Shown: positions 1-64,000 of the stretch, piece by piece | Position numbering within the stretch: the first letter of the stretch is position 1 | How the letters are laid out: each line of letters opens with the position of its first letter | DNA from: Citrifermentans bremense | GTDB lineage: Bacteria > Desulfobacterota > Desulfuromonadia > Geobacterales > Geobacteraceae | Reading direction: 5' to 3' | Assembly: GCF_014218275.1 (NCBI RefSeq) | Contig: NZ_AP023213.1 | Coordinates: 4,336,954-4,400,953, forward strand | DNA length: 64,000 nt | Position numbers and translations under genes: made by a program | The notes under the pieces: model-generated | Database searches by the model: none | Told to the model about the DNA's origin: nothing | The model's input: the letters and a program-made list of their open reading frames with translations, nothing else

Positions 1-98
1 TTTTCCTTTTCTTCGGCATTGCGGCAGGTTTCCGCAACATCTTCATACTAGCGGGAAAAGAACTGCGCGATGACCGGGACGAGACTAAACGAAAGTAA
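1..98 (+). CDS. AtpZ/AtpI-like membrane protein, 3' end only
   Basis: Frame 3 is open from the window edge to a TAA at 96-98. It encodes about 31 residues: a hydrophobic stretch (FLFFGIAAGFRNIF) followed by a charged tail rich in Asp, Arg and Lys. A short membrane protein ending in a charged tail directly before atpI fits the AtpZ family that precedes atpI in many F-type ATPase operons. Its last 29 bases overlap the start of the next gene at 70, which suggests translational coupling. Most of the gene lies outside the window, so the family call rests on context. Confidence 0.55.
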   Translation, partial: FLFFGIAAGFRNIFILAGKELRDDRDETKRK

Positions 99-456
99 TC
101 TCTTCGCCTGGCTGGTCGGGGGAAGCCTCCTGGTGAGCGCCGTTGCAGGCGCCATCTGCGCGCTCCTTGTCTCCGGCAAGTTCGGCGGCTCCCTTTTCAT
201 CGGGGGGTGTCTTGCCACCGCCAACTTTCTCTGGATGAGAAGGGGGGTGGAAGCGGCGTTGCAGCTGCAACCGAGGAACGCCTCGCGCTTTGCCGTGCTG
301 CGCTACCTGCTGAGACTAGCCGTTATGGCGGTCGTACTCTATCTGCTGATCGTCCGGCTCGGGCTCGACATCTTCGGCCTTTTGCTAGGGCTGTCGGTCC
401 TGGTCCTGAACATAACGGTATTTTCAATATATTTGTCCACCCGTAAAGGAGGCTAG
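70..456 (+). CDS. atpI: ATP synthase subunit I (AtpI)
   Basis: This 128-residue protein has four hydrophobic segments (about residues 12-35, 36-52, 75-98 and 100-120), the profile of ATP synthase protein I. In other bacteria AtpI helps assemble the c-ring and may aid Mg2+ uptake; it is not part of the finished enzyme. The reading frame overlaps the end of the preceding AtpZ-like gene and stops 5 bases before atpB, so it sits in an atpZ-atpI-atpB-atpE block. Sequence conservation in this family is low and the call relies on size, topology and position. Confidence 0.8.
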
Positions 457-461
457 CAGCA

Positions 462-1151
462 ATGGTTCATCCGTATCTATTCCTTAATTTCTTCCGCGAA
501 CTGCTTCACCCCCTCGGTTTCTCCGAGGCTGGGGCTGACGCAGTCGTTTATACCTGGCTGATCATGATCGGCCTGGTTGTCCTTTCCATCGCTGCCACCA
601 AAAGGCTGCAGGCCGTTCCTTCCGGTCTCCAGAACTTCATGGAGGTCATCGTGGGCGGCATCGAGAACATGCTGGTGGAGACCATGGGCGAGCACGGCAA
701 GCCGTTCTTCCCGCTGGTCGCGACCCTGGCGCTCTTCATCCTGGTGTCGAACCTGATCGGTCTGGTCCCGGGCTTCTTCCCGCCAACCGCCAACATCAAC
801 ACCACCGCAGCCTGCGCGGTCGTCGTGTTCGTCACCACCCACATCGTCGGTGTCAAACACCACGGCGCCGGCTACATCAAGCACTTCCTGGGCCCCATCG
901 CGTGGCTCGCCCCGATGATGTTCTTCATCGAGGTGATCGGCCACCTGAGCCGCGTGATCTCCCTGACGCTGCGTCTCTTCGGTAACATGAACGGCCACGA
1001 GCTGGTCCTGATCATCTTCTTCGGCCTGGCTCCGTTCCTGGTACCGCTGCCGATGATGCTCATGGGCGTCTTGGTCTCCTTCATCCAGGCCTTCGTGTTC
1101 ATGCTGCTGGCGATGATCTACATCCAGGGCTCGCTGGAGCACGCACACTAG
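462..1151 (+). CDS. atpB: F0F1 ATP synthase subunit a
   Basis: A 229-residue integral membrane protein forming the stator half-channels that carry ions to and from the c-ring. The conserved helix is visible as [16 protein letters not shown] (about residues 167-182), which contains the essential Arg that faces the c-ring carboxylate. A second conserved helix near the C-terminus reads [20 protein letters not shown], with the expected Gln. An AAAGGAGG-type ribosome site lies just upstream. The gene follows atpI by 5 bases and is followed by a 122-base spacer before atpE. Confidence 0.96.
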
Positions 1152-1158
1152 AAAAACA

Positions 1159-1207
1159 GATTAAGACTAAGATTGAGGTTAAGAAAAGCCTCTCCTTAGT
1201 CTTAATC
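1159..1207. repeat. 13-bp perfect inverted repeat between atpB and atpE
   Basis: GATTAAGACTAAG at 1159-1171 is exactly complementary to CTTAGTCTTAATC at 1195-1207, with a 23-base loop. It lies in the atpB-atpE spacer. The stem is A+T-rich and lacks a clean T-run, so it looks less like a terminator than like an mRNA stability or processing hairpin, which could help set the high c-subunit to a-subunit ratio. A related sequence, CTTAATCTCAATCTTAATC, occurs at 58051-58069. Confidence 0.55.
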
Positions 1208-1273
1208 TTTATCTTAATTTCGCTTTTTAATTCCTATACTATTTAGGAAAAATACGCAGCAAAGGAGAAACAA

Positions 1274-1549
1274 ATGGAATTCTTTACTATGTGTGTACTC
1301 GCAGCAGGCATCGGCATGGCTCTCGGCACCCTCGGCACCGGCATCGGTCAGGGTCTCGCAGTTAAGAGCGCAGTTGAAGGCACCTCCCGTAACCCCGGCG
1401 CTTCCGGCAAGATCCTCACCACCATGATGATCGGTCTGGCGATGATCGAGTCCCTCGCCATCTACGCCCTGGTTGTCTGCCTCATCATCCTCTTCGCTAA
1501 CCCCTACAAGGACATCGCCCTCGAACTGGCGAAATCCGTAGCGAAGTAA
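1274..1549 (+). CDS. atpE: F0F1 ATP synthase subunit c
   Basis: A 91-residue two-helix proteolipid that forms the rotating ring of F0. Helix 1 carries the glycine-rich GTLGTGIGQG motif, the polar loop contains SRNPGA, and helix 2 carries the ion-binding glutamate at residue 59 (MIESLAIY). Gln26 in helix 1, Ser60 next to the glutamate and Tyr64 are residues also found in Na+-binding c-subunits, but the Thr that usually follows the Ser is Leu here. An AAAGGAG ribosome site at 1261-1267 fits the start. A strong terminator follows immediately. Confidence 0.96.
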   Translation: MEFFTMCVLAAGIGMALGTLGTGIGQGLAVKSAVEGTSRNPGASGKILTTMMIGLAMIESLAIYALVVCLIILFANPYKDIALELAKSVAK

Positions 1550-1570
1550 TTTCTTCTCTGAAGAAGCAAA

Positions 1571-1601
1571 AAGGGCGTGCCGAAAGGCGCGCCCTTTTTT
1601 T
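1571..1601 (+). terminator. Rho-independent terminator of the atpIBE block
   Basis: GGGCGTGCC (1573-1581) pairs with GGCGCGCCC (1586-1594) around a GAAA loop and is followed by a run of T residues. It lies 22 bases after the atpE stop codon. Confidence 0.9.
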
Positions 1602-1614
1602 GTTACCCCAGCCT

Positions 1615-1647
1615 GACCTGTCCGACCTGTCCGACCTGTCCGACCTG
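1615..1647. repeat. 9-bp tandem repeat
   Basis: The unit TCCGACCTG is repeated three times at 1621-1647, preceded by a partial copy (GACCTG) at 1615-1620. It lies between the atpE terminator and the next gene. No function is evident; copy number may vary between strains. Confidence 0.8.
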
Positions 1648-1709
1648 CTTCACCTTCGCGCGGCCCCTGCGCCTTGACTTTTTCCGACCCGTGTGGAATA
1701 TTCCCACCC

Positions 1710-2426
1710 ATGAAAATACTTGCCGACATGCACACCCACACCCTTGCATCAGGGCACGCCTACTCCACCATAAACGAACTTGCCCATGCCGCTGCTCAGG
1801 CAGGGTTGCAGGGGCTGGCGATCACCGACCACGGTCCCGGGCTACCTGGCGGCCCGCACCGTTTCCACTTCAACGCCCTGCGCTTCGTGCCGCAGAGAAT
1901 CGGAGGGGTCCGCATCTTCCGGGGTGTCGAGGCCAACATCATGGACCCGCAGGGGACCCTCGACCTGGATCAGACCCTTCTGGAAGAACTGGATTTCGTC
2001 ATGGCCGGGTTCCACGAGGACTGCGGCATCTGCGGGCAGGACATCGACCGCAACACCCGGACGCTCCTCGCCGTGATGGAAAACCCGCGTGTCAAATGCA
2101 TCTCCCATCCAGGAAACCCCGTCTTCCCCCTGCGCTACGAGGAGATCGTGATGGGTGCTCTTGCCACCAGCACCGCGCTGGAACTCAACAACTCATCGCT
2201 GATGTCGGTGAGCCGCAAAGGAAGCGTGGGGAACTGCAGCGAGATCGTCAGGCTCTGCGCTCAACTGGGGGCTCCCATCATGGTGGGGAGCGACGCTCAC
2301 ATCGCTCAAGGCGTCGGGGTCTTCGACGATGCGCTGAAACTGATCGCTGAGGCAGGGGTGTCCGAGGGGCAGATTATAAACGCGTCGTGGCAGAGACTTC
2401 TGGACTTTTTGGAGATAGAGGAATAG
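1710..2426 (+). CDS. PHP-domain metal-dependent phosphatase/hydrolase (YcdX-like)
   Basis: The 238-residue protein has the PHP-fold signature for a multi-metal active site: DMHTHT near the N-terminus, ITDHG near residue 40, GVEANI near residue 70, a His near residue 90 and GSDAH near residue 195. The order and length match the stand-alone YcdX-type PHP phosphatases rather than the PHP domain of DNA polymerase. The ATG at 1710 is preferred because DMHTHT should lie within the first ten residues; an in-frame upstream start at 1674 would add 12 residues. No strong ribosome site is visible. The substrate is unknown. Confidence 0.85.
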   Translation: MKILADMHTHTLASGHAYSTINELAHAAAQAGLQGLAITDHGPGLPGGPHRFHFNALRFVPQRIGGVRIFRGVEANIMDPQGTLDLDQTLLEELDFVMAGFHEDCGICGQDIDRNTRTLLAVMENPRVKCISHPGNPVFPLRYEEIVMGALATSTALELNNSSLMSVSRKGSVGNCSEIVRLCAQLGAPIMVGSDAHIAQGVGVFDDALKLIAEAGVSEGQIINASWQRLLDFLEIEE

Positions 2427-2476
2427 TGGACAGAGGTAGCGCGCCCTCTCAAGGGAACGAGGTCACGAAAATTAAG

Positions 2477-2511
2477 AAGGCTTTCCGGTTGCTCCCCGGA
2501 AAGCCTTTTTT
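2477..2511 (+). terminator. Rho-independent terminator after the PHP gene
   Basis: AAGGCTTTCCGG (2477-2488) pairs perfectly with CCGGAAAGCCTT (2496-2507), followed by a T-run. It lies between convergent genes and the A-run before the stem may let it work in both directions. Confidence 0.9.
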
Positions 2512-2559
2512 GCTGTCATCTCCTGTACTTTTCATCCCTATGGACCTTTGGAATCTTCG

Positions 2560-3480
2560 TCAGCGCCCCTTGCCCGACATGGAGGTCGCGAGGACGGCCA
2601 AGCCGGCGAAGAGAAGGGGGATGCCGCAAAGGGCAAGCGGGGTGAGCCGCTCGCCGAGGAACAGGATCCCCAGGAGGGCTGCCACCAGCGGCTCCGCTAG
2701 TGAAAGGGTCACAGCCGACGCCACCGGGACGCTGCGCAGCCCCCTGGCGAAGAGCCAGTAGGAAAGCGCGGTGACCACGACGCCAAGGTAAAGCACCACC
2801 GCGATGCCGCTGGGCTGTGCCAGCCATTGCAGGTTCGATACGAAGAGAATCGGCGACAGCAGCAGCGCCCCAAGCGAGAAAACCACCGCCATCACGGCTT
2901 CAGAACTCCGCCCGGGGAGAAGCACCTTGATGGACATGGTGTAGCAGGCGTAGGAGAGACCCGCCCCCAAGGCGAGCAGTATGCCGACGATGTCGACGGC
3001 GATGGCTCCGCCTCCCCCCACCAGCAGTCCGCAACCCGCAAGCGCCAGAACGGTCGCCGCCCCCCAGGCCCTGCCCGGCCGCTCGCCCCTGAAGATCAGT
3101 CCCAGCACCCCGGCTAGGACCGGGGAACTCCCGATTGCCACCAGCGTACCGACTGCGACGCCCGTCCGGCTCACCGCTGTGAAGAAACTCAACTGGTACG
3201 CGGCGACGAAGGCGCCGGCAAGGAAGGTGGCGCGAAGCGGCCAGCGGCCGGTGCCGAGCCCCCCCCTCAGGAAGGCGAGCAGCATCAAGGCCGCCCCTCC
3301 GACAAGAAGGCGCAGCGCTCCCAGGCTCCAAGGGCTGACCCCTGCGGGCGCCAAAGCCTGGGAAGTCCCTGAGGTTCCCCAAAGGACGCCGGCGGCCAAA
3401 ACCAGCAGGGCACCGGCACGCACCCCCGTGGCTGTCGGCTCGGCCGCGGACTGCGCCACTGTTTCCGACTCTGATTCCAT
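2560..3480 (-). CDS. EamA/DMT-family transporter
   Basis: This 306-residue protein has about ten predicted membrane helices arranged as two EamA repeats; the first begins with AAGVLWGTSGTSQAL and the second with LGAGLSYACYTMSIK. This architecture is typical of drug/metabolite exporters of the RhaT/EamA type, which usually export amino acids or small metabolites. The N-terminus (first 20 residues) is polar. It is transcribed alone on the minus strand, convergent with the PHP gene. The substrate cannot be inferred from sequence. Confidence 0.88.
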   Translation of the reverse strand: MESESETVAQSAAEPTATGVRAGALLVLAAGVLWGTSGTSQALAPAGVSPWSLGALRLLVGGAALMLLAFLRGGLGTGRWPLRATFLAGAFVAAYQLSFFTAVSRTGVAVGTLVAIGSSPVLAGVLGLIFRGERPGRAWGAATVLALAGCGLLVGGGGAIAVDIVGILLALGAGLSYACYTMSIKVLLPGRSSEAVMAVVFSLGALLLSPILFVSNLQWLAQPSGIAVVLYLGVVVTALSYWLFARGLRSVPVASAVTLSLAEPLVAALLGILFLGERLTPLALCGIPLLFAGLAVLATSMSGKGR

Positions 3481-3570
3481 AATTCCCTTGATAACGCCTG
3501 CCGCGGATGGAGCCCCTACCCAAGAGGGTTCTCAGAGGTACTCAGATTCTCCGTGGCAAGTAGTCTCGGT

Positions 3571-5151
3571 TTAGCTGTGCTCGCGGGTGGCGTGGAAGGT
3601 GAGCTCCTTCCAGTTTTCCATCGTGTTGTCGAGACGCCACTGGCTCCCTGCCAGGTAGGCGAGGTTCCCCTCTCCGTCCTGGTAGAGGCTCATCGCCTCC
3701 TTCTTCTGGAACTCGTCGAGCTTCTTCCTGTCGCCGGTCACCCAGCGCGCCGTAACGTAGGAGACCGGCTCGTACACCGCCTTTACGCCGTATTCGTGCT
3801 CGAGGCGGTGCATTACGACGTCGAACTGCAGCATCCCCACCGCTCCGACGATCCAGTCTGCGCCCATAAGGGGGCGGAACACCTGGGTGGTCCCCTCCTC
3901 CGCCAGCTGTACCAGCCCTTTTTCCAGTGACTTCGACTTGAGCGGGTTGAGGATCCGCACCTTCCTGAAGTGTTCCGGGGCGAAATTCGGTATCCCCGTG
4001 TACTTCAGATCTTCCCCCTGGGTGAAGGTGTCGCCGATCTTTATGGTGCCGTGGTTATGGATACCAATGATGTCGCCGGCATAGGCCTCGTCGACGTTGG
4101 TGCGGTCCTGCGCCATGAAGATGGTGGCGTTGGCGATCTGCACCTCGCGCCCCAGCCGCAAGTGCTTCACCTTCATGCCGCGCACGAACTTGCCGGAGCA
4201 GATCCTGAAAAAGGCGATGCGGTCCCGGTGCGCCGGGTCCATGTTTGCCTGGATCTTGAAGGTGAAGCCGGTGAAGGGCTCCTCGTAAGGGGAGACGATG
4301 CGGGAGGTGGCTTCGCGCGGCAGCGGCGAGGGGGCGTTCTCCACGAAGGAGTCGAGCAGCTGCTGCACCCCGAAGGTGTTGATGGCCGATCCGAAGAAGA
4401 CCGGCGTCTGCTTCCCGGCCAGGTACGCCTCTGCATCGAAGGGATGCGCCGCGCCTTCGAGCAGCTCCACGTCGTTGCGCAGTTCCTCGACTTGGCTTCC
4501 CAAAAGCTCGTCGAGCAGCGGGTCGTCCAGTCCCTTGACCGTAACCACCTGCCCCACGCCGCGATCGGCCTCGGGGTCGTAGAAGGCGATCTCCTTGGTA
4601 TATAAATGGTAGGTGCCGCGAAAGCGCTTTCCCATCCCGATGGGCCAGGTCATCGGCGCGCACTGGATATTCAGCGTACTTTCGATATCATCCAGGAGGT
4701 CCAGCGGTTCGCGCCCCTCTCGGTCCAGCTTGTTGATGAAGGTCATGATGGGGGTATTGCGCAGCCGGCAGACCTCGAGAAGTTTCTTGGTCTGGCTTTC
4801 AACACCCTTCACCGAGTCGATAACCATGAGCACGGAGTCCACGGCGGTAAGCGTACGGTAGGTATCTTCTGAGAAGTCGTTGTGGCCCGGGGTATCCAGC
4901 AGGTTGATCTCGAAATCGCGGTAGGTAAACTTCATCACTGACGAAGTGACGGAGATTCCGCGCTGCTTCTCCATCTCCATCCAGTCGCTGGTGGCATGGC
5001 GCGCCGATTTCCTGGCACGGACCTCGCCCGCCTGCTGGATGGCGCCGCCAAAGAGGAGCAGCTTCTCGGTTATGGTGGTTTTACCTGCGTCGGGATGGCT
5101 GATTATGGCGAAGGTGCGACGCTTTTTTATATCTTGCTCGTTGTACCGCAT
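3571..5151 (-). CDS. prfC: peptide chain release factor 3
   Basis: A 526-residue translational GTPase that recycles RF1/RF2 from the ribosome after peptide release. The G1 motif [15 protein letters not shown] starts near residue 18, followed by the switch region [11 protein letters not shown]3 DTPGHNDFS and G4 NKLDREG; the C-terminal half carries the RF3-type extension ending in [20 protein letters not shown]. The length matches E. coli RF3 (529). It stands alone on the minus strand and is divergent from the PilZ gene. RF3 is distinguished from EF-G by its length and the NKLDREGRE sequence. Confidence 0.96.
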
Positions 5152-5279
5152 CTACTGGGACTCCCGTTCAAAATGTACTGGACAAAAGAAAGGCGAAGAG
5201 GGTATCTTCGCCGACTGACAGGGTATTATAATTGCACAGCGTGAACCCAAAGGGCAATAATTATTTTCTAGGCGGAACG

Positions 5280-5987
5280 ATGAACGACACATACCAAAGG
5301 CTGAAAATAGCCGGAGCAGCGCAGGACAGCGCCGACATCATCGCCACCCTTGCAGCCATAGAGAATGGGACGCTGAAAGACGATCTTAGGCTGCTCAACT
5401 TTTACCGCGAGGTCCCGGTCAGCTATCCGGCCGAGGTGCTGACGGTGGAGAGGGACTCGGTCGAGCTGCTGGTGCACCAGGTGCAGGCAGTCGTGATCTC
5501 CCGGGACAGACTGACCGTACTGAAAAGCAGCCATTTTCCCAAGGATGTGGTGGCCGCCGTCACCTACGTCAACGTCGAGAAGTCCCGGGTGGTGCTTTCC
5601 AAGTTGAGCTACGGCGTAGTCCGTGCCGACCGCAGGATGTCGGTACGCGTCGAGATGGGGAGCTCCGTCAAGGTCACCTTCGAAGGCCAGGACGAAAAAG
5701 TCGACGGGACCCTGCATGACGTGTCTTTGACAGGGGCGTCAATCAAGGTCCCGTACGACCCCATGTTCCCGGTAAGCGAGAAGGGGGAACTCACCATCGC
5801 TCTCCCCGGCGGAACCATCAAGGTGCCCGCTTCGCTGCTGAAAGTCATCTACAACGACGACGGCTGCCGCCTGGTCTTCGAGATCTCCCCCTCCCGTGCA
5901 GCTGAAGGGAGCATCTCCCAGCACATCTTTCAGCGCCAGGTCGAGATCATCAAGGAACTGAAGGACCATCCGGCCATAGGCGGCTAG
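5280..5987 (+). CDS. PilZ-domain c-di-GMP receptor (YcgR-like)
   Basis: The 235-residue protein has an N-terminal beta-rich region of about 110 residues resembling the YcgR N-domain and a C-terminal PilZ domain. The c-di-GMP-binding signature is present: an arginine cluster RADRRMSVRVEM (about residues 118-130), then DVSLTGASIKV (about 150-160), matching RxxxR and [D/N]xSxxG. Such proteins translate c-di-GMP levels into motility or surface behaviour. An ATG at 5280 is preferred over an upstream start at 5232. The stop is 2 bases before the GTG of tatD, so they are probably co-transcribed. Confidence 0.88.
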   Translation: MNDTYQRLKIAGAAQDSADIIATLAAIENGTLKDDLRLLNFYREVPVSYPAEVLTVERDSVELLVHQVQAVVISRDRLTVLKSSHFPKDVVAAVTYVNVEKSRVVLSKLSYGVVRADRRMSVRVEMGSSVKVTFEGQDEKVDGTLHDVSLTGASIKVPYDPMFPVSEKGELTIALPGGTIKVPASLLKVIYNDDGCRLVFEISPSRAAEGSISQHIFQRQVEIIKELKDHPAIGG

Positions 5988-5989
5988 CG

Positions 5990-6763
5990 GTGCTTTTCGA
6001 CAGCCACTGCCACCTGGACGATCCGCGGCTTTTTCCCCACCTGGGGAGGCTCATTTCGGAGGCAGGGGCTGTAGGGATCACCGGTTTCCTGGTCCCCGGC
6101 GTTGCACCCGAAGGATGGGGTACCATCAGCACCCTCTCTGCAACATTCCCCCAGATCTACCCAGCCTTCGGCGTGCATCCCATGCACGCAGACCTGCTCA
6201 CCCCCAAAGCCGTGTCAGATTTATGCCGGCTGGCAGGAACCGCCAGCGCCATCGGCGAAATAGGCCTCGACTACCTTATCCCCTCCCCCTCGCGCCAGCT
6301 CCAGCAGCAAGCGTTCAGGACGCAGTTGCGCATCGCCGCAAAGGCGCAGCTGCCGGTGCTGCTCCATTGCCGCAAGGCATTCGCGGACCTTCTATACATC
6401 ATGGAGGAAGAAGGCTTTTGCTGCGGCGGCGTCATGCATGCCTTCTCAGGCAGCCTTGAAACGGCACGCAATTGCCTGCGCCGCGGCCTGCACATCTCCC
6501 TTTCCGGAAGCGTCACCTACGCCAATGCACGGCGGCCGGTAGAGGTAGCAGCTGAAATCCCCTTGGACCGCCTGCTGCTTGAGACGGATGCTCCCGACCT
6601 GGCGCCGGAGCCCCACAGGGGAAGTGTCAACCTTCCGTCCTATCTTTTGGAGACTGCATCACGGGTGGCGCAGATCAGAGGCATGGCGCTCGGGGAGCTG
6701 GGTGAGACCACCACCGGGAACGCAGCCCGCCTCTTCAGACTCAAAGTCAATCTTCCCAGCTAA
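5990..6763 (+). CDS. tatD: TatD-family metal-dependent DNase
   Basis: The 257-residue protein shows the TatD metallohydrolase signatures: DSHCHLD at the extreme N-terminus, GEIGLDY near residue 87, HCRKAF near 123, MHAFSGS near 148 and LETDAPDL near 200. The family comprises Mg2+-dependent 3'-5' deoxyribonucleases involved in DNA repair and turnover. Translation starts at a GTG 2 bases after the PilZ stop, implying coupling. The insertion of a glycine-rich GAVGITGFLVPGV segment is normal for the family. Confidence 0.93.
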   Translation: MLFDSHCHLDDPRLFPHLGRLISEAGAVGITGFLVPGVAPEGWGTISTLSATFPQIYPAFGVHPMHADLLTPKAVSDLCRLAGTASAIGEIGLDYLIPSPSRQLQQQAFRTQLRIAAKAQLPVLLHCRKAFADLLYIMEEEGFCCGGVMHAFSGSLETARNCLRRGLHISLSGSVTYANARRPVEVAAEIPLDRLLLETDAPDLAPEPHRGSVNLPSYLLETASRVAQIRGMALGELGETTTGNAARLFRLKVNLPS

Positions 6764-6803
6764 GCCTTCGAATTAACAATAATTAACCTCCTGATTCGCC
6801 TCA

Positions 6804-6831
6804 TTGACCTTGTCAGGCTCTCCGTTATACT
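6804..6831 (+). promoter_or_regulatory. sigma-70-like promoter of the rubrerythrin-like gene
   Basis: A -35 box TTGACC at 6804-6809 and a -10 box TATACT at 6826-6831 are separated by 16 bases. The start codon of the downstream gene is at 6873, preceded by a GGAGG ribosome site at 6861-6865. Confidence 0.7.
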
Positions 6832-6872
6832 CATTGCCAAGCAATCCCACTGAAGCCTACGGAGGTGCAGCC

Positions 6873-7370
6873 ATGTTCAAGGAGTACACACTGCAGGAGG
6901 CGCTGAAGCTCGCTATCAAGACGGAAAAGGAGAGCATGGACTTCTACCGGAAAGCGGCTTCAATTGCAAAGGACGAAGGTTCCAAGAAGGTTTTCACCCT
7001 GCTGGCCGGCGAAGAGGCAGGGCACCTGAAAGCGTTCTTCGACCATTACAAGGGGAGAGACCTGGGCGACCTGGAGAGCTTCATGGCTTCGCCCCCCGAC
7101 CGGCAATCCGCAACACACCAGGCGCTGGAGCAATCCATCGCCGAGGGAACCGGCGAGCAGAAAGCGCTCGAAATCGCGCTCAAGGAGGAGAAGTCCTGCG
7201 TCGACTTCTACACCATCCTGGTTAAGGACATCGTCGACCCATTGGTGCGCCGGGTCTTCGAGACGGTGATCCGTGAGACGCAGGGACACCACGACATGAT
7301 CGAGGACGAGTACATGCGGGTCATGACCATGGTGCACAGCTCGGACCAGAACATCTACGTCAGGGAGTAG
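6873..7370 (+). CDS. rubrerythrin/ferritin-like diiron protein
   Basis: A 165-residue, mostly helical protein of the ferritin-like superfamily. Two copies of the diiron pattern are visible: Glu in KTEKESMDFYR and GEEAGHLKAF in the first half, and Glu in LKEEKSCVDFY and ETQGHHDMIEDEY in the second, giving the usual four Glu and two His ligands. There is no C-terminal rubredoxin domain (no CxxC pairs), so it is an erythrin-like protein, probably in peroxide reduction or iron handling. The start at 6873 follows an excellent GGAGG site; an upstream in-frame start at 6804 falls within the promoter. Confidence 0.88.
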   Translation: MFKEYTLQEALKLAIKTEKESMDFYRKAASIAKDEGSKKVFTLLAGEEAGHLKAFFDHYKGRDLGDLESFMASPPDRQSATHQALEQSIAEGTGEQKALEIALKEEKSCVDFYTILVKDIVDPLVRRVFETVIRETQGHHDMIEDEYMRVMTMVHSSDQNIYVRE

Positions 7371-7463
7371 GGGGGCGTGCTTCGGCCGAGGGTCGCTTCG
7401 CTGTGGACCTGATGGACGAAACGCACTACATAGATCTGGTGGACACGGAAAAAGTTCCTCAAA

Positions 7464-7502
7464 CAAAAAGCCTTCGCACCAAACGGTGCGGAGGCTTTTT
7501 TT
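7464..7502. terminator. bidirectional terminator
   Basis: AAAAAGCCTTCGCACC pairs with GGTGCGGAGGCTTTTTT around an AAAC loop (with one internal mismatch). It separates the convergent rubrerythrin-like gene and the lytic transglycosylase gene, and has A-run and T-run on both sides, so it can terminate both. Confidence 0.9.
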
Positions 7503-7524
7503 ACGCTCTAGTCAACTTTCTGTC

Positions 7525-8295
7525 TTAGGCGACGTACTGGGTGTAGTACCCTTTCACCTTGGCCAGGTACTGCCGGGTCTCCCTGGGGAGTGCATCGGTG
7601 CCGTGGCGGTCGACGTTCCCCGGCCCCCAGTTGTACGCTGCCAGGGCCTGGTCGAGGTTCCCGTTGTAGCGCCGCAGCATGTCCTTCAGAAACCTGGTCC
7701 CCGCCATGACGTTCTGCTCGGCATCGAAGGAGTCGCTGACACCCAGCCCCCTGGCGGTTGCCGGCATCAACTGCATCAGCCCCTGCGCTCCGGCAGAGGA
7801 GACGGCGTTCGGGTTGAAATTGCTCTCGGCCTTGATGACGGCCCTGATCAGCCCACTGTCGATTCCGTAGCGGCTGCTCGCCTTTTCGATTATCGCGTCG
7901 ACGCTGCCGTCGCCGGCACTGCTCGGGACTTCCGGCAGTTTGCCCGCCTCGAAATCGCTCTGCTGCACCTTGAAGGCTGCCTCGGGCCCATCCCCGCGCG
8001 CTGGGCTCTGTGGCCCCGACTGACCCTGGGGAAGCTGTTCCAGGAAGCGGCCCAACACTCCCTGCACGTCGATTTGTTTCGGGGGGGCGACGTGGTCCGG
8101 GTCCGCGCCTATGGCGAGCGCTGAGTTGAGCATCTTCAGGCGCAGCAGCTCCGCTGTCGCCTCAGGCGAGACCTCGCCCTCGCTTCCTTTCTGTGCCAGG
8201 TACTCCTCGAAACGCCCCGCATCCGTTTCGGATACCGTCCCGACCTTCCTTGCCGCCGCCACGCCGGGCGCTGTGACTACCGGATTTATCGACAT
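7525..8295 (-). CDS. lytic transglycosylase (SLT domain)
   Basis: The 256-residue protein ends in an SLT lysozyme-like domain: the catalytic glutamate in IKAESNFNPNAVSSAGAQG (about residue 155), followed by GLMQLMPATA and AAYNWGPGNVDRHG. The first 130 residues are low-complexity and lack an obvious signal peptide. These enzymes cleave peptidoglycan glycan strands to make room for envelope machines such as flagella or secretion systems. It lies 15 bases downstream of the sigma-54 regulator on the same strand and is probably in the same transcript, which fits a flagellar/envelope role. Confidence 0.9.
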   Translation of the reverse strand: MSINPVVTAPGVAAARKVGTVSETDAGRFEEYLAQKGSEGEVSPEATAELLRLKMLNSALAIGADPDHVAPPKQIDVQGVLGRFLEQLPQGQSGPQSPARGDGPEAAFKVQQSDFEAGKLPEVPSSAGDGSVDAIIEKASSRYGIDSGLIRAVIKAESNFNPNAVSSAGAQGLMQLMPATARGLGVSDSFDAEQNVMAGTRFLKDMLRRYNGNLDQALAAYNWGPGNVDRHGTDALPRETRQYLAKVKGYYTQYVA

Positions 8296-8310
8296 GAAAC
8301 TGCTCCCTTT

Positions 8311-9714
8311 TTACGGGGTGACCGATCCCTCCCCGTAAACGAGTTTCTTTTTCTTCAATTTCTCTATCAGCGTGGTCCGCTTCAGGTTGAGAAGCTCGGC
8401 GGCTTCCTTCTTGTTGCCGCCGCTTTTTTCCAACGCCTGAAGGATCAGTCGGTTCTCGAACTCCTCGACGGCGCTGTTCAGGCAGAAGCCGGTGTCGGGA
8501 AGGGTCATCGGCTCGCCGTGGAGCACGGGCGTGGTCCGGCCGCCGCGGTACTTCTCCGGGAGGTCGTGGATGTTGATGACCCCGGTCGCTTTGATGATCA
8601 CCAGCCGCTCGACCAGGTTCTCCAGCTCGCGTACGTTGCCGGGCCAGTCGTAGTTGCTGAGTATTTCCATCACCTGCTTGTCAAAACCTTGAACCTTGCG
8701 CTGCTTGCTCCGGTTGAACTTCTCCAGGAAGCTGTTCAGAAGCAGTGGCACGTCGGAACCCCGCTCCCGCAATGGTGGAAGCATGATCGGAATCACGGAG
8801 AGGCGGTAGTAGAGGTCCTCCCTGAACTCCTTGGAGGCCACCATGTGGTCCAGGTTCTGGTTCGTGGCGGCGATGATCCTGACGTCGACCTTCTTGGAAC
8901 GGGTCGAACCTACCGGCTCCAACTCGCGGCTTTGCAGCACGCGCAAAAGCTTCACCTGCAGGTTGGCTTTCATGTCCCCGATCTCGTCCAGGAACAGCGT
9001 CCCCTTGTCCGCCATCTCGAAGCGGCCGATGCGCGACGCTACGGCGCCGGTGAAGGAGCCCTTCACGTGTCCGAAAAGCTCGCTCTCCAAGAGTTCGTCC
9101 GGGATGGCGGCGCAGTTGAGCGCCACGAAGTTCTTGTCGGAGCGGTTGGAGAGGTCGTGAATGGCCCGTGCCACCAGCTCCTTGCCGGTACCGGACTCGC
9201 CCTGGATCAGGACGGTGGAATCGGAGGTAGCGACCTTCTCGATCATCTCGAAGAGCGAGAGCATCTTTTCGCTCTCCCCGATGATGTTGTTCAAGAGGGC
9301 TCTGTTCTTTATGCACGGTTTGGACCGAAAACTCTTGCTCTGCAAAGCCTGGTGCTCGAGCCCCCTCTTCACGTGGGTCTCCAGCTCCTCCAGGTTGAAC
9401 GGTTTTTCCAGGTAGAAAAAAGCCCCTGCCTTGAGGAGATTGGCAGTCATCTCGAAGTTGGCAAAGGCGGAGTAGGCTATGGTCACTATGTCCGGGCGAA
9501 TCGACTTCAATTGCTTGATGAACTCAAGCCCGTTGACCCTGGGCATCATGATGTCCGTTATCACCATCTGGACTTCGTGGAGTTCGATCTTTTGCAAGGC
9601 GTCCTGCCCGTCGAAAGCTTGGTAGACCTGGTACCCTTTGTAGCTCAGGAAGGCTGCTACGAAGTCACGGGTTTTCTTGTCGTCGTCAGCGATCAGAATT
9701 TTCGGCGTTTCCAT
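8311..9714 (-). CDS. sigma-54-dependent response regulator (NtrC/FleQ type)
   Basis: The 467-residue protein has a REC domain (acidic pocket ADDDKK, phospho-acceptor Asp in TDIMMP near residue 56, Lys in LEKPF), an AAA+ domain with Walker A GESGTGKE near 174, Walker B TLFLDEIGDM, an arginine finger region, and a C-terminal Fis-type HTH (KEAAELLNLKRTTLIEKL). It should activate RpoN promoters after phosphorylation. The sigma-54 contact loop reads GSFTGA instead of the canonical GAFTGA. The nearby chemotaxis operon and the co-directional transglycosylase suggest control of motility or envelope genes, but its partner kinase is not in the window. Confidence 0.93.
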   Translation of the reverse strand: METPKILIADDDKKTRDFVAAFLSYKGYQVYQAFDGQDALQKIELHEVQMVITDIMMPRVNGLEFIKQLKSIRPDIVTIAYSAFANFEMTANLLKAGAFFYLEKPFNLEELETHVKRGLEHQALQSKSFRSKPCIKNRALLNNIIGESEKMLSLFEMIEKVATSDSTVLIQGESGTGKELVARAIHDLSNRSDKNFVALNCAAIPDELLESELFGHVKGSFTGAVASRIGRFEMADKGTLFLDEIGDMKANLQVKLLRVLQSRELEPVGSTRSKKVDVRIIAATNQNLDHMVASKEFREDLYYRLSVIPIMLPPLRERGSDVPLLLNSFLEKFNRSKQRKVQGFDKQVMEILSNYDWPGNVRELENLVERLVIIKATGVINIHDLPEKYRGGRTTPVLHGEPMTLPDTGFCLNSAVEEFENRLILQALEKSGGNKKEAAELLNLKRTTLIEKLKKKKLVYGEGSVTP

Positions 9715-10038
9715 CGTTTCCCCGATTTCGGTTAAAGTTGCTCTGAATCAAGCCGATACAAAAACGGTGTTGCCCGGAACTATAGCGGGATATTTCGGCA
9801 ATGTCAATAAAATGACTTGCCTGTTGCCGCCTCCGGTGTCAATTATTTGCACTTGCCCCCGCAGGGGCGCCTTCCCAATCCGCTCATCCCCCTTAAACGC
9901 CGGTTCGAGCAGGGGTGCCGGGCGCAGCGCATGAGCAAAAAAAATATTCAACCTTTGGTTCAGGATACCGAATAGAGAAACTAATGCGGCGGGAGCCCGG
10001 CTTCCGCCGCCTATGATTTCACCGCACAGGGAGGGTCC
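9715..10038. other. intergenic region between the sigma-54 regulator and cheW
   Basis: This 324-base divergent spacer must carry promoters for both sides. It contains an A+T-rich patch around 9935-9960. I found no convincing sigma-70, sigma-54 (GG-N10-GC) or sigma-28 promoter. cheW has a GGGAGG ribosome site at 10029-10034. Confidence 0.5.
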
Positions 10039-10536
10039 ATGGAGACCGCACTCACGAAGGTAAAGAGCGAGGAATACGGGGGGGAGCTGATCCAGCTGGT
10101 GAGCTTCAACCTCGAAAAAGAGGAGTACGGCATCAACGTCCTTATGGTGCGGGAGATCATACGCATGCTGAACATCACCCGCGTCCCGAACACCCCGCAC
10201 TACGTGGAAGGGGTGATCAACCTGCGCGGCAAGGTGATCCCTATCATCAACCTGCGCAAGAAGTTCGACCTGATGGACTCGGAATACGATAAGCGGACCA
10301 GGATCATGGTCATGGAAGTGGTCGGCGAGCTGATGGGGTTCATCGTCGACGAGGTCTCCGAGGTGATCCGGATTTCCGAGAAGGAGATACAGCCCCCGCC
10401 CCCTGCGGTTTCCAGCGGCATCGAGCAGGAGTGCATGGCCGGGGTGATCAACCAGGCCGACCGCCTTCTGGTCCTGCTCGACCTGGAGCGGATGTTTTCT
10501 GCGGACGAGCGCAGGCTGTTCAGCAACGTAGGTTAA
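10039..10536 (+). CDS. cheW: chemotaxis coupling protein CheW
   Basis: A 165-residue CheW-domain protein that links receptors to the CheA kinase. Characteristic segments are LVSFNLEKEEYGINV, REIIRMLNITRVPN, EGVINLRGKVIPIINL and GVINQADRLLVLLDLE. It is the first gene of an operon continuing with cheA 40 bases downstream. No receptor (MCP) gene is present in the window, so the receptors must be encoded elsewhere. Confidence 0.95.
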   Translation: METALTKVKSEEYGGELIQLVSFNLEKEEYGINVLMVREIIRMLNITRVPNTPHYVEGVINLRGKVIPIINLRKKFDLMDSEYDKRTRIMVMEVVGELMGFIVDEVSEVIRISEKEIQPPPPAVSSGIEQECMAGVINQADRLLVLLDLERMFSADERRLFSNVG

Positions 10537-10576
10537 GGTACCCACGGGGGAACTCTCCCCCTTCCCGGAGCGCATC

Positions 10577-12370
10577 ATGGCTATAGACTGCGAAGATCAG
10601 GAGCTGCTTGAAGGTTTCCTTGCCGAAACCACCGAGCTTCTGGAAAAACTTGACGACGACCTCATCGCCCTGGAGAAGAGCCCGGAAGATGCCGAGCTAA
10701 TGAACCGGATCTTCCGCTCCATCCACACGGTCAAGGGGGCCTCCAGCTTCCTCGGGTTCGACATGCTGGTCAAGGTGACCCACAAGACCGAGGACGTACT
10801 GAACCGCCTGAGGAAAGGGGAACTCTTCCTCAACCCGGAGATCATGGATGTGATCCTCGAGGCGGTCGACCTGGTGAAGACGCTGGTGGCCGACATCAAG
10901 GGGGGCGACATTGTCGAGAGGGACCTCGAGGGGACCATCTCGAAGCTGATCCCGTTCCTCTCCGAAAACGCGACCGAGGCCACGGTGCTTGCCCCGAGCG
11001 CGGCTCAAAAGGAGAAGAGCGCAACTGCTCCTCCCGCACCCGAGTCGGCCGCGCAGCCGGCGCCGGAAGCGGCCCCCCAGGAAGCCGGCGCACCCGCGGC
11101 CGCAGCCACGGCACCTGTGGTGCAGCCCAAACCCCAGCAGGTCAAGGAGCCGCAAAAGCCCGCCCCCAAGGGTGAGGATCTGGCGGACAACTCCACCGTG
11201 CGCGTCGACGTGAAACGCCTGGACGACCTGATGAACCAGGTCGGCGAACTGGTGCTCGAGCGCAACCGGATGATCCAGCTGCACAGCGACTACCAGACCG
11301 GACTCGACCCGACAGGCTTCGGCGACGATTTCGGCAAGCTCTCCAAGAGGCTCAACTTCGTCACCTCCGAGCTGCAGATGCAGGTGCTCAAGATGCGCAT
11401 GCTGCCGGTGGAGAAGGTGTTCAAGAAATTCCCGCGCATCGTCAGGAACCTGGCGCGCGATCTGGGCAAGGAAGTCGACCTGGTCATCATCGGCGAGGAG
11501 ACCGAGCTCGACCGCTCCGTCGTCGACGAGATCGGGGATCCCCTGATCCACCTGATCCGCAACGCCCTGGACCATGGCCTGGAAACGCCTGACGAGCGCC
11601 TTGCCTCCGGGAAGGACCGTACCGGCACCGTGGTCCTCTCCGCCGCCCACGAAGGGAACCAGATCGTCATCAGCATCAAGGACAACGGCCGCGGAATAGA
11701 CCCGGAAAAGATCTCGAAGAAGGCCCTGGAGAAGGGGCTCGTCACCGAAGAGGCGCTAGCCTCCATGGGGAACCGCGAGATTCTGGACCTCCTCTTCCTC
11801 CCCGGCTTCTCGACCAAGGAGCAGACCACCGACCTCTCCGGCCGCGGCGTCGGCATGGACGTGGTCCGCACCAACATCCGGAAGCTCAACGGCATCATCG
11901 AGATCAAGAACGACGTCGGGCATGGCACCGAGTTCATACTGAAGCTCCCGCTCACCCTGGCCATCATCCAGTCCCTCCTGGTCGAGGTCGAGAAGGAGGT
12001 CTACTCCATACCGCTCGCCTCGGTCATCGAGACCATGAGGGTGAGCAAGAGCGAGTTCCACATGATCGGCGGCCAGGAAGTGCTGAAGCTCAGGGACTCG
12101 GTGCTTCCTCTTTTGCGGCTGCAGCAGACCTTCAGCTGCCAGGAGGTTTACACCGACCGCGACACCTGCTACGTGGTCATCGTCGGCGTGGCGGAAAAGC
12201 GCATCGGCCTCATCGTGACCAGGCTGCTGGGTCAGCAGGAGGTCGCCATCAAGTCGCTGGGCAAGTTCCTGGCCAACCTCCCGGGGATCGGCGGTTCGAC
12301 CATCATGGGAGACGGCAGGGTGGCGTTGATCGTGGACCCGATCGGCCTGATCGGTGGCGGGGCAGCCTGA
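10577..12370 (+). CDS. cheA: chemotaxis histidine kinase CheA
   Basis: The 597-residue protein has an N-terminal HPt domain with phospho-accepting His50 (RSIHTVKGASSFLG), an Ala/Pro-rich linker (about residues 135-205), a dimerisation domain, an HATPase domain (N-box NALDHGLE, G1 DNGRGID, G2 GRGVGMDVV) and a C-terminal CheW-like domain. No recognisable P2 response-regulator docking domain exists between HPt and the dimerisation domain; the flexible linker takes its place. It autophosphorylates and passes phosphate to CheB and to a CheY encoded elsewhere. It ends 10 bases before the cheR start. Confidence 0.96.
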   Translation: MAIDCEDQELLEGFLAETTELLEKLDDDLIALEKSPEDAELMNRIFRSIHTVKGASSFLGFDMLVKVTHKTEDVLNRLRKGELFLNPEIMDVILEAVDLVKTLVADIKGGDIVERDLEGTISKLIPFLSENATEATVLAPSAAQKEKSATAPPAPESAAQPAPEAAPQEAGAPAAAATAPVVQPKPQQVKEPQKPAPKGEDLADNSTVRVDVKRLDDLMNQVGELVLERNRMIQLHSDYQTGLDPTGFGDDFGKLSKRLNFVTSELQMQVLKMRMLPVEKVFKKFPRIVRNLARDLGKEVDLVIIGEETELDRSVVDEIGDPLIHLIRNALDHGLETPDERLASGKDRTGTVVLSAAHEGNQIVISIKDNGRGIDPEKISKKALEKGLVTEEALASMGNREILDLLFLPGFSTKEQTTDLSGRGVGMDVVRTNIRKLNGIIEIKNDVGHGTEFILKLPLTLAIIQSLLVEVEKEVYSIPLASVIETMRVSKSEFHMIGGQEVLKLRDSVLPLLRLQQTFSCQEVYTDRDTCYVVIVGVAEKRIGLIVTRLLGQQEVAIKSLGKFLANLPGIGGSTIMGDGRVALIVDPIGLIGGGAA

Positions 12371-12380
12371 GGGGAAGATA

Positions 12381-13253
12381 ATGGCATTAGACATGAAACC
12401 ATTCGACGCGAAAGCGGCCCCGAAGATCAACGAAAAGGACTTCGAGCAGCTTCGGGACTACATATACAACGTCTGCGGCATCTACTTCCACAGCAGCAAG
12501 AAGTACTTTCTTGAAAGCCGGCTGGCCCGCAGGATGGAGGCGACCGGCTGCAAGAGCCACAGCGACTACTACCAGTACGTCCGCGGCGCCGCTACCGGAA
12601 GGACCGAGCTCACCAAGCTTTTGGACGAGATCACCACCAACGAGACCTGCTTCTTCAGGAACATGCCGCAGCTGACCGCGCTGGAGAACAAGTTCCTCCC
12701 GGAGATAGTCGCGGCCAAGGGGAAGATCGGCTTCAAGAAGCTCCGCATCTGGAGCGCCGGCTCCTCGTCCGGGGAGGAGGCCTACACCATGGCCATGATC
12801 CTGCTCGAGAAAAGGGCAACCATCCTCAAGGACTGGATCATCGAGATCGTCGGCACCGACATCAACGAGACGGTGCTGGCCCAGGCCAAGGAAGGGATCT
12901 ACAACAGCTACTCGGTGCGCAACACCCCCGACTACTACCTGAAGAAGTACTTCAAGGAGGATGCGCCCGGAAAGTTCGTGCTCTCCCCGGAGGTGAAAAA
13001 GCTCGCCACCTTCAGCCAGTTGAACCTCTACGACGACAACAAGATGCTCTTCATGAAGAGCTTCGACTTCATATTCTGCGCCAACGTGCTGATCTACTTC
13101 GACACCTCGTCCAAGAGCAAGGTGGTTCAACATTTCTACAACAACCTGCAGCCTTACGGCTATTTCTTCGTGGGGCAGTCCGAGTCGCTGCACGGGGTGA
13201 ACGACAAATTCAAGACCGTACACTTCCCCGGCGGGTTCACCTATAACAAGTGA
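12381..13253 (+). CDS. cheR: chemotaxis protein methyltransferase CheR
   Basis: The 290-residue protein has the CheR N-terminal helical domain and a SAM-binding fold: SAGSSSGEEAYTMAMIL (motif I region), GTDINETVLAQAKEG and FDFIFCANVLIYFD. It methylates glutamates on chemoreceptors. The ATG at 12381, with GGGGA at 12371-12375, is chosen over an upstream GTG at 12354 that would overlap cheA. There is no C-terminal receptor-tethering TPR. Confidence 0.95.
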   Translation: MALDMKPFDAKAAPKINEKDFEQLRDYIYNVCGIYFHSSKKYFLESRLARRMEATGCKSHSDYYQYVRGAATGRTELTKLLDEITTNETCFFRNMPQLTALENKFLPEIVAAKGKIGFKKLRIWSAGSSSGEEAYTMAMILLEKRATILKDWIIEIVGTDINETVLAQAKEGIYNSYSVRNTPDYYLKKYFKEDAPGKFVLSPEVKKLATFSQLNLYDDNKMLFMKSFDFIFCANVLIYFDTSSKSKVVQHFYNNLQPYGYFFVGQSESLHGVNDKFKTVHFPGGFTYNK

Positions 13254-13263
13254 GGATGATGGT

Positions 13264-14163
13264 ATGGAAAAAGCAGCCCTGATGCAGACGGCTGAGGAGA
13301 TGGTGGAGAGCTTCGTCGACCTCCCCACCATCCCGCAGGTGGCCACCCGGGTCATCGAACTGCTGGATCGCCCGGGCGTCGAACTTGACGAGGTGGCCGA
13401 CATGATCCTGGCCGACCAGGTCCTCGCGGCCCGGGTCATCAAGATGGTCAACTCGCCGCTCTACAAGCCGGCGCTCCCGATAAAGTCCGTGAAAAGGGCC
13501 CTGATTTACCTTGGGTTCCGCCACATACGCGAACTTGCCTTCACCTGCTCCTTCGTGGACGTCTTCGAGGGGAGAGACGGCGTCTTCGACATCAAGAGCT
13601 TCTGGGAGCACTCCTTCGGGGTCGGCGTGGTGGCGAAGATCATCGCGCAGCGGGTGCGCTATCCCGACACGGAGAAGGCCTACCTGGTGGGGATCGTGCA
13701 CGACATCGGCGAGGTGTTTCTCTCCTACTACCGCCAGGACGCCTTCCGCGCCCTGCTCGACTCGGTGAAAGGACAGCCCTTCCGCCTGGTGGACAAGGAA
13801 GCCGAGTTCCTCGGGACCTCCCACAACGAGGTCGGCCTCTGCATCGCCAAGAAGTGGAACTTCCCGGCGGACTACCGCGAGGTGATCGCGCTGCACCACG
13901 CCCCCGAGGACGCGGTCATCGATCCTACCCTCTGCGCCATCGTCAACCTCGCGGACCTTTTCTGCTCGGTGCGCCAGCTCGACTACGGCGGGACTTCGTG
14001 GGTTTCCTTCAACCTGGCCGATGAAAAGGCCTGGGCCATACTCAAGGGGTACGCCCCGCACCTGGCAGACCTCGACGTCGAGCGTTTCTGCTACGAACTG
14101 GACGACCGCGTCCCCGAGATCCAGGACATGGTCAAATCGATCTTCCAGGGCATAGGAGCTTAA
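13264..14163 (+). CDS. HDOD-domain signalling protein in the che operon
   Basis: The 299-residue protein carries one HDOD domain: VDLPTIPQVATRVIELLD, NSPLYKP near residue 65, a degenerate HD-like GIVHDIGEVFLSYY near 145 and NEVGLCIAKKWNFP near 190. HDOD proteins are related to HD hydrolases but usually lack catalysis and act as signalling scaffolds. It sits between cheR and cheB, 10 and 8 bases from its neighbours, so it should be produced with the chemotaxis proteins. Its role there is not established. Confidence 0.9.
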   Translation: MEKAALMQTAEEMVESFVDLPTIPQVATRVIELLDRPGVELDEVADMILADQVLAARVIKMVNSPLYKPALPIKSVKRALIYLGFRHIRELAFTCSFVDVFEGRDGVFDIKSFWEHSFGVGVVAKIIAQRVRYPDTEKAYLVGIVHDIGEVFLSYYRQDAFRALLDSVKGQPFRLVDKEAEFLGTSHNEVGLCIAKKWNFPADYREVIALHHAPEDAVIDPTLCAIVNLADLFCSVRQLDYGGTSWVSFNLADEKAWAILKGYAPHLADLDVERFCYELDDRVPEIQDMVKSIFQGIGA

Positions 14164-14171
14164 GAATAGCC

Positions 14172-15248
14172 ATGTTTCCCGCCAGGCCTAACAAATTGAG
14201 GGTTCTCATCGTCGACGACTCTTCCTTCATGCGCATGGCGATCCGCGGCATCCTGGCCAAGTCGCCCGGGATTGAAGTGGTCGGAATCGCAGCGGACGGG
14301 TTGGAAGGGGTGGACAAGGCGCTGGCGCTCAAGCCCGACTTGATCACCATGGACGTGGAGATGCCCCGCATGGACGGCATCGCCGCCCTGAAGCAGATCA
14401 TGGCCAAGCAGCCGACCCGGGTGCTGATGGTCTCCACGCTCACCTGCGAGGGGGCGCGCGCCACCTTCGAGGCGCTGGAGGCAGGCGCCATCGACTACGT
14501 CCCCAAGAACGTGAGCGACTGCAAGGACGCCCAGGCGGTGTTCCAGGCGGCCCTCCTCGCCAAGGTGCAGGAAGCCGCCCTTTCCGCTCTCCCGAAGCGC
14601 GTCCTGACCGGCGCAGCCTTACCCAGGGTGGCGCAGCCGCCCCAGGTCCGCCCTTCGCAGTTCGCGCACCGCAGGATCGGCTATGTCGGCATCGGCGCCT
14701 CCACCGGCGGCCCGGTCGCGCTCCAGGAGGTGCTCTCCCGCATCCCGGTCAACTTCCCTCACGGCATAGTGGTGGCCATCCACATGCCCAAGGCCTTCAC
14801 CGGCCCCTACGCCGAGCGCCTGAACGCCAAATGCTCTCTCTCCATCAAGGAGGCCGTCAACGGCGATGTGGTGAAGGGTGGCCAGGTGCTGATCGCGCCG
14901 GGGGGTCAGCACACCACGCTGGTGCGCCAGGGGAGCAGTATCGTGGTCAGGACCGCTCCGACGACCGATTTCCCGCAGTACATCTACATCCCGAGCGTGG
15001 ACCAGATGATGACCTCTCTATGCGACGCCAGCAACGGCTCGATGCTCGGGGTGATACTGACCGGGATGGGCAACGACGGGTTCAAGGGGATGAAGCACCT
15101 GAAGGAAAAGGGAGGGCTGACCCTGGTGCAAAACGAGGCGACCTCCACCATCTACGGGATGCCCAGGGCCTGCATCGAGGGGCACGTCGCAGACGTGGTG
15201 CTGCCGCTGGACCAGATCGGATTCGAGATAGGGAAGATCGCCAGCTAG
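14172..15248 (+). CDS. cheB: protein-glutamate methylesterase CheB
   Basis: The 358-residue protein combines an N-terminal REC domain (IVDDSSFMRMAI, phospho-Asp in LITMDVEMPRMDG, Lys in YVPKN) with a C-terminal methylesterase whose catalytic triad is visible as Ser in GIGASTGGP, His in AIHMPKAFTGPYA and Asp in TGMGNDGFKG. It demethylates and deamidates receptors after phosphorylation by CheA. It is the last gene of the operon and converges on the small minus-strand gene with a 4-base overlap. Confidence 0.96.
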   Translation: MFPARPNKLRVLIVDDSSFMRMAIRGILAKSPGIEVVGIAADGLEGVDKALALKPDLITMDVEMPRMDGIAALKQIMAKQPTRVLMVSTLTCEGARATFEALEAGAIDYVPKNVSDCKDAQAVFQAALLAKVQEAALSALPKRVLTGAALPRVAQPPQVRPSQFAHRRIGYVGIGASTGGPVALQEVLSRIPVNFPHGIVVAIHMPKAFTGPYAERLNAKCSLSIKEAVNGDVVKGGQVLIAPGGQHTTLVRQGSSIVVRTAPTTDFPQYIYIPSVDQMMTSLCDASNGSMLGVILTGMGNDGFKGMKHLKEKGGLTLVQNEATSTIYGMPRACIEGHVADVVLPLDQIGFEIGKIAS

Positions 15249-15589
15249 CGCCGCCCGCGCACCAGGAGCCCGCGCTTTGTTACCTCGACACTGCAGCGCG
15301 AAAACCCCTCCCGCTTCAGGCGGAACAGGATGAACGGCGCGGCCGGCGCAAGGCAGTCAGGAAAGAACAGAAGCAGCTCCCCACCCACGTCCAGGAAACG
15401 CCCCATCCCCCCCCTGATCTGCAGCGGCTCGCACTCCCGCACCTCCCCCGCGACTCCCGGGTCCGGCGCCCCGCCCCGGGAAGGGAGCAGCGCCAGAAAG
15501 GAGAGCTGAAGCGTGCGCCAGGCGCGCCGCGGCAGCAGTCTCAGGGAGTCCGCCACCCGGCGCTTTTCCGAAAAGCCTTTCCCGCTCAC
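15245..15589 (-). CDS. small hypothetical protein coupled to the GAF gene
   Basis: A 114-residue basic protein with no recognised domain. It begins inside the last codons of the upstream GAF gene (4-base ATGA-type overlap), strong evidence that it is translated. The first half is Arg-rich; the second half (LDVGGELLLFFPDC, FILFRLKREGF) looks like a compact beta-rich domain, not clearly PilZ. Its 3' end overlaps the cheB stop from the opposite strand by 4 bases. Function unknown. Confidence 0.55.
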   Translation of the reverse strand: MSGKGFSEKRRVADSLRLLPRRAWRTLQLSFLALLPSRGGAPDPGVAGEVRECEPLQIRGGMGRFLDVGGELLLFFPDCLAPAAPFILFRLKREGFSRCSVEVTKRGLLVRGRR

Positions 15590-16083
15590 AGATGCCGGGC
15601 CAGCACGTTGGCGATAGCGCAGAGCGCTGCGAGCTCCGGCTCGGTGAACTTGCGCAGCGAGAGGCCGCCGTCAGCCCCCTTGCGGCAGACCTGCACCACC
15701 CCCACCAGTTCCTCCCCTTTCAGCATCGGGGCGCTCATGATCCTCTGGATCGGCGCCGTCTTCTCCTTTCCGAAGGACTCGAACACGAAGAGATGCGGCG
15801 TCGAGGCGAAGTTGTTGTTGAGGCTGCCGCGCTTTTGGCGCGCAGTGAGGGCCAAAAGCGAGCGGTCGGCGGTGAAGGGTATGGAGCCGGACTTCCTGAG
15901 GTCGTCGGGCCAGATGAAGCTGAACGCGTCCTGATCGCCGCCCAGCGCGAAGATCGCCACCTCGTGCTTATCCACGGCGAATATCCTGCAGAGCGCGTCG
16001 ACGGCGCTCTCCACCCTTTCCGCAGCCCCCGGCCGCGACGCAAGGAGCGCGTCCAGTCTGGCGCATATCTCTTCTAGTTTCAC
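15586..16083 (-). CDS. GAF-domain protein
   Basis: A 165-residue single-domain protein. The region from about residue 20 to the end has the alpha/beta pattern of a GAF sensor: VDALCRIFAVDKHEVAIF, a central FVFESF and IMSAPMLKGEELVGVVQVCRK, then a C-terminal helix. There is no attached output domain, so it may act by binding a partner. It lies 19 bases downstream of the retropepsin-like gene and overlaps the next small gene by 4 bases, forming a three-gene minus-strand unit. Confidence 0.75.
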   Translation of the reverse strand: MKLEEICARLDALLASRPGAAERVESAVDALCRIFAVDKHEVAIFALGGDQDAFSFIWPDDLRKSGSIPFTADRSLLALTARQKRGSLNNNFASTPHLFVFESFGKEKTAPIQRIMSAPMLKGEELVGVVQVCRKGADGGLSLRKFTEPELAALCAIANVLARHL

Positions 16084-16102
16084 CTCTACCTCCTTTGCCT
16101 TT

Positions 16103-17134
16103 TCAGAACCAGCGGATCAGCTGGTGCTCCATGTCGATCTGGTGCGGATGTTTCCCCAGGAAGTCCATGCCGAGGAGGCCGTCGTGCCCTCCCCCGCCGG
16201 CAAAAGGTATCACCTCCAGCTCCATCGAGGGGTGGGCGAAGGGACCCGCCTTCAAAAGCTCGACCCTCACTACCCGCGAGCGGACAAGGCTTCCGTCCGC
16301 CACCTCGGAAACCGAGGTGCGGGCGGAACGTAGGTCGATGGGAAGCCGGGTGAAAGCGGCTTCGTGCACCACGCTCCTGGTGGCGCCGGTGTCCACAACC
16401 AGCTCGACCTTTACCGTGACTCCACCGTGCCTGAGCGTCACCGGCACCAGCAGCTGGCCGTTCACCAGGCGCACCGGGGTCACCAGTTCGCCGCGGATCT
16501 GTTCGCTGCGGATCGGGGGAGCCGGCGCCGGCGCTTCCCGCTCCTTCAGGGGGAGCGGTTCCCCCTGTCCTTGATGGGGAGGCGCCTCCGCCCCTCGCGG
16601 CCGAAGCTGCGGGGCCTGCAGCGGCGCTTGTGCCTGCGCCGTACTCCTCATCGATGCCGCAACTCCCGGCTTCCCCTCCCCTTCTCGGCCGGCGGGGCCC
16701 GCGTTGAAGAGATAGCAGGCGAGGGCGCCGATCGTCAAGACTGCTGCGCCCCAGGCGGCAATGCGGGTTACCTCCTGCTGCTTCTCCCGGACCCCCGATC
16801 TTGACTGCGCCAAGAGTTGCTGCGCGTAGACCGACAGTTTCTTCTTCAGCAGCGGATCGGCGCACCCTTCAGACAACTCGGAAAAGACGGCAATGCCCCG
16901 CTTCCCTCCCCCCCGGACCAGCGGAATGGCGATGGAACTTACCAGCTCCAGGACGCAGTCGCGCGCCTTCTGGTACTCCTGCGACTTCTTCGGGGGGCCG
17001 AGTTCGGGAAGGATGGTGCGGCTCACCTCGTAGAGGGCCGCGATAAGCAGCGACTCCCTGGCTGCAGGATCCGCCTGCTGCAGCTCCAGCGCCACCTTTT
17101 CCTTGGCCTTGGCACAGAGATCTTCCACAGTCAC
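16103..17134 (-). CDS. membrane-anchored retropepsin-like aspartic protease
   Basis: The 343-residue protein has a soluble N-terminal helical domain of about 120 residues, one membrane helix (about 125-145), a Pro/Gln/Ala-rich linker, and a C-terminal retropepsin-fold domain with the catalytic motif LVVDTGATRSVVHEAAF and the second conserved segment GGHDGLLGMDFLGKHP. Retropepsin-like proteases work as dimers with one Asp per subunit. The orientation places the protease domain in the periplasm and the N-terminal domain in the cytoplasm. Its substrate is unknown; the GAF gene follows closely. Confidence 0.82.
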   Translation of the reverse strand: MTVEDLCAKAKEKVALELQQADPAARESLLIAALYEVSRTILPELGPPKKSQEYQKARDCVLELVSSIAIPLVRGGGKRGIAVFSELSEGCADPLLKKKLSVYAQQLLAQSRSGVREKQQEVTRIAAWGAAVLTIGALACYLFNAGPAGREGEGKPGVAASMRSTAQAQAPLQAPQLRPRGAEAPPHQGQGEPLPLKEREAPAPAPPIRSEQIRGELVTPVRLVNGQLLVPVTLRHGGVTVKVELVVDTGATRSVVHEAAFTRLPIDLRSARTSVSEVADGSLVRSRVVRVELLKAGPFAHPSMELEVIPFAGGGGHDGLLGMDFLGKHPHQIDMEHQLIRWF

Positions 17135-17142
17135 AGGTCACC

Positions 17143-18534
17143 TCAAGCGCAGGGCGAGCGTCGTGCGTCCTTTTCCTGGGAAGTGTCGACGAGGCTCAGG
17201 TTCGTCGCCAGCCGCAGCACGTACAGGACCGTCACGCAGGCGGCCCCCCAGGTAACCAGCAGAATACCCCACCAGATCCCCGCAAGCCCGAACCCCAGGA
17301 GCACCGCCAGCAGATAGAAGACCGGAAGGGGGAGAACTATCTGCCTCATCAGCCCGATCATCAAGGCGAAGCCCGGCCTCTTCAACCCCTGCAGCACGGC
17401 GACGCAGGTGTAGAGGATGACGTAGGCCACGAAGACGAAGGCCTCGATGCGGAGGTAGCCGACGCCGATCTCCACCACCTTAGGGTCCTCGCTGAAAAAC
17501 CCCATCAGCGGCCGCGCGGCCAGGAAAACCACGACCGTCCCTGCCCCCATGAGCGCCACCCCTGCCCTGAGCGCGGTCTTGATCGTTTGCACCACCCGCT
17601 CCAGTTGCCGCGCCCCGCTGTTTTGCGCCACGAGGGCGAGCGTCGCCACGTTCATCCCCATCACCGGCAGGAGCGCGATCTGCTCGATGCGCGACCCGAT
17701 GCCGTAGGCCGCCACCGCCTCGCTACCGAAGCGCCCGACGAACCAGGTGATCAGGAAGATGCCGCTGGCGACAGTCATCATGTTGAGACTCGACGGGAAC
17801 CCCTGCCGGGCCAGTTGCGAGTATGCGTGCCGGTGCGGGACGAGCTCGCGCCAGCGAAAACCCTCCAGCATCCCAGACTGCTTCACCCTCGCCGCGAGGT
17901 ACAAGTTCCCCATCGCCTGGACCAGTATGGTGGCCCAGGCGATGCCTGAAAGCCCAAGCGCAGGTACCCCCAGCCCGCCGTAGAGAAACCAGGGGTCGAA
18001 GAGCATGTTCAGAAAGAAGCCGACCACCAGGAAATTGCGGAAGCTGCGGCTGTCGCCTGTGGCGTTCAGGATCGAGTTCAAGACGTAGTTGACCAGGAAG
18101 AAGATGCTTCCGGTGAAGATGGTGTCCATGTACTGCAGTGCCAGAGGCAAAACGGTGCCGCCGGCTCCGAGGAGCTGGAAGAGCCGGGGCGCTGCAAGAA
18201 AGCCGATTACCGCTACCAGGACGCCGTGCACGATGCCGAAGGAGATGGTCTGGGCGGCCAGGTGCCTCGCCCGGTCGGGGTTCCCCGCGCCCAGCTCGTG
18301 GCCTATGAGCGCCGTTGCACCGGTGGAGATCCCGGCACCTATGGCGATGATGAGGAAGAAGACGGGGAAGGAGAGGGAAAGCGCGGCGAGCGCCTCGGTG
18401 GAAACCCTTCCGCCGTAGAAGGTGTCGACCACGTTGAACATGGTGTTGAAGAAATAGCCGACGCTCGTGGGGACGGCGAGTTTCCTGATCAACCCAGGGA
18501 TCGGTTGGTGCAGCAGTTCGTGGCCGTGGTTCAT
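17143..18534 (-). CDS. MATE-family multidrug/Na+ antiporter
   Basis: The 463-residue protein has about twelve membrane helices in two MATE repeats (VPTSVGYFFNTMFNVVDTFYGG at the start of repeat 1, shown here in part by NTMFNVVDTFYG; ARQGFPSSLNMM at repeat 2). MATE proteins export cationic compounds in exchange for H+ or Na+. The stop is 8 bases upstream of the retropepsin-like gene start, so it may head that operon. A second MATE gene lies at 55420-56763. Substrate unknown. Confidence 0.92.
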   Translation of the reverse strand: MNHGHELLHQPIPGLIRKLAVPTSVGYFFNTMFNVVDTFYGGRVSTEALAALSLSFPVFFLIIAIGAGISTGATALIGHELGAGNPDRARHLAAQTISFGIVHGVLVAVIGFLAAPRLFQLLGAGGTVLPLALQYMDTIFTGSIFFLVNYVLNSILNATGDSRSFRNFLVVGFFLNMLFDPWFLYGGLGVPALGLSGIAWATILVQAMGNLYLAARVKQSGMLEGFRWRELVPHRHAYSQLARQGFPSSLNMMTVASGIFLITWFVGRFGSEAVAAYGIGSRIEQIALLPVMGMNVATLALVAQNSGARQLERVVQTIKTALRAGVALMGAGTVVVFLAARPLMGFFSEDPKVVEIGVGYLRIEAFVFVAYVILYTCVAVLQGLKRPGFALMIGLMRQIVLPLPVFYLLAVLLGFGLAGIWWGILLVTWGAACVTVLYVLRLATNLSLVDTSQEKDARRSPCA

Positions 18535-18636
18535 GGCGCCCTCGACGAAGAATGGTGCAGACGCCCGCCCCGGTGAGGGTAGCCGGGGTCAGCCCGGCCT
18601 GCGGGGGAAAGAGTAAAGATTACACGCTCGCCGGGC

Positions 18637-18667
18637 AAAAAAAAAGAGCGGCAGGCCGCTCTTTTTA
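18637..18667 (-). terminator. terminator of the atpF'FHAGDC operon
   Basis: AAAAAGAGCGG pairs with CCGCTCTTTTT around a CAGG loop. It lies 23 bases past the atpC stop codon and has T-runs readable in both directions. Confidence 0.9.
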
Positions 18668-18689
18668 ATGCATGGTAATCGGAAACGTT

Positions 18690-19106
18690 TTAGCGTCTGG
18701 TCGCCTTGCCGGCGACCTGGACCCTGATCAGCGCGCGCTCGAGCGCGGCCTGGTAGATCCGGAAGTTCTTGTCTTCCGGGGTCAGGGCCTTGAGCTCGGT
18801 CTCGGCGCGCCCGAGAGCGGCCTTCGCGCGCTCCAGGTCGATCTCGTCCGCCTTCTCGGCGGTCTCGACCAGCACCGTCACGGTGTCGTTCTCGACCTCG
18901 AAGTAGCCCCAGTTCAGCGCCATGTGGTGCAGCACGCCGTCCTTCCTGTAGGCCAGCTCGCCGATCTTCAGCGAGGTGAGGAAGGGAGCGTGGCCCGGCA
19001 GAACGCCGAATTCGCCGAGGGCACCGGTCGCGGTGATCTCGTCGACCTCTTCGGAGAGGACCTTCTTGTACGGTGTTACCAGTTCAACCTTCAGTTTTTC
19101 AGCCAT
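18690..19106 (-). CDS. atpC: F0F1 ATP synthase epsilon subunit
   Basis: A 138-residue central-stalk subunit. The N-terminal beta-sandwich is recognisable from VELVTPYKKVLSEEVDEI and FGVLPGHAPFLTSLKIGEL, and the C-terminal helical hairpin from DLERAKAALGRAETELK. The start at 19106 follows an AGAGGT ribosome site; an in-frame upstream start at 19145 would add a poorly conserved extension. It is the last gene of the F1 operon. Confidence 0.95.
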   Translation of the reverse strand: MAEKLKVELVTPYKKVLSEEVDEITATGALGEFGVLPGHAPFLTSLKIGELAYRKDGVLHHMALNWGYFEVENDTVTVLVETAEKADEIDLERAKAALGRAETELKALTPEDKNFRIYQAALERALIRVQVAGKATRR

Positions 19107-19180
19107 ATAAACCTCTTGAGGCGAAGGAGCGGCCGGAGGGGTCACCTCCAGCCGCTACCCTTGCACCGTGACCAGATTAA

Positions 19181-20635
<1,455 letters not shown>

Positions 20636-20644
20636 TTATAAGTG

Positions 20645-21508
<864 letters not shown>

Positions 21509-21528
21509 TCGCTAAGTCCGTCCTTGGT

Positions 21529-23037
<1,509 letters not shown>

Positions 23038-23046
23038 AGAACCGTC

Positions 23047-23589
23047 TCACCCCTTCTGTAATATATCCTGAATATTAGCTAACTGTGTCCTTACCGAGCC
23101 GTCGAAGACCTTGTCGCCGATCTGGGTCACCACGCCGCCGATAAGCGACGGATCAACCACAACCTTCAATTCAACTTTCTTCCCCGTCGACTTCGCGAGG
23201 GCGCCCTTGATCTCCTCGATCTGGGCCGCGTCCAGCGGGAGACCGGAGGAGAGGGTCGGCCTGATCACGCCGGAAAGCTCGTCGGCGTAGACGCCATAGC
23301 TCTCGGCGATCTGCGGCAGCACCATGAGGCGGCCGCGCTCGAGGAGGAGCATCAACAGGTTCGAGATCATCGGGGAGATGGAGGCCTTCGCCACCAGATC
23401 CTTCAGGATCCCCTTCTTCTCATCGATGCCGTAGGCAGGGTTGCCGAAGATGGCACCGAGCTCGCGGCTTTCCGTCAGAAGCGTGCTGAAACGGTTCAGT
23501 TCACCGTTGAACCCTTCCACGCTTCCCGCTTCCGAGCCAATCTGCACGAGTGCCTTGGCGTAACGTTTGGCAATAGCGTTCGTACTCAA
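23047..23589 (-). CDS. atpH: F0F1 ATP synthase delta subunit
   Basis: A 180-residue peripheral-stalk subunit linking alpha to the b subunits. Characteristic parts are the N-terminal [13 protein letters not shown] and the C-terminal [26 protein letters not shown]. The start codon overlaps the atpF stop by 4 bases, indicating translational coupling. Confidence 0.95.
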
Positions 23590-24185
23590 TGTAGAGTCAC
23601 CACCTTGGAGATATATTCGCCCACCAGCTTATCCTGGTCGCCTTTTGCAATGTTCTGCTTGATCTTCTGCTCGGCAAGCTCGACGGCGAGCTTGGCAGCT
23701 TCGGCGCGGAGCTCGTCTTTCGCCTTCAGGACTTCCTGTGCCGCAGCAGCTTCGGCCTGGGCCTTGATCCTGGTTGCCGCTTCTTTGGCCTCGGCGATGA
23801 TGCGCTCCTTCTCGAGCTCGCCTTCGCGCTTCATGTTGGCCGAGATCACCTCGATCTCCTTGTTGGCCTGGTCCAGACGCTGGGAGTACTCGGCGAACTT
23901 CTTCTCCGCCGCCTCTTTGGCTGCGACCGCTTCCTGCAGGGTCTTCTCGATGCCGGCGCGGCGCGCGGAAAGCGAGCCTTTGACGTCGGCCTTTTTGAGA
24001 GCCCAGACTGCAATGACGACCAGAATGGCGAAGTCGATCGTGCGCCACATGAAGTCTTTCATCTGCGCGCCGGAGTTTGCGTGGTGCGCCCCGCCTTCGG
24101 CAGCTTCCTGGGCGAAGCCCAGTGCCGCGAGGCCGAGGATCATGACGCATACGGAGAGGGTGGTAACGAAACTTTTCTTATGCAT
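23586..24185 (-). CDS. atpF: F0F1 ATP synthase subunit b
   Basis: A 199-residue stalk subunit. Unusually for subunit b, an N-terminal hydrophobic segment resembling a signal peptide (about residues 8-25, ending GFAQEA) precedes the normal membrane helix ([19 protein letters not shown], about 47-65). The rest is the long charged helix that dimerises with b'. Alternative starts would have to remove the first hydrophobic segment, and none with a good ribosome site is obvious. It follows b' by one base. Confidence 0.93.
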
Positions 24186-24186
24186 G

Positions 24187-24615
24187 CTAGAGACTCCTCC
24201 CCAGAACTTTTTCGCAGATTTCGGCGGACAGGGTCTCGGCGCTGGCAGTGAGGACGCGGCGCGCTTCCTCGGTCTCCTTGGCGACCTGTGCCTTGATGGA
24301 GGCGAGGCTAGCGCTGGCTTCGGCGCGGGCCTTGTCCAGGATGGCGGCCTCCTGCTGCTGGGCCTCCTTCTTCAGCGCGCCGCGCTCGTCGGCTGCGCCG
24401 GCGCGGATCTCGCGCATGCGGGCCTCGTAGCTGGCCAGCTTCTCCTGCACTTCGCGGTCGACCTCGGCGCTCTTTTGCTTTGCGCCGTTGATCTGGGCTG
24501 CGCGCTCGGCAAGCTGTTTCCTGATCGGCTTGTAGAGGAAGGCGTTCAGGAGCAGCACGAGAACCAGGAAGTTCACCAGCTGGAATACAAATGCGATGTC
24601 TAAATTGATCACCAA
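24187..24615 (-). CDS. F0F1 ATP synthase subunit b' (AtpX/AtpF2-like)
   Basis: A 142-residue protein with one N-terminal membrane helix (AFVFQLVNFLVLVLLLNAF) and a long charged coiled-coil region. Together with the following atpF it gives the b/b' heterodimer seen in Geobacter, cyanobacteria and alphaproteobacteria. It is the first gene of the F1 operon; the subunits I, a and c lie 23 kb away at the left end of the window. Confidence 0.92.
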   Translation of the reverse strand: MVINLDIAFVFQLVNFLVLVLLLNAFLYKPIRKQLAERAAQINGAKQKSAEVDREVQEKLASYEARMREIRAGAADERGALKKEAQQQEAAILDKARAEASASLASIKAQVAKETEEARRVLTASAETLSAEICEKVLGRSL

Positions 24616-24931
24616 ACCACCTCTATTCGAACATTTTTAAAGACGTATACGTCTTAGGATGTAGCGGGGTCCGCGCAAAACAGGTGATGACTACCACATA
24701 AATCCTTTTTGTGTCAAGCGATTTATCCTTTTGGATGAAGAATTGTATACAGTTTTGTCAGCCCCGGACGAGGCCGAGCGTGGTGACTTTGCTGTGACAA
24801 TGAGCGCTGTAGCAGGAGACGCGGGGTGCTCTTTTAAGCCGGACCGACCAGTTGCTCTGAGCAAGTTCAAAACACTTTTTCGCAAATGTATGACAATTGC
24901 TGCAGCCGTGCTTTGTTCGCACCGGCCGACG
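24616..24931. other. leader region of the atpF' operon, downstream of parB
   Basis: This 316-base spacer holds the atp promoter region. A TTGACA match reads on the minus strand at 24717-24712, but no good -10 box lies at a standard distance. A perfect 16-bp palindrome lies at 24640-24655. A small minus-strand reading frame (24691-24885) has no support as a gene. Confidence 0.5.
24640..24655. promoter_or_regulatory. 16-bp perfect palindrome upstream of the atp operon
   Basis: AAGACGTATACGTCTT is its own reverse complement. It lies 25 bases upstream of the b' start codon, between the likely promoter and the gene. A perfect dyad of this size and A/T-centred composition resembles an operator for a dimeric regulator. 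The binding protein is unknown. Confidence 0.5.
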
Positions 24932-25771
24932 CTACAGGTTCAGCAGCTCCACGATCCTGGCGAGTTCCTTCTGGTCCGCGTAGCTGATCTCGAGCTTGCC
25001 GCCGCGCCCGGAACTCTTGAGTGCGACCTTTGCCCCGAAGAAACGCTGCATCCGGTCCATGAGGTCCTTCTGGTCCGGAGTCTGGACCGGTTTCTGCGGC
25101 TTTTTCGCCGGTCCCGCCTTCCTGCGCTTCACCAGCGCCTCGGTCTCGCGCACCGAGAGGTGGTTCTTGACGATCTCGTCGCGGGCCGCCTTCTGCTCCT
25201 CGGGGTCCTCCAGGGTGAGAAGGGCGCGCGCGTGCCCCATGGAGATGCGGTCCTCGGCGACGTCCCGCTTGATCTCGACCGGGAGCCTCAGGAGCCTGAG
25301 CGAGTTCGCTATGGTGGAGCGCTCCTTGCCTACCCTCTTGGCAAGCTCCTCCTGGGAGAGGGAGAAGCGCTCCAAAAGCGCGTGGTATGCCTCGGCCTCC
25401 TCTACCGCGTTCAGGTCCTCGCGCTGGATATTCTCGATGAGCGCCATTTCCAATGCGGTCTCCTCGGAAACGTCCTGGATCACCACCGGGACCTCGCGCA
25501 GCCCCGCCTTTTGCGCGGCGCGCCAGCGGCGCTCGCCTGCGATCAGCTCGTAGTGCCCTGCCTTCTTGAGCACCACCAGGGGCTGGATGATCCCCTTCTC
25601 GCGGATGGAAGCGGCGAGTTCCTCCAGCTTCTCGTTGACGAAGGTCTTTCTCGGCTGTTCCTTGTTGGGCCTGATCTCCTCGATCGGACAGGAGAAGTAC
25701 TTCTTGCCGTGGTCCTCCACGACCGGGAGCAGCGCCCCCATCCCCTTGCCGAGCCCCATCTTCTTAACCAT
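24932..25771 (-). CDS. parB: chromosome partitioning protein ParB (Spo0J)
   Basis: The 279-residue protein has the N-terminal ParA-interaction peptide (KKMGLGKGMGALLP), the CTPase/parS-clamp domain with PRKTF and the GERRWRAAQKAG box, and a central HTH (SLSQEELAKRVGKERSTIAN). It binds parS sites near the origin. Its start overlaps the parA stop by 8 bases. I did not find the canonical parS palindrome within the window. Confidence 0.95.
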   Translation of the reverse strand: MVKKMGLGKGMGALLPVVEDHGKKYFSCPIEEIRPNKEQPRKTFVNEKLEELAASIREKGIIQPLVVLKKAGHYELIAGERRWRAAQKAGLREVPVVIQDVSEETALEMALIENIQREDLNAVEEAEAYHALLERFSLSQEELAKRVGKERSTIANSLRLLRLPVEIKRDVAEDRISMGHARALLTLEDPEEQKAARDEIVKNHLSVRETEALVKRRKAGPAKKPQKPVQTPDQKDLMDRMQRFFGAKVALKSSGRGGKLEISYADQKELARIVELLNL

Positions 25772-26537
25772 GCGACACCTCCCGCCCGATGATTTCCTTG
25801 GCCAGGTCCATGTAGCTCGTGGCCCCCCTGGAAGTGATGTCGTACAGGCAGATCGGCTTGCCGTGCGAGGGTGCCTCGGAGAGGCGGACGTTCCTGGGGA
25901 TCACGGTCTGCAGGCACTCCTTAGGGAAATGGGCGCGGATCTCCTCCCCCACCTGGCGCGACAGGTTGTTTCGCGCGTCGAACATGGTGAGCAGGATCCC
26001 TTCTATGATCAGGGAGCTGTTCAGCCCCTGCTGTATCAGGTTGATGGTCTTCAATATCTGCGAGAGCCCTTCCATCGCGTAGAACTCGCACTGCAGCGGT
26101 ATCAGCACCGAGTTGGCGGCGGTCATCGCGTTGATGGTGAGGAGGTTCAGTGAGGGGGGGCAGTCGATGAAGATGTAGTCGTAGGAGCCGGAAACCGATT
26201 CGAGGATCCGCTTGAGCTTTCTCTCGCGGTCGGTGACGCTGACCAGTTCCAGCTCCGCGCCCGCCAGGTCCGAGGTAGCCGGGAACAGGTGCAGGTAGGG
26301 AAGCTCGGTGCGCTGGATGATCCTTGCCGCCGGTGCGTCGTCGATGAGCGCGTCGTAGATGCTTTCTTCGAGCAGCTCCTTATCGGCGCCGACGCCGCTT
26401 CCGGCGTTTCCCTGCGGGTCCATGTCCACCAGGAGCACCCGGCGTTCGGCGACGGCCAGCGAGGCCGAAAGGTTGACCGCCGTCGTGGTCTTTCCCACGC
26501 CTCCCTTTTGATTCGCCACACAGATGATCTTAGCCAT
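25764..26537 (-). CDS. parA: chromosome partitioning ATPase ParA (Soj)
   Basis: The 257-residue protein has the deviant Walker A motif ANQKGGVGKTTTAVNL at the N-terminus, DMDPQGNAGSG and YIFIDCPPSLNLLT, as expected of a small chromosomal ParA/Soj without an N-terminal HTH. It drives segregation of ParB-bound origins and is upstream of parB, with the ATP synthase genes downstream, a layout conserved in related genomes. The upstream 230 bases to the cytochrome gene hold its promoter. Confidence 0.96.
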   Translation of the reverse strand: MAKIICVANQKGGVGKTTTAVNLSASLAVAERRVLLVDMDPQGNAGSGVGADKELLEESIYDALIDDAPAARIIQRTELPYLHLFPATSDLAGAELELVSVTDRERKLKRILESVSGSYDYIFIDCPPSLNLLTINAMTAANSVLIPLQCEFYAMEGLSQILKTINLIQQGLNSSLIIEGILLTMFDARNNLSRQVGEEIRAHFPKECLQTVIPRNVRLSEAPSHGKPICLYDITSRGATSYMDLAKEIIGREVSHG

Positions 26538-26768
26538 GTTTTCTTCTCGATATAGAGTTGATTCGGGTGTTAGAGAACATTCAAAGCAGGGAAAACTACC
26601 ATACTGCCGACTCTATGGAAAGGGTTTTTCTTCATACAGGCGGCAACCCCTTCTTTGACTTTGGTCAAGGCAGCCCTCTGGAAGCGGGTATACCCTGTCC
26701 CGGCGAAAGTTGATTTCAGCCTGAGACATCACTCCGGGTCGTTATGAGAGCCCGGCAAAGGAGAGCAG

Positions 26769-27047
26769 ATGAAGAAACTGATTCCGGCATTGGCACTGCT
26801 GCTGATGGCGTCTGGCGCCTACGGCTTCGAGTGCAAGGTCTGCCACAGCAAGAACCCGGCTATGGTGCGCATGCACAAGGCTCTGCAAGGGAGGAACTGC
26901 TTCGACTGTCACAGGATGGGCGAGAAGCTGATGGGGAAAGGTATCCCCAAAGACAAGGCGGCCCAGATCAAGCGTCGCGAGAGCGAGCAGATCTGTTTCG
27001 AGTGTCACCTCCCACCAAAGGCTTCGGCAGGCAAGCCTGCCAGCTAG
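26769..27047 (+). CDS. small periplasmic three-haem c-type cytochrome
   Basis: A 92-residue precursor with a signal peptide (residues 1-19, LLMASGAYG) and three CxxCH haem-binding motifs: CKVCH (about 22-26), CFDCH (about 46-50) and CFECH (about 76-80). The spacing differs from the PpcA triheme family and the C-terminal tail is Pro/Ala/Lys-rich. It probably carries electrons in the periplasm during metal or extracellular respiration. An AAAGGAGAG ribosome site lies at 26758-26766, and it ends before a strong terminator. It may donate to, or be sensed with, the haem-PAS protein downstream. Confidence 0.9.
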   Translation: MKKLIPALALLLMASGAYGFECKVCHSKNPAMVRMHKALQGRNCFDCHRMGEKLMGKGIPKDKAAQIKRRESEQICFECHLPPKASAGKPAS

Positions 27048-27096
27048 CTAAAGATTTGCTTCCCCAATTTGGACCAGTCCCCTCCGACCGGTCGTT

Positions 27097-27146
27097 ACCC
27101 CTCACCCGACGTTGCCCTCCTGGCTCCGGTGAGGGGTCTTTTTTTT
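27097..27146 (+). terminator. terminator of the cytochrome gene
   Basis: ACCCCTCACC (27097-27106) pairs with GGTGAGGGGT (27128-27137), followed by a T-run of eight. Confidence 0.88.
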
Positions 27147-27178
27147 CGGCGCCCTTATGCCTGCCTGGTGTGGGCCTG

Positions 27179-27240
27179 CCCACCGTAGCTTTTGGCCGGG
27201 CTTACCCACCGTAGCCTTTGGCGAAGGTGGGAAGGTGGGT
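27179..27240. repeat. short direct repeats CCCACCGTAGC-TTTGGC
   Basis: Two 18-bp copies (27179-27196 and 27205-27222) differ at one base and lie 26 bases apart; they are followed by two GAAGGTGGG units that could pair with CCCACC. The array separates the cytochrome terminator from the promoter of the sensor gene. It looks like a dispersed non-coding repeat. Confidence 0.65.
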
Positions 27241-27267
27241 TGCGCATCCCCTCTCCTCCGCTATAAT
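27240..27267 (+). promoter_or_regulatory. sigma-70-like promoter of the haem-PAS sensor
   Basis: A perfect -10 box TATAAT at 27262-27267 lies 16 bases after a weak -35 box TTGCGC at 27240-27245. The AGGAGG ribosome site is at 27291-27296. Confidence 0.6.
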
Positions 27268-27300
27268 TTCCCCTTTGGTTCAATGAGGTTAGGAGGATGC

Positions 27301-28500
27301 ATGACCCGCCCGGCAGATCTCCCCATCCGCGTCAAGTTCTTCGGACTGATGTCGCTGCTGCTTATCGCACTTTTGCTGGCAAGCGGCCTCTTCATCTTCA
27401 ACCGGCAGAAAGAGTTCATCCTCAGGTTCGCCGTCGACAACGCCCGCAGCTTCGCCACCACCCTTATCGAAACCCGCGAATACATGTCCTCTGTCGTAAA
27501 GGGGGAGCCCGAGCAAAACTACAACCTCGTGCCCCAGGTGGTGGCGACCCAGGTCGCCAAGCGGGTTACCCAGAACAGCAAGTTCTACGTGCGCCAGGTC
27601 TCGCTGCGCTACCGCAACCCGGCAAACCGGCCGGACCCCTACGAGACGAAGCAACTGCAGTACTTCATCAACCATCCCAACGCCGAGGTCTACGGTATCG
27701 TGCAAAGCGGCGACGTAAGCCTGTTCCGTTACCTGCAGCCGATGCGCGCCACCGCATCCTGCCTCGAATGCCACGGCAGCTACGAAACCGCCCCCGGCTT
27801 CGTCAAGAAACGCTTCCCCCCCGGCCACTATTCCTACAACTACAAGGTGGGTGAGGTGATCGGTGCGGTTTCGGTCAGCATCCCGGTCAAGGACCTCTAC
27901 GCGCAGCTCGGCGCCAACCTGAAACTCGACCTCTTCTTCCGCGGGATGGTCTACGTGATTGTCCTCCTGGTGATGGGGTTCATCATGAGCCGGCAGATTT
28001 TAAATCCCATCAAGCTCCTCTCTGAGCGGATCATCTCCGTGACCCGCACCGGCAATTTCAAAGACAAGATGCCGCAAAAGACCAGGGACGAGATCGGCAT
28101 GCTCATTGGGGCCTTCAACGACATGATGGACGAGCTTTCCAGCCGGACCGTGCAGTCTAAGGAGGCGGACGAGCGCTACCGCCGCTTCATCGAAGTGGCC
28201 GCATCGGCGGTGATCACCTTCCTCAAGGACGGCAAGATCGTCATCGCCAACCAGAAGGCCGAGGCCCTCTTCGGACGCTCGCGGCAGGAACTCCTGGGGG
28301 AATCGATCTTCGGCTTCCTCGAGGGGGGCGCGGCGCTCAAGGAACGGCTCTCGACGCAGACGGAGTTCCGGGATGACCGCTCCCACCAGGTAGTCGCAGG
28401 GCTCGGCGGCAAACGGACCGAGGTGGAGATGGTGCTCTCCGTTTCCAGGACCGACCGGGAGCCGATGTTCACCGCCATCCTCAGGGAGCGCAAGGGATAA
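27301..28500 (+). CDS. membrane haem-binding (Tll0287/DUF3365-like) HAMP-PAS sensor without output domain
   Basis: The 399-residue protein begins with a membrane helix (about residues 12-32), then a periplasmic domain of about 180 residues with one c-type haem site ASCLECHGSYE near 157-163 (Tll0287/DUF3365 type), a second membrane helix (about 210-230), a HAMP linker (SRQILNPIKLLSERI) and a PAS domain to the C-terminus. No kinase, GGDEF or methyl-accepting region follows, so it is a sensor without a recognisable output. The ATG at 27301 has a perfect AGGAGG; upstream in-frame codons run through repeats and the promoter. Confidence 0.85.
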   Translation: MTRPADLPIRVKFFGLMSLLLIALLLASGLFIFNRQKEFILRFAVDNARSFATTLIETREYMSSVVKGEPEQNYNLVPQVVATQVAKRVTQNSKFYVRQVSLRYRNPANRPDPYETKQLQYFINHPNAEVYGIVQSGDVSLFRYLQPMRATASCLECHGSYETAPGFVKKRFPPGHYSYNYKVGEVIGAVSVSIPVKDLYAQLGANLKLDLFFRGMVYVIVLLVMGFIMSRQILNPIKLLSERIISVTRTGNFKDKMPQKTRDEIGMLIGAFNDMMDELSSRTVQSKEADERYRRFIEVAASAVITFLKDGKIVIANQKAEALFGRSRQELLGESIFGFLEGGAALKERLSTQTEFRDDRSHQVVAGLGGKRTEVEMVLSVSRTDREPMFTAILRERKG

Positions 28501-28583
28501 GGGCGCGGCCGCACCGGAAAGTTTGCAGCGCGGCTGCCGGTTATGCTAAAGTGTGCCGATCATCGGCAAGGAGAGTTCATTAA

Positions 28584-29111
28584 ATGGCCAAAGCAGGGAA
28601 AGAGTTGTACGTGGGACGCCTCTCCTACGACGCTACAGAATACGATATTCAGAAGATGTTCTCCGTCTCCGGGACGGTGACCTCCATTCATCTGATCACG
28701 GACCCGGTCACCGGGGAGTTCAAAGGGTGCGGCTACGTCAGGATGTCGACGGAGGCCGAGGCCAGGGACGCAATCGATTCGCTGGACGGAGCCTGGCTCC
28801 TCGATAAGTCGATCACCGTATCCTACGCCAACCCCCAGAAGATGAAGCCGGGTGGAGGCGGCGCCAAGGCGCCCCCGAAACGCTGGGGCAAGGGTGCTGC
28901 GGAAAAGCCTGCCGCGGGCAAGGCGGCGGCTCCCAAGGCCGCAGCGGCGAAACCTGCCGTTGCCAAGCCTGCGGGGAGTAAACCCGCTGCCGCCAAACCG
29001 GCTGGAGCCAGACCTGCCGCTGCCAAAACGGGAGCAGCCAAACCCGCGGGAACGAAACCTTCTTCCCGGACCGGCGCCCCCAAGCCCGGCAACAGGACCG
29101 GAAAACGCTAG
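28584..29111 (+). CDS. RRM-type RNA-binding protein with Lys/Pro/Ala tail
   Basis: A 175-residue protein. Residues 6-85 form one RNA recognition motif with RNP2 (ELYVGRLSY) and RNP1 (FKGCGYVRM). The remaining 90 residues are almost only Ala, Lys, Pro and Gly, with repeated AKPA units, ending in a basic tail (SSRTGAPKPG...). Bacterial RRM proteins are single-domain and often linked to cold or stress RNA metabolism; the long basic tail is unlike the common Gly-rich kind. RBS AAGGAGAG precedes the ATG. It appears monocistronic. Confidence 0.88.
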   Translation: MAKAGKELYVGRLSYDATEYDIQKMFSVSGTVTSIHLITDPVTGEFKGCGYVRMSTEAEARDAIDSLDGAWLLDKSITVSYANPQKMKPGGGGAKAPPKRWGKGAAEKPAAGKAAAPKAAAAKPAVAKPAGSKPAAAKPAGARPAAAKTGAAKPAGTKPSSRTGAPKPGNRTGKR

Positions 29112-29133
29112 TCGGGCCTTAATCTGCCTCTCA

Positions 29134-29251
29134 CCGTCAAAACTCTCCCTCCCCCGGAGGGGGAGAGCCGGGGAGGGGGCAACGTTCATTCCGCTCAAGC
29201 GATTCCCCCCTTCCAACCTCCCCCCTCCAGGGGGAGGAGCATTGCCCCTTC
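29134..29251. repeat. GC-rich hairpin repeat before uvrC
   Basis: The segment has CTCCCCC/GGGGGAG inverted pairs: CTCCCCCGGAGGGGGAG near 29148-29166 and CCTCCCCCCTCCAGGGGGAGG near 29218-29238, both able to fold into strong hairpins. It may terminate the RRM transcript, but no T-run follows. Similar G/C-run hairpins occur at 53430-53580, suggesting a dispersed repeat family. Confidence 0.6.
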
Positions 29252-29303
29252 CTTAACACAACCCACCTTCCCTTCTAACCAGCTTCGGTCTATACTACGC
29301 CTC

Positions 29304-31148
29304 ATGATTACTCAGGCGATGATCGAGAATTTCCCCTCCTCCCCCGGCGTCTACCTCATGAAAAACGCCGAAGGCACCATCATCTACGTCGGCAAGGCGC
29401 GCAACCTCAAGAAAAGGGTTAGATCCTACGCCGGCGACACCCGCGACTCCCGCGTCCACATCCGCTTCATGGTGCAACTGGTCCGCTCCGTCGACTACCT
29501 GGTCACCGACACGGAGAAGGAAGCGCTCATCCTCGAAAACACCCTCATCAAGCAGCACCGCCCCAAGTACAACATCAACCTGCGCGACGACAAGACCTAC
29601 TTCTCGCTGCGCATGGACATGAAGGAAGAGTTCCCGCGCCTCTCCATCGTGCGCAAGATCCCTTCCGACGGCGCGCGCTACTTCGGCCCCTACGCCTCGG
29701 CTACCTCCGCCAAGGAGGTGCTGAAGCAGCTCTACAAGATGTTCCCGCTGCGTCACTACCCCATCGCCACCTGTATGGCGAGAAAGCGCCCCTGCCTGTA
29801 CCACCAGATCAAGCAGTGCTCCGCCCCTTGCTGCGGCCTCATCTCCGCCGAGGAGTACGCTGCGCTGGCCCAGGGTGCTGCCCTCTTCCTTGAGGGAAAG
29901 AACACCGAAGTGGCGCGGCTGTACCGGGCCAAGATGAACCAGGCCTCCGAGCAGATGCGCTATGAGGACGCGGCCCGCTACCGGGACCTCTTGCGCGCCA
30001 TCGAGGTGACGGTCGAGCGGCAGAAGATGGTGGCACAAAGCGGCGACAGCGACGTCTTCGGGGTGCACCGCGAGGCGGACCGGATGCAGATCGCCCTTTT
30101 GCACATCCGCGGCGGTACGCTCACCGGCGGGCGGAGCTTCCTCTTCGATTGGGAGCTGGAGACCGAGGAGGGGCTTGCCTCCTTCCTGAACGAGTACTAC
30201 GACCTGGACGCGCCTATCCCGCCGCAGGTGCTGATACCGGTTCCCATCGCCGAGCCCTCAGCGCTTGAGGAGCTCCTCTCCGAGAAGGCCGGGAAAAAGG
30301 TCACCATCGCGGTGCCGCAGCGCGGCCCGAAGCTGGAGATGGTGAAGCTCGCCGGGAAGAACGCAGAGACGGCGGCAAAGGAGCGCCTGGCTCGGGAAAG
30401 CTCCTCCGCGACGCTCTTGACCGAGCTGGCCGAGAAGCTGAACCTCCCCTGCCCCCCGAGGAGGATCGAGTGCTACGACATATCGAACATCCAGGGGGAG
30501 ATGGCGGTGGGGAGCCGGGTGGTCTTCATCGACGGCAGGGCCGACAAGTCCCTGTACCGGCGCTACCGGATCAAGGGTGTGCTGCAGTCGGACGACTTCG
30601 CCATGATGCGCGAGGTCCTTTCGCGCAGGTTCAAGGCCGAAAGCACCGAAGATAAGCCGGACCTGATCGTGGTCGACGGCGGCCTGGGGCAGCTGGGCGT
30701 CTTGAACGCGGTACTCGACGAGCTCGAGGTAACCGGGGTCGAGGCGGCCGGCCTCGCCAAGAGCCGCGTGGCCCGTGACATGGAGAGCGAGGAGATCGAG
30801 CGCAGCGACGAGCGCGTGTTCCGCCCCGGGCGCAAGAACGCGATCGCGCTCAGGCAGAGTTCCGCGCCGCTACTGCTGCTGGTGCGCATCAGGGACGAGG
30901 CGCACCGCTTCGCCGTCACCTACCACAAGGAGGTGCGCAGCAAGGTCTTGACGGGATCGGAACTGGACGGGGTTCCCGGCATCGGCGAGAAGCGGAAGAA
31001 GGCGCTCTTGAAGCACTTCGGGAGTCTCAAGCGGGTGAAGGAAGCGACGCTCGAGGAGCTGAAGAGCGCGCCGGGGATGACGGAAACTGCGGCGAGGGCG
31101 TTGGTGGAGCGTCTGCATGGCAGCCCCCTCCCCCTGGGGAGGGAGTAA
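29304..31148 (+). CDS. uvrC: excinuclease ABC subunit C
   Basis: The 614-residue nucleotide excision repair endonuclease. It has an N-terminal GIY-YIG domain (SPGVYLMKNAEGTIIYVGKA split over residues 13-34), a UVR motif (EQMRYEDAARYRDLLRAIE), the UvrC-type RNase H-like C-terminal nuclease (ECYDISNIQGEMAVGSRVVF; LIVVDGGLGQL) and terminal HhH motifs (VPGIGEKRKKALLKHFGS). It makes the dual incision with UvrB. A cysteine cluster (CMARKRPCLYHQIKQCSAPC) resembles the 4Fe-4S site described for UvrC. An alternative ATG lies at 29319. Confidence 0.97.
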   Translation: MITQAMIENFPSSPGVYLMKNAEGTIIYVGKARNLKKRVRSYAGDTRDSRVHIRFMVQLVRSVDYLVTDTEKEALILENTLIKQHRPKYNINLRDDKTYFSLRMDMKEEFPRLSIVRKIPSDGARYFGPYASATSAKEVLKQLYKMFPLRHYPIATCMARKRPCLYHQIKQCSAPCCGLISAEEYAALAQGAALFLEGKNTEVARLYRAKMNQASEQMRYEDAARYRDLLRAIEVTVERQKMVAQSGDSDVFGVHREADRMQIALLHIRGGTLTGGRSFLFDWELETEEGLASFLNEYYDLDAPIPPQVLIPVPIAEPSALEELLSEKAGKKVTIAVPQRGPKLEMVKLAGKNAETAAKERLARESSSATLLTELAEKLNLPCPPRRIECYDISNIQGEMAVGSRVVFIDGRADKSLYRRYRIKGVLQSDDFAMMREVLSRRFKAESTEDKPDLIVVDGGLGQLGVLNAVLDELEVTGVEAAGLAKSRVARDMESEEIERSDERVFRPGRKNAIALRQSSAPLLLLVRIRDEAHRFAVTYHKEVRSKVLTGSELDGVPGIGEKRKKALLKHFGSLKRVKEATLEELKSAPGMTETAARALVERLHGSPLPLGRE

Positions 31149-31160
31149 AGGCCGACAAAT

Positions 31161-31197
31161 AAGAAGGGGGCGCCGGATTTACCGGCGCCCCCTTCTT
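31161..31197. terminator. terminator between uvrC and mglA
   Basis: AAGAAGGGGGCGCCGG (31161-31176) is exactly complementary to CCGGCGCCCCCTTCTT (31182-31197), with an ATTTA loop. It separates convergent genes; the T-run is imperfect, so efficiency is uncertain. Confidence 0.75.
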
Positions 31198-31219
31198 CGT
31201 TCATTCTCTCAACCCTCTC

Positions 31220-31807
<588 letters not shown>

Positions 31808-31866
31808 CCGACGTTACCTCTTGTAATTGATGCATCGCATTGATTTCTATTGCTCGAACCCCGTCT

Positions 31867-32358
31867 TTAGCTGAACAGGTTGTCGATGTCGTCGTCGGTG
31901 ATCTCGGCGAAGGGGAACTCGCTTTCGCCGCTTTTCTCTTTTTCCTCGCTTTTTTGCATCAGCCTGCCGAAGATCGCCGAGAGTTCCTCGGAGGCCTTCT
32001 TCACCCTGAGCCGCACCAGTCCCAGGGAGGAGCGGGTGTCGAACAGCACCACGAGAATGACCCTGCCGGCAACGATGGAGATGTGCAGGTTGTCCTTCTC
32101 CCCCTCGTGGAAGAGGATCGAGAATTCCTTTTCGCCGATCAGCTTTGCCAGGCCGCCGGTGGCGGCTATGTTCCCGGCGGTGAGCGAGGCAAGCGAGGTG
32201 GTGTCGAAGCGCTCGGTCTCGCCGCAACCGGTGATGAGCTGGCCGTTTTTGTCCACCAGGAAGATCACCTTGGCGTTGGCTTCCCTGAGAAGCTTTTCGA
32301 TCACAGCGTTTATCTGTTTGAATTCCTCGTCGTACATAATCAACTGAGGATTCGCCAT
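31867..32358 (-). CDS. mglB: MglB-type Roadblock/LC7 protein (GAP for MglA)
   Basis: A 163-residue protein with one Roadblock/LC7 domain (about residues 10-125): NAVIEKLLREANAKVIFLVD, ITGCGETERFDTTSLASLT and SLGLVRLRVKKASEEL. The last 35 residues are acidic and Glu/Lys-rich. In Myxococcus MglB is the GTPase-activating protein of MglA and marks the lagging pole. It is directly upstream of mglA. Confidence 0.9.
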   Translation of the reverse strand: MANPQLIMYDEEFKQINAVIEKLLREANAKVIFLVDKNGQLITGCGETERFDTTSLASLTAGNIAATGGLAKLIGEKEFSILFHEGEKDNLHISIVAGRVILVVLFDTRSSLGLVRLRVKKASEELSAIFGRLMQKSEEKEKSGESEFPFAEITDDDIDNLFS

Positions 32359-32458
32359 GGGTGACTCCTTGGGGGGTGCTGAATTTTTCCGCGAAAGCTA
32401 TTCTATAGCAGAAGCCACCAGCCATTTCAAGGTAATTGACCTTAGCAATAACCGCTTC

Positions 32459-33868
32459 TTACACGCCTGCGATCCGCTTCGCCGCCTCCAGGAGAGAGGC
32501 CACCTTATCCGGTTCCCTCGCCTCGCTGTACAGCCTCAGCACCGGTTCCGTGCCCGAAGGACGGATCAGGAGCCAGGCGCCGTCCTCCAGTATGTACTTG
32601 AATCCGTCGCTGAAATTCGTCGCCGCCACCCGGTACCCGGCTATGGCGCCGACGGTGCCGCCGCGCAGCTTTTCCAAGAGCTGCTGCTTGGCCGGGACAG
32701 CGATAGGAACGTCGATACGGCGGTAGTGGAAGTGCCCGATCTCGTCCATGGTCTCCTCGAGCAGAGCCCTGAGCCCCTTCCCGCTCATGGCCATCGCCTC
32801 CAGAAGCAGGAGCGCCATAAGTACGCCGTCGCGCTCAGGGATGTGCCCCTTTACCCCCAGCCCCCCCGACTCTTCGCCACCCATCAGGATGTCGTGTTCC
32901 AGCATCATCTCGCATATGTGCTTGAACCCGATCGGGGTCTCGAAGAGCTGCAAGCCGTACCTTTCCGCCAGCCGGTCGATCATCTGGGTCGTGGAGACCG
33001 TCTTCACCACCCCTCCCCGCAGCCCTTTCCTCTCGTAGAGGTGACGGAGCAGCACGGTGAAGATCTTGTGCGAAGAGAAGTATTCCCCTTTCTCGTCCAC
33101 CGCGCCGATGCGGTCGGCGTCGCCGTCCAGTGCAAGCCCCACGTCGAAGAAACCGTCGGCGACCACCTGCGACAGCTCACCCAGGTGCTCGCCTATGGGC
33201 TCCGGAGGGTGCCCGCCGAAGGCAGGGTTCTCGCTGCCGTGAATTTCGACCACCCCCGGCAGCAGGCGCGGCAAGAATCCGCACCCCGCGCCGAACATCG
33301 GGTCTGCAACCGTCTTGATGCCGCTGGAGCGGATCAAATCCAGGTCGACGTAGCTCCCAAGCTGGGCCAGATAGGGGGCGCCGGCATCGAAGTAGCGCAC
33401 CTTTCCCGACTCGAGTCCTTCTGCAAGCGTCACCGCCTGCACCTGGCGGCCCTCCGCCAGGTTGCGCGCCACCATCTGCTCCAGGACCCTGGTGGTGCTG
33501 GGCCTTGCCGAGCCGCCGAAAGACTCCTTCACCTTGAAACCGTTGTAGCTCGGGGGGTTGTGGCTGGCGGTGATCATGATCCCGGCGCCGGCCCCCATCT
33601 CGTGGACCGCCCAGGAAACGGCCGGAGTAGGCGTGTAGCTCTCCGAGAGCCTGGTCTCGATGCCGTTTGCCGCTGCGATCCCCGCTACCCTCTCGGCGAA
33701 CTCGCGGGAAAGAAAGCGCCTGTCATATCCGATCACCAACCCTTTTTGCGCAACCTTCTTGTCGTGCAGGTAATCCATGGTGGCCTGCGCCACCACGGAG
33801 AGGTTTTCAAAGGTGAAGGTGTCCGCGATCACGCCGCGCCAACCGTCGGTACCGAATCGGATCTGCAA
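32459..33868 (-). CDS. phosphoglucomutase/phosphomannomutase family enzyme
   Basis: The 469-residue alpha-D-phosphohexomutase has all four active-site loops: the phosphoserine loop ITASHNPPSYNG near residue 100, the metal loop LDGDADRIG near 240, the sugar-binding loop GGEESGG near 325 and the phosphate-binding loop RPSGTEPVLRLY near 440. It interconverts hexose 1- and 6-phosphates for polysaccharide and glycogen metabolism. The exact sugar (glucose, mannose) cannot be fixed by sequence reading. It is upstream of mglBA on the same strand with a 100-base gap. Confidence 0.92.
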   Translation of the reverse strand: MQIRFGTDGWRGVIADTFTFENLSVVAQATMDYLHDKKVAQKGLVIGYDRRFLSREFAERVAGIAAANGIETRLSESYTPTPAVSWAVHEMGAGAGIMITASHNPPSYNGFKVKESFGGSARPSTTRVLEQMVARNLAEGRQVQAVTLAEGLESGKVRYFDAGAPYLAQLGSYVDLDLIRSSGIKTVADPMFGAGCGFLPRLLPGVVEIHGSENPAFGGHPPEPIGEHLGELSQVVADGFFDVGLALDGDADRIGAVDEKGEYFSSHKIFTVLLRHLYERKGLRGGVVKTVSTTQMIDRLAERYGLQLFETPIGFKHICEMMLEHDILMGGEESGGLGVKGHIPERDGVLMALLLLEAMAMSGKGLRALLEETMDEIGHFHYRRIDVPIAVPAKQQLLEKLRGGTVGAIAGYRVAATNFSDGFKYILEDGAWLLIRPSGTEPVLRLYSEAREPDKVASLLEAAKRIAGV

Positions 33869-33961
33869 AGGGGAAATCCTCCAAAAAATTTAATGTTCGG
33901 CATTTTCCACAGCGGCGGGCGCTCTGTCAACCTTTACTTGCGCTAATGCGGCCCGAAGTGG

Positions 33962-33990
33962 TTGACCGCCTGTTGTTATTGGCTTATAAA
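33962..33990 (+). promoter_or_regulatory. sigma-70-like promoter of the cyclophilin gene
   Basis: A -35 box TTGACC (33962-33967) and -10 box TATAAA (33985-33990) are separated by 17 bases. The gene starts at 34026, preceded by AGGGAGGAA. Confidence 0.7.
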
Positions 33991-34025
33991 AGACCGATCG
34001 GATTCTATTTAAAGGGAGGAACTAC

Positions 34026-34604
34026 ATGCTGAAAAGAATCTTGCTGGTAGCGGTCCTGGCACTTTGCTTTGCCTGCAGCGCATTCGCTGCCGAGGCGAAG
34101 AACCCGGTACTGGTCCTGGAGACGAGCCAGGGGAACGTGAAGGTCGAGCTGTTCGAGAAGCAGGCTCCCATCACCGTAAAGAACTTCCTGGAGTACGCCA
34201 AAAGCGGCTTTTACGACGGGACCATCTTCCACAGGGTCATACCCAGCTTCATGATCCAGGGGGGCGGGTTCAACAAGGAGATGATCCCCAAGGCGACCCG
34301 TGCTCCCATCAAGAACGAGGCCAACAACGGCCTGAAGAACGACCGCGGCACGCTCGCGATGGCGCGCACAGGCATGGTCGATTCGGCCACCGCGCAGTTC
34401 TTCATCAACGTGGTTAACAACAACTACCTGAACCACAACCCGGCCGGCGGCGCAGGTTCCTTCGGCTACGCCGTATTCGGCAAGGTCTTGGAAGGGATGG
34501 ACGTGGTCGACAAGATCGCCGGCACCCCGACCGGGGTAGTCAACGGCATGCCGAACGTGCCGGTGACGCCGGTTGTGATCAAGAGCGTAAAGATACTGAA
34601 GTAG
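34026..34604 (+). CDS. exported cyclophilin-type peptidyl-prolyl isomerase
   Basis: The 192-residue precursor has a signal peptide (about 1-22, CFACSAFA) and one complete cyclophilin domain. Catalytic and binding residues are visible in [20 protein letters not shown] (the Arg and Phe of the active site) and the later [18 protein letters not shown]. It should catalyse proline isomerisation of periplasmic proteins. A terminator follows immediately. Confidence 0.94.
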
Positions 34605-34605
34605 C

Positions 34606-34634
34606 AAAAAGGGGCGCCTCGCGGCGCCCCTTCT
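34606..34634. terminator. terminator between cyclophilin and resB genes
   Basis: GGGGCGCC (34611-34618) pairs with GGCGCCCC (34623-34630) around a TCGC loop; flanking A and T residues allow both directions. Confidence 0.85.
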
Positions 34635-34640
34635 CATTTC

Positions 34641-35312
34641 TCATCTCCCCTTTCGCTGCGCTAGCAGCATCACGTTTCCCGCCATGAAGAAGAGCGCCCC
34701 CAAAAGCGCCGCCCATGCTCCCGGCTCCCGGTGGATCTCGACGAGAGCCATCGGCATCGGGGCGAGCGCCACCTCTTTGAGGTAGATCCCGTACCCCTGG
34801 TGGAAAATCGGGTGGTTCGGCTGCACCTCAGCGACCTTTCCTTTTACCCGCAACTGCGCCCGGTAGGAACTGAGCATCCCCATCTGCCCCACCTCCCCTG
34901 AGATCCTCTCCACCAGCACCTGGTCGCCGTCCGGGAAGCCGATGGTCCCCCCCTCCGTCAGCTGCATCTGCTGTTTGAAGCCGCCGTAAGAGGAAAAGAG
35001 GTGGGCGATCACCACGAGGAGGAACCCCGCGTGCATCAGGTGGGGCGCTATGCTGCGTCCCTTCTTCCTGAGGGCGTCGATGCTGCAGATAACTGCGTTC
35101 AGGAAGAGGATGGCCAGGAAGATGATGCAGAGCCAGAGCCACCAGGAAAGGGAGAGCGGCGCCCGTTGCAGCCAGAAGAGAAGCGGCATGTCGTTCAGCC
35201 CCGACTCGCTGGCGCGGGTGAAGGAGCCGAGCGCCAGCGTGGCCATGACGCCGGTCATAAGCCACAGGCCGAGGTTGAGCGAGGTAAAACCAGAGTAGAG
35301 AGCTTTCAGCAC
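34641..35312 (-). CDS. ResB-like cytochrome c biogenesis protein
   Basis: A 223-residue membrane protein. Hydrophobic segments lie at about 10-28, 55-73, 88-105 and 200-217; the N-terminal pattern LYSGFTSLNLGLWLM and the HLMHAGFLLVVIAHLFSSYGG segment match the ResB/Ccs1 family, though the protein is shorter than full-length ResB. With CcsA (ResC) it ligates haem to apocytochromes in system II maturation. The ccsA-like gene is 677 bases upstream, separated from it by a repeat-flanked insertion. Confidence 0.8.
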   Translation of the reverse strand: MLKALYSGFTSLNLGLWLMTGVMATLALGSFTRASESGLNDMPLLFWLQRAPLSLSWWLWLCIIFLAILFLNAVICSIDALRKKGRSIAPHLMHAGFLLVVIAHLFSSYGGFKQQMQLTEGGTIGFPDGDQVLVERISGEVGQMGMLSSYRAQLRVKGKVAEVQPNHPIFHQGYGIYLKEVALAPMPMALVEIHREPGAWAALLGALFFMAGNVMLLAQRKGR

Positions 35313-35330
35313 TTGTTACGCTCCAAAAGT

Positions 35331-35443
35331 CAAATGCATCGCACGCGGATTACGCGGATGAAACGGATAAACGCGGATAATACCTAAAGCCTGATGGGTT
35401 AATCCGCCGTTATCCGCGTCATCCGTTAAATCCGTGTGCGACG
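35331..35443. repeat. 113-bp palindromic repeat, left copy flanking the GxxExxY gene
   Basis: The copy starts CAAATGCATCGCACGCGGAT and ends ATCCGTGTGCGACG, and its two halves are imperfect inverted repeats (CGGAT..GCGGATAA against TTATCCGC..ATCCG). It matches 35861-35973 at all but about three positions and in the same orientation. The two copies bracket the nuclease-like gene. Confidence 0.9.
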
Positions 35444-35811
35444 CCGTTGTTGGTAAAAATTATTCTTTTGAATTCCGGCTTTTTTCCGAAGTTCAGAAGC
35501 AATCCTACTTCTTTATTTGAAGCTTTGAGATAGTTTGTCAACTGGGCGCAGTGCTCATTATGTATGGCCTCTGCAGCTTTCAGTTCCAGAACAATTAAAT
35601 CTTGAACCATGACATCGGCAAAATAGTCACCGACCAGCTTGCCGTCGTAGTAAACAGGAATCTGTGTTTGCTGCTTCACCTCGAGCCCTGACTTCATCAG
35701 TTCGATCGCGAGAGCGTTTTCGTATACCTTTTCAAGGAATCCGAAGCCGAGAGTGTTGTAAACCTTGTAAAACGCATTCAGAATCTTGTCAGTGATGCTT
35801 TCGTGAATCAT
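35419..35811 (-). CDS. GxxExxY protein, PD-(D/E)XK nuclease superfamily
   Basis: The 130-residue protein has the family hallmark GFGFLEKVYENALAIEL near residue 22, followed by VPVYYDG-type strand (IPVYYDGKLVGDYFAD) and LIVLELKAAE. These give the Glu, Asp and E-x-K pattern of PD-(D/E)XK nuclease-like folds. Its biological role is not established. Its last 25 bases lie inside the left repeat copy and the gene is bracketed by two 113-bp repeats, so gene plus repeats look like one mobile or duplicated cassette. The codon use (A+T-richer) differs from the flanking ccs genes. Confidence 0.85.
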   Translation of the reverse strand: MIHESITDKILNAFYKVYNTLGFGFLEKVYENALAIELMKSGLEVKQQTQIPVYYDGKLVGDYFADVMVQDLIVLELKAAEAIHNEHCAQLTNYLKASNKEVGLLLNFGKKPEFKRIIFTNNGVAHGFNG

Positions 35812-35860
35812 TTCAACCTCCCATGCAAGAGAAAGTAGAAAAGATTCTACCGTACAAATT

Positions 35861-35973
35861 CAAATGCATCGCACGCGGATTACGCGGATAGAACGGATAA
35901 GCGCGGATAATACCTAAAGCCTGATGGGTTAATCCGCCGTTATCCGCGTCATCCGTTAAATCCGTGTGCGACG
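35861..35973. repeat. 113-bp palindromic repeat, right copy flanking the GxxExxY gene
   Basis: This copy is nearly identical to 35331-35443 and lies 15 bases from the stop of the ccsA-like gene. Both copies fold into a long imperfect hairpin around the central TACCTAAAGCCTGATGGGTT. A diverged solo copy occurs at 54852-54966 and a degenerate one at 57842-57916. Confidence 0.9.
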
Positions 35974-35988
35974 TAGTTGATTTTGCAT

Positions 35989-36708
35989 TTAAAAGCTATG
36001 CGAGCTGCGCATCAGCAAGCTAACACCGAGGTAGGTGAACAGGGTCACGAAGAAGCCCACGATCCCCATCCAGGCAAAGCCGCGATCCCAGGACTGCCCC
36101 TTCAACCGCAGGTGCAGATACAGCGAATAGAAGACCCAGAGGATGGAAGTCCACAGCTCCTTTGCTGTCCAAAGCCAGTAGGTCCCCCAGGCGTAGTACC
36201 CCCAGATCCCCCCTGAGATCATGGAAAGCGAGAAAAAGGTGTACCCCACCAGCGCCGCACGGTACTGCAGGTCCAGCACCTGCCTCTTTCCCTGCACGAG
36301 GAACAGGCCGCCGAAGAGCGCGGCGATGCCGAAGAGGGCGTAGGCGAAGAAGGCGAGCGCCACGTGCAGCTCGAACCAGTAGGTGTCCAGCACGGGGGGA
36401 AGCGGCATGTTGAGCGTGGGGAAAGGGGTCGCCAGGAGCGCGAAGAGACCGGCCAAAAGGCCGGAGCCCCAGGTGACGAAGCGCCCGTTCCCCGCCGCGC
36501 GGGCGTAGAGGAAGGGAAGCGCCATGAGCCCGATGGAGCTGGAGAAGAAGGCAAGGGTGTCCTGCGGCCCGATCAGCGGCAGCCTGCCGAGCGCGAGGCC
36601 CCGCGACCCGAGGTAAACGAGACCGGCGGCAACTGCTGCCAGGAACACGGGACGCCTGAAGGAAGCAAGGTAGAGCACGGCGGAGCTAATCAGCAGCCAT
36701 TTCATCAA
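35989..36708 (-). CDS. ccsA: CcsA/ResC-like cytochrome c assembly protein
   Basis: The 239-residue protein has about eight membrane helices. The haem-handling region is visible as YYAWGTYWLWTAKELWTSILW (about residues 165-185, given here to show the Trp-rich core), flanked by His residues in LHVALAFFAYALFG and SSHSF at the end. The usual WWD motif ends in W-D-P-K-E; here the Asp and Pro positions are Thr and Ala. It works with the ResB-like protein, from which it is separated by the GxxExxY cassette. Confidence 0.85.
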   Translation of the reverse strand: MMKWLLISSAVLYLASFRRPVFLAAVAAGLVYLGSRGLALGRLPLIGPQDTLAFFSSSIGLMALPFLYARAAGNGRFVTWGSGLLAGLFALLATPFPTLNMPLPPVLDTYWFELHVALAFFAYALFGIAALFGGLFLVQGKRQVLDLQYRAALVGYTFFSLSMISGGIWGYYAWGTYWLWTAKELWTSILWVFYSLYLHLRLKGQSWDRGFAWMGIVGFFVTLFTYLGVSLLMRSSHSF

Positions 36709-36732
36709 AGAACCCTCAAACCGTTGGAGGTT

Positions 36733-37239
36733 TTACTTGTAGCTCTTCCTGCGGAAGAGGCCGGTCTTCAGCGAGGCGATCCGGTCCAGGAAGAGCAGGC
36801 CGTCCAGGTGGTCCAGCTCGTGCTGGATGGCGACCGCCTCGAAGCCGGAGGCCTCTATCTCCCGCACGGTCCCGTCGGGCTCGGTGAAGCGCAGCGTGAG
36901 CTCGGTGGCGCGCTCGACGTCGCCGGTGTAATCCGGCACGCTCATGCACCCCTCGCGCATCACGGCGGCGCCGCTTCTGGCCAGGATCTCAGGGTTGATT
37001 ATCAGCATCAGCCCGTGGTTGTTGTCCTTGCCGTGACGGTTCTTGGAAACGTCGATGACACAGACGCGCAGCGACACGCCGATCTGGGGGGAGGCGACCC
37101 CGACGGAGCCGGGCCCGGCATGCATGGTGTCGACCAGGTCATCCACCAGCTGGCGCACCCAGTCGTCGATCTGTTCCACAACCTGGCAGGGGGTCTTCAG
37201 TATCTGGTTCGGGTAGGTAACTATATTTCGTACAGCCAT
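36733..37239 (-). CDS. def: peptide deformylase
   Basis: The 168-residue metalloenzyme removes the formyl group from nascent proteins. The three motifs are present: GSVGVASPQIGV (motif I, with Ser-Pro in place of the common Ala-Thr/Pro), EGCMSVP (motif II with the metal-binding Cys) and AIQHELDHLDG (motif III, HExxH). The start at 37239 gives the standard N-terminus AVRNIVTYPNQIL; an upstream frame start to 37287 adds non-conserved residues. It lies between ccsA and the ACT-domain gene on the same strand. Confidence 0.95.
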   Translation of the reverse strand: MAVRNIVTYPNQILKTPCQVVEQIDDWVRQLVDDLVDTMHAGPGSVGVASPQIGVSLRVCVIDVSKNRHGKDNNHGLMLIINPEILARSGAAVMREGCMSVPDYTGDVERATELTLRFTEPDGTVREIEASGFEAVAIQHELDHLDGLLFLDRIASLKTGLFRRKSYK

Positions 37240-37243
37240 ATCG

Positions 37244-37810
37244 TCAGAGCGAGACCGGTGTGATGAGCCGCACCGAAATCTCCACACTCAACTCCTTTTT
37301 CAGTTTTTCCAGCAGGTTGGTGACGTCTTCCACCGTCATACCGTTGGGAAGGGCCGCTTCGAGTACCAGCACGTAGACCGGGTCGTCCGGCGTCCCGATC
37401 AGCTTGGTGTTCAGGTCGGCGATGCTGACGCCGCGGTCGGCGAGCTCGCGGGTGACACGGTAGACGATGCCCGATTTGTCGCTGCCGTACACGGAGATCA
37501 GGCAAAGCTCCCCCACCGGTCCCTGGTAGCAGACCTCGTCGTCCTTCAGGGGACGGATGAAGGCGGAGAGACCGGTGTTGGCGTTCTTCAGCGCGAAGTC
37601 GGCTTCGAGCTGCTTCTTGGAGAAGGGCTTCTCGTGGGAGACGATCAGGATCATGGCGAACTCGCCTCCCAGCATGGTGCAGCTGGAGTCTTCCACGTTG
37701 CAGCCGAGCTTGTAGAGGACCTCGGAGGCGTCCGCGACGATGCCGGTGCGGTCCTTGCCGATGATGGTCACGGCGAAATGGGCCAGGTTGGGCTTGCGGC
37801 AAAGGTTCAT
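37244..37810 (-). CDS. double-ACT-domain protein (GcvR-like)
   Basis: The 188-residue protein has two ACT domains: the first begins HFAVTIIGKDRTGIVADAS and the second LCLISVYGSDKSGIVYRVT; both contain the Gly-rich ligand loop. The layout matches the glycine cleavage system repressor GcvR and related amino-acid-sensing regulators that act on other proteins rather than on DNA. Start at 37810, preceded by AGAAGGAGAAAC. It ends 4 bases before the def start, implying an operon. Confidence 0.85.
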   Translation of the reverse strand: MNLCRKPNLAHFAVTIIGKDRTGIVADASEVLYKLGCNVEDSSCTMLGGEFAMILIVSHEKPFSKKQLEADFALKNANTGLSAFIRPLKDDEVCYQGPVGELCLISVYGSDKSGIVYRVTRELADRGVSIADLNTKLIGTPDDPVYVLVLEAALPNGMTVEDVTNLLEKLKKELSVEISVRLITPVSL

Positions 37811-37832
37811 TGTTTCTCCTTCTAAATATCCA

Positions 37833-40163
37833 TCAGATCTTGTTGATAAAAACTTCACGCGGCTTGCTGGTGCCGTCGGAGGGGCCAATGACCCCTTCCT
37901 GCTCCATCTTCTCGATGATGCGGGCGGCGCGGTTGTAGCCGATGCGCAGGCGGCGCTGGATCATGGAGATGGACGCCTGCTTCGCCTCGGCCACCAGCGC
38001 CAGCGCGTCGTCGTAGCGCTCGTCGATCTCTTCCTCGTCGTCGCCCCCTCCCTTCTCGTCGGAGGCCTTCATCTCGAGAATCGACTTCTCGTACACCGGC
38101 TTTCCCTGCTTCTTCAGGAACTCGACCACGCGCTGCACCTCGGCGTCGGAGACGAAGGCGCCGTGGGAGCGGAGCATCTTCGAGGTCCCCGGCGGGAGGA
38201 AGAGCATGTCCCCTGCCCCCAGGAGCGACTCGGCGCCGTTGCCGTCCAGGATGGTGCGGGAGTCGATCTTGGAGGAGACCTGGAATGAGATCCTGGCCGG
38301 GAAGTTCGCCTTGATCAGGCCGGTGATGACGTCGACCGACGGGCGCTGGGTGGCGAGGATCAGGTGGATCCCCGCGGCGCGCGCCATCTGGGCGAGGCGG
38401 GCGATGGATTCCTCGATCTCGCGGCCGGCGACCATCATCAGGTCGGCGAGCTCGTCGACGATGACCACGATGTAGGGGAGATGGCCGTGCTCCAGCTGGT
38501 CTTCCTTGGCCAGGAAGGCCTGGATCGCCGCCTCGCGCGCCTCCATGTCCTCCGGGTCCTCGAGATGATCCGGCTCCTCGATCTCCTCGACCACCACGGT
38601 CTCGCGCGCCTTGTTCTCGGCAATTTCCTTCTCTTCCCGCTCCAGTTCGCGGTTGTAGGAGTCGATGTTCCTGACCCCCTTGTCGGACATGAGCCGGTAG
38701 CGGCGCCCCATCTCCTCGACCGCCCACTTGAGCGCGAGCGCCGCCTTCTTGGGGTTGGTGACGACCGGCAACAGGAGGTGCGGGATCCCCTCGTAGACGG
38801 AGAGTTCCAGCATCTTGGGGTCGACCATGATGATCCTGACGTCGGTAGGCGTCGAGGTGTAAAGGAGCGAGAGGATCATGGTGTTGATGGCGACCGACTT
38901 GCCCGAACCTGTCGCACCCGCAACCAGAAGGTGCGGCATCTTGGCCAGATCGGTTACCAGCGGGTTCCCCGCGATGTCCTTTCCGAGCGCCAGCGGGAGC
39001 TTCATCTTCCCCTTGTGGAACTGCTCGGAGTTGAAGATCTCCTTCAGGGAAACCATCTCGCGCTCGCGGTTGGGGAGCTCGATACCCACCACCCCCTTGC
39101 CCGGAATCGGCGCAACGATGCGGATGGAATGGGCCTGGAGCGCCATGGTGAGGTCGTCCTGGAGCCCCGCGATGCGGCTCACCTTGATGCCGGGGCCCGG
39201 GGAGAACTCGTACATGGTGATGACCGGGCCGGGGCAGATCTCCACCACTTCGCCCTCGACGCCGAAGTCCTTCAGCTTCTTCTCCATGAGGCGAGCGTTC
39301 ATGGTGAGGGTTTCGCGGTCCTGGCGCTTGCCGGCCTCTGGGATCGGGTCGAGCAGGGAGAGCGGCGGGGTGCGGAAGTTCCCCTCCACCTTGATGAACT
39401 CGAACGCCTCCTGGACCGGCGCGCTCTTCTTCTCGTCCTGCTTCTTCTCCTTCTTCACGGCGGGCGCGGGAGTCGGCGGCGCCACCACGGCCGGCTTTAT
39501 CACCGGAGCCGCGTGAGGCTTCGCCTTCTCACCTTTCTCACCTTTTTCCTTCTTCTCCGCCGCAAGCTCGCGGTTCAGCGCCTGGCGTTGCTTGTGCTTC
39601 GCCCACCGCTCCTTGAGCGCCGTCACCCACCAGTTGGCGAAGAGAACGAAGGAGAAACGGGAAAGGAGCATGGCCGAGGCCGCCAGCATGGGGAGCAGGA
39701 TGAGGAGCGCCCCGAACTTCCCGAAGCCGCGCTTGAGAAGTTCCGCACTCTGGTAGCCGACGAAGCCGCCGCTTGGCACCCGCTGCCCCAGGAACTCAGT
39801 GAACTGCAGGTTGAAGGCGAAGAGCCCCGACACCGAGACCACGAGCAGCACGAAGCCGACCGCCTTGTAGCGGCGCCACCTGATCGGGTCAGGCCCGAAG
39901 GCCCGGTAGGTCAGGTAGATGAGGGTGCAGGGGAAGATGTAGGAGGCGAGCCCGAAAAGCTGCAGGAAGATGTCCGCCAGCTGCGCGCCGAAGCGCCCCC
40001 CAAGGTTGTGGGTCTGCATCGAGGTGGAAACGCTGTTGAAAGAGAGGTCCTCCCCGTTGAACGAGGCGAGCGCGACGCTGAGGAAGATCCCGGCGACGGC
40101 GAACGCCATCCCCTTCATCTCCTTGGTAACCTTCTCTTTTTTTTCTATCTTCTCGTCGGCCAT
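37833..40163 (-). CDS. ftsK: DNA translocase FtsK
   Basis: The 776-residue septum-associated motor has four N-terminal membrane helices (about 20-190), a Lys/Glu/Pro-rich linker, the RecA-like motor with Walker [18 protein letters not shown] and Walker [18 protein letters not shown], and a C-terminal winged-helix gamma domain ([20 protein letters not shown]) that reads orientation sequences. It is shorter than E. coli FtsK because the linker is short, as in SpoIIIE. An acidic insertion with Glu-rich [19 protein letters not shown] lies between motor elements. It is followed by the ACT-domain gene. Confidence 0.96.
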
Positions 40164-40208
40164 AAAAATCCGTTAAGTGCGGTTCAAGTTCAACGTTGAA
40201 CGGGTTCT

Positions 40209-41885
40209 TTACATCTCCAACACGAGCGGCAGTATCACCGGGCGCCTTTCCAGCGTCTTGTTGAAGAGCCGGCGCAGCACACGGCGCACTTCCAGCTTCA
40301 CCTCGTTCCAGTCGGTCATCACCTCTGGGGTGACGAGGGCCAGGGTGTCGAGCACGACCTTCTTGGCCTCCTCCAGGTACTCCTGGCTGTCGTCCTCGAA
40401 GACGAAGCCGCGGGAAACGATGTCGGGGCCGTAGATGATCTCGCCGCTTGTCTGGTTGATGCCGATGATGACCACGACCATGCCGTCTTCCGAAAGGTGC
40501 TTTCTATCCTTCAGCACCACGTTGCCGACGTCCCCCACCCCTTTGCCGTCCACGAAGACGCGGCCGGTGTTCACCTGGTCCACGATGCACGCCTCGTCCC
40601 CGGCAAAGAGGATGACGTCGCCGTTCACCGCGAGGATGCAGCGCTCCTCCGGGGTCCCGACCTTCTGGGCCAGCTGGGAGTGCTTCACCAGGTGCCGGTA
40701 CTCGCCGTGCACCGGGACAAAGAAACGGGGCTTGACCAGGTTGTGCAGGAGCTTCAGCTCTTCCTGGCTCGCATGGCCCGAGACGTGGACCTCGGAAACC
40801 TTCTCGTGGATCACCTCGGCTCCGCGCCGGTACAGGTGGTTCATCAAGTCGGAGATGGTTTTTTCGTTCCCCGGGATGAAGCGGGAGGAGAGGATGACGG
40901 TATCGCCGCGCTCCAGCTTGATCTGCTTATGGTCGTCCATGGCGATCCGGATCAGCGAGCTCCTGGGCTCCCCCTGGCTTCCGGTGGTGATCATGCAGAC
41001 CTGCTCCTTGGGGAGCCTGGGGAGCTCCTTCAGGTCGATCAGGAGGTCGTCCGGGATCTTCAGGTAGCCGAGCTCCCGCGCGATCTGCACGTTGCCGATC
41101 ATGGAGCGTCCGTTAAGGAGTACCTTCCTGCCGCTTTTTTCCGCCGCGCGCACCACCTGCTGCACCCGGTGGATGTTGCTGGAGAAGGCGGCGACGATGA
41201 CCCTGCCGGAGCAGGCGGGGAAGATCTCCTCGAAGGCGTCCCCCACGAGCCGCTCGGAAAGGGTGTACCCCTCGCGCTCGACGTTGGTCGAGTCGGCGAA
41301 GAGCGCCAGCACCCCCTTCTCGCCGTAGCGGGAGAAGGTCGCCAGATCGGTCAGTTCGCCGTCGACGGGGGTCTGGTCCAGCTTGAAGTCGCCGGTGTGG
41401 ATCACCACCCCTTCCGGGGAGCTTATGGCCAGGGCGCAGCCGTCGACGATGGAGTGGGCAACACGGATGAACTCGACCTCGAAGGAACCGAGCTGCACCG
41501 TGTCCCGCGGCTTGACCACCCTCAGGTCAACCTTTTGATCCAGCTCGAATTCCTTGAGCTTTTCCTTGACGAAGCCCAAGGTCAGCGCCGTCCCGTAGAT
41601 GGGGGGATTGATATCCCTCAGCACGTAGGGGAGCGCACCGATGTGGTCCTCGTGCCCGTGGGTGAGCAGGATGGCGCGGATGCTGTCTCTCCTCTCGATC
41701 AGGTAGCCGATGTCGGGGATCACCACGTCAATGCCCAGCATGTAGGGTTCGGGGAACATGAGTCCGCAGTCGACGATGACGATATCGTCGCCGTACTCGA
41801 AGGCGGCCATGTTCAGCCCTATCTCTCCCAGTCCTCCCAGTGCTACGAACTTAAGCCCGGTGCTCTCTGTGCTGGATGGTTCCAA
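40209..41885 (-). CDS. rnj: ribonuclease J
   Basis: The 558-residue metallo-beta-lactamase/beta-CASP nuclease processes and degrades mRNA and rRNA. The zinc motif LTHGHEDHIGALP, GGLGEIGLN near the N-terminus, SGRVIVAAFSSNIHRVQQ and the C-terminal LHNLVKPRFFVPVHGEYRHL are diagnostic. The TTG at 41885 is preferred because AAAGGA lies 6 bases upstream; a TTG at 41933 in the same frame adds 16 residues with a poorly spaced ribosome site. It lies 45 bases upstream of ftsK. Confidence 0.95.
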   Translation of the reverse strand: MEPSSTESTGLKFVALGGLGEIGLNMAAFEYGDDIVIVDCGLMFPEPYMLGIDVVIPDIGYLIERRDSIRAILLTHGHEDHIGALPYVLRDINPPIYGTALTLGFVKEKLKEFELDQKVDLRVVKPRDTVQLGSFEVEFIRVAHSIVDGCALAISSPEGVVIHTGDFKLDQTPVDGELTDLATFSRYGEKGVLALFADSTNVEREGYTLSERLVGDAFEEIFPACSGRVIVAAFSSNIHRVQQVVRAAEKSGRKVLLNGRSMIGNVQIARELGYLKIPDDLLIDLKELPRLPKEQVCMITTGSQGEPRSSLIRIAMDDHKQIKLERGDTVILSSRFIPGNEKTISDLMNHLYRRGAEVIHEKVSEVHVSGHASQEELKLLHNLVKPRFFVPVHGEYRHLVKHSQLAQKVGTPEERCILAVNGDVILFAGDEACIVDQVNTGRVFVDGKGVGDVGNVVLKDRKHLSEDGMVVVIIGINQTSGEIIYGPDIVSRGFVFEDDSQEYLEEAKKVVLDTLALVTPEVMTDWNEVKLEVRRVLRRLFNKTLERRPVILPLVLEM

Positions 41886-41958
41886 TATCAATCCTTTATC
41901 TTTGTATCCCCGGCAGGGAATCGTTGCCTGCAATTCCTTGCCCCGGGGAGGAAGCTCT

Positions 41959-42360
41959 CTAGCGCTGTCCCTGCTGCAGCGGCACCAGTTGCGCGATCCG
42001 GGCGTCGCAGCGCTTGATCCAATCCTCGCCCGGGGTATAGAGGCCGGCAGCGGAGAGGAACGAGCTCCTCAGGGCGCGGTAGGCGATGAGGGCGCGGGGG
42101 ACGTCGCCGCTTCTCTCGGCGGCCTCGCCGATGGCCCAGAGCTTCTGGGCGCTCTTTTCGACCACGGAGCTCCACGGGGTGTACATGTGGATTGCCGCCT
42201 CGTAGCCGGCCACGGCGGCGGTGAAGTTCCCGCTAGCCGATCCCTGCTCCCCCTTTTCGAACTGGGCGTGCTGGCGGTACAGCGTGTTTCCCCAGATGAG
42301 GACCAGCGAGATGAGGGCTATGGCGGCGATGTTGACCGCTGCGGTTTTTACCTTTTCCAT
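41959..42360 (-). CDS. membrane-anchored TPR-like hypothetical protein
   Basis: The 133-residue protein has one N-terminal membrane helix (about residues 7-24) and a helical periplasmic part with alternating Ala-rich helices (NFTAAVAGYEAAIHMYTPW, GDVPRALIAYRALRSSF) resembling one or two TPR units. It is co-directional with the small membrane protein and plsC upstream and RNase J downstream. No function can be assigned. Confidence 0.75.
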   Translation of the reverse strand: MEKVKTAAVNIAAIALISLVLIWGNTLYRQHAQFEKGEQGSASGNFTAAVAGYEAAIHMYTPWSSVVEKSAQKLWAIGEAAERSGDVPRALIAYRALRSSFLSAAGLYTPGEDWIKRCDARIAQLVPLQQGQR

Positions 42361-42394
42361 TTATCGTTACTTCCTGTCCATCCGGTGCAGGGGA

Positions 42395-42577
42395 TCATCC
42401 CTGGAAGAAGCGGGGCGCCACCGTGAGCAGGGTGCCAAGGAGGAAGCACGCCACTCCCGCTAGGACCGCCAGGGCCGCCAGGATATCGAACGGCGCGCGC
42501 AAGCGGTGGGATGCGGGGAATCCCCAGCAAACCAGGGCTATGCCCGCCGCGGCGAGCGCCAAGTAAGCCATCACCAT
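42395..42577 (-). CDS. small membrane protein
   Basis: A 60-residue protein with two membrane helices (about 2-19 and 32-53) joined by a short basic loop (SHRLRAPF). Its ATG lies directly after the plsC stop codon (TAAATG), which indicates coupled translation and supports it as a real gene. Unknown function; position suggests an envelope or lipid-related role with plsC. Confidence 0.65.
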   Translation of the reverse strand: MVMAYLALAAAGIALVCWGFPASHRLRAPFDILAALAVLAGVACFLLGTLLTVAPRFFQG

Positions 42578-43273
42578 TTAGTGAACCTCCAACCTTGCCG
42601 CGATAGCCTCGCGCACCTGCTCCATCAGTTCTCCTTCCGCGCCCGGCTTGACCGCTATGGGCGCGCCGAAGCTAACGGAGATGGTCCCCGGCCACAGTTC
42701 CAGGCGGTTGCGCGGGTTTATCGCCCAACTGCCGTTGATGGTGAAGGGAACGATGGGTACACCCGCCTTTGCCGCCAGCAGGAACGCACCGCGCTTGAAG
42801 GGGAGCAGCTTGCCGTCCTTTGTCCGGGTCCCTTCCGGGAAGATGACCACGCTGGTCCCCGAGGCGATCCGCTCAGCCGCCTGCTTCATGCTTTTGAGCG
42901 CCTTCCTGCCGTCGCTTCTGTCCAGGGGGATGTATCCCGCCCGCCTCATCGCGGCGCCGAACACCGGCACCTTGAACAGCTCTTCCTTGGCGATCCAGGA
43001 GAACAGGCGCGGGATGGCGAGGGTCAGTGCGAAGATGTCGAAGTTCCCCTGGTGGTTCCCCATATAGATGACGGGCCCCTCAGGTGGAACGTGGTTCAAC
43101 CCGTTCACTTCAAGCCGGATGCGTGACGCGAACAGGGAGCCCAGGCTCCACATTCTGGCGCAGGCGTGCCCGACACGGCCGGAACCGTCGAAAAGCCCCC
43201 CGATCACCGCGGCGAGGCTGCATAACAGGGTGTACGGAACGAAGAAAAGTAAATAGATACAAGCTCTCAGCAT
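42578..43273 (-). CDS. plsC: 1-acyl-sn-glycerol-3-phosphate acyltransferase
   Basis: The 231-residue protein transfers the second fatty acid to lysophosphatidate in phospholipid synthesis. The catalytic H-x4-D motif appears as NHQGNFDIF near residue 73 and the substrate-binding motif as FPEGTRTKDGKLLPFK near 145; an N-terminal membrane helix spans about 5-25. It heads a minus-strand run with the small membrane protein and the TPR-like gene. Confidence 0.92.
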   Translation of the reverse strand: MLRACIYLLFFVPYTLLCSLAAVIGGLFDGSGRVGHACARMWSLGSLFASRIRLEVNGLNHVPPEGPVIYMGNHQGNFDIFALTLAIPRLFSWIAKEELFKVPVFGAAMRRAGYIPLDRSDGRKALKSMKQAAERIASGTSVVIFPEGTRTKDGKLLPFKRGAFLLAAKAGVPIVPFTINGSWAINPRNRLELWPGTISVSFGAPIAVKPGAEGELMEQVREAIAARLEVH

Positions 43274-43455
43274 GACCGGCTACGTTACTTTTTTTTATCT
43301 TAGGAGTCAAACCAATTATCGGTATGGCCATACCCCAACCCGCGCCAGTTCCAGCTTGGGCTTTACCCTGCCGGGGACCCCGCCTTTCTCTGTGCCCTTC
43401 GTGAACCTCAGGGCCCTCTGTGTTCCGCTTTGGTTTTTCGCCGCAAAATATTGCT

Positions 43456-43483
43456 TTGCTAGAGGTGGATTTTGATGTAGCAT
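43456..43483 (+). promoter_or_regulatory. possible ssb promoter
   Basis: TTGCTA (43456-43461) and TAGCAT (43478-43483) are 16 bases apart. A second -10-like TATAAA lies at 43500-43505. Neither has a consensus -35 box, so this is a candidate only. Confidence 0.3.
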
Positions 43484-43555
43484 CGGCCCTTCGTTGGGGT
43501 ATAAAAGACACTTCTTCCATTTTTTAAATATTCATCGATAAAGGAGAAACCGCAC

Positions 43556-43996
43556 ATGGCCAGTCTGAACAAGGTGATGCTCATCGGGAACCTGGGCAAA
43601 GATCCCGAGGTGCGCTACACCGCCGGCGGCACCGCCGTAGCATCCTTCTCCCTCGCCACCACCGAGAAGTTCAAGGGCAAGGACGGCAACTGGGAAGAGA
43701 AGACCGAATGGCACAACATCACCCTCTGGGCGCGTCTTGCCGAGATCGCCGGCGAATACCTTTCCAAGGGGAAGACCGTATATGTCGAAGGGCGTCTGCA
43801 GACCCGCAAGTGGACCGACAAAGAAGGGAAAGATCGCTACACCACCGAGATCGTCGGCGAGAAGATGCAGATGCTGTCCAGCAAAGGCGAAGGTGGCGGC
43901 GGTGGTCAGCGTCAGTCCAGGCCGCAGCAGGATTACAACCAGGGCGGCGGTTACGAAGAGCCGGTATTCAACCCGGACGACGAGATCCCGTTCTAG
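43556..43996 (+). CDS. ssb: single-stranded DNA-binding protein
   Basis: The 146-residue protein has the OB-fold ([20 protein letters not shown] and [20 protein letters not shown]), a Gly/Gln-rich linker (about residues 112-135) and the acidic tail DDEIPF that recruits repair proteins. An AAAGGAGAAA ribosome site precedes the ATG. It is monocistronic, with a strong terminator 18 bases after the stop; a foreign-looking cassette begins just beyond. Confidence 0.96.
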
Positions 43997-44014
43997 TCCG
44001 AAACCTTTACCCAG

Positions 44015-44052
44015 AAAAAGAGCCGCAAGTTTGCACTTGTGGCTCTTTTTCC
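44015..44052. terminator. ssb terminator
   Basis: AAAAAGAGCCGCAAGT (44015-44030) pairs with ACTTGTGGCTCTTTTT (44035-44050), loop TTGC, with one G-T pair. It marks the boundary between core sequence and the A+T-richer island. Confidence 0.9.
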
Positions 44053-44206
44053 TTCAAGAAGCAAGATTTACCCTCAGGCTCTGACCTCAAGTTCCCTCGT
44101 GACATTGCCTGTCGCTGCTACCAGTTACAATGGTCATTGAGTTTCTTAGGCATTGCCATATACAGAAGAGAGGACCTACTCAGAACAATCCACGACGGAG
44201 ACTAAT

Positions 44207-45397
44207 ATGCCAATCCATTCTTTTTTCGAGAAGAAGCGAACTTGGTCACGGATCAAAGATGAACTTCTGAAGGCATATCTAGCACCATATCTTGCGAAGG
44301 TTTCCAAAACTCACAAACCGATCATAGTTGCAGATTGTTTCGCTGGCAAGGGACGTTTCGATGATGGTGAACCAGGGTCTCCATTGATTATCACTGAGGC
44401 CATTTCGTCTCAGCTGTCTGATCTCTCTTCACCTGAAATCAAGGCGATTTTCATAGAAAAAAAGTACTTCCGGGAACTGAAGACTAACCTGCCTGCATAC
44501 CATTGGATTAATGCTCTTGAAGGAGATTACCAAGACCGAATTGAATACTTCATCAGGAACTACAATCCGCGACAGCGGAATTTGTTTTTGTACGTTGATC
44601 CTTATGGCATTAAGAACGTTCTCTTTTCCTATTTTGAAGCCATCGCCAAAAAACAATTCCGTACAGTTGAATTATTGCTCAACCTCAACTCACTGGGCTT
44701 TCTTCGGGAGGGGTGCCGGCTACTGAAATATCCAGTTTCAGAACATGATCTGCCTGACGTTTATGAACATGACGTTATCACCGTTGAGCGACTTGACGAG
44801 ATTGCTGGAGGACAGTATTGGCGTGAAATCCTAAAAGAGTTTTACAGCCACCGACTTAAGATGCAGGAAGCAGAGGAACAATTTATTACTAAGTATTGTG
44901 ATCGGCTGAGACAGGTTTTTCGTTATGTAATAAATATCCCAATTAAGACTAATTTAGACAACATCCCGAAGTATCGTATGGTTTTTGGTACCAATCACGA
45001 AGATGGGCTTTTGCTGATGGTAGACAATATGAATAATCGTTGGGCCTCCTTTAGAGAGGAAGCACGTGACAGACAGTCGCCGTTATTTGAGTGCGATCTC
45101 CCGGATCCAAACCATCTGCAGGCTGCATGGAACATTGAGGAGAACATTCTTTCGTTCATCAATGATGAAGTAGAATTAAAGGAGTTGCTAGTAAGGCTTG
45201 TTGAAGCTTTCGGTATATCTTTTTCAACGCGCCAATATAAGGAGGCACTGAAGAAGATGAAGGGAAACCAGGTTGACGTGAGGTGGTACCCACCAGAGAC
45301 CCCAACGGGGAAGCCTCGCTCGAGTTGGGACCACACAACAAATGACTTTAAGATAATGATCAGTAGGAGAAGTGGATGGCAACCGTCACTGCTATAG
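44207..45397 (+). CDS. tcmP: three-Cys-motif partner protein TcmP
   Basis: The 396-residue protein matches the TcmP family: the N-terminus (FFEKKRTWSRIKDELLKAYL) is followed by a Rossmann-like segment IIVADCFAGKGRFDDGEPGSP near residue 40-60 and NLFLYVDPYGIKNVLF near 130, resembling motifs I and IV of SAM-dependent methyltransferases. The biochemical function is not established. The ATG at 44207 follows a GGAG site; an upstream in-frame start at 44153 is weaker. The gene is clearly richer in A+T than its neighbours. The three-Cys partner gene starts 22 bases before its end. Confidence 0.88.
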   Translation: MPIHSFFEKKRTWSRIKDELLKAYLAPYLAKVSKTHKPIIVADCFAGKGRFDDGEPGSPLIITEAISSQLSDLSSPEIKAIFIEKKYFRELKTNLPAYHWINALEGDYQDRIEYFIRNYNPRQRNLFLYVDPYGIKNVLFSYFEAIAKKQFRTVELLLNLNSLGFLREGCRLLKYPVSEHDLPDVYEHDVITVERLDEIAGGQYWREILKEFYSHRLKMQEAEEQFITKYCDRLRQVFRYVINIPIKTNLDNIPKYRMVFGTNHEDGLLLMVDNMNNRWASFREEARDRQSPLFECDLPDPNHLQAAWNIEENILSFINDEVELKELLVRLVEAFGISFSTRQYKEALKKMKGNQVDVRWYPPETPTGKPRSSWDHTTNDFKIMISRRSGWQPSLL

Positions 45398-46116
45398 AGT
45401 GGACTGAAGAGACATGGAACCCCGTAAAAGGATGCAGCAAGGTGAGTGCCGGTTGCACCAATTGCTATGCTGAAGTAATGGCCCATCGCCTTCAAGCTAT
45501 GGGAGCCAAGGGTTATGAAAACGGGTTTCAAGTCACACTGCTCCCAGAGCGGCTTCAGCAGCCGATTCAAAAGAAAAAATCAACGCGTTACTTTGTTAAT
45601 TCTATGGGGGATCTCTTCCATGAAAACGTTCCTGATGCTTTCATCGATGATGTCTTTTCCGTCATAGAGCAGACTCCTCAGCACATTTATCAAATATTAA
45701 CTAAGCGCTCGCGTAGATTATCAGAATATTGCGGCTCTAAGAGACTTCCCACCAATGCGTGGATGGGCGTTACAGTAGAGGATAGAAAAGACGGTATCCA
45801 GCGGATTGATAATTTACGAACCGTAAACGCCTCTGTGAGATTCCTGTCTATCGAACCATTGCTGCAGGACCTTGGGACTCTAAATTTAGTCGGAATCAAC
45901 TGGGTAATAGTGGGAGGGGAATCCGGCCCCAAAGCTAGACCCATGGACGAAGAATGGGTTCGATCGATTAAAGAGCAGTGCGATAAGCGGAATGTTGCCT
46001 TCTTTTTTAAGCAGTGGGGTACGTGGGGACAGGACAAGGTCAAACGCAACAAAAAGGAAAATGGTCGACTGCTGCTCGGTAGAACTTGGTCAGCTTATCC
46101 CAATGTGGCAGGCTAA
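45376..46116 (+). CDS. three-Cys-motif protein, Gp37/Gp68 (DUF5131) family
   Basis: The 246-residue protein starts TAIEWTEETWNPVKGCSKV and has the family motif GCSKVSAGCTNCYAE (Cys at about 20, 27 and 30; C-x6-C-x2-C), which resembles metal- or 4Fe-4S-binding cysteines of radical-SAM-like proteins. Other family segments are YFVNSMGDLFHENVP, ILTKRSRRL, WMGVTVE and INWVIVGGESGPKARPM. The gene overlaps tcmP by 22 bases, so the two are co-translated. The family occurs in phages and bacteria; its reaction is unknown. Confidence 0.9.
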   Translation: MATVTAIEWTEETWNPVKGCSKVSAGCTNCYAEVMAHRLQAMGAKGYENGFQVTLLPERLQQPIQKKKSTRYFVNSMGDLFHENVPDAFIDDVFSVIEQTPQHIYQILTKRSRRLSEYCGSKRLPTNAWMGVTVEDRKDGIQRIDNLRTVNASVRFLSIEPLLQDLGTLNLVGINWVIVGGESGPKARPMDEEWVRSIKEQCDKRNVAFFFKQWGTWGQDKVKRNKKENGRLLLGRTWSAYPNVAG

Positions 46117-46445
46117 CGGGCAAAGGGCAAAAGGGACAGAGCCGAGGCAAAGGGACAGGGATAAGAATATAACTTTCTTCTGCTGAATCTTATAAACTTA
46201 TACGGGGCCCCTGCCACCCTAGTTGTCACAAAAAGGATGATACGAGCCTGGGCCATAAATAAGCTCGGACGGAGAATGAGCAAGAATAAAGACCTGCCCC
46301 CCAGGCTGCCCAGGCTGGTGGCTACAGGCTGTTATTCTGCTGAATCTGCATTCCACAAAAGGTACATAAGCCCCTTCTCGTTCTAAAAAAAAGAAGGCCG
46401 GAGACATTGTCTGCCGGCCTTCTTTTTCAAGCTATTAGGCTTGAT
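46117..46445. other. A+T-richer spacer at the right edge of the tcmP island
   Basis: The 329-base spacer contains two AAAGGGACAG direct repeats (near 46134 and 46149) and no supported gene. It ends in a bidirectional terminator. Coding capacity on either strand is weak. Confidence 0.5.
46386..46427. terminator. bidirectional terminator at the island edge
   Basis: AAAAAAGAAGGCCGG pairs with CCGGCCTTCTTTTT, with an extra AGACA/TGTCT pairing inside. It serves the minus-strand lipoprotein gene and may also stop transcripts from the island. Confidence 0.85.
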
Positions 46446-47054
46446 CTAGTTCTTTGCCTTCAGCAGGGCCGCTATGAAGGTCTTGTCGGCAAACAGCTTC
46501 TGCATCCCTTCGTTAAGTGCCTTCTCCAGCGCAAGCTCGGCATTCTCGCCGGTCATCAGTTGGATATTACGCTCGATTCCCTCCGCAACGAACTGATGTG
46601 AGTACAGGAAGTCCCCCTTCTTGTTCTTTATGGTGACCCCCATGTTCAGCTCCGCAACGGCGTCCCCCGCAAAGAATCCTGTCTTGAAGTCGTTGTAGTA
46701 CTTCGTCAGATCGGCATCTATAGTGACGAGGGAGTCCTCACGGCTAAGTCCGAAACCGCGGGCCTTCAGCTCGTACTCGATGGCTTTCTGGAAGGTGACC
46801 GCTACATTCTCCGCGGGCAGGATTTGCGCCATTTCCATGCCGAACCCGTTCTTCTTGCTGCTTACCTTGACCTTCTCGTTGCGACTGTCACTCACCTGCA
46901 CGTTGCAGATTACAGATTTGGCGTTCTCTACAGCGGTTACGCCGCTCTGCGGAGTGTAATTGATGTCTACTGTCGCAGTGGTGAGCGCACAACCGCCGAA
47001 CATCAGAGAAGACAGTGCTACAACAACAAGAACGAATGACTTCATTTTTCCCAT
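46446..47054 (-). CDS. YajG-family outer-membrane lipoprotein
   Basis: The 202-residue precursor has a lipoprotein signal with lipobox LMFGGCAL (Cys near residue 22), then an immunoglobulin-like beta-rich region. The segment from VDINYTPQSGV to DADLTKYYNDFKTGF matches the YajG type of lipoprotein of unknown function. The start at 47054 follows AAAGGAGAAAGT. It is monocistronic and terminated by the hairpin at 46386-46427. Confidence 0.78.
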   Translation of the reverse strand: MGKMKSFVLVVVALSSLMFGGCALTTATVDINYTPQSGVTAVENAKSVICNVQVSDSRNEKVKVSSKKNGFGMEMAQILPAENVAVTFQKAIEYELKARGFGLSREDSLVTIDADLTKYYNDFKTGFFAGDAVAELNMGVTIKNKKGDFLYSHQFVAEGIERNIQLMTGENAELALEKALNEGMQKLFADKTFIAALLKAKN

Positions 47055-47562
47055 ACTTTCTCCTTTAAAGCTTCGGTTAACGACGTTTTCGCGTCGAGGG
47101 GTGGTCTCCTAGGGCCAGCAATTCTCACAGGTCTGATGTTTATGCAAACTTTTACCCTGATGTTATTAAATAATGCAATGTATACTGTAAAGCTATGCCT
47201 CTATATCAACCTGGGAAACTTTTGTCTACAAATAAGACATCATTATTTAGAAGAAATACTTCTGCTGAAGGTCCGCAAGGGGCTGAGCTACTGGAGCGAG
47301 GGGACGTAGGTAGCTTGTGAAACTTATTGAACGGCGAAGAAACAAAAAGGAAAAGTAGCCACAAGCGTCCCCTATCCCTCCAACCACCAAGCACTTTATG
47401 AATCGCGCCCCTGGATATGCTATAGTGCCTGGGGGCAGAGCTGGTAGGGCAGATTCAACCTCTGACAACTCCCCTTTACTCCTCGCTTATGCTAACATAC
47501 CGCAGTCCATCCTGAATTAACCTGGCAGATGCTCTGCATCGTGCCTAGCATCGAGCCGTTTC
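47055..47562. other. 508-bp intergenic region
   Basis: Holds the divergent promoters for the YajG-like lipoprotein and the membrane protein. A small hairpin (GACGTTTTCGCGTC) lies near 47083-47097, and an A+T-rich patch at 47160-47200. Short minus-strand reading frames at 47206-47394 and 47247-47468 have no ribosome site or recognisable domain and are not called. Confidence 0.5.
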
Positions 47563-48120
47563 ATGCCCTTTTCGTCGATCCAGCCCACCTCCCACTTGCT
47601 TCCGGTGTTTAAGCTTTTCCTGCTTCCTGTGGGAGGCGGAATCCCCGCAGGTGTTTTGCTGGCCCGCGCCCAAGGCCTGGCTTGGCCCGTCACCGCAGGG
47701 CTCTACCTGGTTTCGGATGTGGTCCTTGCCGTCATGTTTGAACCGGTTCTGCGATTTTTCGCTGCTGTTACTAGGAATATCCCCTTCCTTGTGCGTTTCA
47801 ACGCTGCCTTAAAGGCTGCCACGGCACGAAGCGTTGCGCATGTCAGCGGCACCAGCACCGGTCCCCTTGCGCTCGTCATGGTAGCCTTCGGCGTAGATCC
47901 GATGACCGGGCGCGCCACTGCGCTTGCAGTGGGTCATGGATTCCTTGCGGGCTGGGCCTTCGCAATCGCAGGAGATATGCTCTATTTCGCGGTCATCGCC
48001 CTCACCACCTTGCGCCTCAACTCCTACTTCAAAGACCCGAACACTACGATGCTCATCGTCTTGGCCGCGATGTTCCTCGTGCCCATGCTGGTTCGCAAGT
48101 TACGCGGCCACCGAGAGTGA
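47563..48120 (+). CDS. conserved membrane protein of unknown function
   Basis: The 185-residue protein has four or five membrane helices (about 12-32, 38-62, 95-115, 122-145 and 160-178). Gly/Pro-rich segments such as LLPVGGGIPAGVLLARAQG and GTSTGPLALVMVAFGVDP suggest a channel or transporter fold, but I do not recognise the family. It is followed by the PATAN-HDOD gene with a 133-base gap. Confidence 0.65.
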   Translation: MPFSSIQPTSHLLPVFKLFLLPVGGGIPAGVLLARAQGLAWPVTAGLYLVSDVVLAVMFEPVLRFFAAVTRNIPFLVRFNAALKAATARSVAHVSGTSTGPLALVMVAFGVDPMTGRATALAVGHGFLAGWAFAIAGDMLYFAVIALTTLRLNSYFKDPNTTMLIVLAAMFLVPMLVRKLRGHRE

Positions 48121-48253
48121 TGCGGCTCCAGGTCGCGGCTTTTGTCATTTAGAAGCTGAGAAGGTTTTAGTTGGAAAAAATATCGGATTTAGTATATGTG
48201 TACGCAATCTAGGTTTAGCGTTATGTCCCCGCAATTCTATGAAGGTGGGTATC

Positions 48254-49537
48254 ATGGGAGTCTTGTTCCAGGTTGAATTGAGCTTCATGCCGATTCAGGA
48301 TATCTTGCAGTGGATCGACATGAACCGTCTCACTTGCGTGGTCACCATTTCACGCGAGAACAACAGCGGCGTCACCTTCTATCTGGAAAAGGGAAAGCTG
48401 GTCCTGGCCGGGTCCCAGAAAAAGGGTCTGCAATTCGGCCAGTTCCTCGTGGCCTCTGGCGCGCTCTCCGAAGTGCAGGTATTCCAGGCGCTAACGGAAA
48501 GTAAGAGCAAGGGGGTTTCGCTCACCAGGTACCTGGTTGAAAACTCACTGGTATCTCCCGGTGTCCTCACTGATATCATGTCCGACCTGGTCGAGAAACT
48601 GATCCTCGACCTCCTCGCCAACAACGCCGGTTCAGTCTCCATCACGACTCCGCTACCCGAAATTCTTGCCAATGGGCCGATCACCCTGGAAACGGCGCGC
48701 GTCCTCTTCAACGCAGTCAGGATCTACGACGAGCAAAACAGGGACTCGCTGCAACGGGACGAGGCGATCGAGGGGATCAACAAGCGGCTTTACAATGAGG
48801 ACTTCCAGCTTCCGGTTCTTCCCGGCATGCTCATGCAGCTGATTTCGCTCATGGAAGATGACAACACCACGGTGCAGGAGATGGTCAAACTGATCATGAC
48901 CGACCAGGTCCTGATCTCCCGCATCCTCAAGGTTGCCAATTCTGCTTTTTACTCGGTGTCCGGGCAGGTGGACTCGATCCACTACGCCATAGTCCGGCTT
49001 GGGATGCGCGAGGTGCTTAACATCGTGACTGGAATCCAGGTGCTCTCGATGCAGAACCGCGATATTCCCCAGGAAAAGTTTCAGGCTATCCTCGATGGCG
49101 CGTTGAAGACGGCATTTCTGGCCAGTGGGCTGGCCAGGCAGTTGAGGGAGGATCCGGAAGAGGCGTTCCTTGGCGGGTTGCTACTTGATCTCGGCAAGAC
49201 GGTCATACTGAGTGTTGCCAAGGATTTCGAGATAGAGGAGTCGGTCTTCGATGAGCTCATGCATTCCCGGCATGCTGAAATCGGGGCAATGATAGCCAAG
49301 AAGTGGAATTACCCGGAGTCGATCCAGAATCTGATCCGCTACCACCACAACCGCAACTTCGGTGAGATCGTCAATAGGATGATCGCGCTTCTCCAGGTAG
49401 CAGACCAGGCCGTTCAGTCCCCATCCGGAAAGGAGATAGATCCGAAGCTGCTTGATTCCCTCGACCTCCCTCTGGAAGCGGTTATGGAGGTCCATTCGAA
49501 AGCAATGGATTCCTTCAACCAAATTAAGTCCATATAA
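48254..49537 (+). CDS. PATAN (DUF4388) - HDOD signalling protein
   Basis: The 427-residue protein begins with a PATAN/DUF4388 domain (LFQVELSFMPIQDILQWI, VTFYLEKGKLVLAGSQKKG; about 1-75), a linker helical region, and an HDOD domain (LPVLPGMLMQLISLMEDD, ISRILKVANSAFYSVSG, GGLLLDLGKTVILSVAK, GAMIAKKWNYPESIQNLI). PATAN domains bind response regulators in cyanobacterial phototaxis. The likely start at 48254 follows AAGGTGGG; starts further upstream overlap the membrane protein gene. Role probably in two-component or motility signalling. Confidence 0.82.
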   Translation: MGVLFQVELSFMPIQDILQWIDMNRLTCVVTISRENNSGVTFYLEKGKLVLAGSQKKGLQFGQFLVASGALSEVQVFQALTESKSKGVSLTRYLVENSLVSPGVLTDIMSDLVEKLILDLLANNAGSVSITTPLPEILANGPITLETARVLFNAVRIYDEQNRDSLQRDEAIEGINKRLYNEDFQLPVLPGMLMQLISLMEDDNTTVQEMVKLIMTDQVLISRILKVANSAFYSVSGQVDSIHYAIVRLGMREVLNIVTGIQVLSMQNRDIPQEKFQAILDGALKTAFLASGLARQLREDPEEAFLGGLLLDLGKTVILSVAKDFEIEESVFDELMHSRHAEIGAMIAKKWNYPESIQNLIRYHHNRNFGEIVNRMIALLQVADQAVQSPSGKEIDPKLLDSLDLPLEAVMEVHSKAMDSFNQIKSI

Positions 49538-49576
49538 GCCGGATCGGCAGTTACGCAGCGCGAATATTCCACCTAT

Positions 49577-50113
49577 TCAGCCATCGACGGGATGGGCAGG
49601 CGTATCCAGCAACAACTGGTAGAATGCCAGGTCGAGCCACCTGCCGAATTTGAATCCGACCTGCGGCAAGGTGCCAACGTGCTTGAAGCCAAGTTGCTCA
49701 TGCAGCGCGATACTCCCGGTGTTCGCAGCATCGATTGCACCTACCATTGCATGCACGTCGTTCTCTTGCGCCACCGCTATCAATTCCCGCATCACAGCCC
49801 GCCCGAGCCCCTGCCCACGATGATCCTTGTGCACATAAACAGAGTGCTCCACGGTGTACTTGTAGGCAGGCCAGCTTCGAAACGTGCCATAGCTGCCGAA
49901 TCCCAGAAGCACACCATCGTTGTCCTCGATGCCGACCACCGGAAAGTTGCCGGCACGCTTCGCGGCAAACCAGTCGACCATGGTCTGCCGCGTCCGGGGC
50001 TTGTAGTCGTAGAGCGCGGTCGAGGTCATGATCGCATCGTTGAAAATTTCCAGGATCGCATCCGCATGTCGCTCGAAACTGCAGCGCACGGTCGAGTGCT
50101 CATGCTCTCTCAT
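49577..50113 (-). CDS. GNAT acetyltransferase, phosphinothricin/methionine-sulfone type
   Basis: A 178-residue GCN5-related N-acetyltransferase. The acetyl-CoA binding loop HKDHRGQGLGRAVMREL is clear near residue 95, and the segment NDAIMTSTALYDYKPRT and the C-terminal GTLPQVGFKFGRWLDLAFYQ match the PAT/bar (YwnH-like) subfamily, which acetylates phosphinothricin, methionine sulfone or similar amino acids. The precise substrate is unknown. It stands alone on the minus strand. Confidence 0.88.
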   Translation of the reverse strand: MREHEHSTVRCSFERHADAILEIFNDAIMTSTALYDYKPRTRQTMVDWFAAKRAGNFPVVGIEDNDGVLLGFGSYGTFRSWPAYKYTVEHSVYVHKDHRGQGLGRAVMRELIAVAQENDVHAMVGAIDAANTGSIALHEQLGFKHVGTLPQVGFKFGRWLDLAFYQLLLDTPAHPVDG

Positions 50114-50246
50114 CGCGCTTTCCTCACTATTTCCATACCAGCACCTCCGCCAGCATCAACTTCTAACCATTTACCTGAATCTCCCGCCTTAGTCACGCTG
50201 AAAATTGTGCTCCTTGAGTCACAGATGAGAGGGGCAGAGTGTAAAT

Positions 50247-50279
50247 GAAAAAGCCCCCCCGGCTGTCGCCAGGGGGGCA
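50247..50279 (-). terminator. terminator of the 203-aa hypothetical gene
   Basis: GCCCCCCC pairs with GGGGGGC around GGCTGTCGCCA; on the minus strand the stem is followed by a T-run. Confidence 0.8.
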
Positions 50280-50289
50280 TCGGTGAGGT

Positions 50290-50901
50290 TCAAGGTTGAA
50301 GACTGATCGGGTTGGACCAGGGGCCGGCCATGTCTCCGCGCTTACCCCTGATCCTGAGCCAGTTGAGCTGCGTGCGATTCAATCCGGTTATCGGTATCTT
50401 CTGGCACTTGGTCGACCATACCAGAAGCCTCCAGTTTCCTTCCAGGCCGGGGTCCGCTTCGCAGGCCCATACTTCATATCCCTTTGCCCCCACTATCTTT
50501 GTGATTGACACTTCAGGATGACCTTTCTTGTCGAAACTGACCCTGAAATCCCTAGGACGGTCCAAGACAGCCTGAGAAGAGGGTGTTCTTTCGGTTGAGT
50601 GATTGAAACCGAAGGATTCCTGCAGTGAGGGATCTTTCGCTGTGATCACCTTGGCCAAGCCCAGAAGAAGGGCGAGGTTTTGGTCGATCAACTGGCGATC
50701 CTCTTCGCAGGCCTTGATCTTTTCGGGGTCTCCCTTCAGAGAACCTGCAAAATTGGTCGCGTAGCGTTCATGAAGCTCGCTATAAAACTCGGGCGTGGGG
50801 ATGAGCGATAACATCCGGTTGAACATCTCCCTGTTATAGTTCGCATTCATCGCTGCGGATTTGGAGATCAATTCAGGATGGCTCAATTTACTCGTCGGCA
50901 T
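50290..50901 (-). CDS. hypothetical protein with fibronectin-III-like C-terminal part
   Basis: The 203-residue protein has no signal peptide. The N-terminal half is helical (KSAAMNANYNREMFNRM, DRQLIDQNLALLLGLAKVI); the C-terminal 85 residues alternate strands (FRVSFDKKGHPEVSITKI, YEVWACEADPG, WLRIRGKRGDMAGPWSNPI) in the way of a fibronectin-III-like fold. The start at 50901 has a GGAGGTGGC site. Function unknown. Confidence 0.72.
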   Translation of the reverse strand: MPTSKLSHPELISKSAAMNANYNREMFNRMLSLIPTPEFYSELHERYATNFAGSLKGDPEKIKACEEDRQLIDQNLALLLGLAKVITAKDPSLQESFGFNHSTERTPSSQAVLDRPRDFRVSFDKKGHPEVSITKIVGAKGYEVWACEADPGLEGNWRLLVWSTKCQKIPITGLNRTQLNWLRIRGKRGDMAGPWSNPISLQP

Positions 50902-50952
50902 ATGCCACCTCCGATTAATTATTTTTAATTCAACGAAATAATAGCCGGGCAT

Positions 50953-51255
50953 CTGCCGATGTCAAAAAAAAAATTGGGGCCAAATACCTCCGGTGCTTTT
51001 TCATGGACAATTATTGGGAATGAACGTTTTGGAATCTGAAAATGCACCTTCTGAAGAAAATACGTCATTTTATGTTCCAAAAATGACGTATTTGAAAAGA
51101 ATATGGTGTTTCCTGCCCAAGAATGACGCATTTGGGGAAAAAATGTTGTTTCGGCCATCCCATGTAGCGGAGCATGGGAGTTTAGGCTTGATTCCGAAGA
51201 AAATTCAAATTCCTAACAGGTTATCCTGCAGGCGACGAAAATTCAGAAAAAGAAG
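50953..51255. other. A+T-rich region with inverted and direct repeats
   Basis: AAATACGTCATTT (51058-51070) is perfectly complementary to AAATGACGTATTT (51081-51093) across a 10-base loop; a related AATGACGCATTTG occurs near 51120. The repeated TGACG half-sites on both strands are compatible with a regulator-binding region. No convincing gene is seen, despite short open frames on both strands. Confidence 0.5.
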
Positions 51256-51283
51256 TTGACAATTCCTCATCTAAAGGTATCAT
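51256..51283 (+). promoter_or_regulatory. promoter of the tandem GEMM riboswitch/L,D-transpeptidase unit
   Basis: A consensus -35 box TTGACA at 51256-51261 is 16 bases from TATCAT at 51278-51283, which differs from the -10 consensus at one base. Transcription should start near 51290, about 15 bases before the first aptamer. Confidence 0.8.
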
Positions 51284-51304
51284 CCCCGCAAGTTGAAACT
51301 TGGA

Positions 51305-51387
51305 TAGACGATAATACTCAACCATCCGCGAGGGTGGGGCGGAAAGCCTATAGGGTCTCACCGAGACAGCCGGGTTGCCGAAATATC
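51305..51387 (+). promoter_or_regulatory. GEMM-I riboswitch aptamer, copy 1
   Basis: The segment has the GEMM-I layout: CTCAACC, a tetraloop stem (CCATCCGCGAGGGTGGGG), the invariant CGGAAAGCC, a second stem (AGGGTCTCACCGAGACAGCC) and GGGTTGCCG. GEMM-I aptamers bind c-di-GMP; a Geobacter subclass (GEMM-Ib) binds 3',3'-cyclic AMP-GMP. Closing pairs GATA (51310-51313) with TATC (51384-51387). The same TATC takes part in the terminator, so ligand binding should prevent termination (an on-switch). Confidence 0.9.
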
Positions 51388-51414
51388 ACGAGATATTCCG
51401 GTCCCGGCTTTTTT
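51369..51414 (+). terminator. expression-platform terminator of riboswitch copy 1
   Basis: GCCGGG (51369-51374) pairs with CCCGGC (51403-51408), and AATATC (51382-51387) with GATATT (51392-51397), followed by a six-T run. It shares the 51382-51387 strand with the aptamer, giving mutually exclusive folds. Confidence 0.85.
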
Positions 51415-51511
51415 GTTTCCAAGGATGAAACGGGGGGCAAGTCGCGACAGGCGCCTTGAGAGGCGCGGGTATGATGCCGGGCGGTGTTCCCGGCACCAAC
51501 ATCGATGGTGG

Positions 51512-51594
51512 TAGACGATAATACTCAACCATCCGCGAGGATGGGGCGGAAAGCCTACAGGGTCTCACCGAGACAGCCGGGTTGCCGAAATATC
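51512..51594 (+). promoter_or_regulatory. GEMM-I riboswitch aptamer, copy 2
   Basis: A near-exact second copy of 51305-51387 (differences at three positions over the 110-base aptamer-plus-terminator unit), starting 207 bases downstream. It again has CGGAAAGCC and GGGTTGCCG with a GATA/TATC closing stem. It directly precedes the L,D-transpeptidase gene. Confidence 0.9.
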
Positions 51595-51622
51595 ACGAGA
51601 TATTCCGGCCCCGGCTTTTTTT
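51576..51622 (+). terminator. expression-platform terminator of riboswitch copy 2
   Basis: GCCGGG (51576-51581) pairs with CCCGGC (51610-51615), followed by a run of seven Ts. It lies 28 bases before the start codon of the transpeptidase gene. Confidence 0.85.
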
Positions 51623-51649
51623 GCGCCATAGCTTAGGAAGGCTTCAGTC

Positions 51650-52960
51650 ATGCACAAGATCTTTCGGCTGCCATTCATAGCGAACGTTGTTCGCCCCTTG
51701 TTTCTCTGCTGCTTCCTCCTGTACCTGAACGGATGCGCAGCCATGAACAGGGCTGCCGAGCCATCGTCTCTGAGCCCGGCTCCCATGCAGAGGGAGATCG
51801 AGCGGAACGCCTTTCCGGTAGCTGCAGGTGATGACGTCATCGGCACCCTGGCAGTGGTGAAGTTGGAGAAGGGTGACACCCTGCCCGACATCGCCCGGCA
51901 TTTCAGCCTGGGTATCAACGCGATAAGTGCCGCCAATCCAGGTGTCGATGTCTGGGTGCCTGAACCGGGGAGGGAGGTGATACTCCCCTTGACCTTCATC
52001 CTCCCCGATGCCCCCCGCAAAGGGATCGTGGTCAACCTGGCAACCATGCGTCTTTTCCGCTTCAAGGGGAACGTCGTGTCGACCTACCCGGTAGGTGTCG
52101 GCACCTCCGAGCGGCCGACTCCTACAGGTAAGATGCGCGTGGAAAGAAAGGCTGCCCTTCCCACCTGGCGCGTGCCCGCTTCAATTGCGGAAGATCACAG
52201 GAAAAAGGGAGATCCTCTCCCTGCGGAAATTCCCCCGGGAGCCCTCAACCCATTGGGCGAGCGCGCGCTTTATCTGAGCAAGGCCGGCTACTTGATCCAC
52301 GGCACCAACAAGCCGGCCAGCATAGGCCTTAAGGCGACGAACGGGTGCCTGCGACTCTATCCGGAGAACGTAACTGCGCTCTACGAGGAGACCCCGGTGA
52401 ACACCCCTGTGTTAATCGTGAACCAGCCATATCTCGTTGGGGAACGCGATGGGGTCCTGTATCTGGAGGCCCATGCGCCCAGGGAAAGCTCCGGCGCCCT
52501 GGAGTGGGAAAAGCTGTCGGCAAAACTCAAGAAGCTGGAAAAGAATTACGGTCGAGGGCTCGACTGGAAAAAGATCTCTCAGATACGTATGGAAGCCAGG
52601 GGTGTTCCTGTCCCCATCTTGGCCTTAGGTCCAGACGGCGGGAAAGAGAGTGTCAAACCGGTAACTCTCGAACACCCGCCCCAGGTATTCGGCGCCCCGG
52701 AGATACCAGAGCTGCGGCTGGACGCCTGGTATGTCCTGGCTGCCAACGTGCGCGAGGAGTTGGAGGCTCGGCGGATTGCCGCCATCATCAACCACCAGGG
52801 TCCGCCCATCCCGGCACGGGTCTTGTCGAAGAGCGGCAACAGCTACCGTGTCATCGCCGGCCCCTTCGATAACGCCGGCGTGGCCAAGGAGGCGGTGAGA
52901 CGCCTGAAACTCGACCTGGAACTCGATGGGATATTGATCGATCCTGTTGCAAAGATGTAG
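51650..52960 (+). CDS. LysM-like/YkuD L,D-transpeptidase lipoprotein with SPOR domain
   Basis: The 436-residue precursor has a lipoprotein signal (LLYLNGCAAM, Cys near 29), a LysM-like peptidoglycan-binding repeat (LEKGDTLPDIARHFSLGINAI), a YkuD L,D-transpeptidase core (IVVNLATMRLFRFK ... YLIHGTNKPASIGLKATNGCLRLYPEN; about 125-255) and a C-terminal SPOR domain (DAWYVLAANV ... YRVIAGPFDN). The catalytic Cys is in TNGCLRL; the usual SHGC has Asn instead of His before Gly. LDTs of this type crosslink peptidoglycan or attach outer-membrane lipoproteins. It is under control of two riboswitches. Confidence 0.9.
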   Translation: MHKIFRLPFIANVVRPLFLCCFLLYLNGCAAMNRAAEPSSLSPAPMQREIERNAFPVAAGDDVIGTLAVVKLEKGDTLPDIARHFSLGINAISAANPGVDVWVPEPGREVILPLTFILPDAPRKGIVVNLATMRLFRFKGNVVSTYPVGVGTSERPTPTGKMRVERKAALPTWRVPASIAEDHRKKGDPLPAEIPPGALNPLGERALYLSKAGYLIHGTNKPASIGLKATNGCLRLYPENVTALYEETPVNTPVLIVNQPYLVGERDGVLYLEAHAPRESSGALEWEKLSAKLKKLEKNYGRGLDWKKISQIRMEARGVPVPILALGPDGGKESVKPVTLEHPPQVFGAPEIPELRLDAWYVLAANVREELEARRIAAIINHQGPPIPARVLSKSGNSYRVIAGPFDNAGVAKEAVRRLKLDLELDGILIDPVAKM

Positions 52961-53048
52961 CAAATCCGGCCTGTCCATGGTGCAGGCCGGATGTCATGAA
53001 CTACCCGCGGTGGCGTAAAACAAACCAACAATTAGGAGGTAACTAGTC

Positions 53049-53414
53049 ATGAAGAAAGGTGCTCTTTTGGTCACGATGATGCTTGTTCCCGCTGTTGCCA
53101 TGACGGGATGTGCGACGTCAGGGGATCTCGCGAAGGTGCAGACGCAGGAAAGGGCGATCGGCGCTAAAGCCGATCAGGCATTGCAGGAAGCCCAGGCTGC
53201 CAAGGCCACGGCGGATGCGGCCAAGGCACAGGCCGATGCTGCAGCGGCTCGGGCGGAAAATGCGGCAAAAGCGGCAGAGGAAAGAGAAAAGCTCGCCGCC
53301 GAGAAGGAAAGGCTGGCCGCAGAAAAGGAAAAGGCTGCCGAGGAGCGGGAAAAGATCGCGCAAGAAAAGGGAGAGCGGGCTGACGCCGCTTTTTACAAGT
53401 CGATGAGGAAGTAA
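53049..53414 (+). CDS. Lpp-like alanine-zipper lipoprotein ending in lysine
   Basis: The 121-residue precursor has a lipobox (AVAMTGCAT, Cys21), a long Ala/Glu/Lys coiled coil with heptad-like AKA and EKE repeats and no globular domain, and ends FYKSMRK. The mature protein is about 100 residues, nearly twice Braun's lipoprotein, but shares its plan: lipidated Cys, alanine zipper, basic C-terminus with terminal Lys. In enteric bacteria that Lys is linked to peptidoglycan by L,D-transpeptidases, and two such genes flank this one. An excellent AGGAGG site lies at 53034-53039. Confidence 0.85.
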   Translation: MKKGALLVTMMLVPAVAMTGCATSGDLAKVQTQERAIGAKADQALQEAQAAKATADAAKAQADAAAARAENAAKAAEEREKLAAEKERLAAEKEKAAEEREKIAQEKGERADAAFYKSMRK

Positions 53415-53429
53415 CTGCGTTTATTAAGA

Positions 53430-53486
53430 GTCTCCCCCTCCCCTATTCGCGGACCGAAGCGTTAAGGCGCGCAGGCCCGTCAAGGG
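53430..53486. repeat. 13-bp perfect inverted repeat after the Lpp-like gene
   Basis: GTCTCCCCCTCCC (53430-53442) is complementary to GGGAGGGGGAGAC (53474-53486), with a 31-base loop. It lies 16 bases past the Lpp-like stop and could terminate or stabilise that transcript. It has no T-run. Confidence 0.65.
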
Positions 53487-53556
53487 AGGGGGAGACCGTC
53501 ATTGCATTACGTCTCCAAGATGAAGCTTGGGAGGATTCAAAAACAAATCCCCCCTG

Positions 53557-53579
53557 CCCCCCCTTCGCAAAGGGGGGAA
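53557..53579. repeat. G/C-run hairpin
   Basis: CCCCCCTT pairs with AAGGGGGG across CGCA in the spacer between the Lpp-like gene and the second transpeptidase gene. Related G/C-run hairpins occur at 29134-29251. Confidence 0.5.
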
Positions 53580-53580
53580 C

Positions 53581-53689
53581 GTTAATTCGCGGACAGTGCT
53601 TGATGGGCAATATTCCCCTGGTTCCCGAATTCCCCGATGAACTTTAGAAAAGGGGGAAGTTTATTCACGGACAATGCTTGATGGGCAAT
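53581..53689. repeat. pair of 31-bp direct repeats
   Basis: GTTAATTCGCGGACAGTGCT... (53581-53611) recurs as GTTTATTCACGGACAATGCT... (53659-53689) with three or four differences, both ending TTGATGGGCAAT. The second copy ends 20 bases before the transpeptidase start. Function unknown; possible recombination site. Confidence 0.65.
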
Positions 53690-53709
53690 GGGTGAAGGTG
53701 AAGGCGACG

Positions 53710-54705
53710 ATGGAAGTTACAACTGTAAGCAGGAAATGGAAGCAGCTTTGCCTTTTCATTGTCCTCGCCGCATTAGTTTTCCCGGCGGGCGGATGCAGCC
53801 ACCTCGACGGCTCATTCCGCGCCGCTTCCGCATTTGAAGAAGCCGGCGGCCGTTCCGACCGGGGTGATTACCCGGCCGCTTTGAGCGGATACGAAGAGGC
53901 CTTGAAGAAGTACCCCGCCGCCGGGGACAGGGCTTTGTTCGAAATGGGGATCATCCACGCCCACCCGAATAACCCGCAGAAGGATTACGGCAAAGCGCTG
54001 GAGTGCTACCGGACCCTGATTAAGGATTACCCCCGAAGCAGTTACAGGCCGGACAGCGAGATGATGATTTTTTACCTCGCCAATGTGACGATGAAGGATA
54101 AACTCCTCGACACCCAGCGAAACGAGATCGAGGTTCTCCAGCGCGAGGTAAATAAACAGCGGGACGAGATAGCAACCCTGCAGCGGGAGATCGGTAACAA
54201 GGAAGGCGAAATTGCCTCGCTGCAGCAGGAAATCACGGCGCTGGAGAAAGCCGCCTCTCCTCCCCCTGCGGTCATTAAGGGACCGGCCGACAAGATCCTG
54301 ATAGAGAAGAAAGAACGACGCTTGACCCTGATGGCGAAGGGCGAGGTGCTCAAAAGCTACAAGATTTCTTTGGGGGGAAATCCCAACGGTCCCAAGGAAA
54401 GGCAGGGGGATAACAAGACACCGGAAGGAACCTACCAGATCGATTCGAGGAACAGCGACAGCCAGTATCACCTCTCCCTTCATATCTCCTACCCCAACGA
54501 GCGGGACAAAAGGCGAGCCAGGCAAATGGGGGTTTCCCCGGGCGGAGACATCATGATTCACGGGATGCGCAACGGCTTCTCGTGGTTTGGCGAATACCAC
54601 ACCTCCATCGACTGGACCAGGGGATGTATCGCCGTAACCGACAATGAAATACTGGAGATAAGTGAACTGGTGCCAAACGGCACTGTCGTGGAAATAACCC
54701 CATAG
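53710..54705 (+). CDS. second L,D-transpeptidase (TPR/coiled-coil lipoprotein, YkuD)
   Basis: The 331-residue precursor has a lipoprotein signal (VFPAGGCSHL, Cys near 30), a TPR-like region (GDYPAALSGYEEALKKYPA, KALECYRTLIKDYPRSSYR; about 50-125), a coiled coil (NEIEVLQREVNKQRDEIATL; about 135-185) and a YkuD transpeptidase core at the C-terminus (RRLTLMAKGEVLKSYKISLG, catalytic MIHGMRNGFSW ... WTRGCIAV). TRGCIAV carries the catalytic Cys and the upstream His is in IHGM. The ATG at 53710 was chosen because it gives a normal signal peptide. It probably acts with the preceding two genes on the cell wall. Confidence 0.87.
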   Translation: MEVTTVSRKWKQLCLFIVLAALVFPAGGCSHLDGSFRAASAFEEAGGRSDRGDYPAALSGYEEALKKYPAAGDRALFEMGIIHAHPNNPQKDYGKALECYRTLIKDYPRSSYRPDSEMMIFYLANVTMKDKLLDTQRNEIEVLQREVNKQRDEIATLQREIGNKEGEIASLQQEITALEKAASPPPAVIKGPADKILIEKKERRLTLMAKGEVLKSYKISLGGNPNGPKERQGDNKTPEGTYQIDSRNSDSQYHLSLHISYPNERDKRRARQMGVSPGGDIMIHGMRNGFSWFGEYHTSIDWTRGCIAVTDNEILEISELVPNGTVVEITP

Positions 54706-55063
54706 GCGCGTCCAGCAGCTTAAGCATGCCACCGGCGTTATCGTTGAGCGTCATCACCGAACGTCCCTCCTTGGCCGCAAGAACCTATCTGACGAACTGC
54801 CGATTTCAAACAAATACAAGTAAATACAAATCCCCCCGCCCCCCACTCAAAGGCATAGCACACGGATTTGACGGATAACGCGGATAGAATCAGACTGATC
54901 TTGAGAAAGCATCAGCGTCTAATCCGCGGTAATCGTTTTTAATCCGCGTCATCCGCGTGCGATGCCTCTGCCTTGGGTTGATAAATAGTTTTAACCGCTC
55001 CCGGTTTGTGCTAGTTATGTAGGACATTTTCCCAACCGTCTGTTCCCGCCAAGGAGGTTGACT
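54706..55063. other. intergenic region between the second transpeptidase and the selenoprotein gene
   Basis: The 358-base spacer contains the solo palindromic repeat and, near the end, an AAGGAGG ribosome site (55051-55057). I see no convincing -10/-35 pair; the selenoprotein promoter must lie between the repeat and 55050. Confidence 0.5.
54852..54966. repeat. solo 115-bp palindromic repeat (GxxExxY-associated family)
   Basis: The element starts GGCATAGCACACGGAT and ends ATCCGCGTGCGATGCC; its arms (GACGGATAACGCGGAT against AATCCGCGTCATCCGCG) form a long imperfect hairpin. Composition and ends match the repeats flanking the GxxExxY gene at 35331-35973, but no gene lies beside it. It is probably a MITE-like or footprint copy. 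Confidence 0.75.
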
Positions 55064-55318
55064 ATGAAGATCCGCAAAAAGATTCTCGATTTCGAGTATG
55101 AAGAGGTTCTGGAAGTCAAGTACCGCGAACTGATACGGGTGGGCTGCGCCGTCGCTGTCGGGTGCCCCGATTGACTCAAGAAGCACTTCGCGGTCGCGAA
55201 GCAAGCAGGCGCCACTGAAGCGGAACTGAACGAGGCCATGGCCTACGGCATGATCGCACCGTCCGGAAGGGCGAAAAACTTCGTGCTCGGCATGAAGGGG
55301 ACACTGGACGAGTTGTAA
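55064..55318 (+). CDS. AhpD-like (carboxymuconolactone decarboxylase family) selenoprotein with in-frame UGA
   Basis: Read with TGA at 55172-55174 as selenocysteine, this is an 84-residue protein: ATG at 55064 after an AAGGAGG site, then KYRELIRVGCAVAVGCPDU at residues 19-37 and LKKHFAVAKQAG, ending at TAA 55316-55318. C34-x-x-U37-x-x-x-H41 reproduces the CxxCxxxH active site of AhpD peroxidases, with the second Cys replaced by Sec. The frame continues in the same family fold after the UGA (ATEAELNEAMAYGMIA), which argues against a random stop. AhpD-like Sec proteins are known in Geobacter relatives. Ordinary ORF callers would split it. Confidence 0.85.
55172..55201 (+). promoter_or_regulatory. 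UGA codon and bacterial SECIS-like hairpin
   Basis: Just after the TGA (55172-55174) the sequence folds as CTTCGC (55186-55191), loop GGTC (55192-55195), GCGAAG (55196-55201). The loop begins 17 bases after the UGA. The E. coli fdhF SECIS element has a loop GGUC at a very similar distance, which is the site bound by SelB. This supports recoding of the UGA. Confidence 0.8.
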
Positions 55319-55419
55319 TCAGGCCGCAGAGTCTGATCCGCAGCTGGCGTGCAATAGCAGCTTGGGCCGGGACCTCCAGGGACCGGCCTTCACTTTTCGT
55401 AAGCGAGAGCCCATAGATC

Positions 55420-56763
55420 TTGAAGCGTCTTTTCATCAAAAAGAGAAGGAAGCCGGTCTCCATACGCCGCAACGTCGCCGCGCTTTCGATGCCGGTGCTC
55501 CTGTCGTCCCTGTTCCAGCGCTTGGTTTCCATTGTCGACATCTTCATGGTAGGCGGGCTGGGAGCTGCAGCCATCGCCGCCACCGGCCTCGGCCAGCTGC
55601 TAATCTTCGTGACCATGACGGTGTTCTGGGGGCTCTCCACCGGCGCCAACGTGGTCATCGCGCATCTGTGGGGAGCTGGGCGCCACCTGGAGGCGCGCCG
55701 GGCAGGGTTCGCCTCGCTTTTGCTTTGCGCCCTCCTTGCCGTGGCGGCGACGCTTCTAGGGAGCGGTTTCGGCAGCGAGGTGGCTACTTTCATGGGGGCG
55801 AGCCCCGACGTCCTGGCCTACGCCTCCCCCTACATCCGGCTGGTTTTTCTCTACTTCGCCTTCACCGCCGGGCTCAACATCCTTTCCGCCATCAGCCAGG
55901 GTACCGGCAACACCAGGACGCCGATGGAGGCGATCCTCCTGGTCAACATCCTGCACGTGGTCATCGCCTACCCGCTCATCTACGGCAAGTTCGGCTTCCC
56001 ACGCTACGGTGTGATCGGGGCGGCTTACGCCATAAACATCTCGGAGGCCGTCGGTTTCAGCTATCTGCTGATCCAGTCGCTCAGGAAGGGGTATCTCAAG
56101 ATCGGCCCCCCCGACCTGGTGCTATTGAAAAAGGTGTGGAAGATCGGCTACCCTGTCGCGCTGGAGCGGATCGCCCAACAGTCGGGGCAGCTTTTCTACT
56201 CCAAGTTCATCATCGGCTTCGGCACTGCCGCCTACGCGGCACACCAGATCGGCCTCTCCATCGAATCGCTCTCCTTCATGCCGGGGGCCGGCATGGGGAT
56301 CGCCGCCGCCACCTTGATGGGGCAGTCGCTTGGGGCCAAAAAGCTCAGGCGCGCCCACATGAGCCACACCGAGGCGCTACGGCTCGCCATCATCGTCATG
56401 GCCTGCATGGCTTGCCTCTTTTTCTTCATTCCGCACCACCTGATCGCCCTCTTCACCAGCGACCCCGACGTCATCGAAAAGGGGAGCGTCTTCCTGAAGC
56501 TGGTCGCCTTCGCCCAGGTGCCGCTCGCCATCTCCTTCGTCTATGCCGGGAGCCTGCGCGGCACAGGCGACACGCACTACGTATTCCTGGTGACCCTGGT
56601 CGCCATGTGGGGGATCAGGGTGCTTCTCTCCTACGTCGCCGCGGTCCCGCTGCATCTCTCGCTCTACGCCGTCTGGGGTGTGTTCCTCGTGGACTGGTTC
56701 TTCCGGGCGGGCGCCTTCTACTGGCGCTACCAGCGCCGCGACCTGCACAGCGTGATCATCTAG
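55420..56763 (+). CDS. MATE-family transporter
   Basis: The 447-residue protein has about twelve membrane helices in two MATE repeats: ALSMPVLLSSLFQRLVSIVD at the first, LEDIAQQSGQ-type KIGYPVALERIAQQSGQLFY at the second. It should export cations or drugs in exchange for Na+ or H+. Translation seems to start at a TTG (55420) with a basic stretch; the next ATG at 55489 would shorten the N-terminus past the first helix. It lies 101 bases downstream of the selenoprotein gene. Substrate unknown. Confidence 0.88.
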   Translation: MKRLFIKKRRKPVSIRRNVAALSMPVLLSSLFQRLVSIVDIFMVGGLGAAAIAATGLGQLLIFVTMTVFWGLSTGANVVIAHLWGAGRHLEARRAGFASLLLCALLAVAATLLGSGFGSEVATFMGASPDVLAYASPYIRLVFLYFAFTAGLNILSAISQGTGNTRTPMEAILLVNILHVVIAYPLIYGKFGFPRYGVIGAAYAINISEAVGFSYLLIQSLRKGYLKIGPPDLVLLKKVWKIGYPVALERIAQQSGQLFYSKFIIGFGTAAYAAHQIGLSIESLSFMPGAGMGIAAATLMGQSLGAKKLRRAHMSHTEALRLAIIVMACMACLFFFIPHHLIALFTSDPDVIEKGSVFLKLVAFAQVPLAISFVYAGSLRGTGDTHYVFLVTLVAMWGIRVLLSYVAAVPLHLSLYAVWGVFLVDWFFRAGAFYWRYQRRDLHSVII

Positions 56764-56766
56764 GCG

Positions 56767-57858
56767 ATGCAGCTCTCCTTCGCACCCACAGTTGACGGCG
56801 ACGAGATACAGAGACGGCTGGAACTGCTCCTGGTCCCGGGCCCTCTCCTCGACGCGCCGCTTTCCTTGAGGATTGACCGCCTCGCCCGCTCCTTCGCAGG
56901 CTACGCGGCGAGTTATCCCCTGCCGCTTTGGGCTCCGGGGCTCGTGATCGACAACGAGATGCGGAGCCTGACCGAGGCGCTCCTCCCGATGGCTGAGATC
57001 CGCCCTCTTTTCGAGCGCCTGCTTAAGAAGGGGTGCCGCTTCTCCCCTCTTCTCTCCGGCTGCTACCTCCACAGCTCTGCCAGCTGGATCGATTTCCTGC
57101 AGCGCCTGCACCCTCCTCTGCCGCTGGCTAACCCCGCCGCCACCCTCTCCCGGCTGGCCGAAGACTTTGAGGCGCGGCGGCGTTTTCTCTTCTCGCTGAT
57201 GCTCCCACACCACTACGGCGGCGGCTTCGACCGCTACCCCCTGCAGTCGCAGTGGCTTTCCGGGTGGCTAAAGGAGCGGGCGGGAAGTTTTATCCGGGGG
57301 ATCCGGGTCCTGGACAGCGCCTGCGGCAGCGGCGAGGGAACTTACCAGGTTGCGGAACTGCTGCAGGAAGCTGGTTATTCGGGGAGGAGTTGCGAGGTGC
57401 ACGGGTCGACTCTGGAAGAGATCGAGCTCTTCGCGGCGGCTCATCTCTACTTCCCGCACGACCCGCAGCGGGAACGAGAGTACCGGGCGCGGACGGCGCC
57501 GCTTTTAAGCGCGGCCGATCCCCCCAGGCTCGAGTTTTATCTGGACCGGGTCGGTTCCGTCCCACAAAGGGAGCCGTACCACCTGGTCTTATGCAACGGC
57601 CTTTTGGGCGGGCCGCTGCTGCACGATGAGGCTGGGCTCGACGCGGCCTTCGCCGGCCTTGCCGCGCGTCTTCTCCCGGGCGGGGTCCTCTTGGCCGCCG
57701 ACCGCTTCCACGCCGGGTGGCGGCTGCGGGTGCCGGCGGAGAGGCTCAAGGAGTTGATGCAGGCGCACGGGCTCACGCCGATCGAGGTGCCGGAAGGGAT
57801 CGCAGGGAAGAAAGAGGCCGTTCTCGTGCAGTACCCCAAAGGCGTCGCACGCGGATGA
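56767..57858 (+). CDS. SAM-dependent methyltransferase (CheR-like fold)
   Basis: The 363-residue protein has an N-terminal helical region of about 170 residues and a C-terminal Rossmann-like fold with motif I RVLDSACGSGEGTYQVAEL near 182, an acidic residue after beta 2 (EVHGSTLEEIELF), LVLCNGLLGGPLL near 275 and LLPGGVLLAADRF near 298. This resembles CheR-type class I methyltransferases with an expanded front domain; its substrate is unknown. The last residues (GVARG) and the stop codon lie in the 9-bp repeat at 57850-57892. It starts 3 bases after the MATE stop, so they are co-transcribed. Confidence 0.75.
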   Translation: MQLSFAPTVDGDEIQRRLELLLVPGPLLDAPLSLRIDRLARSFAGYAASYPLPLWAPGLVIDNEMRSLTEALLPMAEIRPLFERLLKKGCRFSPLLSGCYLHSSASWIDFLQRLHPPLPLANPAATLSRLAEDFEARRRFLFSLMLPHHYGGGFDRYPLQSQWLSGWLKERAGSFIRGIRVLDSACGSGEGTYQVAELLQEAGYSGRSCEVHGSTLEEIELFAAAHLYFPHDPQREREYRARTAPLLSAADPPRLEFYLDRVGSVPQREPYHLVLCNGLLGGPLLHDEAGLDAAFAGLAARLLPGGVLLAADRFHAGWRLRVPAERLKELMQAHGLTPIEVPEGIAGKKEAVLVQYPKGVARG

Positions 57859-57916
57859 CGCGGATGACGCGGATGACGCGGATGACGCGGATTCCTGCGG
57901 ATTAATCTGGATAAAC
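57842..57916. repeat. degenerate palindromic repeat with 9-bp tandem expansion
   Basis: GCGTCGCACGCGGATGACG starts like the flanking repeats of the GxxExxY gene, and the unit GCGGATGAC is then repeated about four times (57850-57892), followed by a GCGGATTAATCTGGATAA arm. It is probably a deleted and slipped copy of the same element family. The 3' end of the preceding gene lies within it. Confidence 0.7.
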
Positions 57917-57990
57917 AGTGTGAGGGTCTTTGGTACAGAGACGACGGCCACTTTCACCCCGGACTTGCTGATCAACAGGGGATTTTGCAA

Positions 57991-58022
57991 AAAAAGGGAC
58001 GCAGCCTGATGGCCCGTCCCTC
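57991..58022 (-). terminator. fabH terminator
   Basis: On the minus strand AGGGACG pairs with CGTCCCT across a 12-base loop, followed by a T-run. It lies between the converging methyltransferase and fabH genes. Confidence 0.8.
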
Positions 58023-58084
58023 TTACTTTAACTTCTCAATCCGCTCTATTCTTAATCTCAATCTTAATCTGATTCCCTCTTACT

Positions 58085-59065
58085 CTACGCCTTAAGCAGC
58101 ACGCCTCCCCATGACAGCCCGCCTCCGAACCCCATCATCAGCACCGTCTCGCCGGGCTTGATAACGCCGTTTCTTCGGTTCTCATCGAGCGCGAGCCCCA
58201 GCGACGCAGCCGCGGTGTTTCCGTAACGGTCGAGGTTCAGCAGGAACTTCTCCTTGGGGATCCCGGTCTTCTTGGAGATGAAGTCGATGATCCTGACGTT
58301 CGCCTGGTGCGGGATGATGTGGTCTATTTGCTCCGGCTTTATCCCCGCCCGCCCCGCCAGGTCGGAGATGATGCGCGGGATGACGTCGGTGGCAAAGGTG
58401 AAGACGCTTTTGCCGGCCATCTTGAAGGTGTTCTCCTTGAGCGCGATGCTCTCGGCGCTGATCGGCTTGCGCGATCCGGAGGAAGGAACCTGGATCAGCT
58501 CCCACCCCCTGCCGTCGCTCTGCATCATGGTGTGCTGGATCCCCTTGCCGGACGTCCCGGCACCGAGAACGACGGCGCCGGCGCCATCGCCGAAAAGCGG
58601 GGCGGACCCCTTGTCGTCAAAGTCCAGTATTTTCGAATAGGTATCGGCGCCGATCAGCAGCACCTTGCGGTATTTGCCCGACAGGATCAGGTTGTCGGCG
58701 ACCTCCATCCCGTAGATGAAACTGCTGCACACCGCGTTCATGTCGAAGGCGAAGGCGCGCTCAGCTCCGATGTTCTTTTGCACCATGCAGGCGGTGGCGG
58801 GAAGGATCATGTCGGGGGTGGAAGTGGCGACGATGATGCAGTCGATCTCGAGAGGGTCGAGGTCGGCGTTCTCCAAAGCGCGCAGGGCGGCGCCGGTGGC
58901 GAGGTCCGAGGTCGCTTCCTCTTCTGCGGCGAAGCGGCGCTCGCGGATGCCGGTCCTGGAATGGATCCAGGCGTCTGCATCATCAACTAGGTACTCAAAG
59001 AAGCTATTGGGGACGACACGGGCGGGGACGTGCCCGCCGGTGCCAAGGATTTCCGCATGCAGCAT
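58085..59065 (-). CDS. fabH: beta-ketoacyl-ACP synthase III (FabH)
   Basis: A 326-residue condensing enzyme that starts fatty acid synthesis from acetyl-CoA and malonyl-ACP. The Cys-His-Asn triad is seen in AVCSSFIYGMEV (Cys near 112), IIPHQANVRI (His near 250) and RYGNTAAASLG (Asn near 282). Also present is GDGAGAVVLGAGTSG and the C-terminal GFGGGLSWGGVLLK. An isolated fabH outside the fab cluster may have a specialised role, e.g. with different primer specificity. Confidence 0.93.
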   Translation of the reverse strand: MLHAEILGTGGHVPARVVPNSFFEYLVDDADAWIHSRTGIRERRFAAEEEATSDLATGAALRALENADLDPLEIDCIIVATSTPDMILPATACMVQKNIGAERAFAFDMNAVCSSFIYGMEVADNLILSGKYRKVLLIGADTYSKILDFDDKGSAPLFGDGAGAVVLGAGTSGKGIQHTMMQSDGRGWELIQVPSSGSRKPISAESIALKENTFKMAGKSVFTFATDVIPRIISDLAGRAGIKPEQIDHIIPHQANVRIIDFISKKTGIPKEKFLLNLDRYGNTAAASLGLALDENRRNGVIKPGETVLMMGFGGGLSWGGVLLKA

Positions 59066-59141
59066 GTCAGTGCGCCTCCCTTGCTTCCCGCGAATGGGAT
59101 CGCGGAAACGTACTGTTTATCTCATAATAAAATACCGTTTG

Positions 59142-59462
59142 TCAATTAATTTGACTCTCCTTATCGAAAATGGCATCCACCACCCCGTAGACCCACAAAA
59201 GAAGGAACCCCACCATGAGCCATTTGGCATAGGGGGAGTCGGTCTGGATCGACGCGAGCACGCGCTCGGCATCCATCCCCCCGCCCCGCGCCGCGAGCAT
59301 CAGCTTTCCCGCGCTGCGCATGGCTATGAAGAGCCCTCCCAGGATGAAGACGTTGTCGAGCAGAATCATCACGCCGCCTTTGACGCGGCTGCCGCGGTAC
59401 AGCTGCCCGAGCCCCGGCAGCACCAGCGCGGAAAGCGCCACGGCTTTGATCTTGTTTCCCAT
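59142..59462 (-). CDS. small membrane protein
   Basis: The 106-residue protein has two or three hydrophobic segments (about 8-20, 32-48 and 82-98) and the Gly-rich LPGLGQLYRGSRVKGGVMIL near the N-terminus, similar to DUF5683/TM2-like small membrane proteins of unknown role. It lies upstream of fabH on the same strand with a 76-base gap. Confidence 0.7.
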   Translation of the reverse strand: MGNKIKAVALSALVLPGLGQLYRGSRVKGGVMILLDNVFILGGLFIAMRSAGKLMLAARGGGMDAERVLASIQTDSPYAKWLMVGFLLLWVYGVVDAIFDKESQIN

Positions 59463-59565
59463 CTTTGTTTTCTCCTTCTAGCTAACGGCGCGGTGCCCGC
59501 GCCGGGTTGGAAATCATCGTTTTTATGTTGTGAAATGCTGGAATTTCTGCTAGTTGTTCACCACT

Positions 59566-60141
59566 ATGGACAAATCCTCATCCATGAAAAGACGCGAAGC
59601 CATCATGCCGCTCCTCAAGGATCCGGAGGTGGAGGTGCGCCTGGCTGCCGCTCGCGCGCTGGAAAAGCTGGAGGCGGCCGAGAGCCTGGAAGAGGTCTTC
59701 GAGCGGCTGAAACGCGGGGACCGCGCCACCAAGGTGGCCGCCATCTACGCGCTGGGACAGATCGGGGGAGCCAAGGTGCTGCCGGTCCTTTTTTACTGCG
59801 CGGGAAGAAGCGAGGAAGACATCAAGTGCGCGGCGATACGCGTGCTGGGCGAGGTGGAGCTCCCTGAGGCGGTGCCGGTCCTTATGGGGCAGCTCAAAGA
59901 ACCGGCGCCCGAGGTGCGGGCCGCGGCCATCGAGGCGCTTTCCCACTACCGCGACCCCGCCCTGGTCCCCCGGCTGCTCCCTTTCCTGGATGAAAACGAC
60001 GGCATGGTCGACGCCGAAGCCGCACTGGCACTCGGGCGCATCGGTGACGCCTCGCTCGCCGAACCGCTGATGAAGCTGGTGAACTCCCCCCACGAAAGAA
60101 CCCGCGCCGCCGCGGCGACAGCCCTGTCGCTGCTCCCCTGA
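59566..60141 (+). CDS. HEAT-repeat protein
   Basis: A 191-residue protein made of about five HEAT/PBS-lyase-like repeats (for example PEVEVRLAAARALEKL, RATKVAAIYALGQIGG, DIKCAAIRVLGEVELP, PEVRAAAIEALSHYRD). Such scaffolds bind partner proteins. The ATG at 59566 is chosen; a TTG at 59554 is also possible and neither has a strong ribosome site. It is divergent from the fabH unit and convergent with the HD-GYP gene. Confidence 0.85.
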   Translation: MDKSSSMKRREAIMPLLKDPEVEVRLAAARALEKLEAAESLEEVFERLKRGDRATKVAAIYALGQIGGAKVLPVLFYCAGRSEEDIKCAAIRVLGEVELPEAVPVLMGQLKEPAPEVRAAAIEALSHYRDPALVPRLLPFLDENDGMVDAEAALALGRIGDASLAEPLMKLVNSPHERTRAAAATALSLLP

Positions 60142-60147
60142 CCCTCC

Positions 60148-61458
60148 CTAGAAGTAGCGCGCCACGTCGATCCCCTTTACCAGAGGATCCACCAGGTCCA
60201 CGATGCAGTCGCCGCTCGAGATCAGGCTTCTCAGTTCGGGCTCGTCGAGCATGCTCCCTTGCCGGTCCATGACCACCTTCACCACCGCGGCGCCGCAGGG
60301 CTGGCTGCTGGGGGCGAAGACGACCGCGATCTCGTTGCTGTCGAGACGGACCAGGCTTCCCGTCGGGTACTTCCCGGTCAGTTCCATGAACCGTTCCACG
60401 ACGGCGCCGTCAAGGCTACCCCCCACGGCCTTCCTGATCTCCTTCATCGCCTGGTCGGGGAGCATGGGGCGCTGGTAGCTTCTGAGCGTGGTGGTGGCGT
60501 CGTAGAAGTCGGCGACCGCTACGATCTTGCTGGTGGTGCCGAACTCCTTATCCCTGGCCCACTCCGGGTAGCCGGCCCGGTCGTAGCGGATGTGGTGCCC
60601 AAGCACCGCCTCCGCCACCTTCTCCGACACCCCTTCCATCTCCCGCACGATGGCGGCGCCGTATTCCGGGTGCTTCCTCATCTCCACGAACTCGTCGCTG
60701 TTCAATTTTCCCGGCTTGTTGAGGATGTCCTTGTCCACCCGCGTCTTGCCGATGTCGTGGAGAAAACCGGCCAGCCCGCTTTCCTCCACTTCTGGCTCCC
60801 GGTGCCCCATGGACGCCGAGAGCGCCATGGAGAGCACCCCCACGTTGACGCTGTGCTGGAAGGTGTAGTTGTCGTAATCCTTGATCAGGGCCAGGCCCAG
60901 GAGCGCGGCGGGCTCCTTGATCGCCGCGGAGGCGAGGCTGCTCACCACGGTGAGCATGCGCCGGGAGTTGGGTATGCGCCCCTTGCCGATCTCCTCGAAG
61001 ATGTCGCGCACCGCGCTCACCGCTTCGTTGTAGGTGTGGGAGAGGGAATCCTCCTCCATCACCTCGATCAGTTTTACGCCGGCCTCCTTGAGCCCACGGG
61101 AGAGTTCGCCGGCCTCGCCGCTTCCCTCCGCGAGAAGGCGCGCCAGCACGGACAGGTCCGGCGCCAGCACCCCCGGCTTCAGGACCAACCCGGCAATCCC
61201 CTTCTCCTCCAGGCGGTTGATCAGCTCCTGCAGCGGCGCAGGGGGGGCGAAGAAGAGATGCTCGCCCACGGAGAGAACGCCGTCCACTACTGCCAGCCGC
61301 AGGTCTCCGCCGTTTCTCTGCAGCACCAGCATCAGGTTTTCCATCTCCCGGAAGGGCTGCAACGAGGCGGGGTGCCCCGGAGGGTAGAGCCCCGCCCCCT
61401 TGATCGCCCCCGACAGCAGAGTCGCCAGGCGTTGTGCATGCTGCAGGCCGTCAATCAT
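60148..61458 (-). CDS. HD-GYP domain protein with N-terminal sensor domain
   Basis: The 436-residue protein has an N-terminal region of about 135 residues (KGAGLYPPGHPASLQPF, LAVVDGVLSVGEHLFF) and an HD-GYP domain: HSVNVGVLSMALS, GFLHDIGKTRVDKDILNKPGKL, HPEYGAAIVREM and HHIRYDRAGYPEW, which includes the GYP. HD-GYP enzymes hydrolyse c-di-GMP or cGAMP. The start at 61458 follows CAGGAGGG; the upstream gene overlaps by 8 bases. Its first domain resembles that of the upstream HEAT protein. Confidence 0.9.
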   Translation of the reverse strand: MIDGLQHAQRLATLLSGAIKGAGLYPPGHPASLQPFREMENLMLVLQRNGGDLRLAVVDGVLSVGEHLFFAPPAPLQELINRLEEKGIAGLVLKPGVLAPDLSVLARLLAEGSGEAGELSRGLKEAGVKLIEVMEEDSLSHTYNEAVSAVRDIFEEIGKGRIPNSRRMLTVVSSLASAAIKEPAALLGLALIKDYDNYTFQHSVNVGVLSMALSASMGHREPEVEESGLAGFLHDIGKTRVDKDILNKPGKLNSDEFVEMRKHPEYGAAIVREMEGVSEKVAEAVLGHHIRYDRAGYPEWARDKEFGTTSKIVAVADFYDATTTLRSYQRPMLPDQAMKEIRKAVGGSLDGAVVERFMELTGKYPTGSLVRLDSNEIAVVFAPSSQPCGAAVVKVVMDRQGSMLDEPELRSLISSGDCIVDLVDPLVKGIDVARYF

Positions 61459-63019
61459 GGGTCCCTCCTGAGATCCTTTCGATGGCGTCCAATGCCTCCC
61501 GGCAGGACTCGGCGAGCGCGCCGGAGCCGCGGGCGAGCGTGCTGAGGGCGGCAATCGCCGTCTCGTCGCCCAGCATCCCCAGCGTCGAGGCGACCGCCAC
61601 CTTGAGTTCGAGCCAGCGCCCCATGACCGGCCAGCCGCGGGTGCCGAGCATCTTGAGCAGTTGCGGCGTGACCCTGCGGTCGCCGATGCGCCCCAGTGCC
61701 GTCACCACTTCCTTCTTCACTCCGAGCTCCTTCAACAGGAGGTCGCGGCGCTCCAGAAGCTTCAAAAGCGCAGGCACCGCCTCGCGGCTCCGCATAAGCC
61801 CCAGGGAGAGTATGGCGTGGCGCACCACACCCTCGTCCTCCTCTTCCAGCAGCGGCAGCAGCAGGAGCACCGACGCCTCCCCCCCTATCTTCATCAGGGC
61901 CCGGACCGCTTCCTTGCGCACCCGGACGTCGTGGTGGTACAAGGGGCGCTTGAGGGCAAGGACGCAGTCGGCGCAGCGCAACTCCCCAATGATCGCCACC
62001 ATGTTGCGCACCACGTACCAGCGCTCGTCCTTTAGCATCGCGACCAGAGGCGCTACGGCGGACTGCCCCATGGCAACGAGCGCTGCGGCGAGCGATTTCC
62101 TTTCGAAGAGCCCCTGGGCCAGGCAGATTCTCTGGATCACCCAGTAGGCCCCTTTCCCCCCAAGGACCGCCAGCACCCGGTGGATCGAATCCCGCACCTC
62201 GCAGTCGCGGCTCTCCAGCGCGTTCATCAGCTGGTCCGCCGCTCCGTCCGCCAGTTGATCCAGCGTGAACAGGGCGTACTCCCGCTGGGGGAGGCTCCGT
62301 TCCGGCTCCTGATGCTGGCGCAGCAGCTCCTCCAGGATGGTGAGGACCGGGACCTGCTGCGGGTCGGCGTGATACCCCGCCATCAGCTCCCGTCCCAGAT
62401 CCTGGTAGCGCATGTCGCTTTGTTCCCCCGCCATCAGCAGCAGCAGTTCGCCGATGCCGCGCTGCTGGTTCGCGGGTGACGGGGGAGCCCCTAGAGAGGG
62501 GATGCTATCCCAGCCCTCCTGCTCCCCTTCCTGGTATGCGGGGCGCTTGGCCCAGATGGAGGCCAAGTCCTTTTCGTTGACCCAGATGGTCCGCACCCCT
62601 TTGTCTTCCAGCTCTTTGGCAAGGCCGCCGGCGGCGGCCCCCTTCTGCGGGTCACAGTTGAGCAGATGCACGAAGACCCCCAGGTCTCCGGGGATGAGGT
62701 CCTGCATGAAGCTTATGTTGGCGATCCTGCGGATGAAGCACTCATGCGCCAGCTGCTGCACCATGCTGTTCCCCTGCACAGGCTCTCCCGTCAAGATAAA
62801 GCCCTGCCGGTTCACGCCGAGCACCAGCTCGCGGTCCGCTACGAGCCTTCTCAGGCCGTCGTAGGCGCGCTGCAGGGTCTCGGTGCGGTACGGGTGCCCC
62901 TTGGGGTAGAAACCCGCCCCCTTCACCGCCTTGTGCAACTCGACCAGCGCCTGGACCAGGAACCCCGGGTTCTCCGCCGGCGGGACGAGCTTGAGCAGTT
63001 TCTTGTTTACGACTGGCAA
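61451..63019 (-). CDS. HEAT-repeat protein with shared N-terminal domain
   Basis: The 522-residue protein starts with a domain like that of the downstream HD-GYP protein (KGAGFYPKGHPYRTETLQ, ELVLGVNRQGFILTGEP; about 30-170) and continues with HEAT repeats (NALESRDCEVRDSIHRVLAVL, ALVAMGQSAVAPLVAML, VRKEAVRALMKIGGEASVL). It has no catalytic motif. The shared front domain, the overlap with the HD-GYP gene and the order suggest the two act together. No receptor function can be deduced. Confidence 0.85.
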   Translation of the reverse strand: MPVVNKKLLKLVPPAENPGFLVQALVELHKAVKGAGFYPKGHPYRTETLQRAYDGLRRLVADRELVLGVNRQGFILTGEPVQGNSMVQQLAHECFIRRIANISFMQDLIPGDLGVFVHLLNCDPQKGAAAGGLAKELEDKGVRTIWVNEKDLASIWAKRPAYQEGEQEGWDSIPSLGAPPSPANQQRGIGELLLLMAGEQSDMRYQDLGRELMAGYHADPQQVPVLTILEELLRQHQEPERSLPQREYALFTLDQLADGAADQLMNALESRDCEVRDSIHRVLAVLGGKGAYWVIQRICLAQGLFERKSLAAALVAMGQSAVAPLVAMLKDERWYVVRNMVAIIGELRCADCVLALKRPLYHHDVRVRKEAVRALMKIGGEASVLLLLPLLEEEDEGVVRHAILSLGLMRSREAVPALLKLLERRDLLLKELGVKKEVVTALGRIGDRRVTPQLLKMLGTRGWPVMGRWLELKVAVASTLGMLGDETAIAALSTLARGSGALAESCREALDAIERISGGTHD

Positions 63020-63130
63020 AGATGCCTCCCCTGACCCAACCCTTACACATTAGAGCCGTGCGCGATTTTATCTCACCGAGCGAAAGCTTGTCAAACTAAT
63101 AGGGGGCGCGGCCGCAGAAGTGCGCCGCAG

Positions 63131-63159
63131 TTGACACCTGTGGGCAAAAAGCTTAGTAT
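63131..63159 (+). promoter_or_regulatory. radA promoter
   Basis: A -35 box TTGACA (63131-63136) and a -10 box TAGTAT (63154-63159) are 17 bases apart, ahead of a short G/C hairpin and the radA start at 63201. Confidence 0.75.
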
Positions 63160-63200
63160 TGCGTAGTTTTTGCCCCGTTCGGGGTGCGGGGACGGGGGAT

Positions 63201-64000
63201 ATGGCCAAGGTAAAAGTAAAGACAGGGTTCGTCTGTTCCGAGTGCGGCGCGGATTACCCGAAGTGGCAGGGACACTGCACCGCCTGCGACGCCTGGAGCA
63301 CCATCAAGGAGGTCCGGCTCGGATCCGAGCGCTCGGCGCGGCGCGAAGGTTTCGCGGGTGCCACCTCTTCGGTGACCCTTCTTTCCCAGGTCGAGTGCAG
63401 CGAAAAGGCCCGCTTTTCCAGCGGCAGCGAGGAGTTCGACCGGGTCCTGGGCGGTGGCTTCGTCCCCGGCTCGGTGATCCTGATCGGGGGGGACCCCGGC
63501 GCCGGGAAGAGCACCATCCTTTTGCAGACCATGTGCTTTGCCGCCGCCTCCAAGGAGGTGCTCTACGTCTCGGGCGAAGAGTCGCTGCAGCAGATCGCCG
63601 GGCGCGCAAGGAGGCTTCAGCTTCCCCTGGACCGGGTGAAGATGCTGGCCGAAAGCTCGGTGGAAGCGGTCCTGGAGGCCGCGAAGTCCGAGCGCCCCGA
63701 GGTGGTGGTGATCGATTCGATCCAGGTGATGCAGTCCGCAGCGCTGGAGGCGGCGCCCGGAGGGGTGTCCCAGGTGCGCGAGTGCGCAGCCGCGCTCACC
63801 TGCTACGCCAAGACCTCCGGGGTGGTGCTGATCATGGTCGGGCACGTAACGAAGGACCAGTCTCTGGCCGGCCCCATGACCCTCTCCCACATGGTCGACA
63901 CCCAGGTGATGCTCTCCTCCACCGAGGACTCACGGTACCGGCTGATGCGCACCACGAAGAACCGCTTCGGTCCCGTGAACGAACTGGGGGTCTTCGCCAT
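63201..64000 (+). CDS. radA: DNA repair protein RadA, 5' part (incomplete at window end)
   Basis: The frame from the ATG at 63201 is open to the window edge (about 266 codons). It has the N-terminal C4 zinc finger (VCSECGADYPKWQGHCTACD), the Walker A motif IGGDPGAGKSTILLQTM, the Walker B region VVVIDSIQVM and the RadA-specific KNRFG (TTKNRFGPVNELG). RadA is a RecA-like helicase aiding recombination intermediate processing. The C-terminal Lon-like domain lies outside the window. Confidence 0.95.
   Translation, partial: MAKVKVKTGFVCSECGADYPKWQGHCTACDAWSTIKEVRLGSERSARREGFAGATSSVTLLSQVECSEKARFSSGSEEFDRVLGGGFVPGSVILIGGDPGAGKSTILLQTMCFAAASKEVLYVSGEESLQQIAGRARRLQLPLDRVKMLAESSVEAVLEAAKSERPEVVVIDSIQVMQSAALEAAPGGVSQVRECAAALTCYAKTSGVVLIMVGHVTKDQSLAGPMTLSHMVDTQVMLSSTEDSRYRLMRTTKNRFGPVNELGVFA

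Follow-up and report, generated by a model that had tools for sequence, protein, structure and literature searches.

In Citrifermentans bremense, a three-gene set behind two GEMM-I aptamers encodes an L,D-transpeptidase, an Lpp/OprI lipoprotein and a second YkuD protein, all three of them lipoproteins, and we consider it likely that this operon is a cGAMP-switched system for the covalent tethering of the outer membrane to peptidoglycan. The parts, their order, their conservation and co-occurrence, the aptamer type, the terminator overlap and the catalytic signatures are all read from the sequence. The following features were localized in the window, i.e., the whole 64,000-nucleotide stretch of DNA that was analysed, numbered from its first base:

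51256..51283, + strand: promoter-like site TTGACA-16-TATCAT (11/12 positions), with near-identical hexamers in loci L134 and L135
51306..51382, + strand: GEMM-I aptamer 1, with the A of the cGAMP type at model position 11 (RF01051, 40.8 bits)
51368..51414, + strand: terminator 1, whose 5′ arm is the 3′ arm of aptamer 1, then a T-run (-24.3 kcal/mol fold, flanking bases supplied)
51513..51589, + strand: GEMM-I aptamer 2, with the A of the cGAMP type at model position 11 (RF01051, 41.9 bits)
51575..51622, + strand: terminator 2, whose 5′ arm is the 3′ arm of aptamer 2, then a T-run (-25.7 kcal/mol fold, flanking bases supplied)
51650..52960, + strand: gene 1, lipoprotein L,D-transpeptidase with a weak LysM, YkuD (C233-x-R235) and SPOR; proposed writer
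53049..53414, + strand: gene 2, Lpp/OprI-family alanine-zipper lipoprotein with a C-terminal Lys; proposed tether
53434..53501, no strand given: one copy of a repeat dispersed through the genome, in the spacer between genes 2 and 3, outside the mechanism
53532..53666, no strand given: second dispersed genomic repeat copy in the same spacer, outside the mechanism
53710..54705, + strand: gene 3, lipoprotein in which a YkuD domain bearing C306-I-A308 accompanies TPR and a helix (residues 113-182); eraser candidate of the DpaA or LD-carboxypeptidase type

In the mechanism that we propose, transcription in the absence of ligand would halt at either of the two terminators, each of which has one arm in common with an aptamer, and in the presence of 3′,3′-cGAMP the aptamers would keep the shared arm, leading to read-through. 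The gene 2 product would be a long alpha-helical lipoprotein rod of the outer membrane. Gene 1 would use a stem peptide as donor and link the C-terminal Lys of the rod to meso-DAP, while gene 3, a putative YkuD hydrolase of the DpaA/LD-carboxypeptidase kind, would counteract gene 1 and either cleave the Lys-DAP bond or strip D-Ala from the donor. Since the trio sits behind a predicted cGAMP RNA switch, membrane anchoring may be tuned on demand.

Conservation of the trio and its riboswitch

Because a phylum-wide sample contained a close gene 1 in only 5 of 148 genomes, that of C. bremense included, the order Geobacterales was chosen as the sample (117 genomes). Within it the trio is all-or-none: 51 genomes have it and 66 do not, and the two partial cases stop at contig edges. 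Counted by gene, gene 1 was found in 50 genomes, gene 2 in 51 and a strong gene 3 in 50, with none of them in 66. The trio is absent from 16 of the 19 genomes of the genus itself. A same-strand riboswitch lies upstream of gene 1 at all 50 order loci whose upstream regions were examined (49 fetched loci and the window) and is double in 35.

The trio is also present in records from outside the order. Of the 35 loci in L014-L077 without an R1 match, 11 were scanned with Rfam, and no GEMM was detected at any of these 11 trio loci; the record titles name Nitrospirae, Syntrophaceae, Syntrophus or Desulfobacterales for ten of them and Deltaproteobacteria only for one, L043. This rules out the riboswitch as a universal part of the trio. 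At locus L058, genes 3 and 1 are present, and no gene 2 was found by profile in its 9.7 kb.

The lipoprotein rod

Gene 2 (121 aa) had been described as an Lpp-like alanine-zipper lipoprotein with a lipobox and a C-terminal lysine, and the profile matches agree. It scored 60 bits against NF040598, "Lpp/OprI family alanine-zipper lipoprotein" (cut-off 43), which was also matched by all 16 orthologues tested, and 40.8 bits against PF11839 (cut-off 23.1), being the sole PF11839 match in the genome; PF04728, the family of E. coli Lpp, was not among the Pfam matches at E <= 0.1. The mature rod has 101 residues, with the C-terminus FYKSMRK. The C-terminal Lys and the lipobox, the latter assigned heuristically, are each present in 59 of 60 sequences. 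Rod length varies in whole-heptad steps in 77 of 81 sequences, and the F.xSMxK tail with its C-terminal Lys is retained as the length changes. We infer that the protein resides in the outer membrane and is covalently linked to peptidoglycan.

The second YkuD protein

Gene 3 encodes 331 aa from 53710, a start consistent with those of its relatives (another ATG is present further upstream, at 53674), and combines a YkuD domain (69.5 bits) with TPR and a long helix/coiled coil. The second YkuD lipoprotein of the preliminary description is therefore present, but the attaching activity assigned to it is probably not its function. The motif C306-I-A308 is invariant in 28 sequences at the place where transpeptidases have Cys-x-Arg, and an Ala or Asn two residues past the catalytic Cys is described as the DpaA/YafK signature (PMC8263019). 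DpaA was the best NCBIfam, PDB-sequence and Foldseek match of gene 3, and the top NCBIfam match for 28 of the 28 orthologues tested. The score against the DpaA equivalog NF040599 was 48.1 bits, missing the cut-off of 365, and in Foldseek DpaA stood ahead of a transpeptidase by a narrow margin. Given this Cys-x-Ala motif and the resemblance to DpaA, gene 3 is probably no second attaching enzyme, and we favour an eraser or a carboxypeptidase, which would detach the lipoprotein or trim the donor stem. Likewise, of the idea that a second messenger controls the substrate and two attaching enzymes, the control is retained, with a cyclic-dinucleotide riboswitch at 50/50 order trio loci, but an attaching role of the second enzyme is considered improbable.

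Which of the two hydrolytic activities gene 3 would have is of consequence for the mechanism. As an LD-carboxypeptidase of the Csd6/Pgp2 kind, it would convert tetrapeptides into tripeptides and limit the donor of gene 1, so that tethering would stay and release would be non-enzymatic. Among the PDB sequence matches, Pgp2 follows directly behind DpaA and has TRGCIA in common with gene 3, and the critical Lys is reported as common to DpaA and Csd6 (PMC10653827). When the DpaA cleft residues K83, Y109 and Y131 are aligned to gene 3, K229 and Y253 are present and I281 replaces Y131, the Ile being in line with a carboxypeptidase; DpaA's K130 is missing as well. Nevertheless, DpaA leads all three kinds of matches and gene 3 adjoins an Lpp-type gene, so we regard a carboxypeptidase of this kind as rather unlikely.

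The L,D-transpeptidase

The YkuD/SPOR L,D-transpeptidase that had been placed after the riboswitches was recovered in gene 1 (436 aa), with YkuD at 75.2 bits and SPOR at 37.7 bits, both above cut-off; LysM, at 18.5 bits, is under its cut-off of 20.9. The C233 and R235 residues of the Cys-x-Arg motif are found in at least 95% of 65 sequences. Its predicted membership of the ErfK/YbiS/YcfS/YnhG lineage of L,D-transpeptidases is supported, and every NCBIfam equivalog cut-off is missed (150-160 bits against 480-583). The best of these models is that of LdtE, a cross-linker, with 160 of the 480 bits required. A choice between anchoring and cross-linking based on structure was abandoned and the model set aside, its mean pLDDT being 52.

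The lead of LdtE would suit a gene 1 that is chiefly a 3-3 cross-linker, with gene 2 as a spacer lipoprotein that is free or non-covalently bound, in which case the operon would be a cGAMP-controlled wall-remodelling set. So would the SPOR domain, which suggests wall-glycan binding. A single lineage is also described as holding both anchoring and cross-linking enzymes (PMC10434034). We nevertheless judge a cross-linking operon unlikely, given that genes 1 and 2 co-occur across the 117-genome sample and that the F.xSMxK tail, with its C-terminal Lys, persists despite the changing rod length.

The riboswitches and their ligand

The two GEMM-I riboswitches proposed earlier are both above the Rfam gathering score of RF01051, which is 35, and no other Rfam match within the window exceeds its gathering score. 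In an alignment of the 13 GEMM-I copies of this genome, both window aptamers have A at the discriminating position, model position 11, which we take to be A14 of the cGAMP riboswitch and G20A in GEMM-I numbering. The replacement of G by A is described as the base that discriminates cGAMP from c-di-GMP (PMC6274999). Across the trio loci of the order, A occupies this base in 82 of 84 readable aptamer copies and G in 2, and a T-run lies 23-29 nt past the aptamer in 81 of 85 copies. Because each window aptamer has the A of the cGAMP type and shares sequence with a terminator, the element is probably a cGAMP ON switch, and a preference for cGAMP over c-di-GMP is the most likely prediction for both.

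In G. sulfurreducens, RNA-seq showed GSU0181-0183 expression to be 16-fold lower without the cGAMP synthase GacA, while a c-di-GMP reporter was unchanged by the gacA deletion (PMC6456294). Together with the A at the discriminating position, these data make cGAMP the most likely ligand. The C. bremense genome encodes two Hypr-serine GGDEF domains. That the switches bind c-di-GMP and not cGAMP, the operon being part of a biofilm programme, is highly improbable, for although Rfam names the family c-di-GMP-I, the omcST switch reportedly responds to both cGAMP and c-di-GMP (PMC6456294) and two readable copies have G, this ligand is disfavoured by the prevailing A, in the window and among the relatives, and by the GacA-dependent expression of GSU0181-0183.

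Comparison with known systems

GSU0181-0183, matched here by their published description, are apparently the orthologous operon: they form one operon under GEMM-Ib control, an "operon of uncharacterized lipoprotein transpeptidases" (PMC6456294), whose middle gene, GSU0182, is listed as "Murein lipoprotein" (PMC11934962, PMC7962754). The passages of PMC6456294 on these genes leave them uncharacterised and make no mention of tethering, Lpp or peptidoglycan. In P. aeruginosa, OprI, LdtPae2 and LdtPae3 have the same three proposed functions, i.e., alanine-zipper lipoprotein, anchoring enzyme and, tentatively, DpaA-like hydrolase, but neither a single operon nor riboswitch control was seen in the portions consulted of that report (PMC10434034); in addition, gene 1 has an extra SPOR and gene 3 an extra TPR and coiled coil. 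Lpp, LdtA-C and DpaA of E. coli are likewise substrate, writer and eraser of the Lys-DAP bond (PMC8263019, PMC10653827), whereas here there is one gene cluster, cGAMP-type riboswitch control and PF11839 instead of PF04728, with a mature rod of 101 residues against 58 in E. coli Lpp. Geobacter Lpp of at least 99 residues has been noted, raising the question of periplasm width, in PMC8824477, the main text of which contains no cGAMP, riboswitch, transpeptidase or DpaA.

The system is thus partly in print, as the GacA-dependent GSU0181-0183 (PMC6456294) and as the long Geobacter Lpp (PMC8824477); the joint reading of a rod, a writer and a putative eraser under one messenger was not found in the open-licence literature searched, and would join these two loose ends. 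According to PMC10653827, it is unclear how the attachment of Lpp is regulated, and PMC8263019 describes DpaA-like proteins in genomes counted as Lpp-less, Deltaproteobacteria included, suggesting other uses for them. Here, the DpaA-like gene has an Lpp/OprI-type gene and an L,D-transpeptidase gene as neighbours; in the sampled order the three occur together or not at all, and a riboswitch precedes them. If our reading is correct, nature provides here a system whose tether, writer and eraser are all governed by one small molecule.

The operon may have a role in growth on Fe(III) particles. Only tentatively, as a possibility that we do not favour, do we extend this to a joint picture in which cGAMP would reshape the envelope for insoluble electron acceptors, one transcript supplying the rod with its bolting and unbolting enzymes, so that tether density would be dynamic and set by the signal, and in which a rod evolving by heptads would set an unusually wide gap between outer membrane and wall, fitting the periplasmic electron-carrying machinery.

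Promoter and gene 2-gene 3 spacer

A promoter had been placed ahead of the riboswitches, where TTGACA-16-TATCAT is indeed the sole promoter-like site in 51100-54900. As shuffled sequence yields a mean of 1.4 sites, this score by itself carries little weight; the hexamers are kept, nearly identical and at the same location, in L134 and L135, which are the nearest relatives. The spacer repeats, which the preliminary description saw as possibly separating the second enzyme into its own transcript, are real and belong to two families, with at least 46 genome matches including the spacer itself (40 of 108 candidates scored). That they form a specific element or mark a transcript boundary is rejected on account of these many genomic copies, of the differing spacers of the nearest relatives and of the repeats themselves, in which no sigma-70-like promoter and no + strand terminator-like site were detected. 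Gene 3 may have its own transcript via a promoter of another type. The spacer sequence of the nearest relatives is mostly different, with a C-rich/G-rich hairpin in common.

Organization of the locus

The 4.46 Mb genome of Citrifermentans bremense is a single contig, and the window corresponds to G000:C1:4336954-4400953. RNA and protein matches at 51306-54705 confirmed the arrangement given in the preliminary description, with two GEMM-I aptamers ahead of three genes in the same orientation (the trio); all three genes encode lipoproteins. The closest named relative of gene 1 is found in Citrifermentans bremense R1 (80% identity).

Features of the riboswitch-trio locus
51256-51283, promoter-like site, 5′ of both aptamers and the trio
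51306-51382, same strand as the trio, GEMM-I aptamer 1
51513-51589, same strand as the trio, GEMM-I aptamer 2
51650-52960, gene 1 (proposed writer), lipoprotein with lipobox LNGC, weak LysM, YkuD and SPOR
53049-53414, gene 2 (proposed tether), Lpp/OprI-family alanine-zipper lipoprotein with C-terminal FYKSMRK
53710-54705, gene 3 (proposed eraser), lipoprotein with TPR repeats, predicted helix at residues 113-182 and YkuD domain

Approximately 160 nt upstream of the promoter, a perfect inverted repeat with 14-nt arms separated by 8 nt (51058-51093; AAATACGTCATTTT / AAAATGACGTATTT) is operator- or terminator-like. Pfam and NCBIfam searches (E up to 0.1) gave nothing for the divergent 203-aa frame 50290-50901 (-). 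Downstream, the small open frame 55064-55318 (+) has an in-frame TGA at the C-x-x-U position; it may encode an AhpD-like selenoprotein, because it matches Pfam CMD once the TGA is read as U (49.3 bits vs a cut-off of 23). The folding of the RNA 3′ of this TGA does not exceed that of shuffled sequence (z 0.53).

Conservation of the trio and its riboswitches

A pattern search by similarity to gene 1 retrieved 79 loci, 64 close (L014-L077) and 15 distant (L078-L092). The full trio was present at 58 of the close loci, in the order 1-2-3 in 47, 3-1-2 in 10 and 2-3-1 in one; in five of the remaining six, gene 1 or gene 2 lies at, or only just short of, the contig end. At locus L058, genes 3 and 1 are present and gene 2 was not detected. 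Genes 2 and 3 are both absent near the distant loci, which are mostly from Gammaproteobacteria. Since all these loci had been chosen by gene 1 similarity, we additionally sampled 117 genomes from the order, presumably Geobacterales (cut-offs: E of at most 1e-80 for gene 1 and 1e-4 for gene 2, and >320 bits for a strong gene 3). Gene 1 was found in 50 genomes, gene 2 in 51 and strong gene 3 in 50; the three coincide in every genome but G250 and G245, where a contig break falls within gene 2, and the other 66 genomes carry none of them. A looser gene 3 cut-off (1e-40) yields 59 genomes, the extra ones being weaker catalytic-domain matches. The trio is one unit, with all-or-none conservation in the order sampled. 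Its distribution is patchy (3 of 19 own-genus genomes). The 16 sampled own-genus genomes without it keep 7-22 GEMM-I matches each.

We also fetched the 49 loci that carry gene 1 in the other genomes, together with two further stretches. When gene order was compared across these relatives, all 47 loci with three detected genes were colinear, including L182, in which gene 2 is frameshifted. An RNA model (R1) built from the 13 own-genome GEMM-I copies matched ahead of gene 1, in the same orientation, at 49/49 loci (83 matches, two per locus in 34). With the window included, a switch is present at 50 of the 50 trio loci of the order whose upstream region was read and two switches at 35 of 50, a lower bound because contig ends cut some upstream regions. 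The base that discriminates the ligand is A in 82 and G in 2 of 84 readable copies, and a T-run of at least five follows within 23-29 nt of the aptamer in 81/85 copies. Since R1 was built from the own genome and has matches somewhere in 113/117 genomes, the finding is the location of the RNA, not its presence. In the partly overlapping L014-L077 set, R1 matches occur at 29 of 64 loci (45 in total, two of them weak, at L016 and L031). GEMM was absent by Rfam from 11 trio loci that lack R1 matches; thus, the cassette is distributed more widely than its riboswitch control.

Riboswitch type and ligand

Using the numbering that we take to place the discriminating position in GEMM-I copies, the 13 own-genome RNAs over threshold have A in 11 and G in 2, and both window aptamers have A. 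The use of this position to separate cGAMP from c-di-GMP binders follows an excerpt of PMC6274999. In both window copies, the aptamer and a terminator (-24.3 and -25.7 kcal/mol) have one arm in common, the 3′ arm of the former serving as the 5′ arm of the latter; with the T-run at the terminator's end, this fits an ON switch. RNA-seq of G. sulfurreducens agrees with this reading: after deletion of gacA, the cGAMP synthase gene, every gene preceded by a GEMM-Ib RNA is transcribed less, 16-fold less for GSU0181-0183, which we take as the orthologous operon (PMC6456294, where tandem GEMM switches are also described). The second-messenger control postulated earlier is supported by the position of the switch, and its ligand, previously c-di-GMP or cGAMP, is most likely cGAMP, given the A type and the gacA data.

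PF00990 has 26 matches in the own genome, two of which carry the Hypr serine according to the criterion of PMC8835794: L114 (GGDEY) and L125 (GGDDF, like GSU1937). Another tandem GEMM-I pair, L008 and L002 (G000:C1:2699017-2699278), precedes a lipoprotein-like gene; its copies may sense different ligands because their discriminating bases differ (A in the first, G in the second). Among the own-genome GEMM-I copies L003-L013, those of the cGAMP type are followed by open frames that resemble proteins of the envelope or secreted ones, plus one signalling protein of PAS-like kind. The stretches read showed at most one CxxCH motif, and thus no sign of the multihaem cytochromes known from the G. sulfurreducens regulon.

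Proposed tether, proposed writer and probable eraser

Gene 2 was described as an Lpp-like alanine-zipper lipoprotein with a C-terminal Lys, and its relatives bear this out. This Lys is kept in 59 of 60 proteins (59 relatives and the window), with Ser at -4 in 60 and Met at -3 and Phe at -7 in 59 each, the exception being frameshifted; in a second set, it is kept in 46/48, the other two being truncated or frameshifted. Mature rods in 81 distinct intact sequences have 69, 73, 76, 80, 87, 90, 94, 101 or 108 residues, with a remainder modulo 7 of 3 in 77 and 6 in 4. In one parsimony reconstruction on an 84-tip gene 1 tree, whole heptads account for 29 of 33 length changes (the others are -4, 4, 11 and 18); as the sequences are related, these heptad counts are not independent trials. 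Such steps would be expected of a coiled coil having to keep register. The window rod, with 101 mature residues vs 58 in E. coli, would span about 15 nm if fully helical. Excerpted text of PMC5736177 reports a periplasm 3-4 nm wider in E. coli with two or three heptads added to Lpp, and a passage of PMC8824477 already remarks on the long Lpp of Geobacter.

Gene 1 keeps C233-x-R235; its scores against LdtE, PRK10190 and PRK10260 (150-160 bits) lie below their cut-offs. Its lineage mixes anchoring and cross-linking enzymes (PMC10434034, in part); thus, we infer its anchoring role from the partner gene.

Gene 3 had been proposed as a further attaching enzyme, a role that its features make unlikely. 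Its catalytic Cys lies in C306-I-A308, and the residue two past the Cys is mostly Ala or Asn in DpaA-like proteins and Arg in transpeptidases (PMC8263019). The DpaA model was hit by each of the 28 orthologues tested, which holds for no other listed model. The structure 8ikr, titled DpaA, is both the best PDB sequence match and the best Foldseek match, the latter by a narrow lead (E 4.4e-7 vs 7.5e-7 for YkuD and mycobacterial transpeptidases). Six DpaA residues named in a portion of PMC10653827 fit the gene 3-8ikr alignment at one constant offset: K83, Q86 and Y109 correspond to K229, Q232 and Y253, while R108, K130 and Y131 correspond to Q252, D280 and I281. Additionally, gene 3 shares TRGCIA with the LD-carboxypeptidase Pgp2; either a DpaA-like or an LD-carboxypeptidase activity would oppose gene 1. 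A YafK-family protein with different chemistry is reported in PMC13400389, so the fold alone is insufficient to fix the function.

Relation to published work

The locus is real and conserved, and its cGAMP control has largely been published in the sister species G. sulfurreducens. Relative to open-licence papers, whose supplements may mention the operon earlier, what is new is its reading as rod, writer and probable eraser, each enzymatic step being predicted from sequence, together with the all-or-none conservation, the switch at 50 of 50 loci and the heptad-stepped rod. A term search of the main text of PMC12285248 and PMC13194489 returned nothing on murein or transpeptidases. In open-licence PubMed Central, GSU0181, GSU0182 or GSU0183 appear in three papers, i.e., the PMC6456294 passage and table rows in two others: one row lists GSU0182 as down together with pgcA in IHF mutants, and the other as counter-regulated in a delta-csrA comparison of two conditions.
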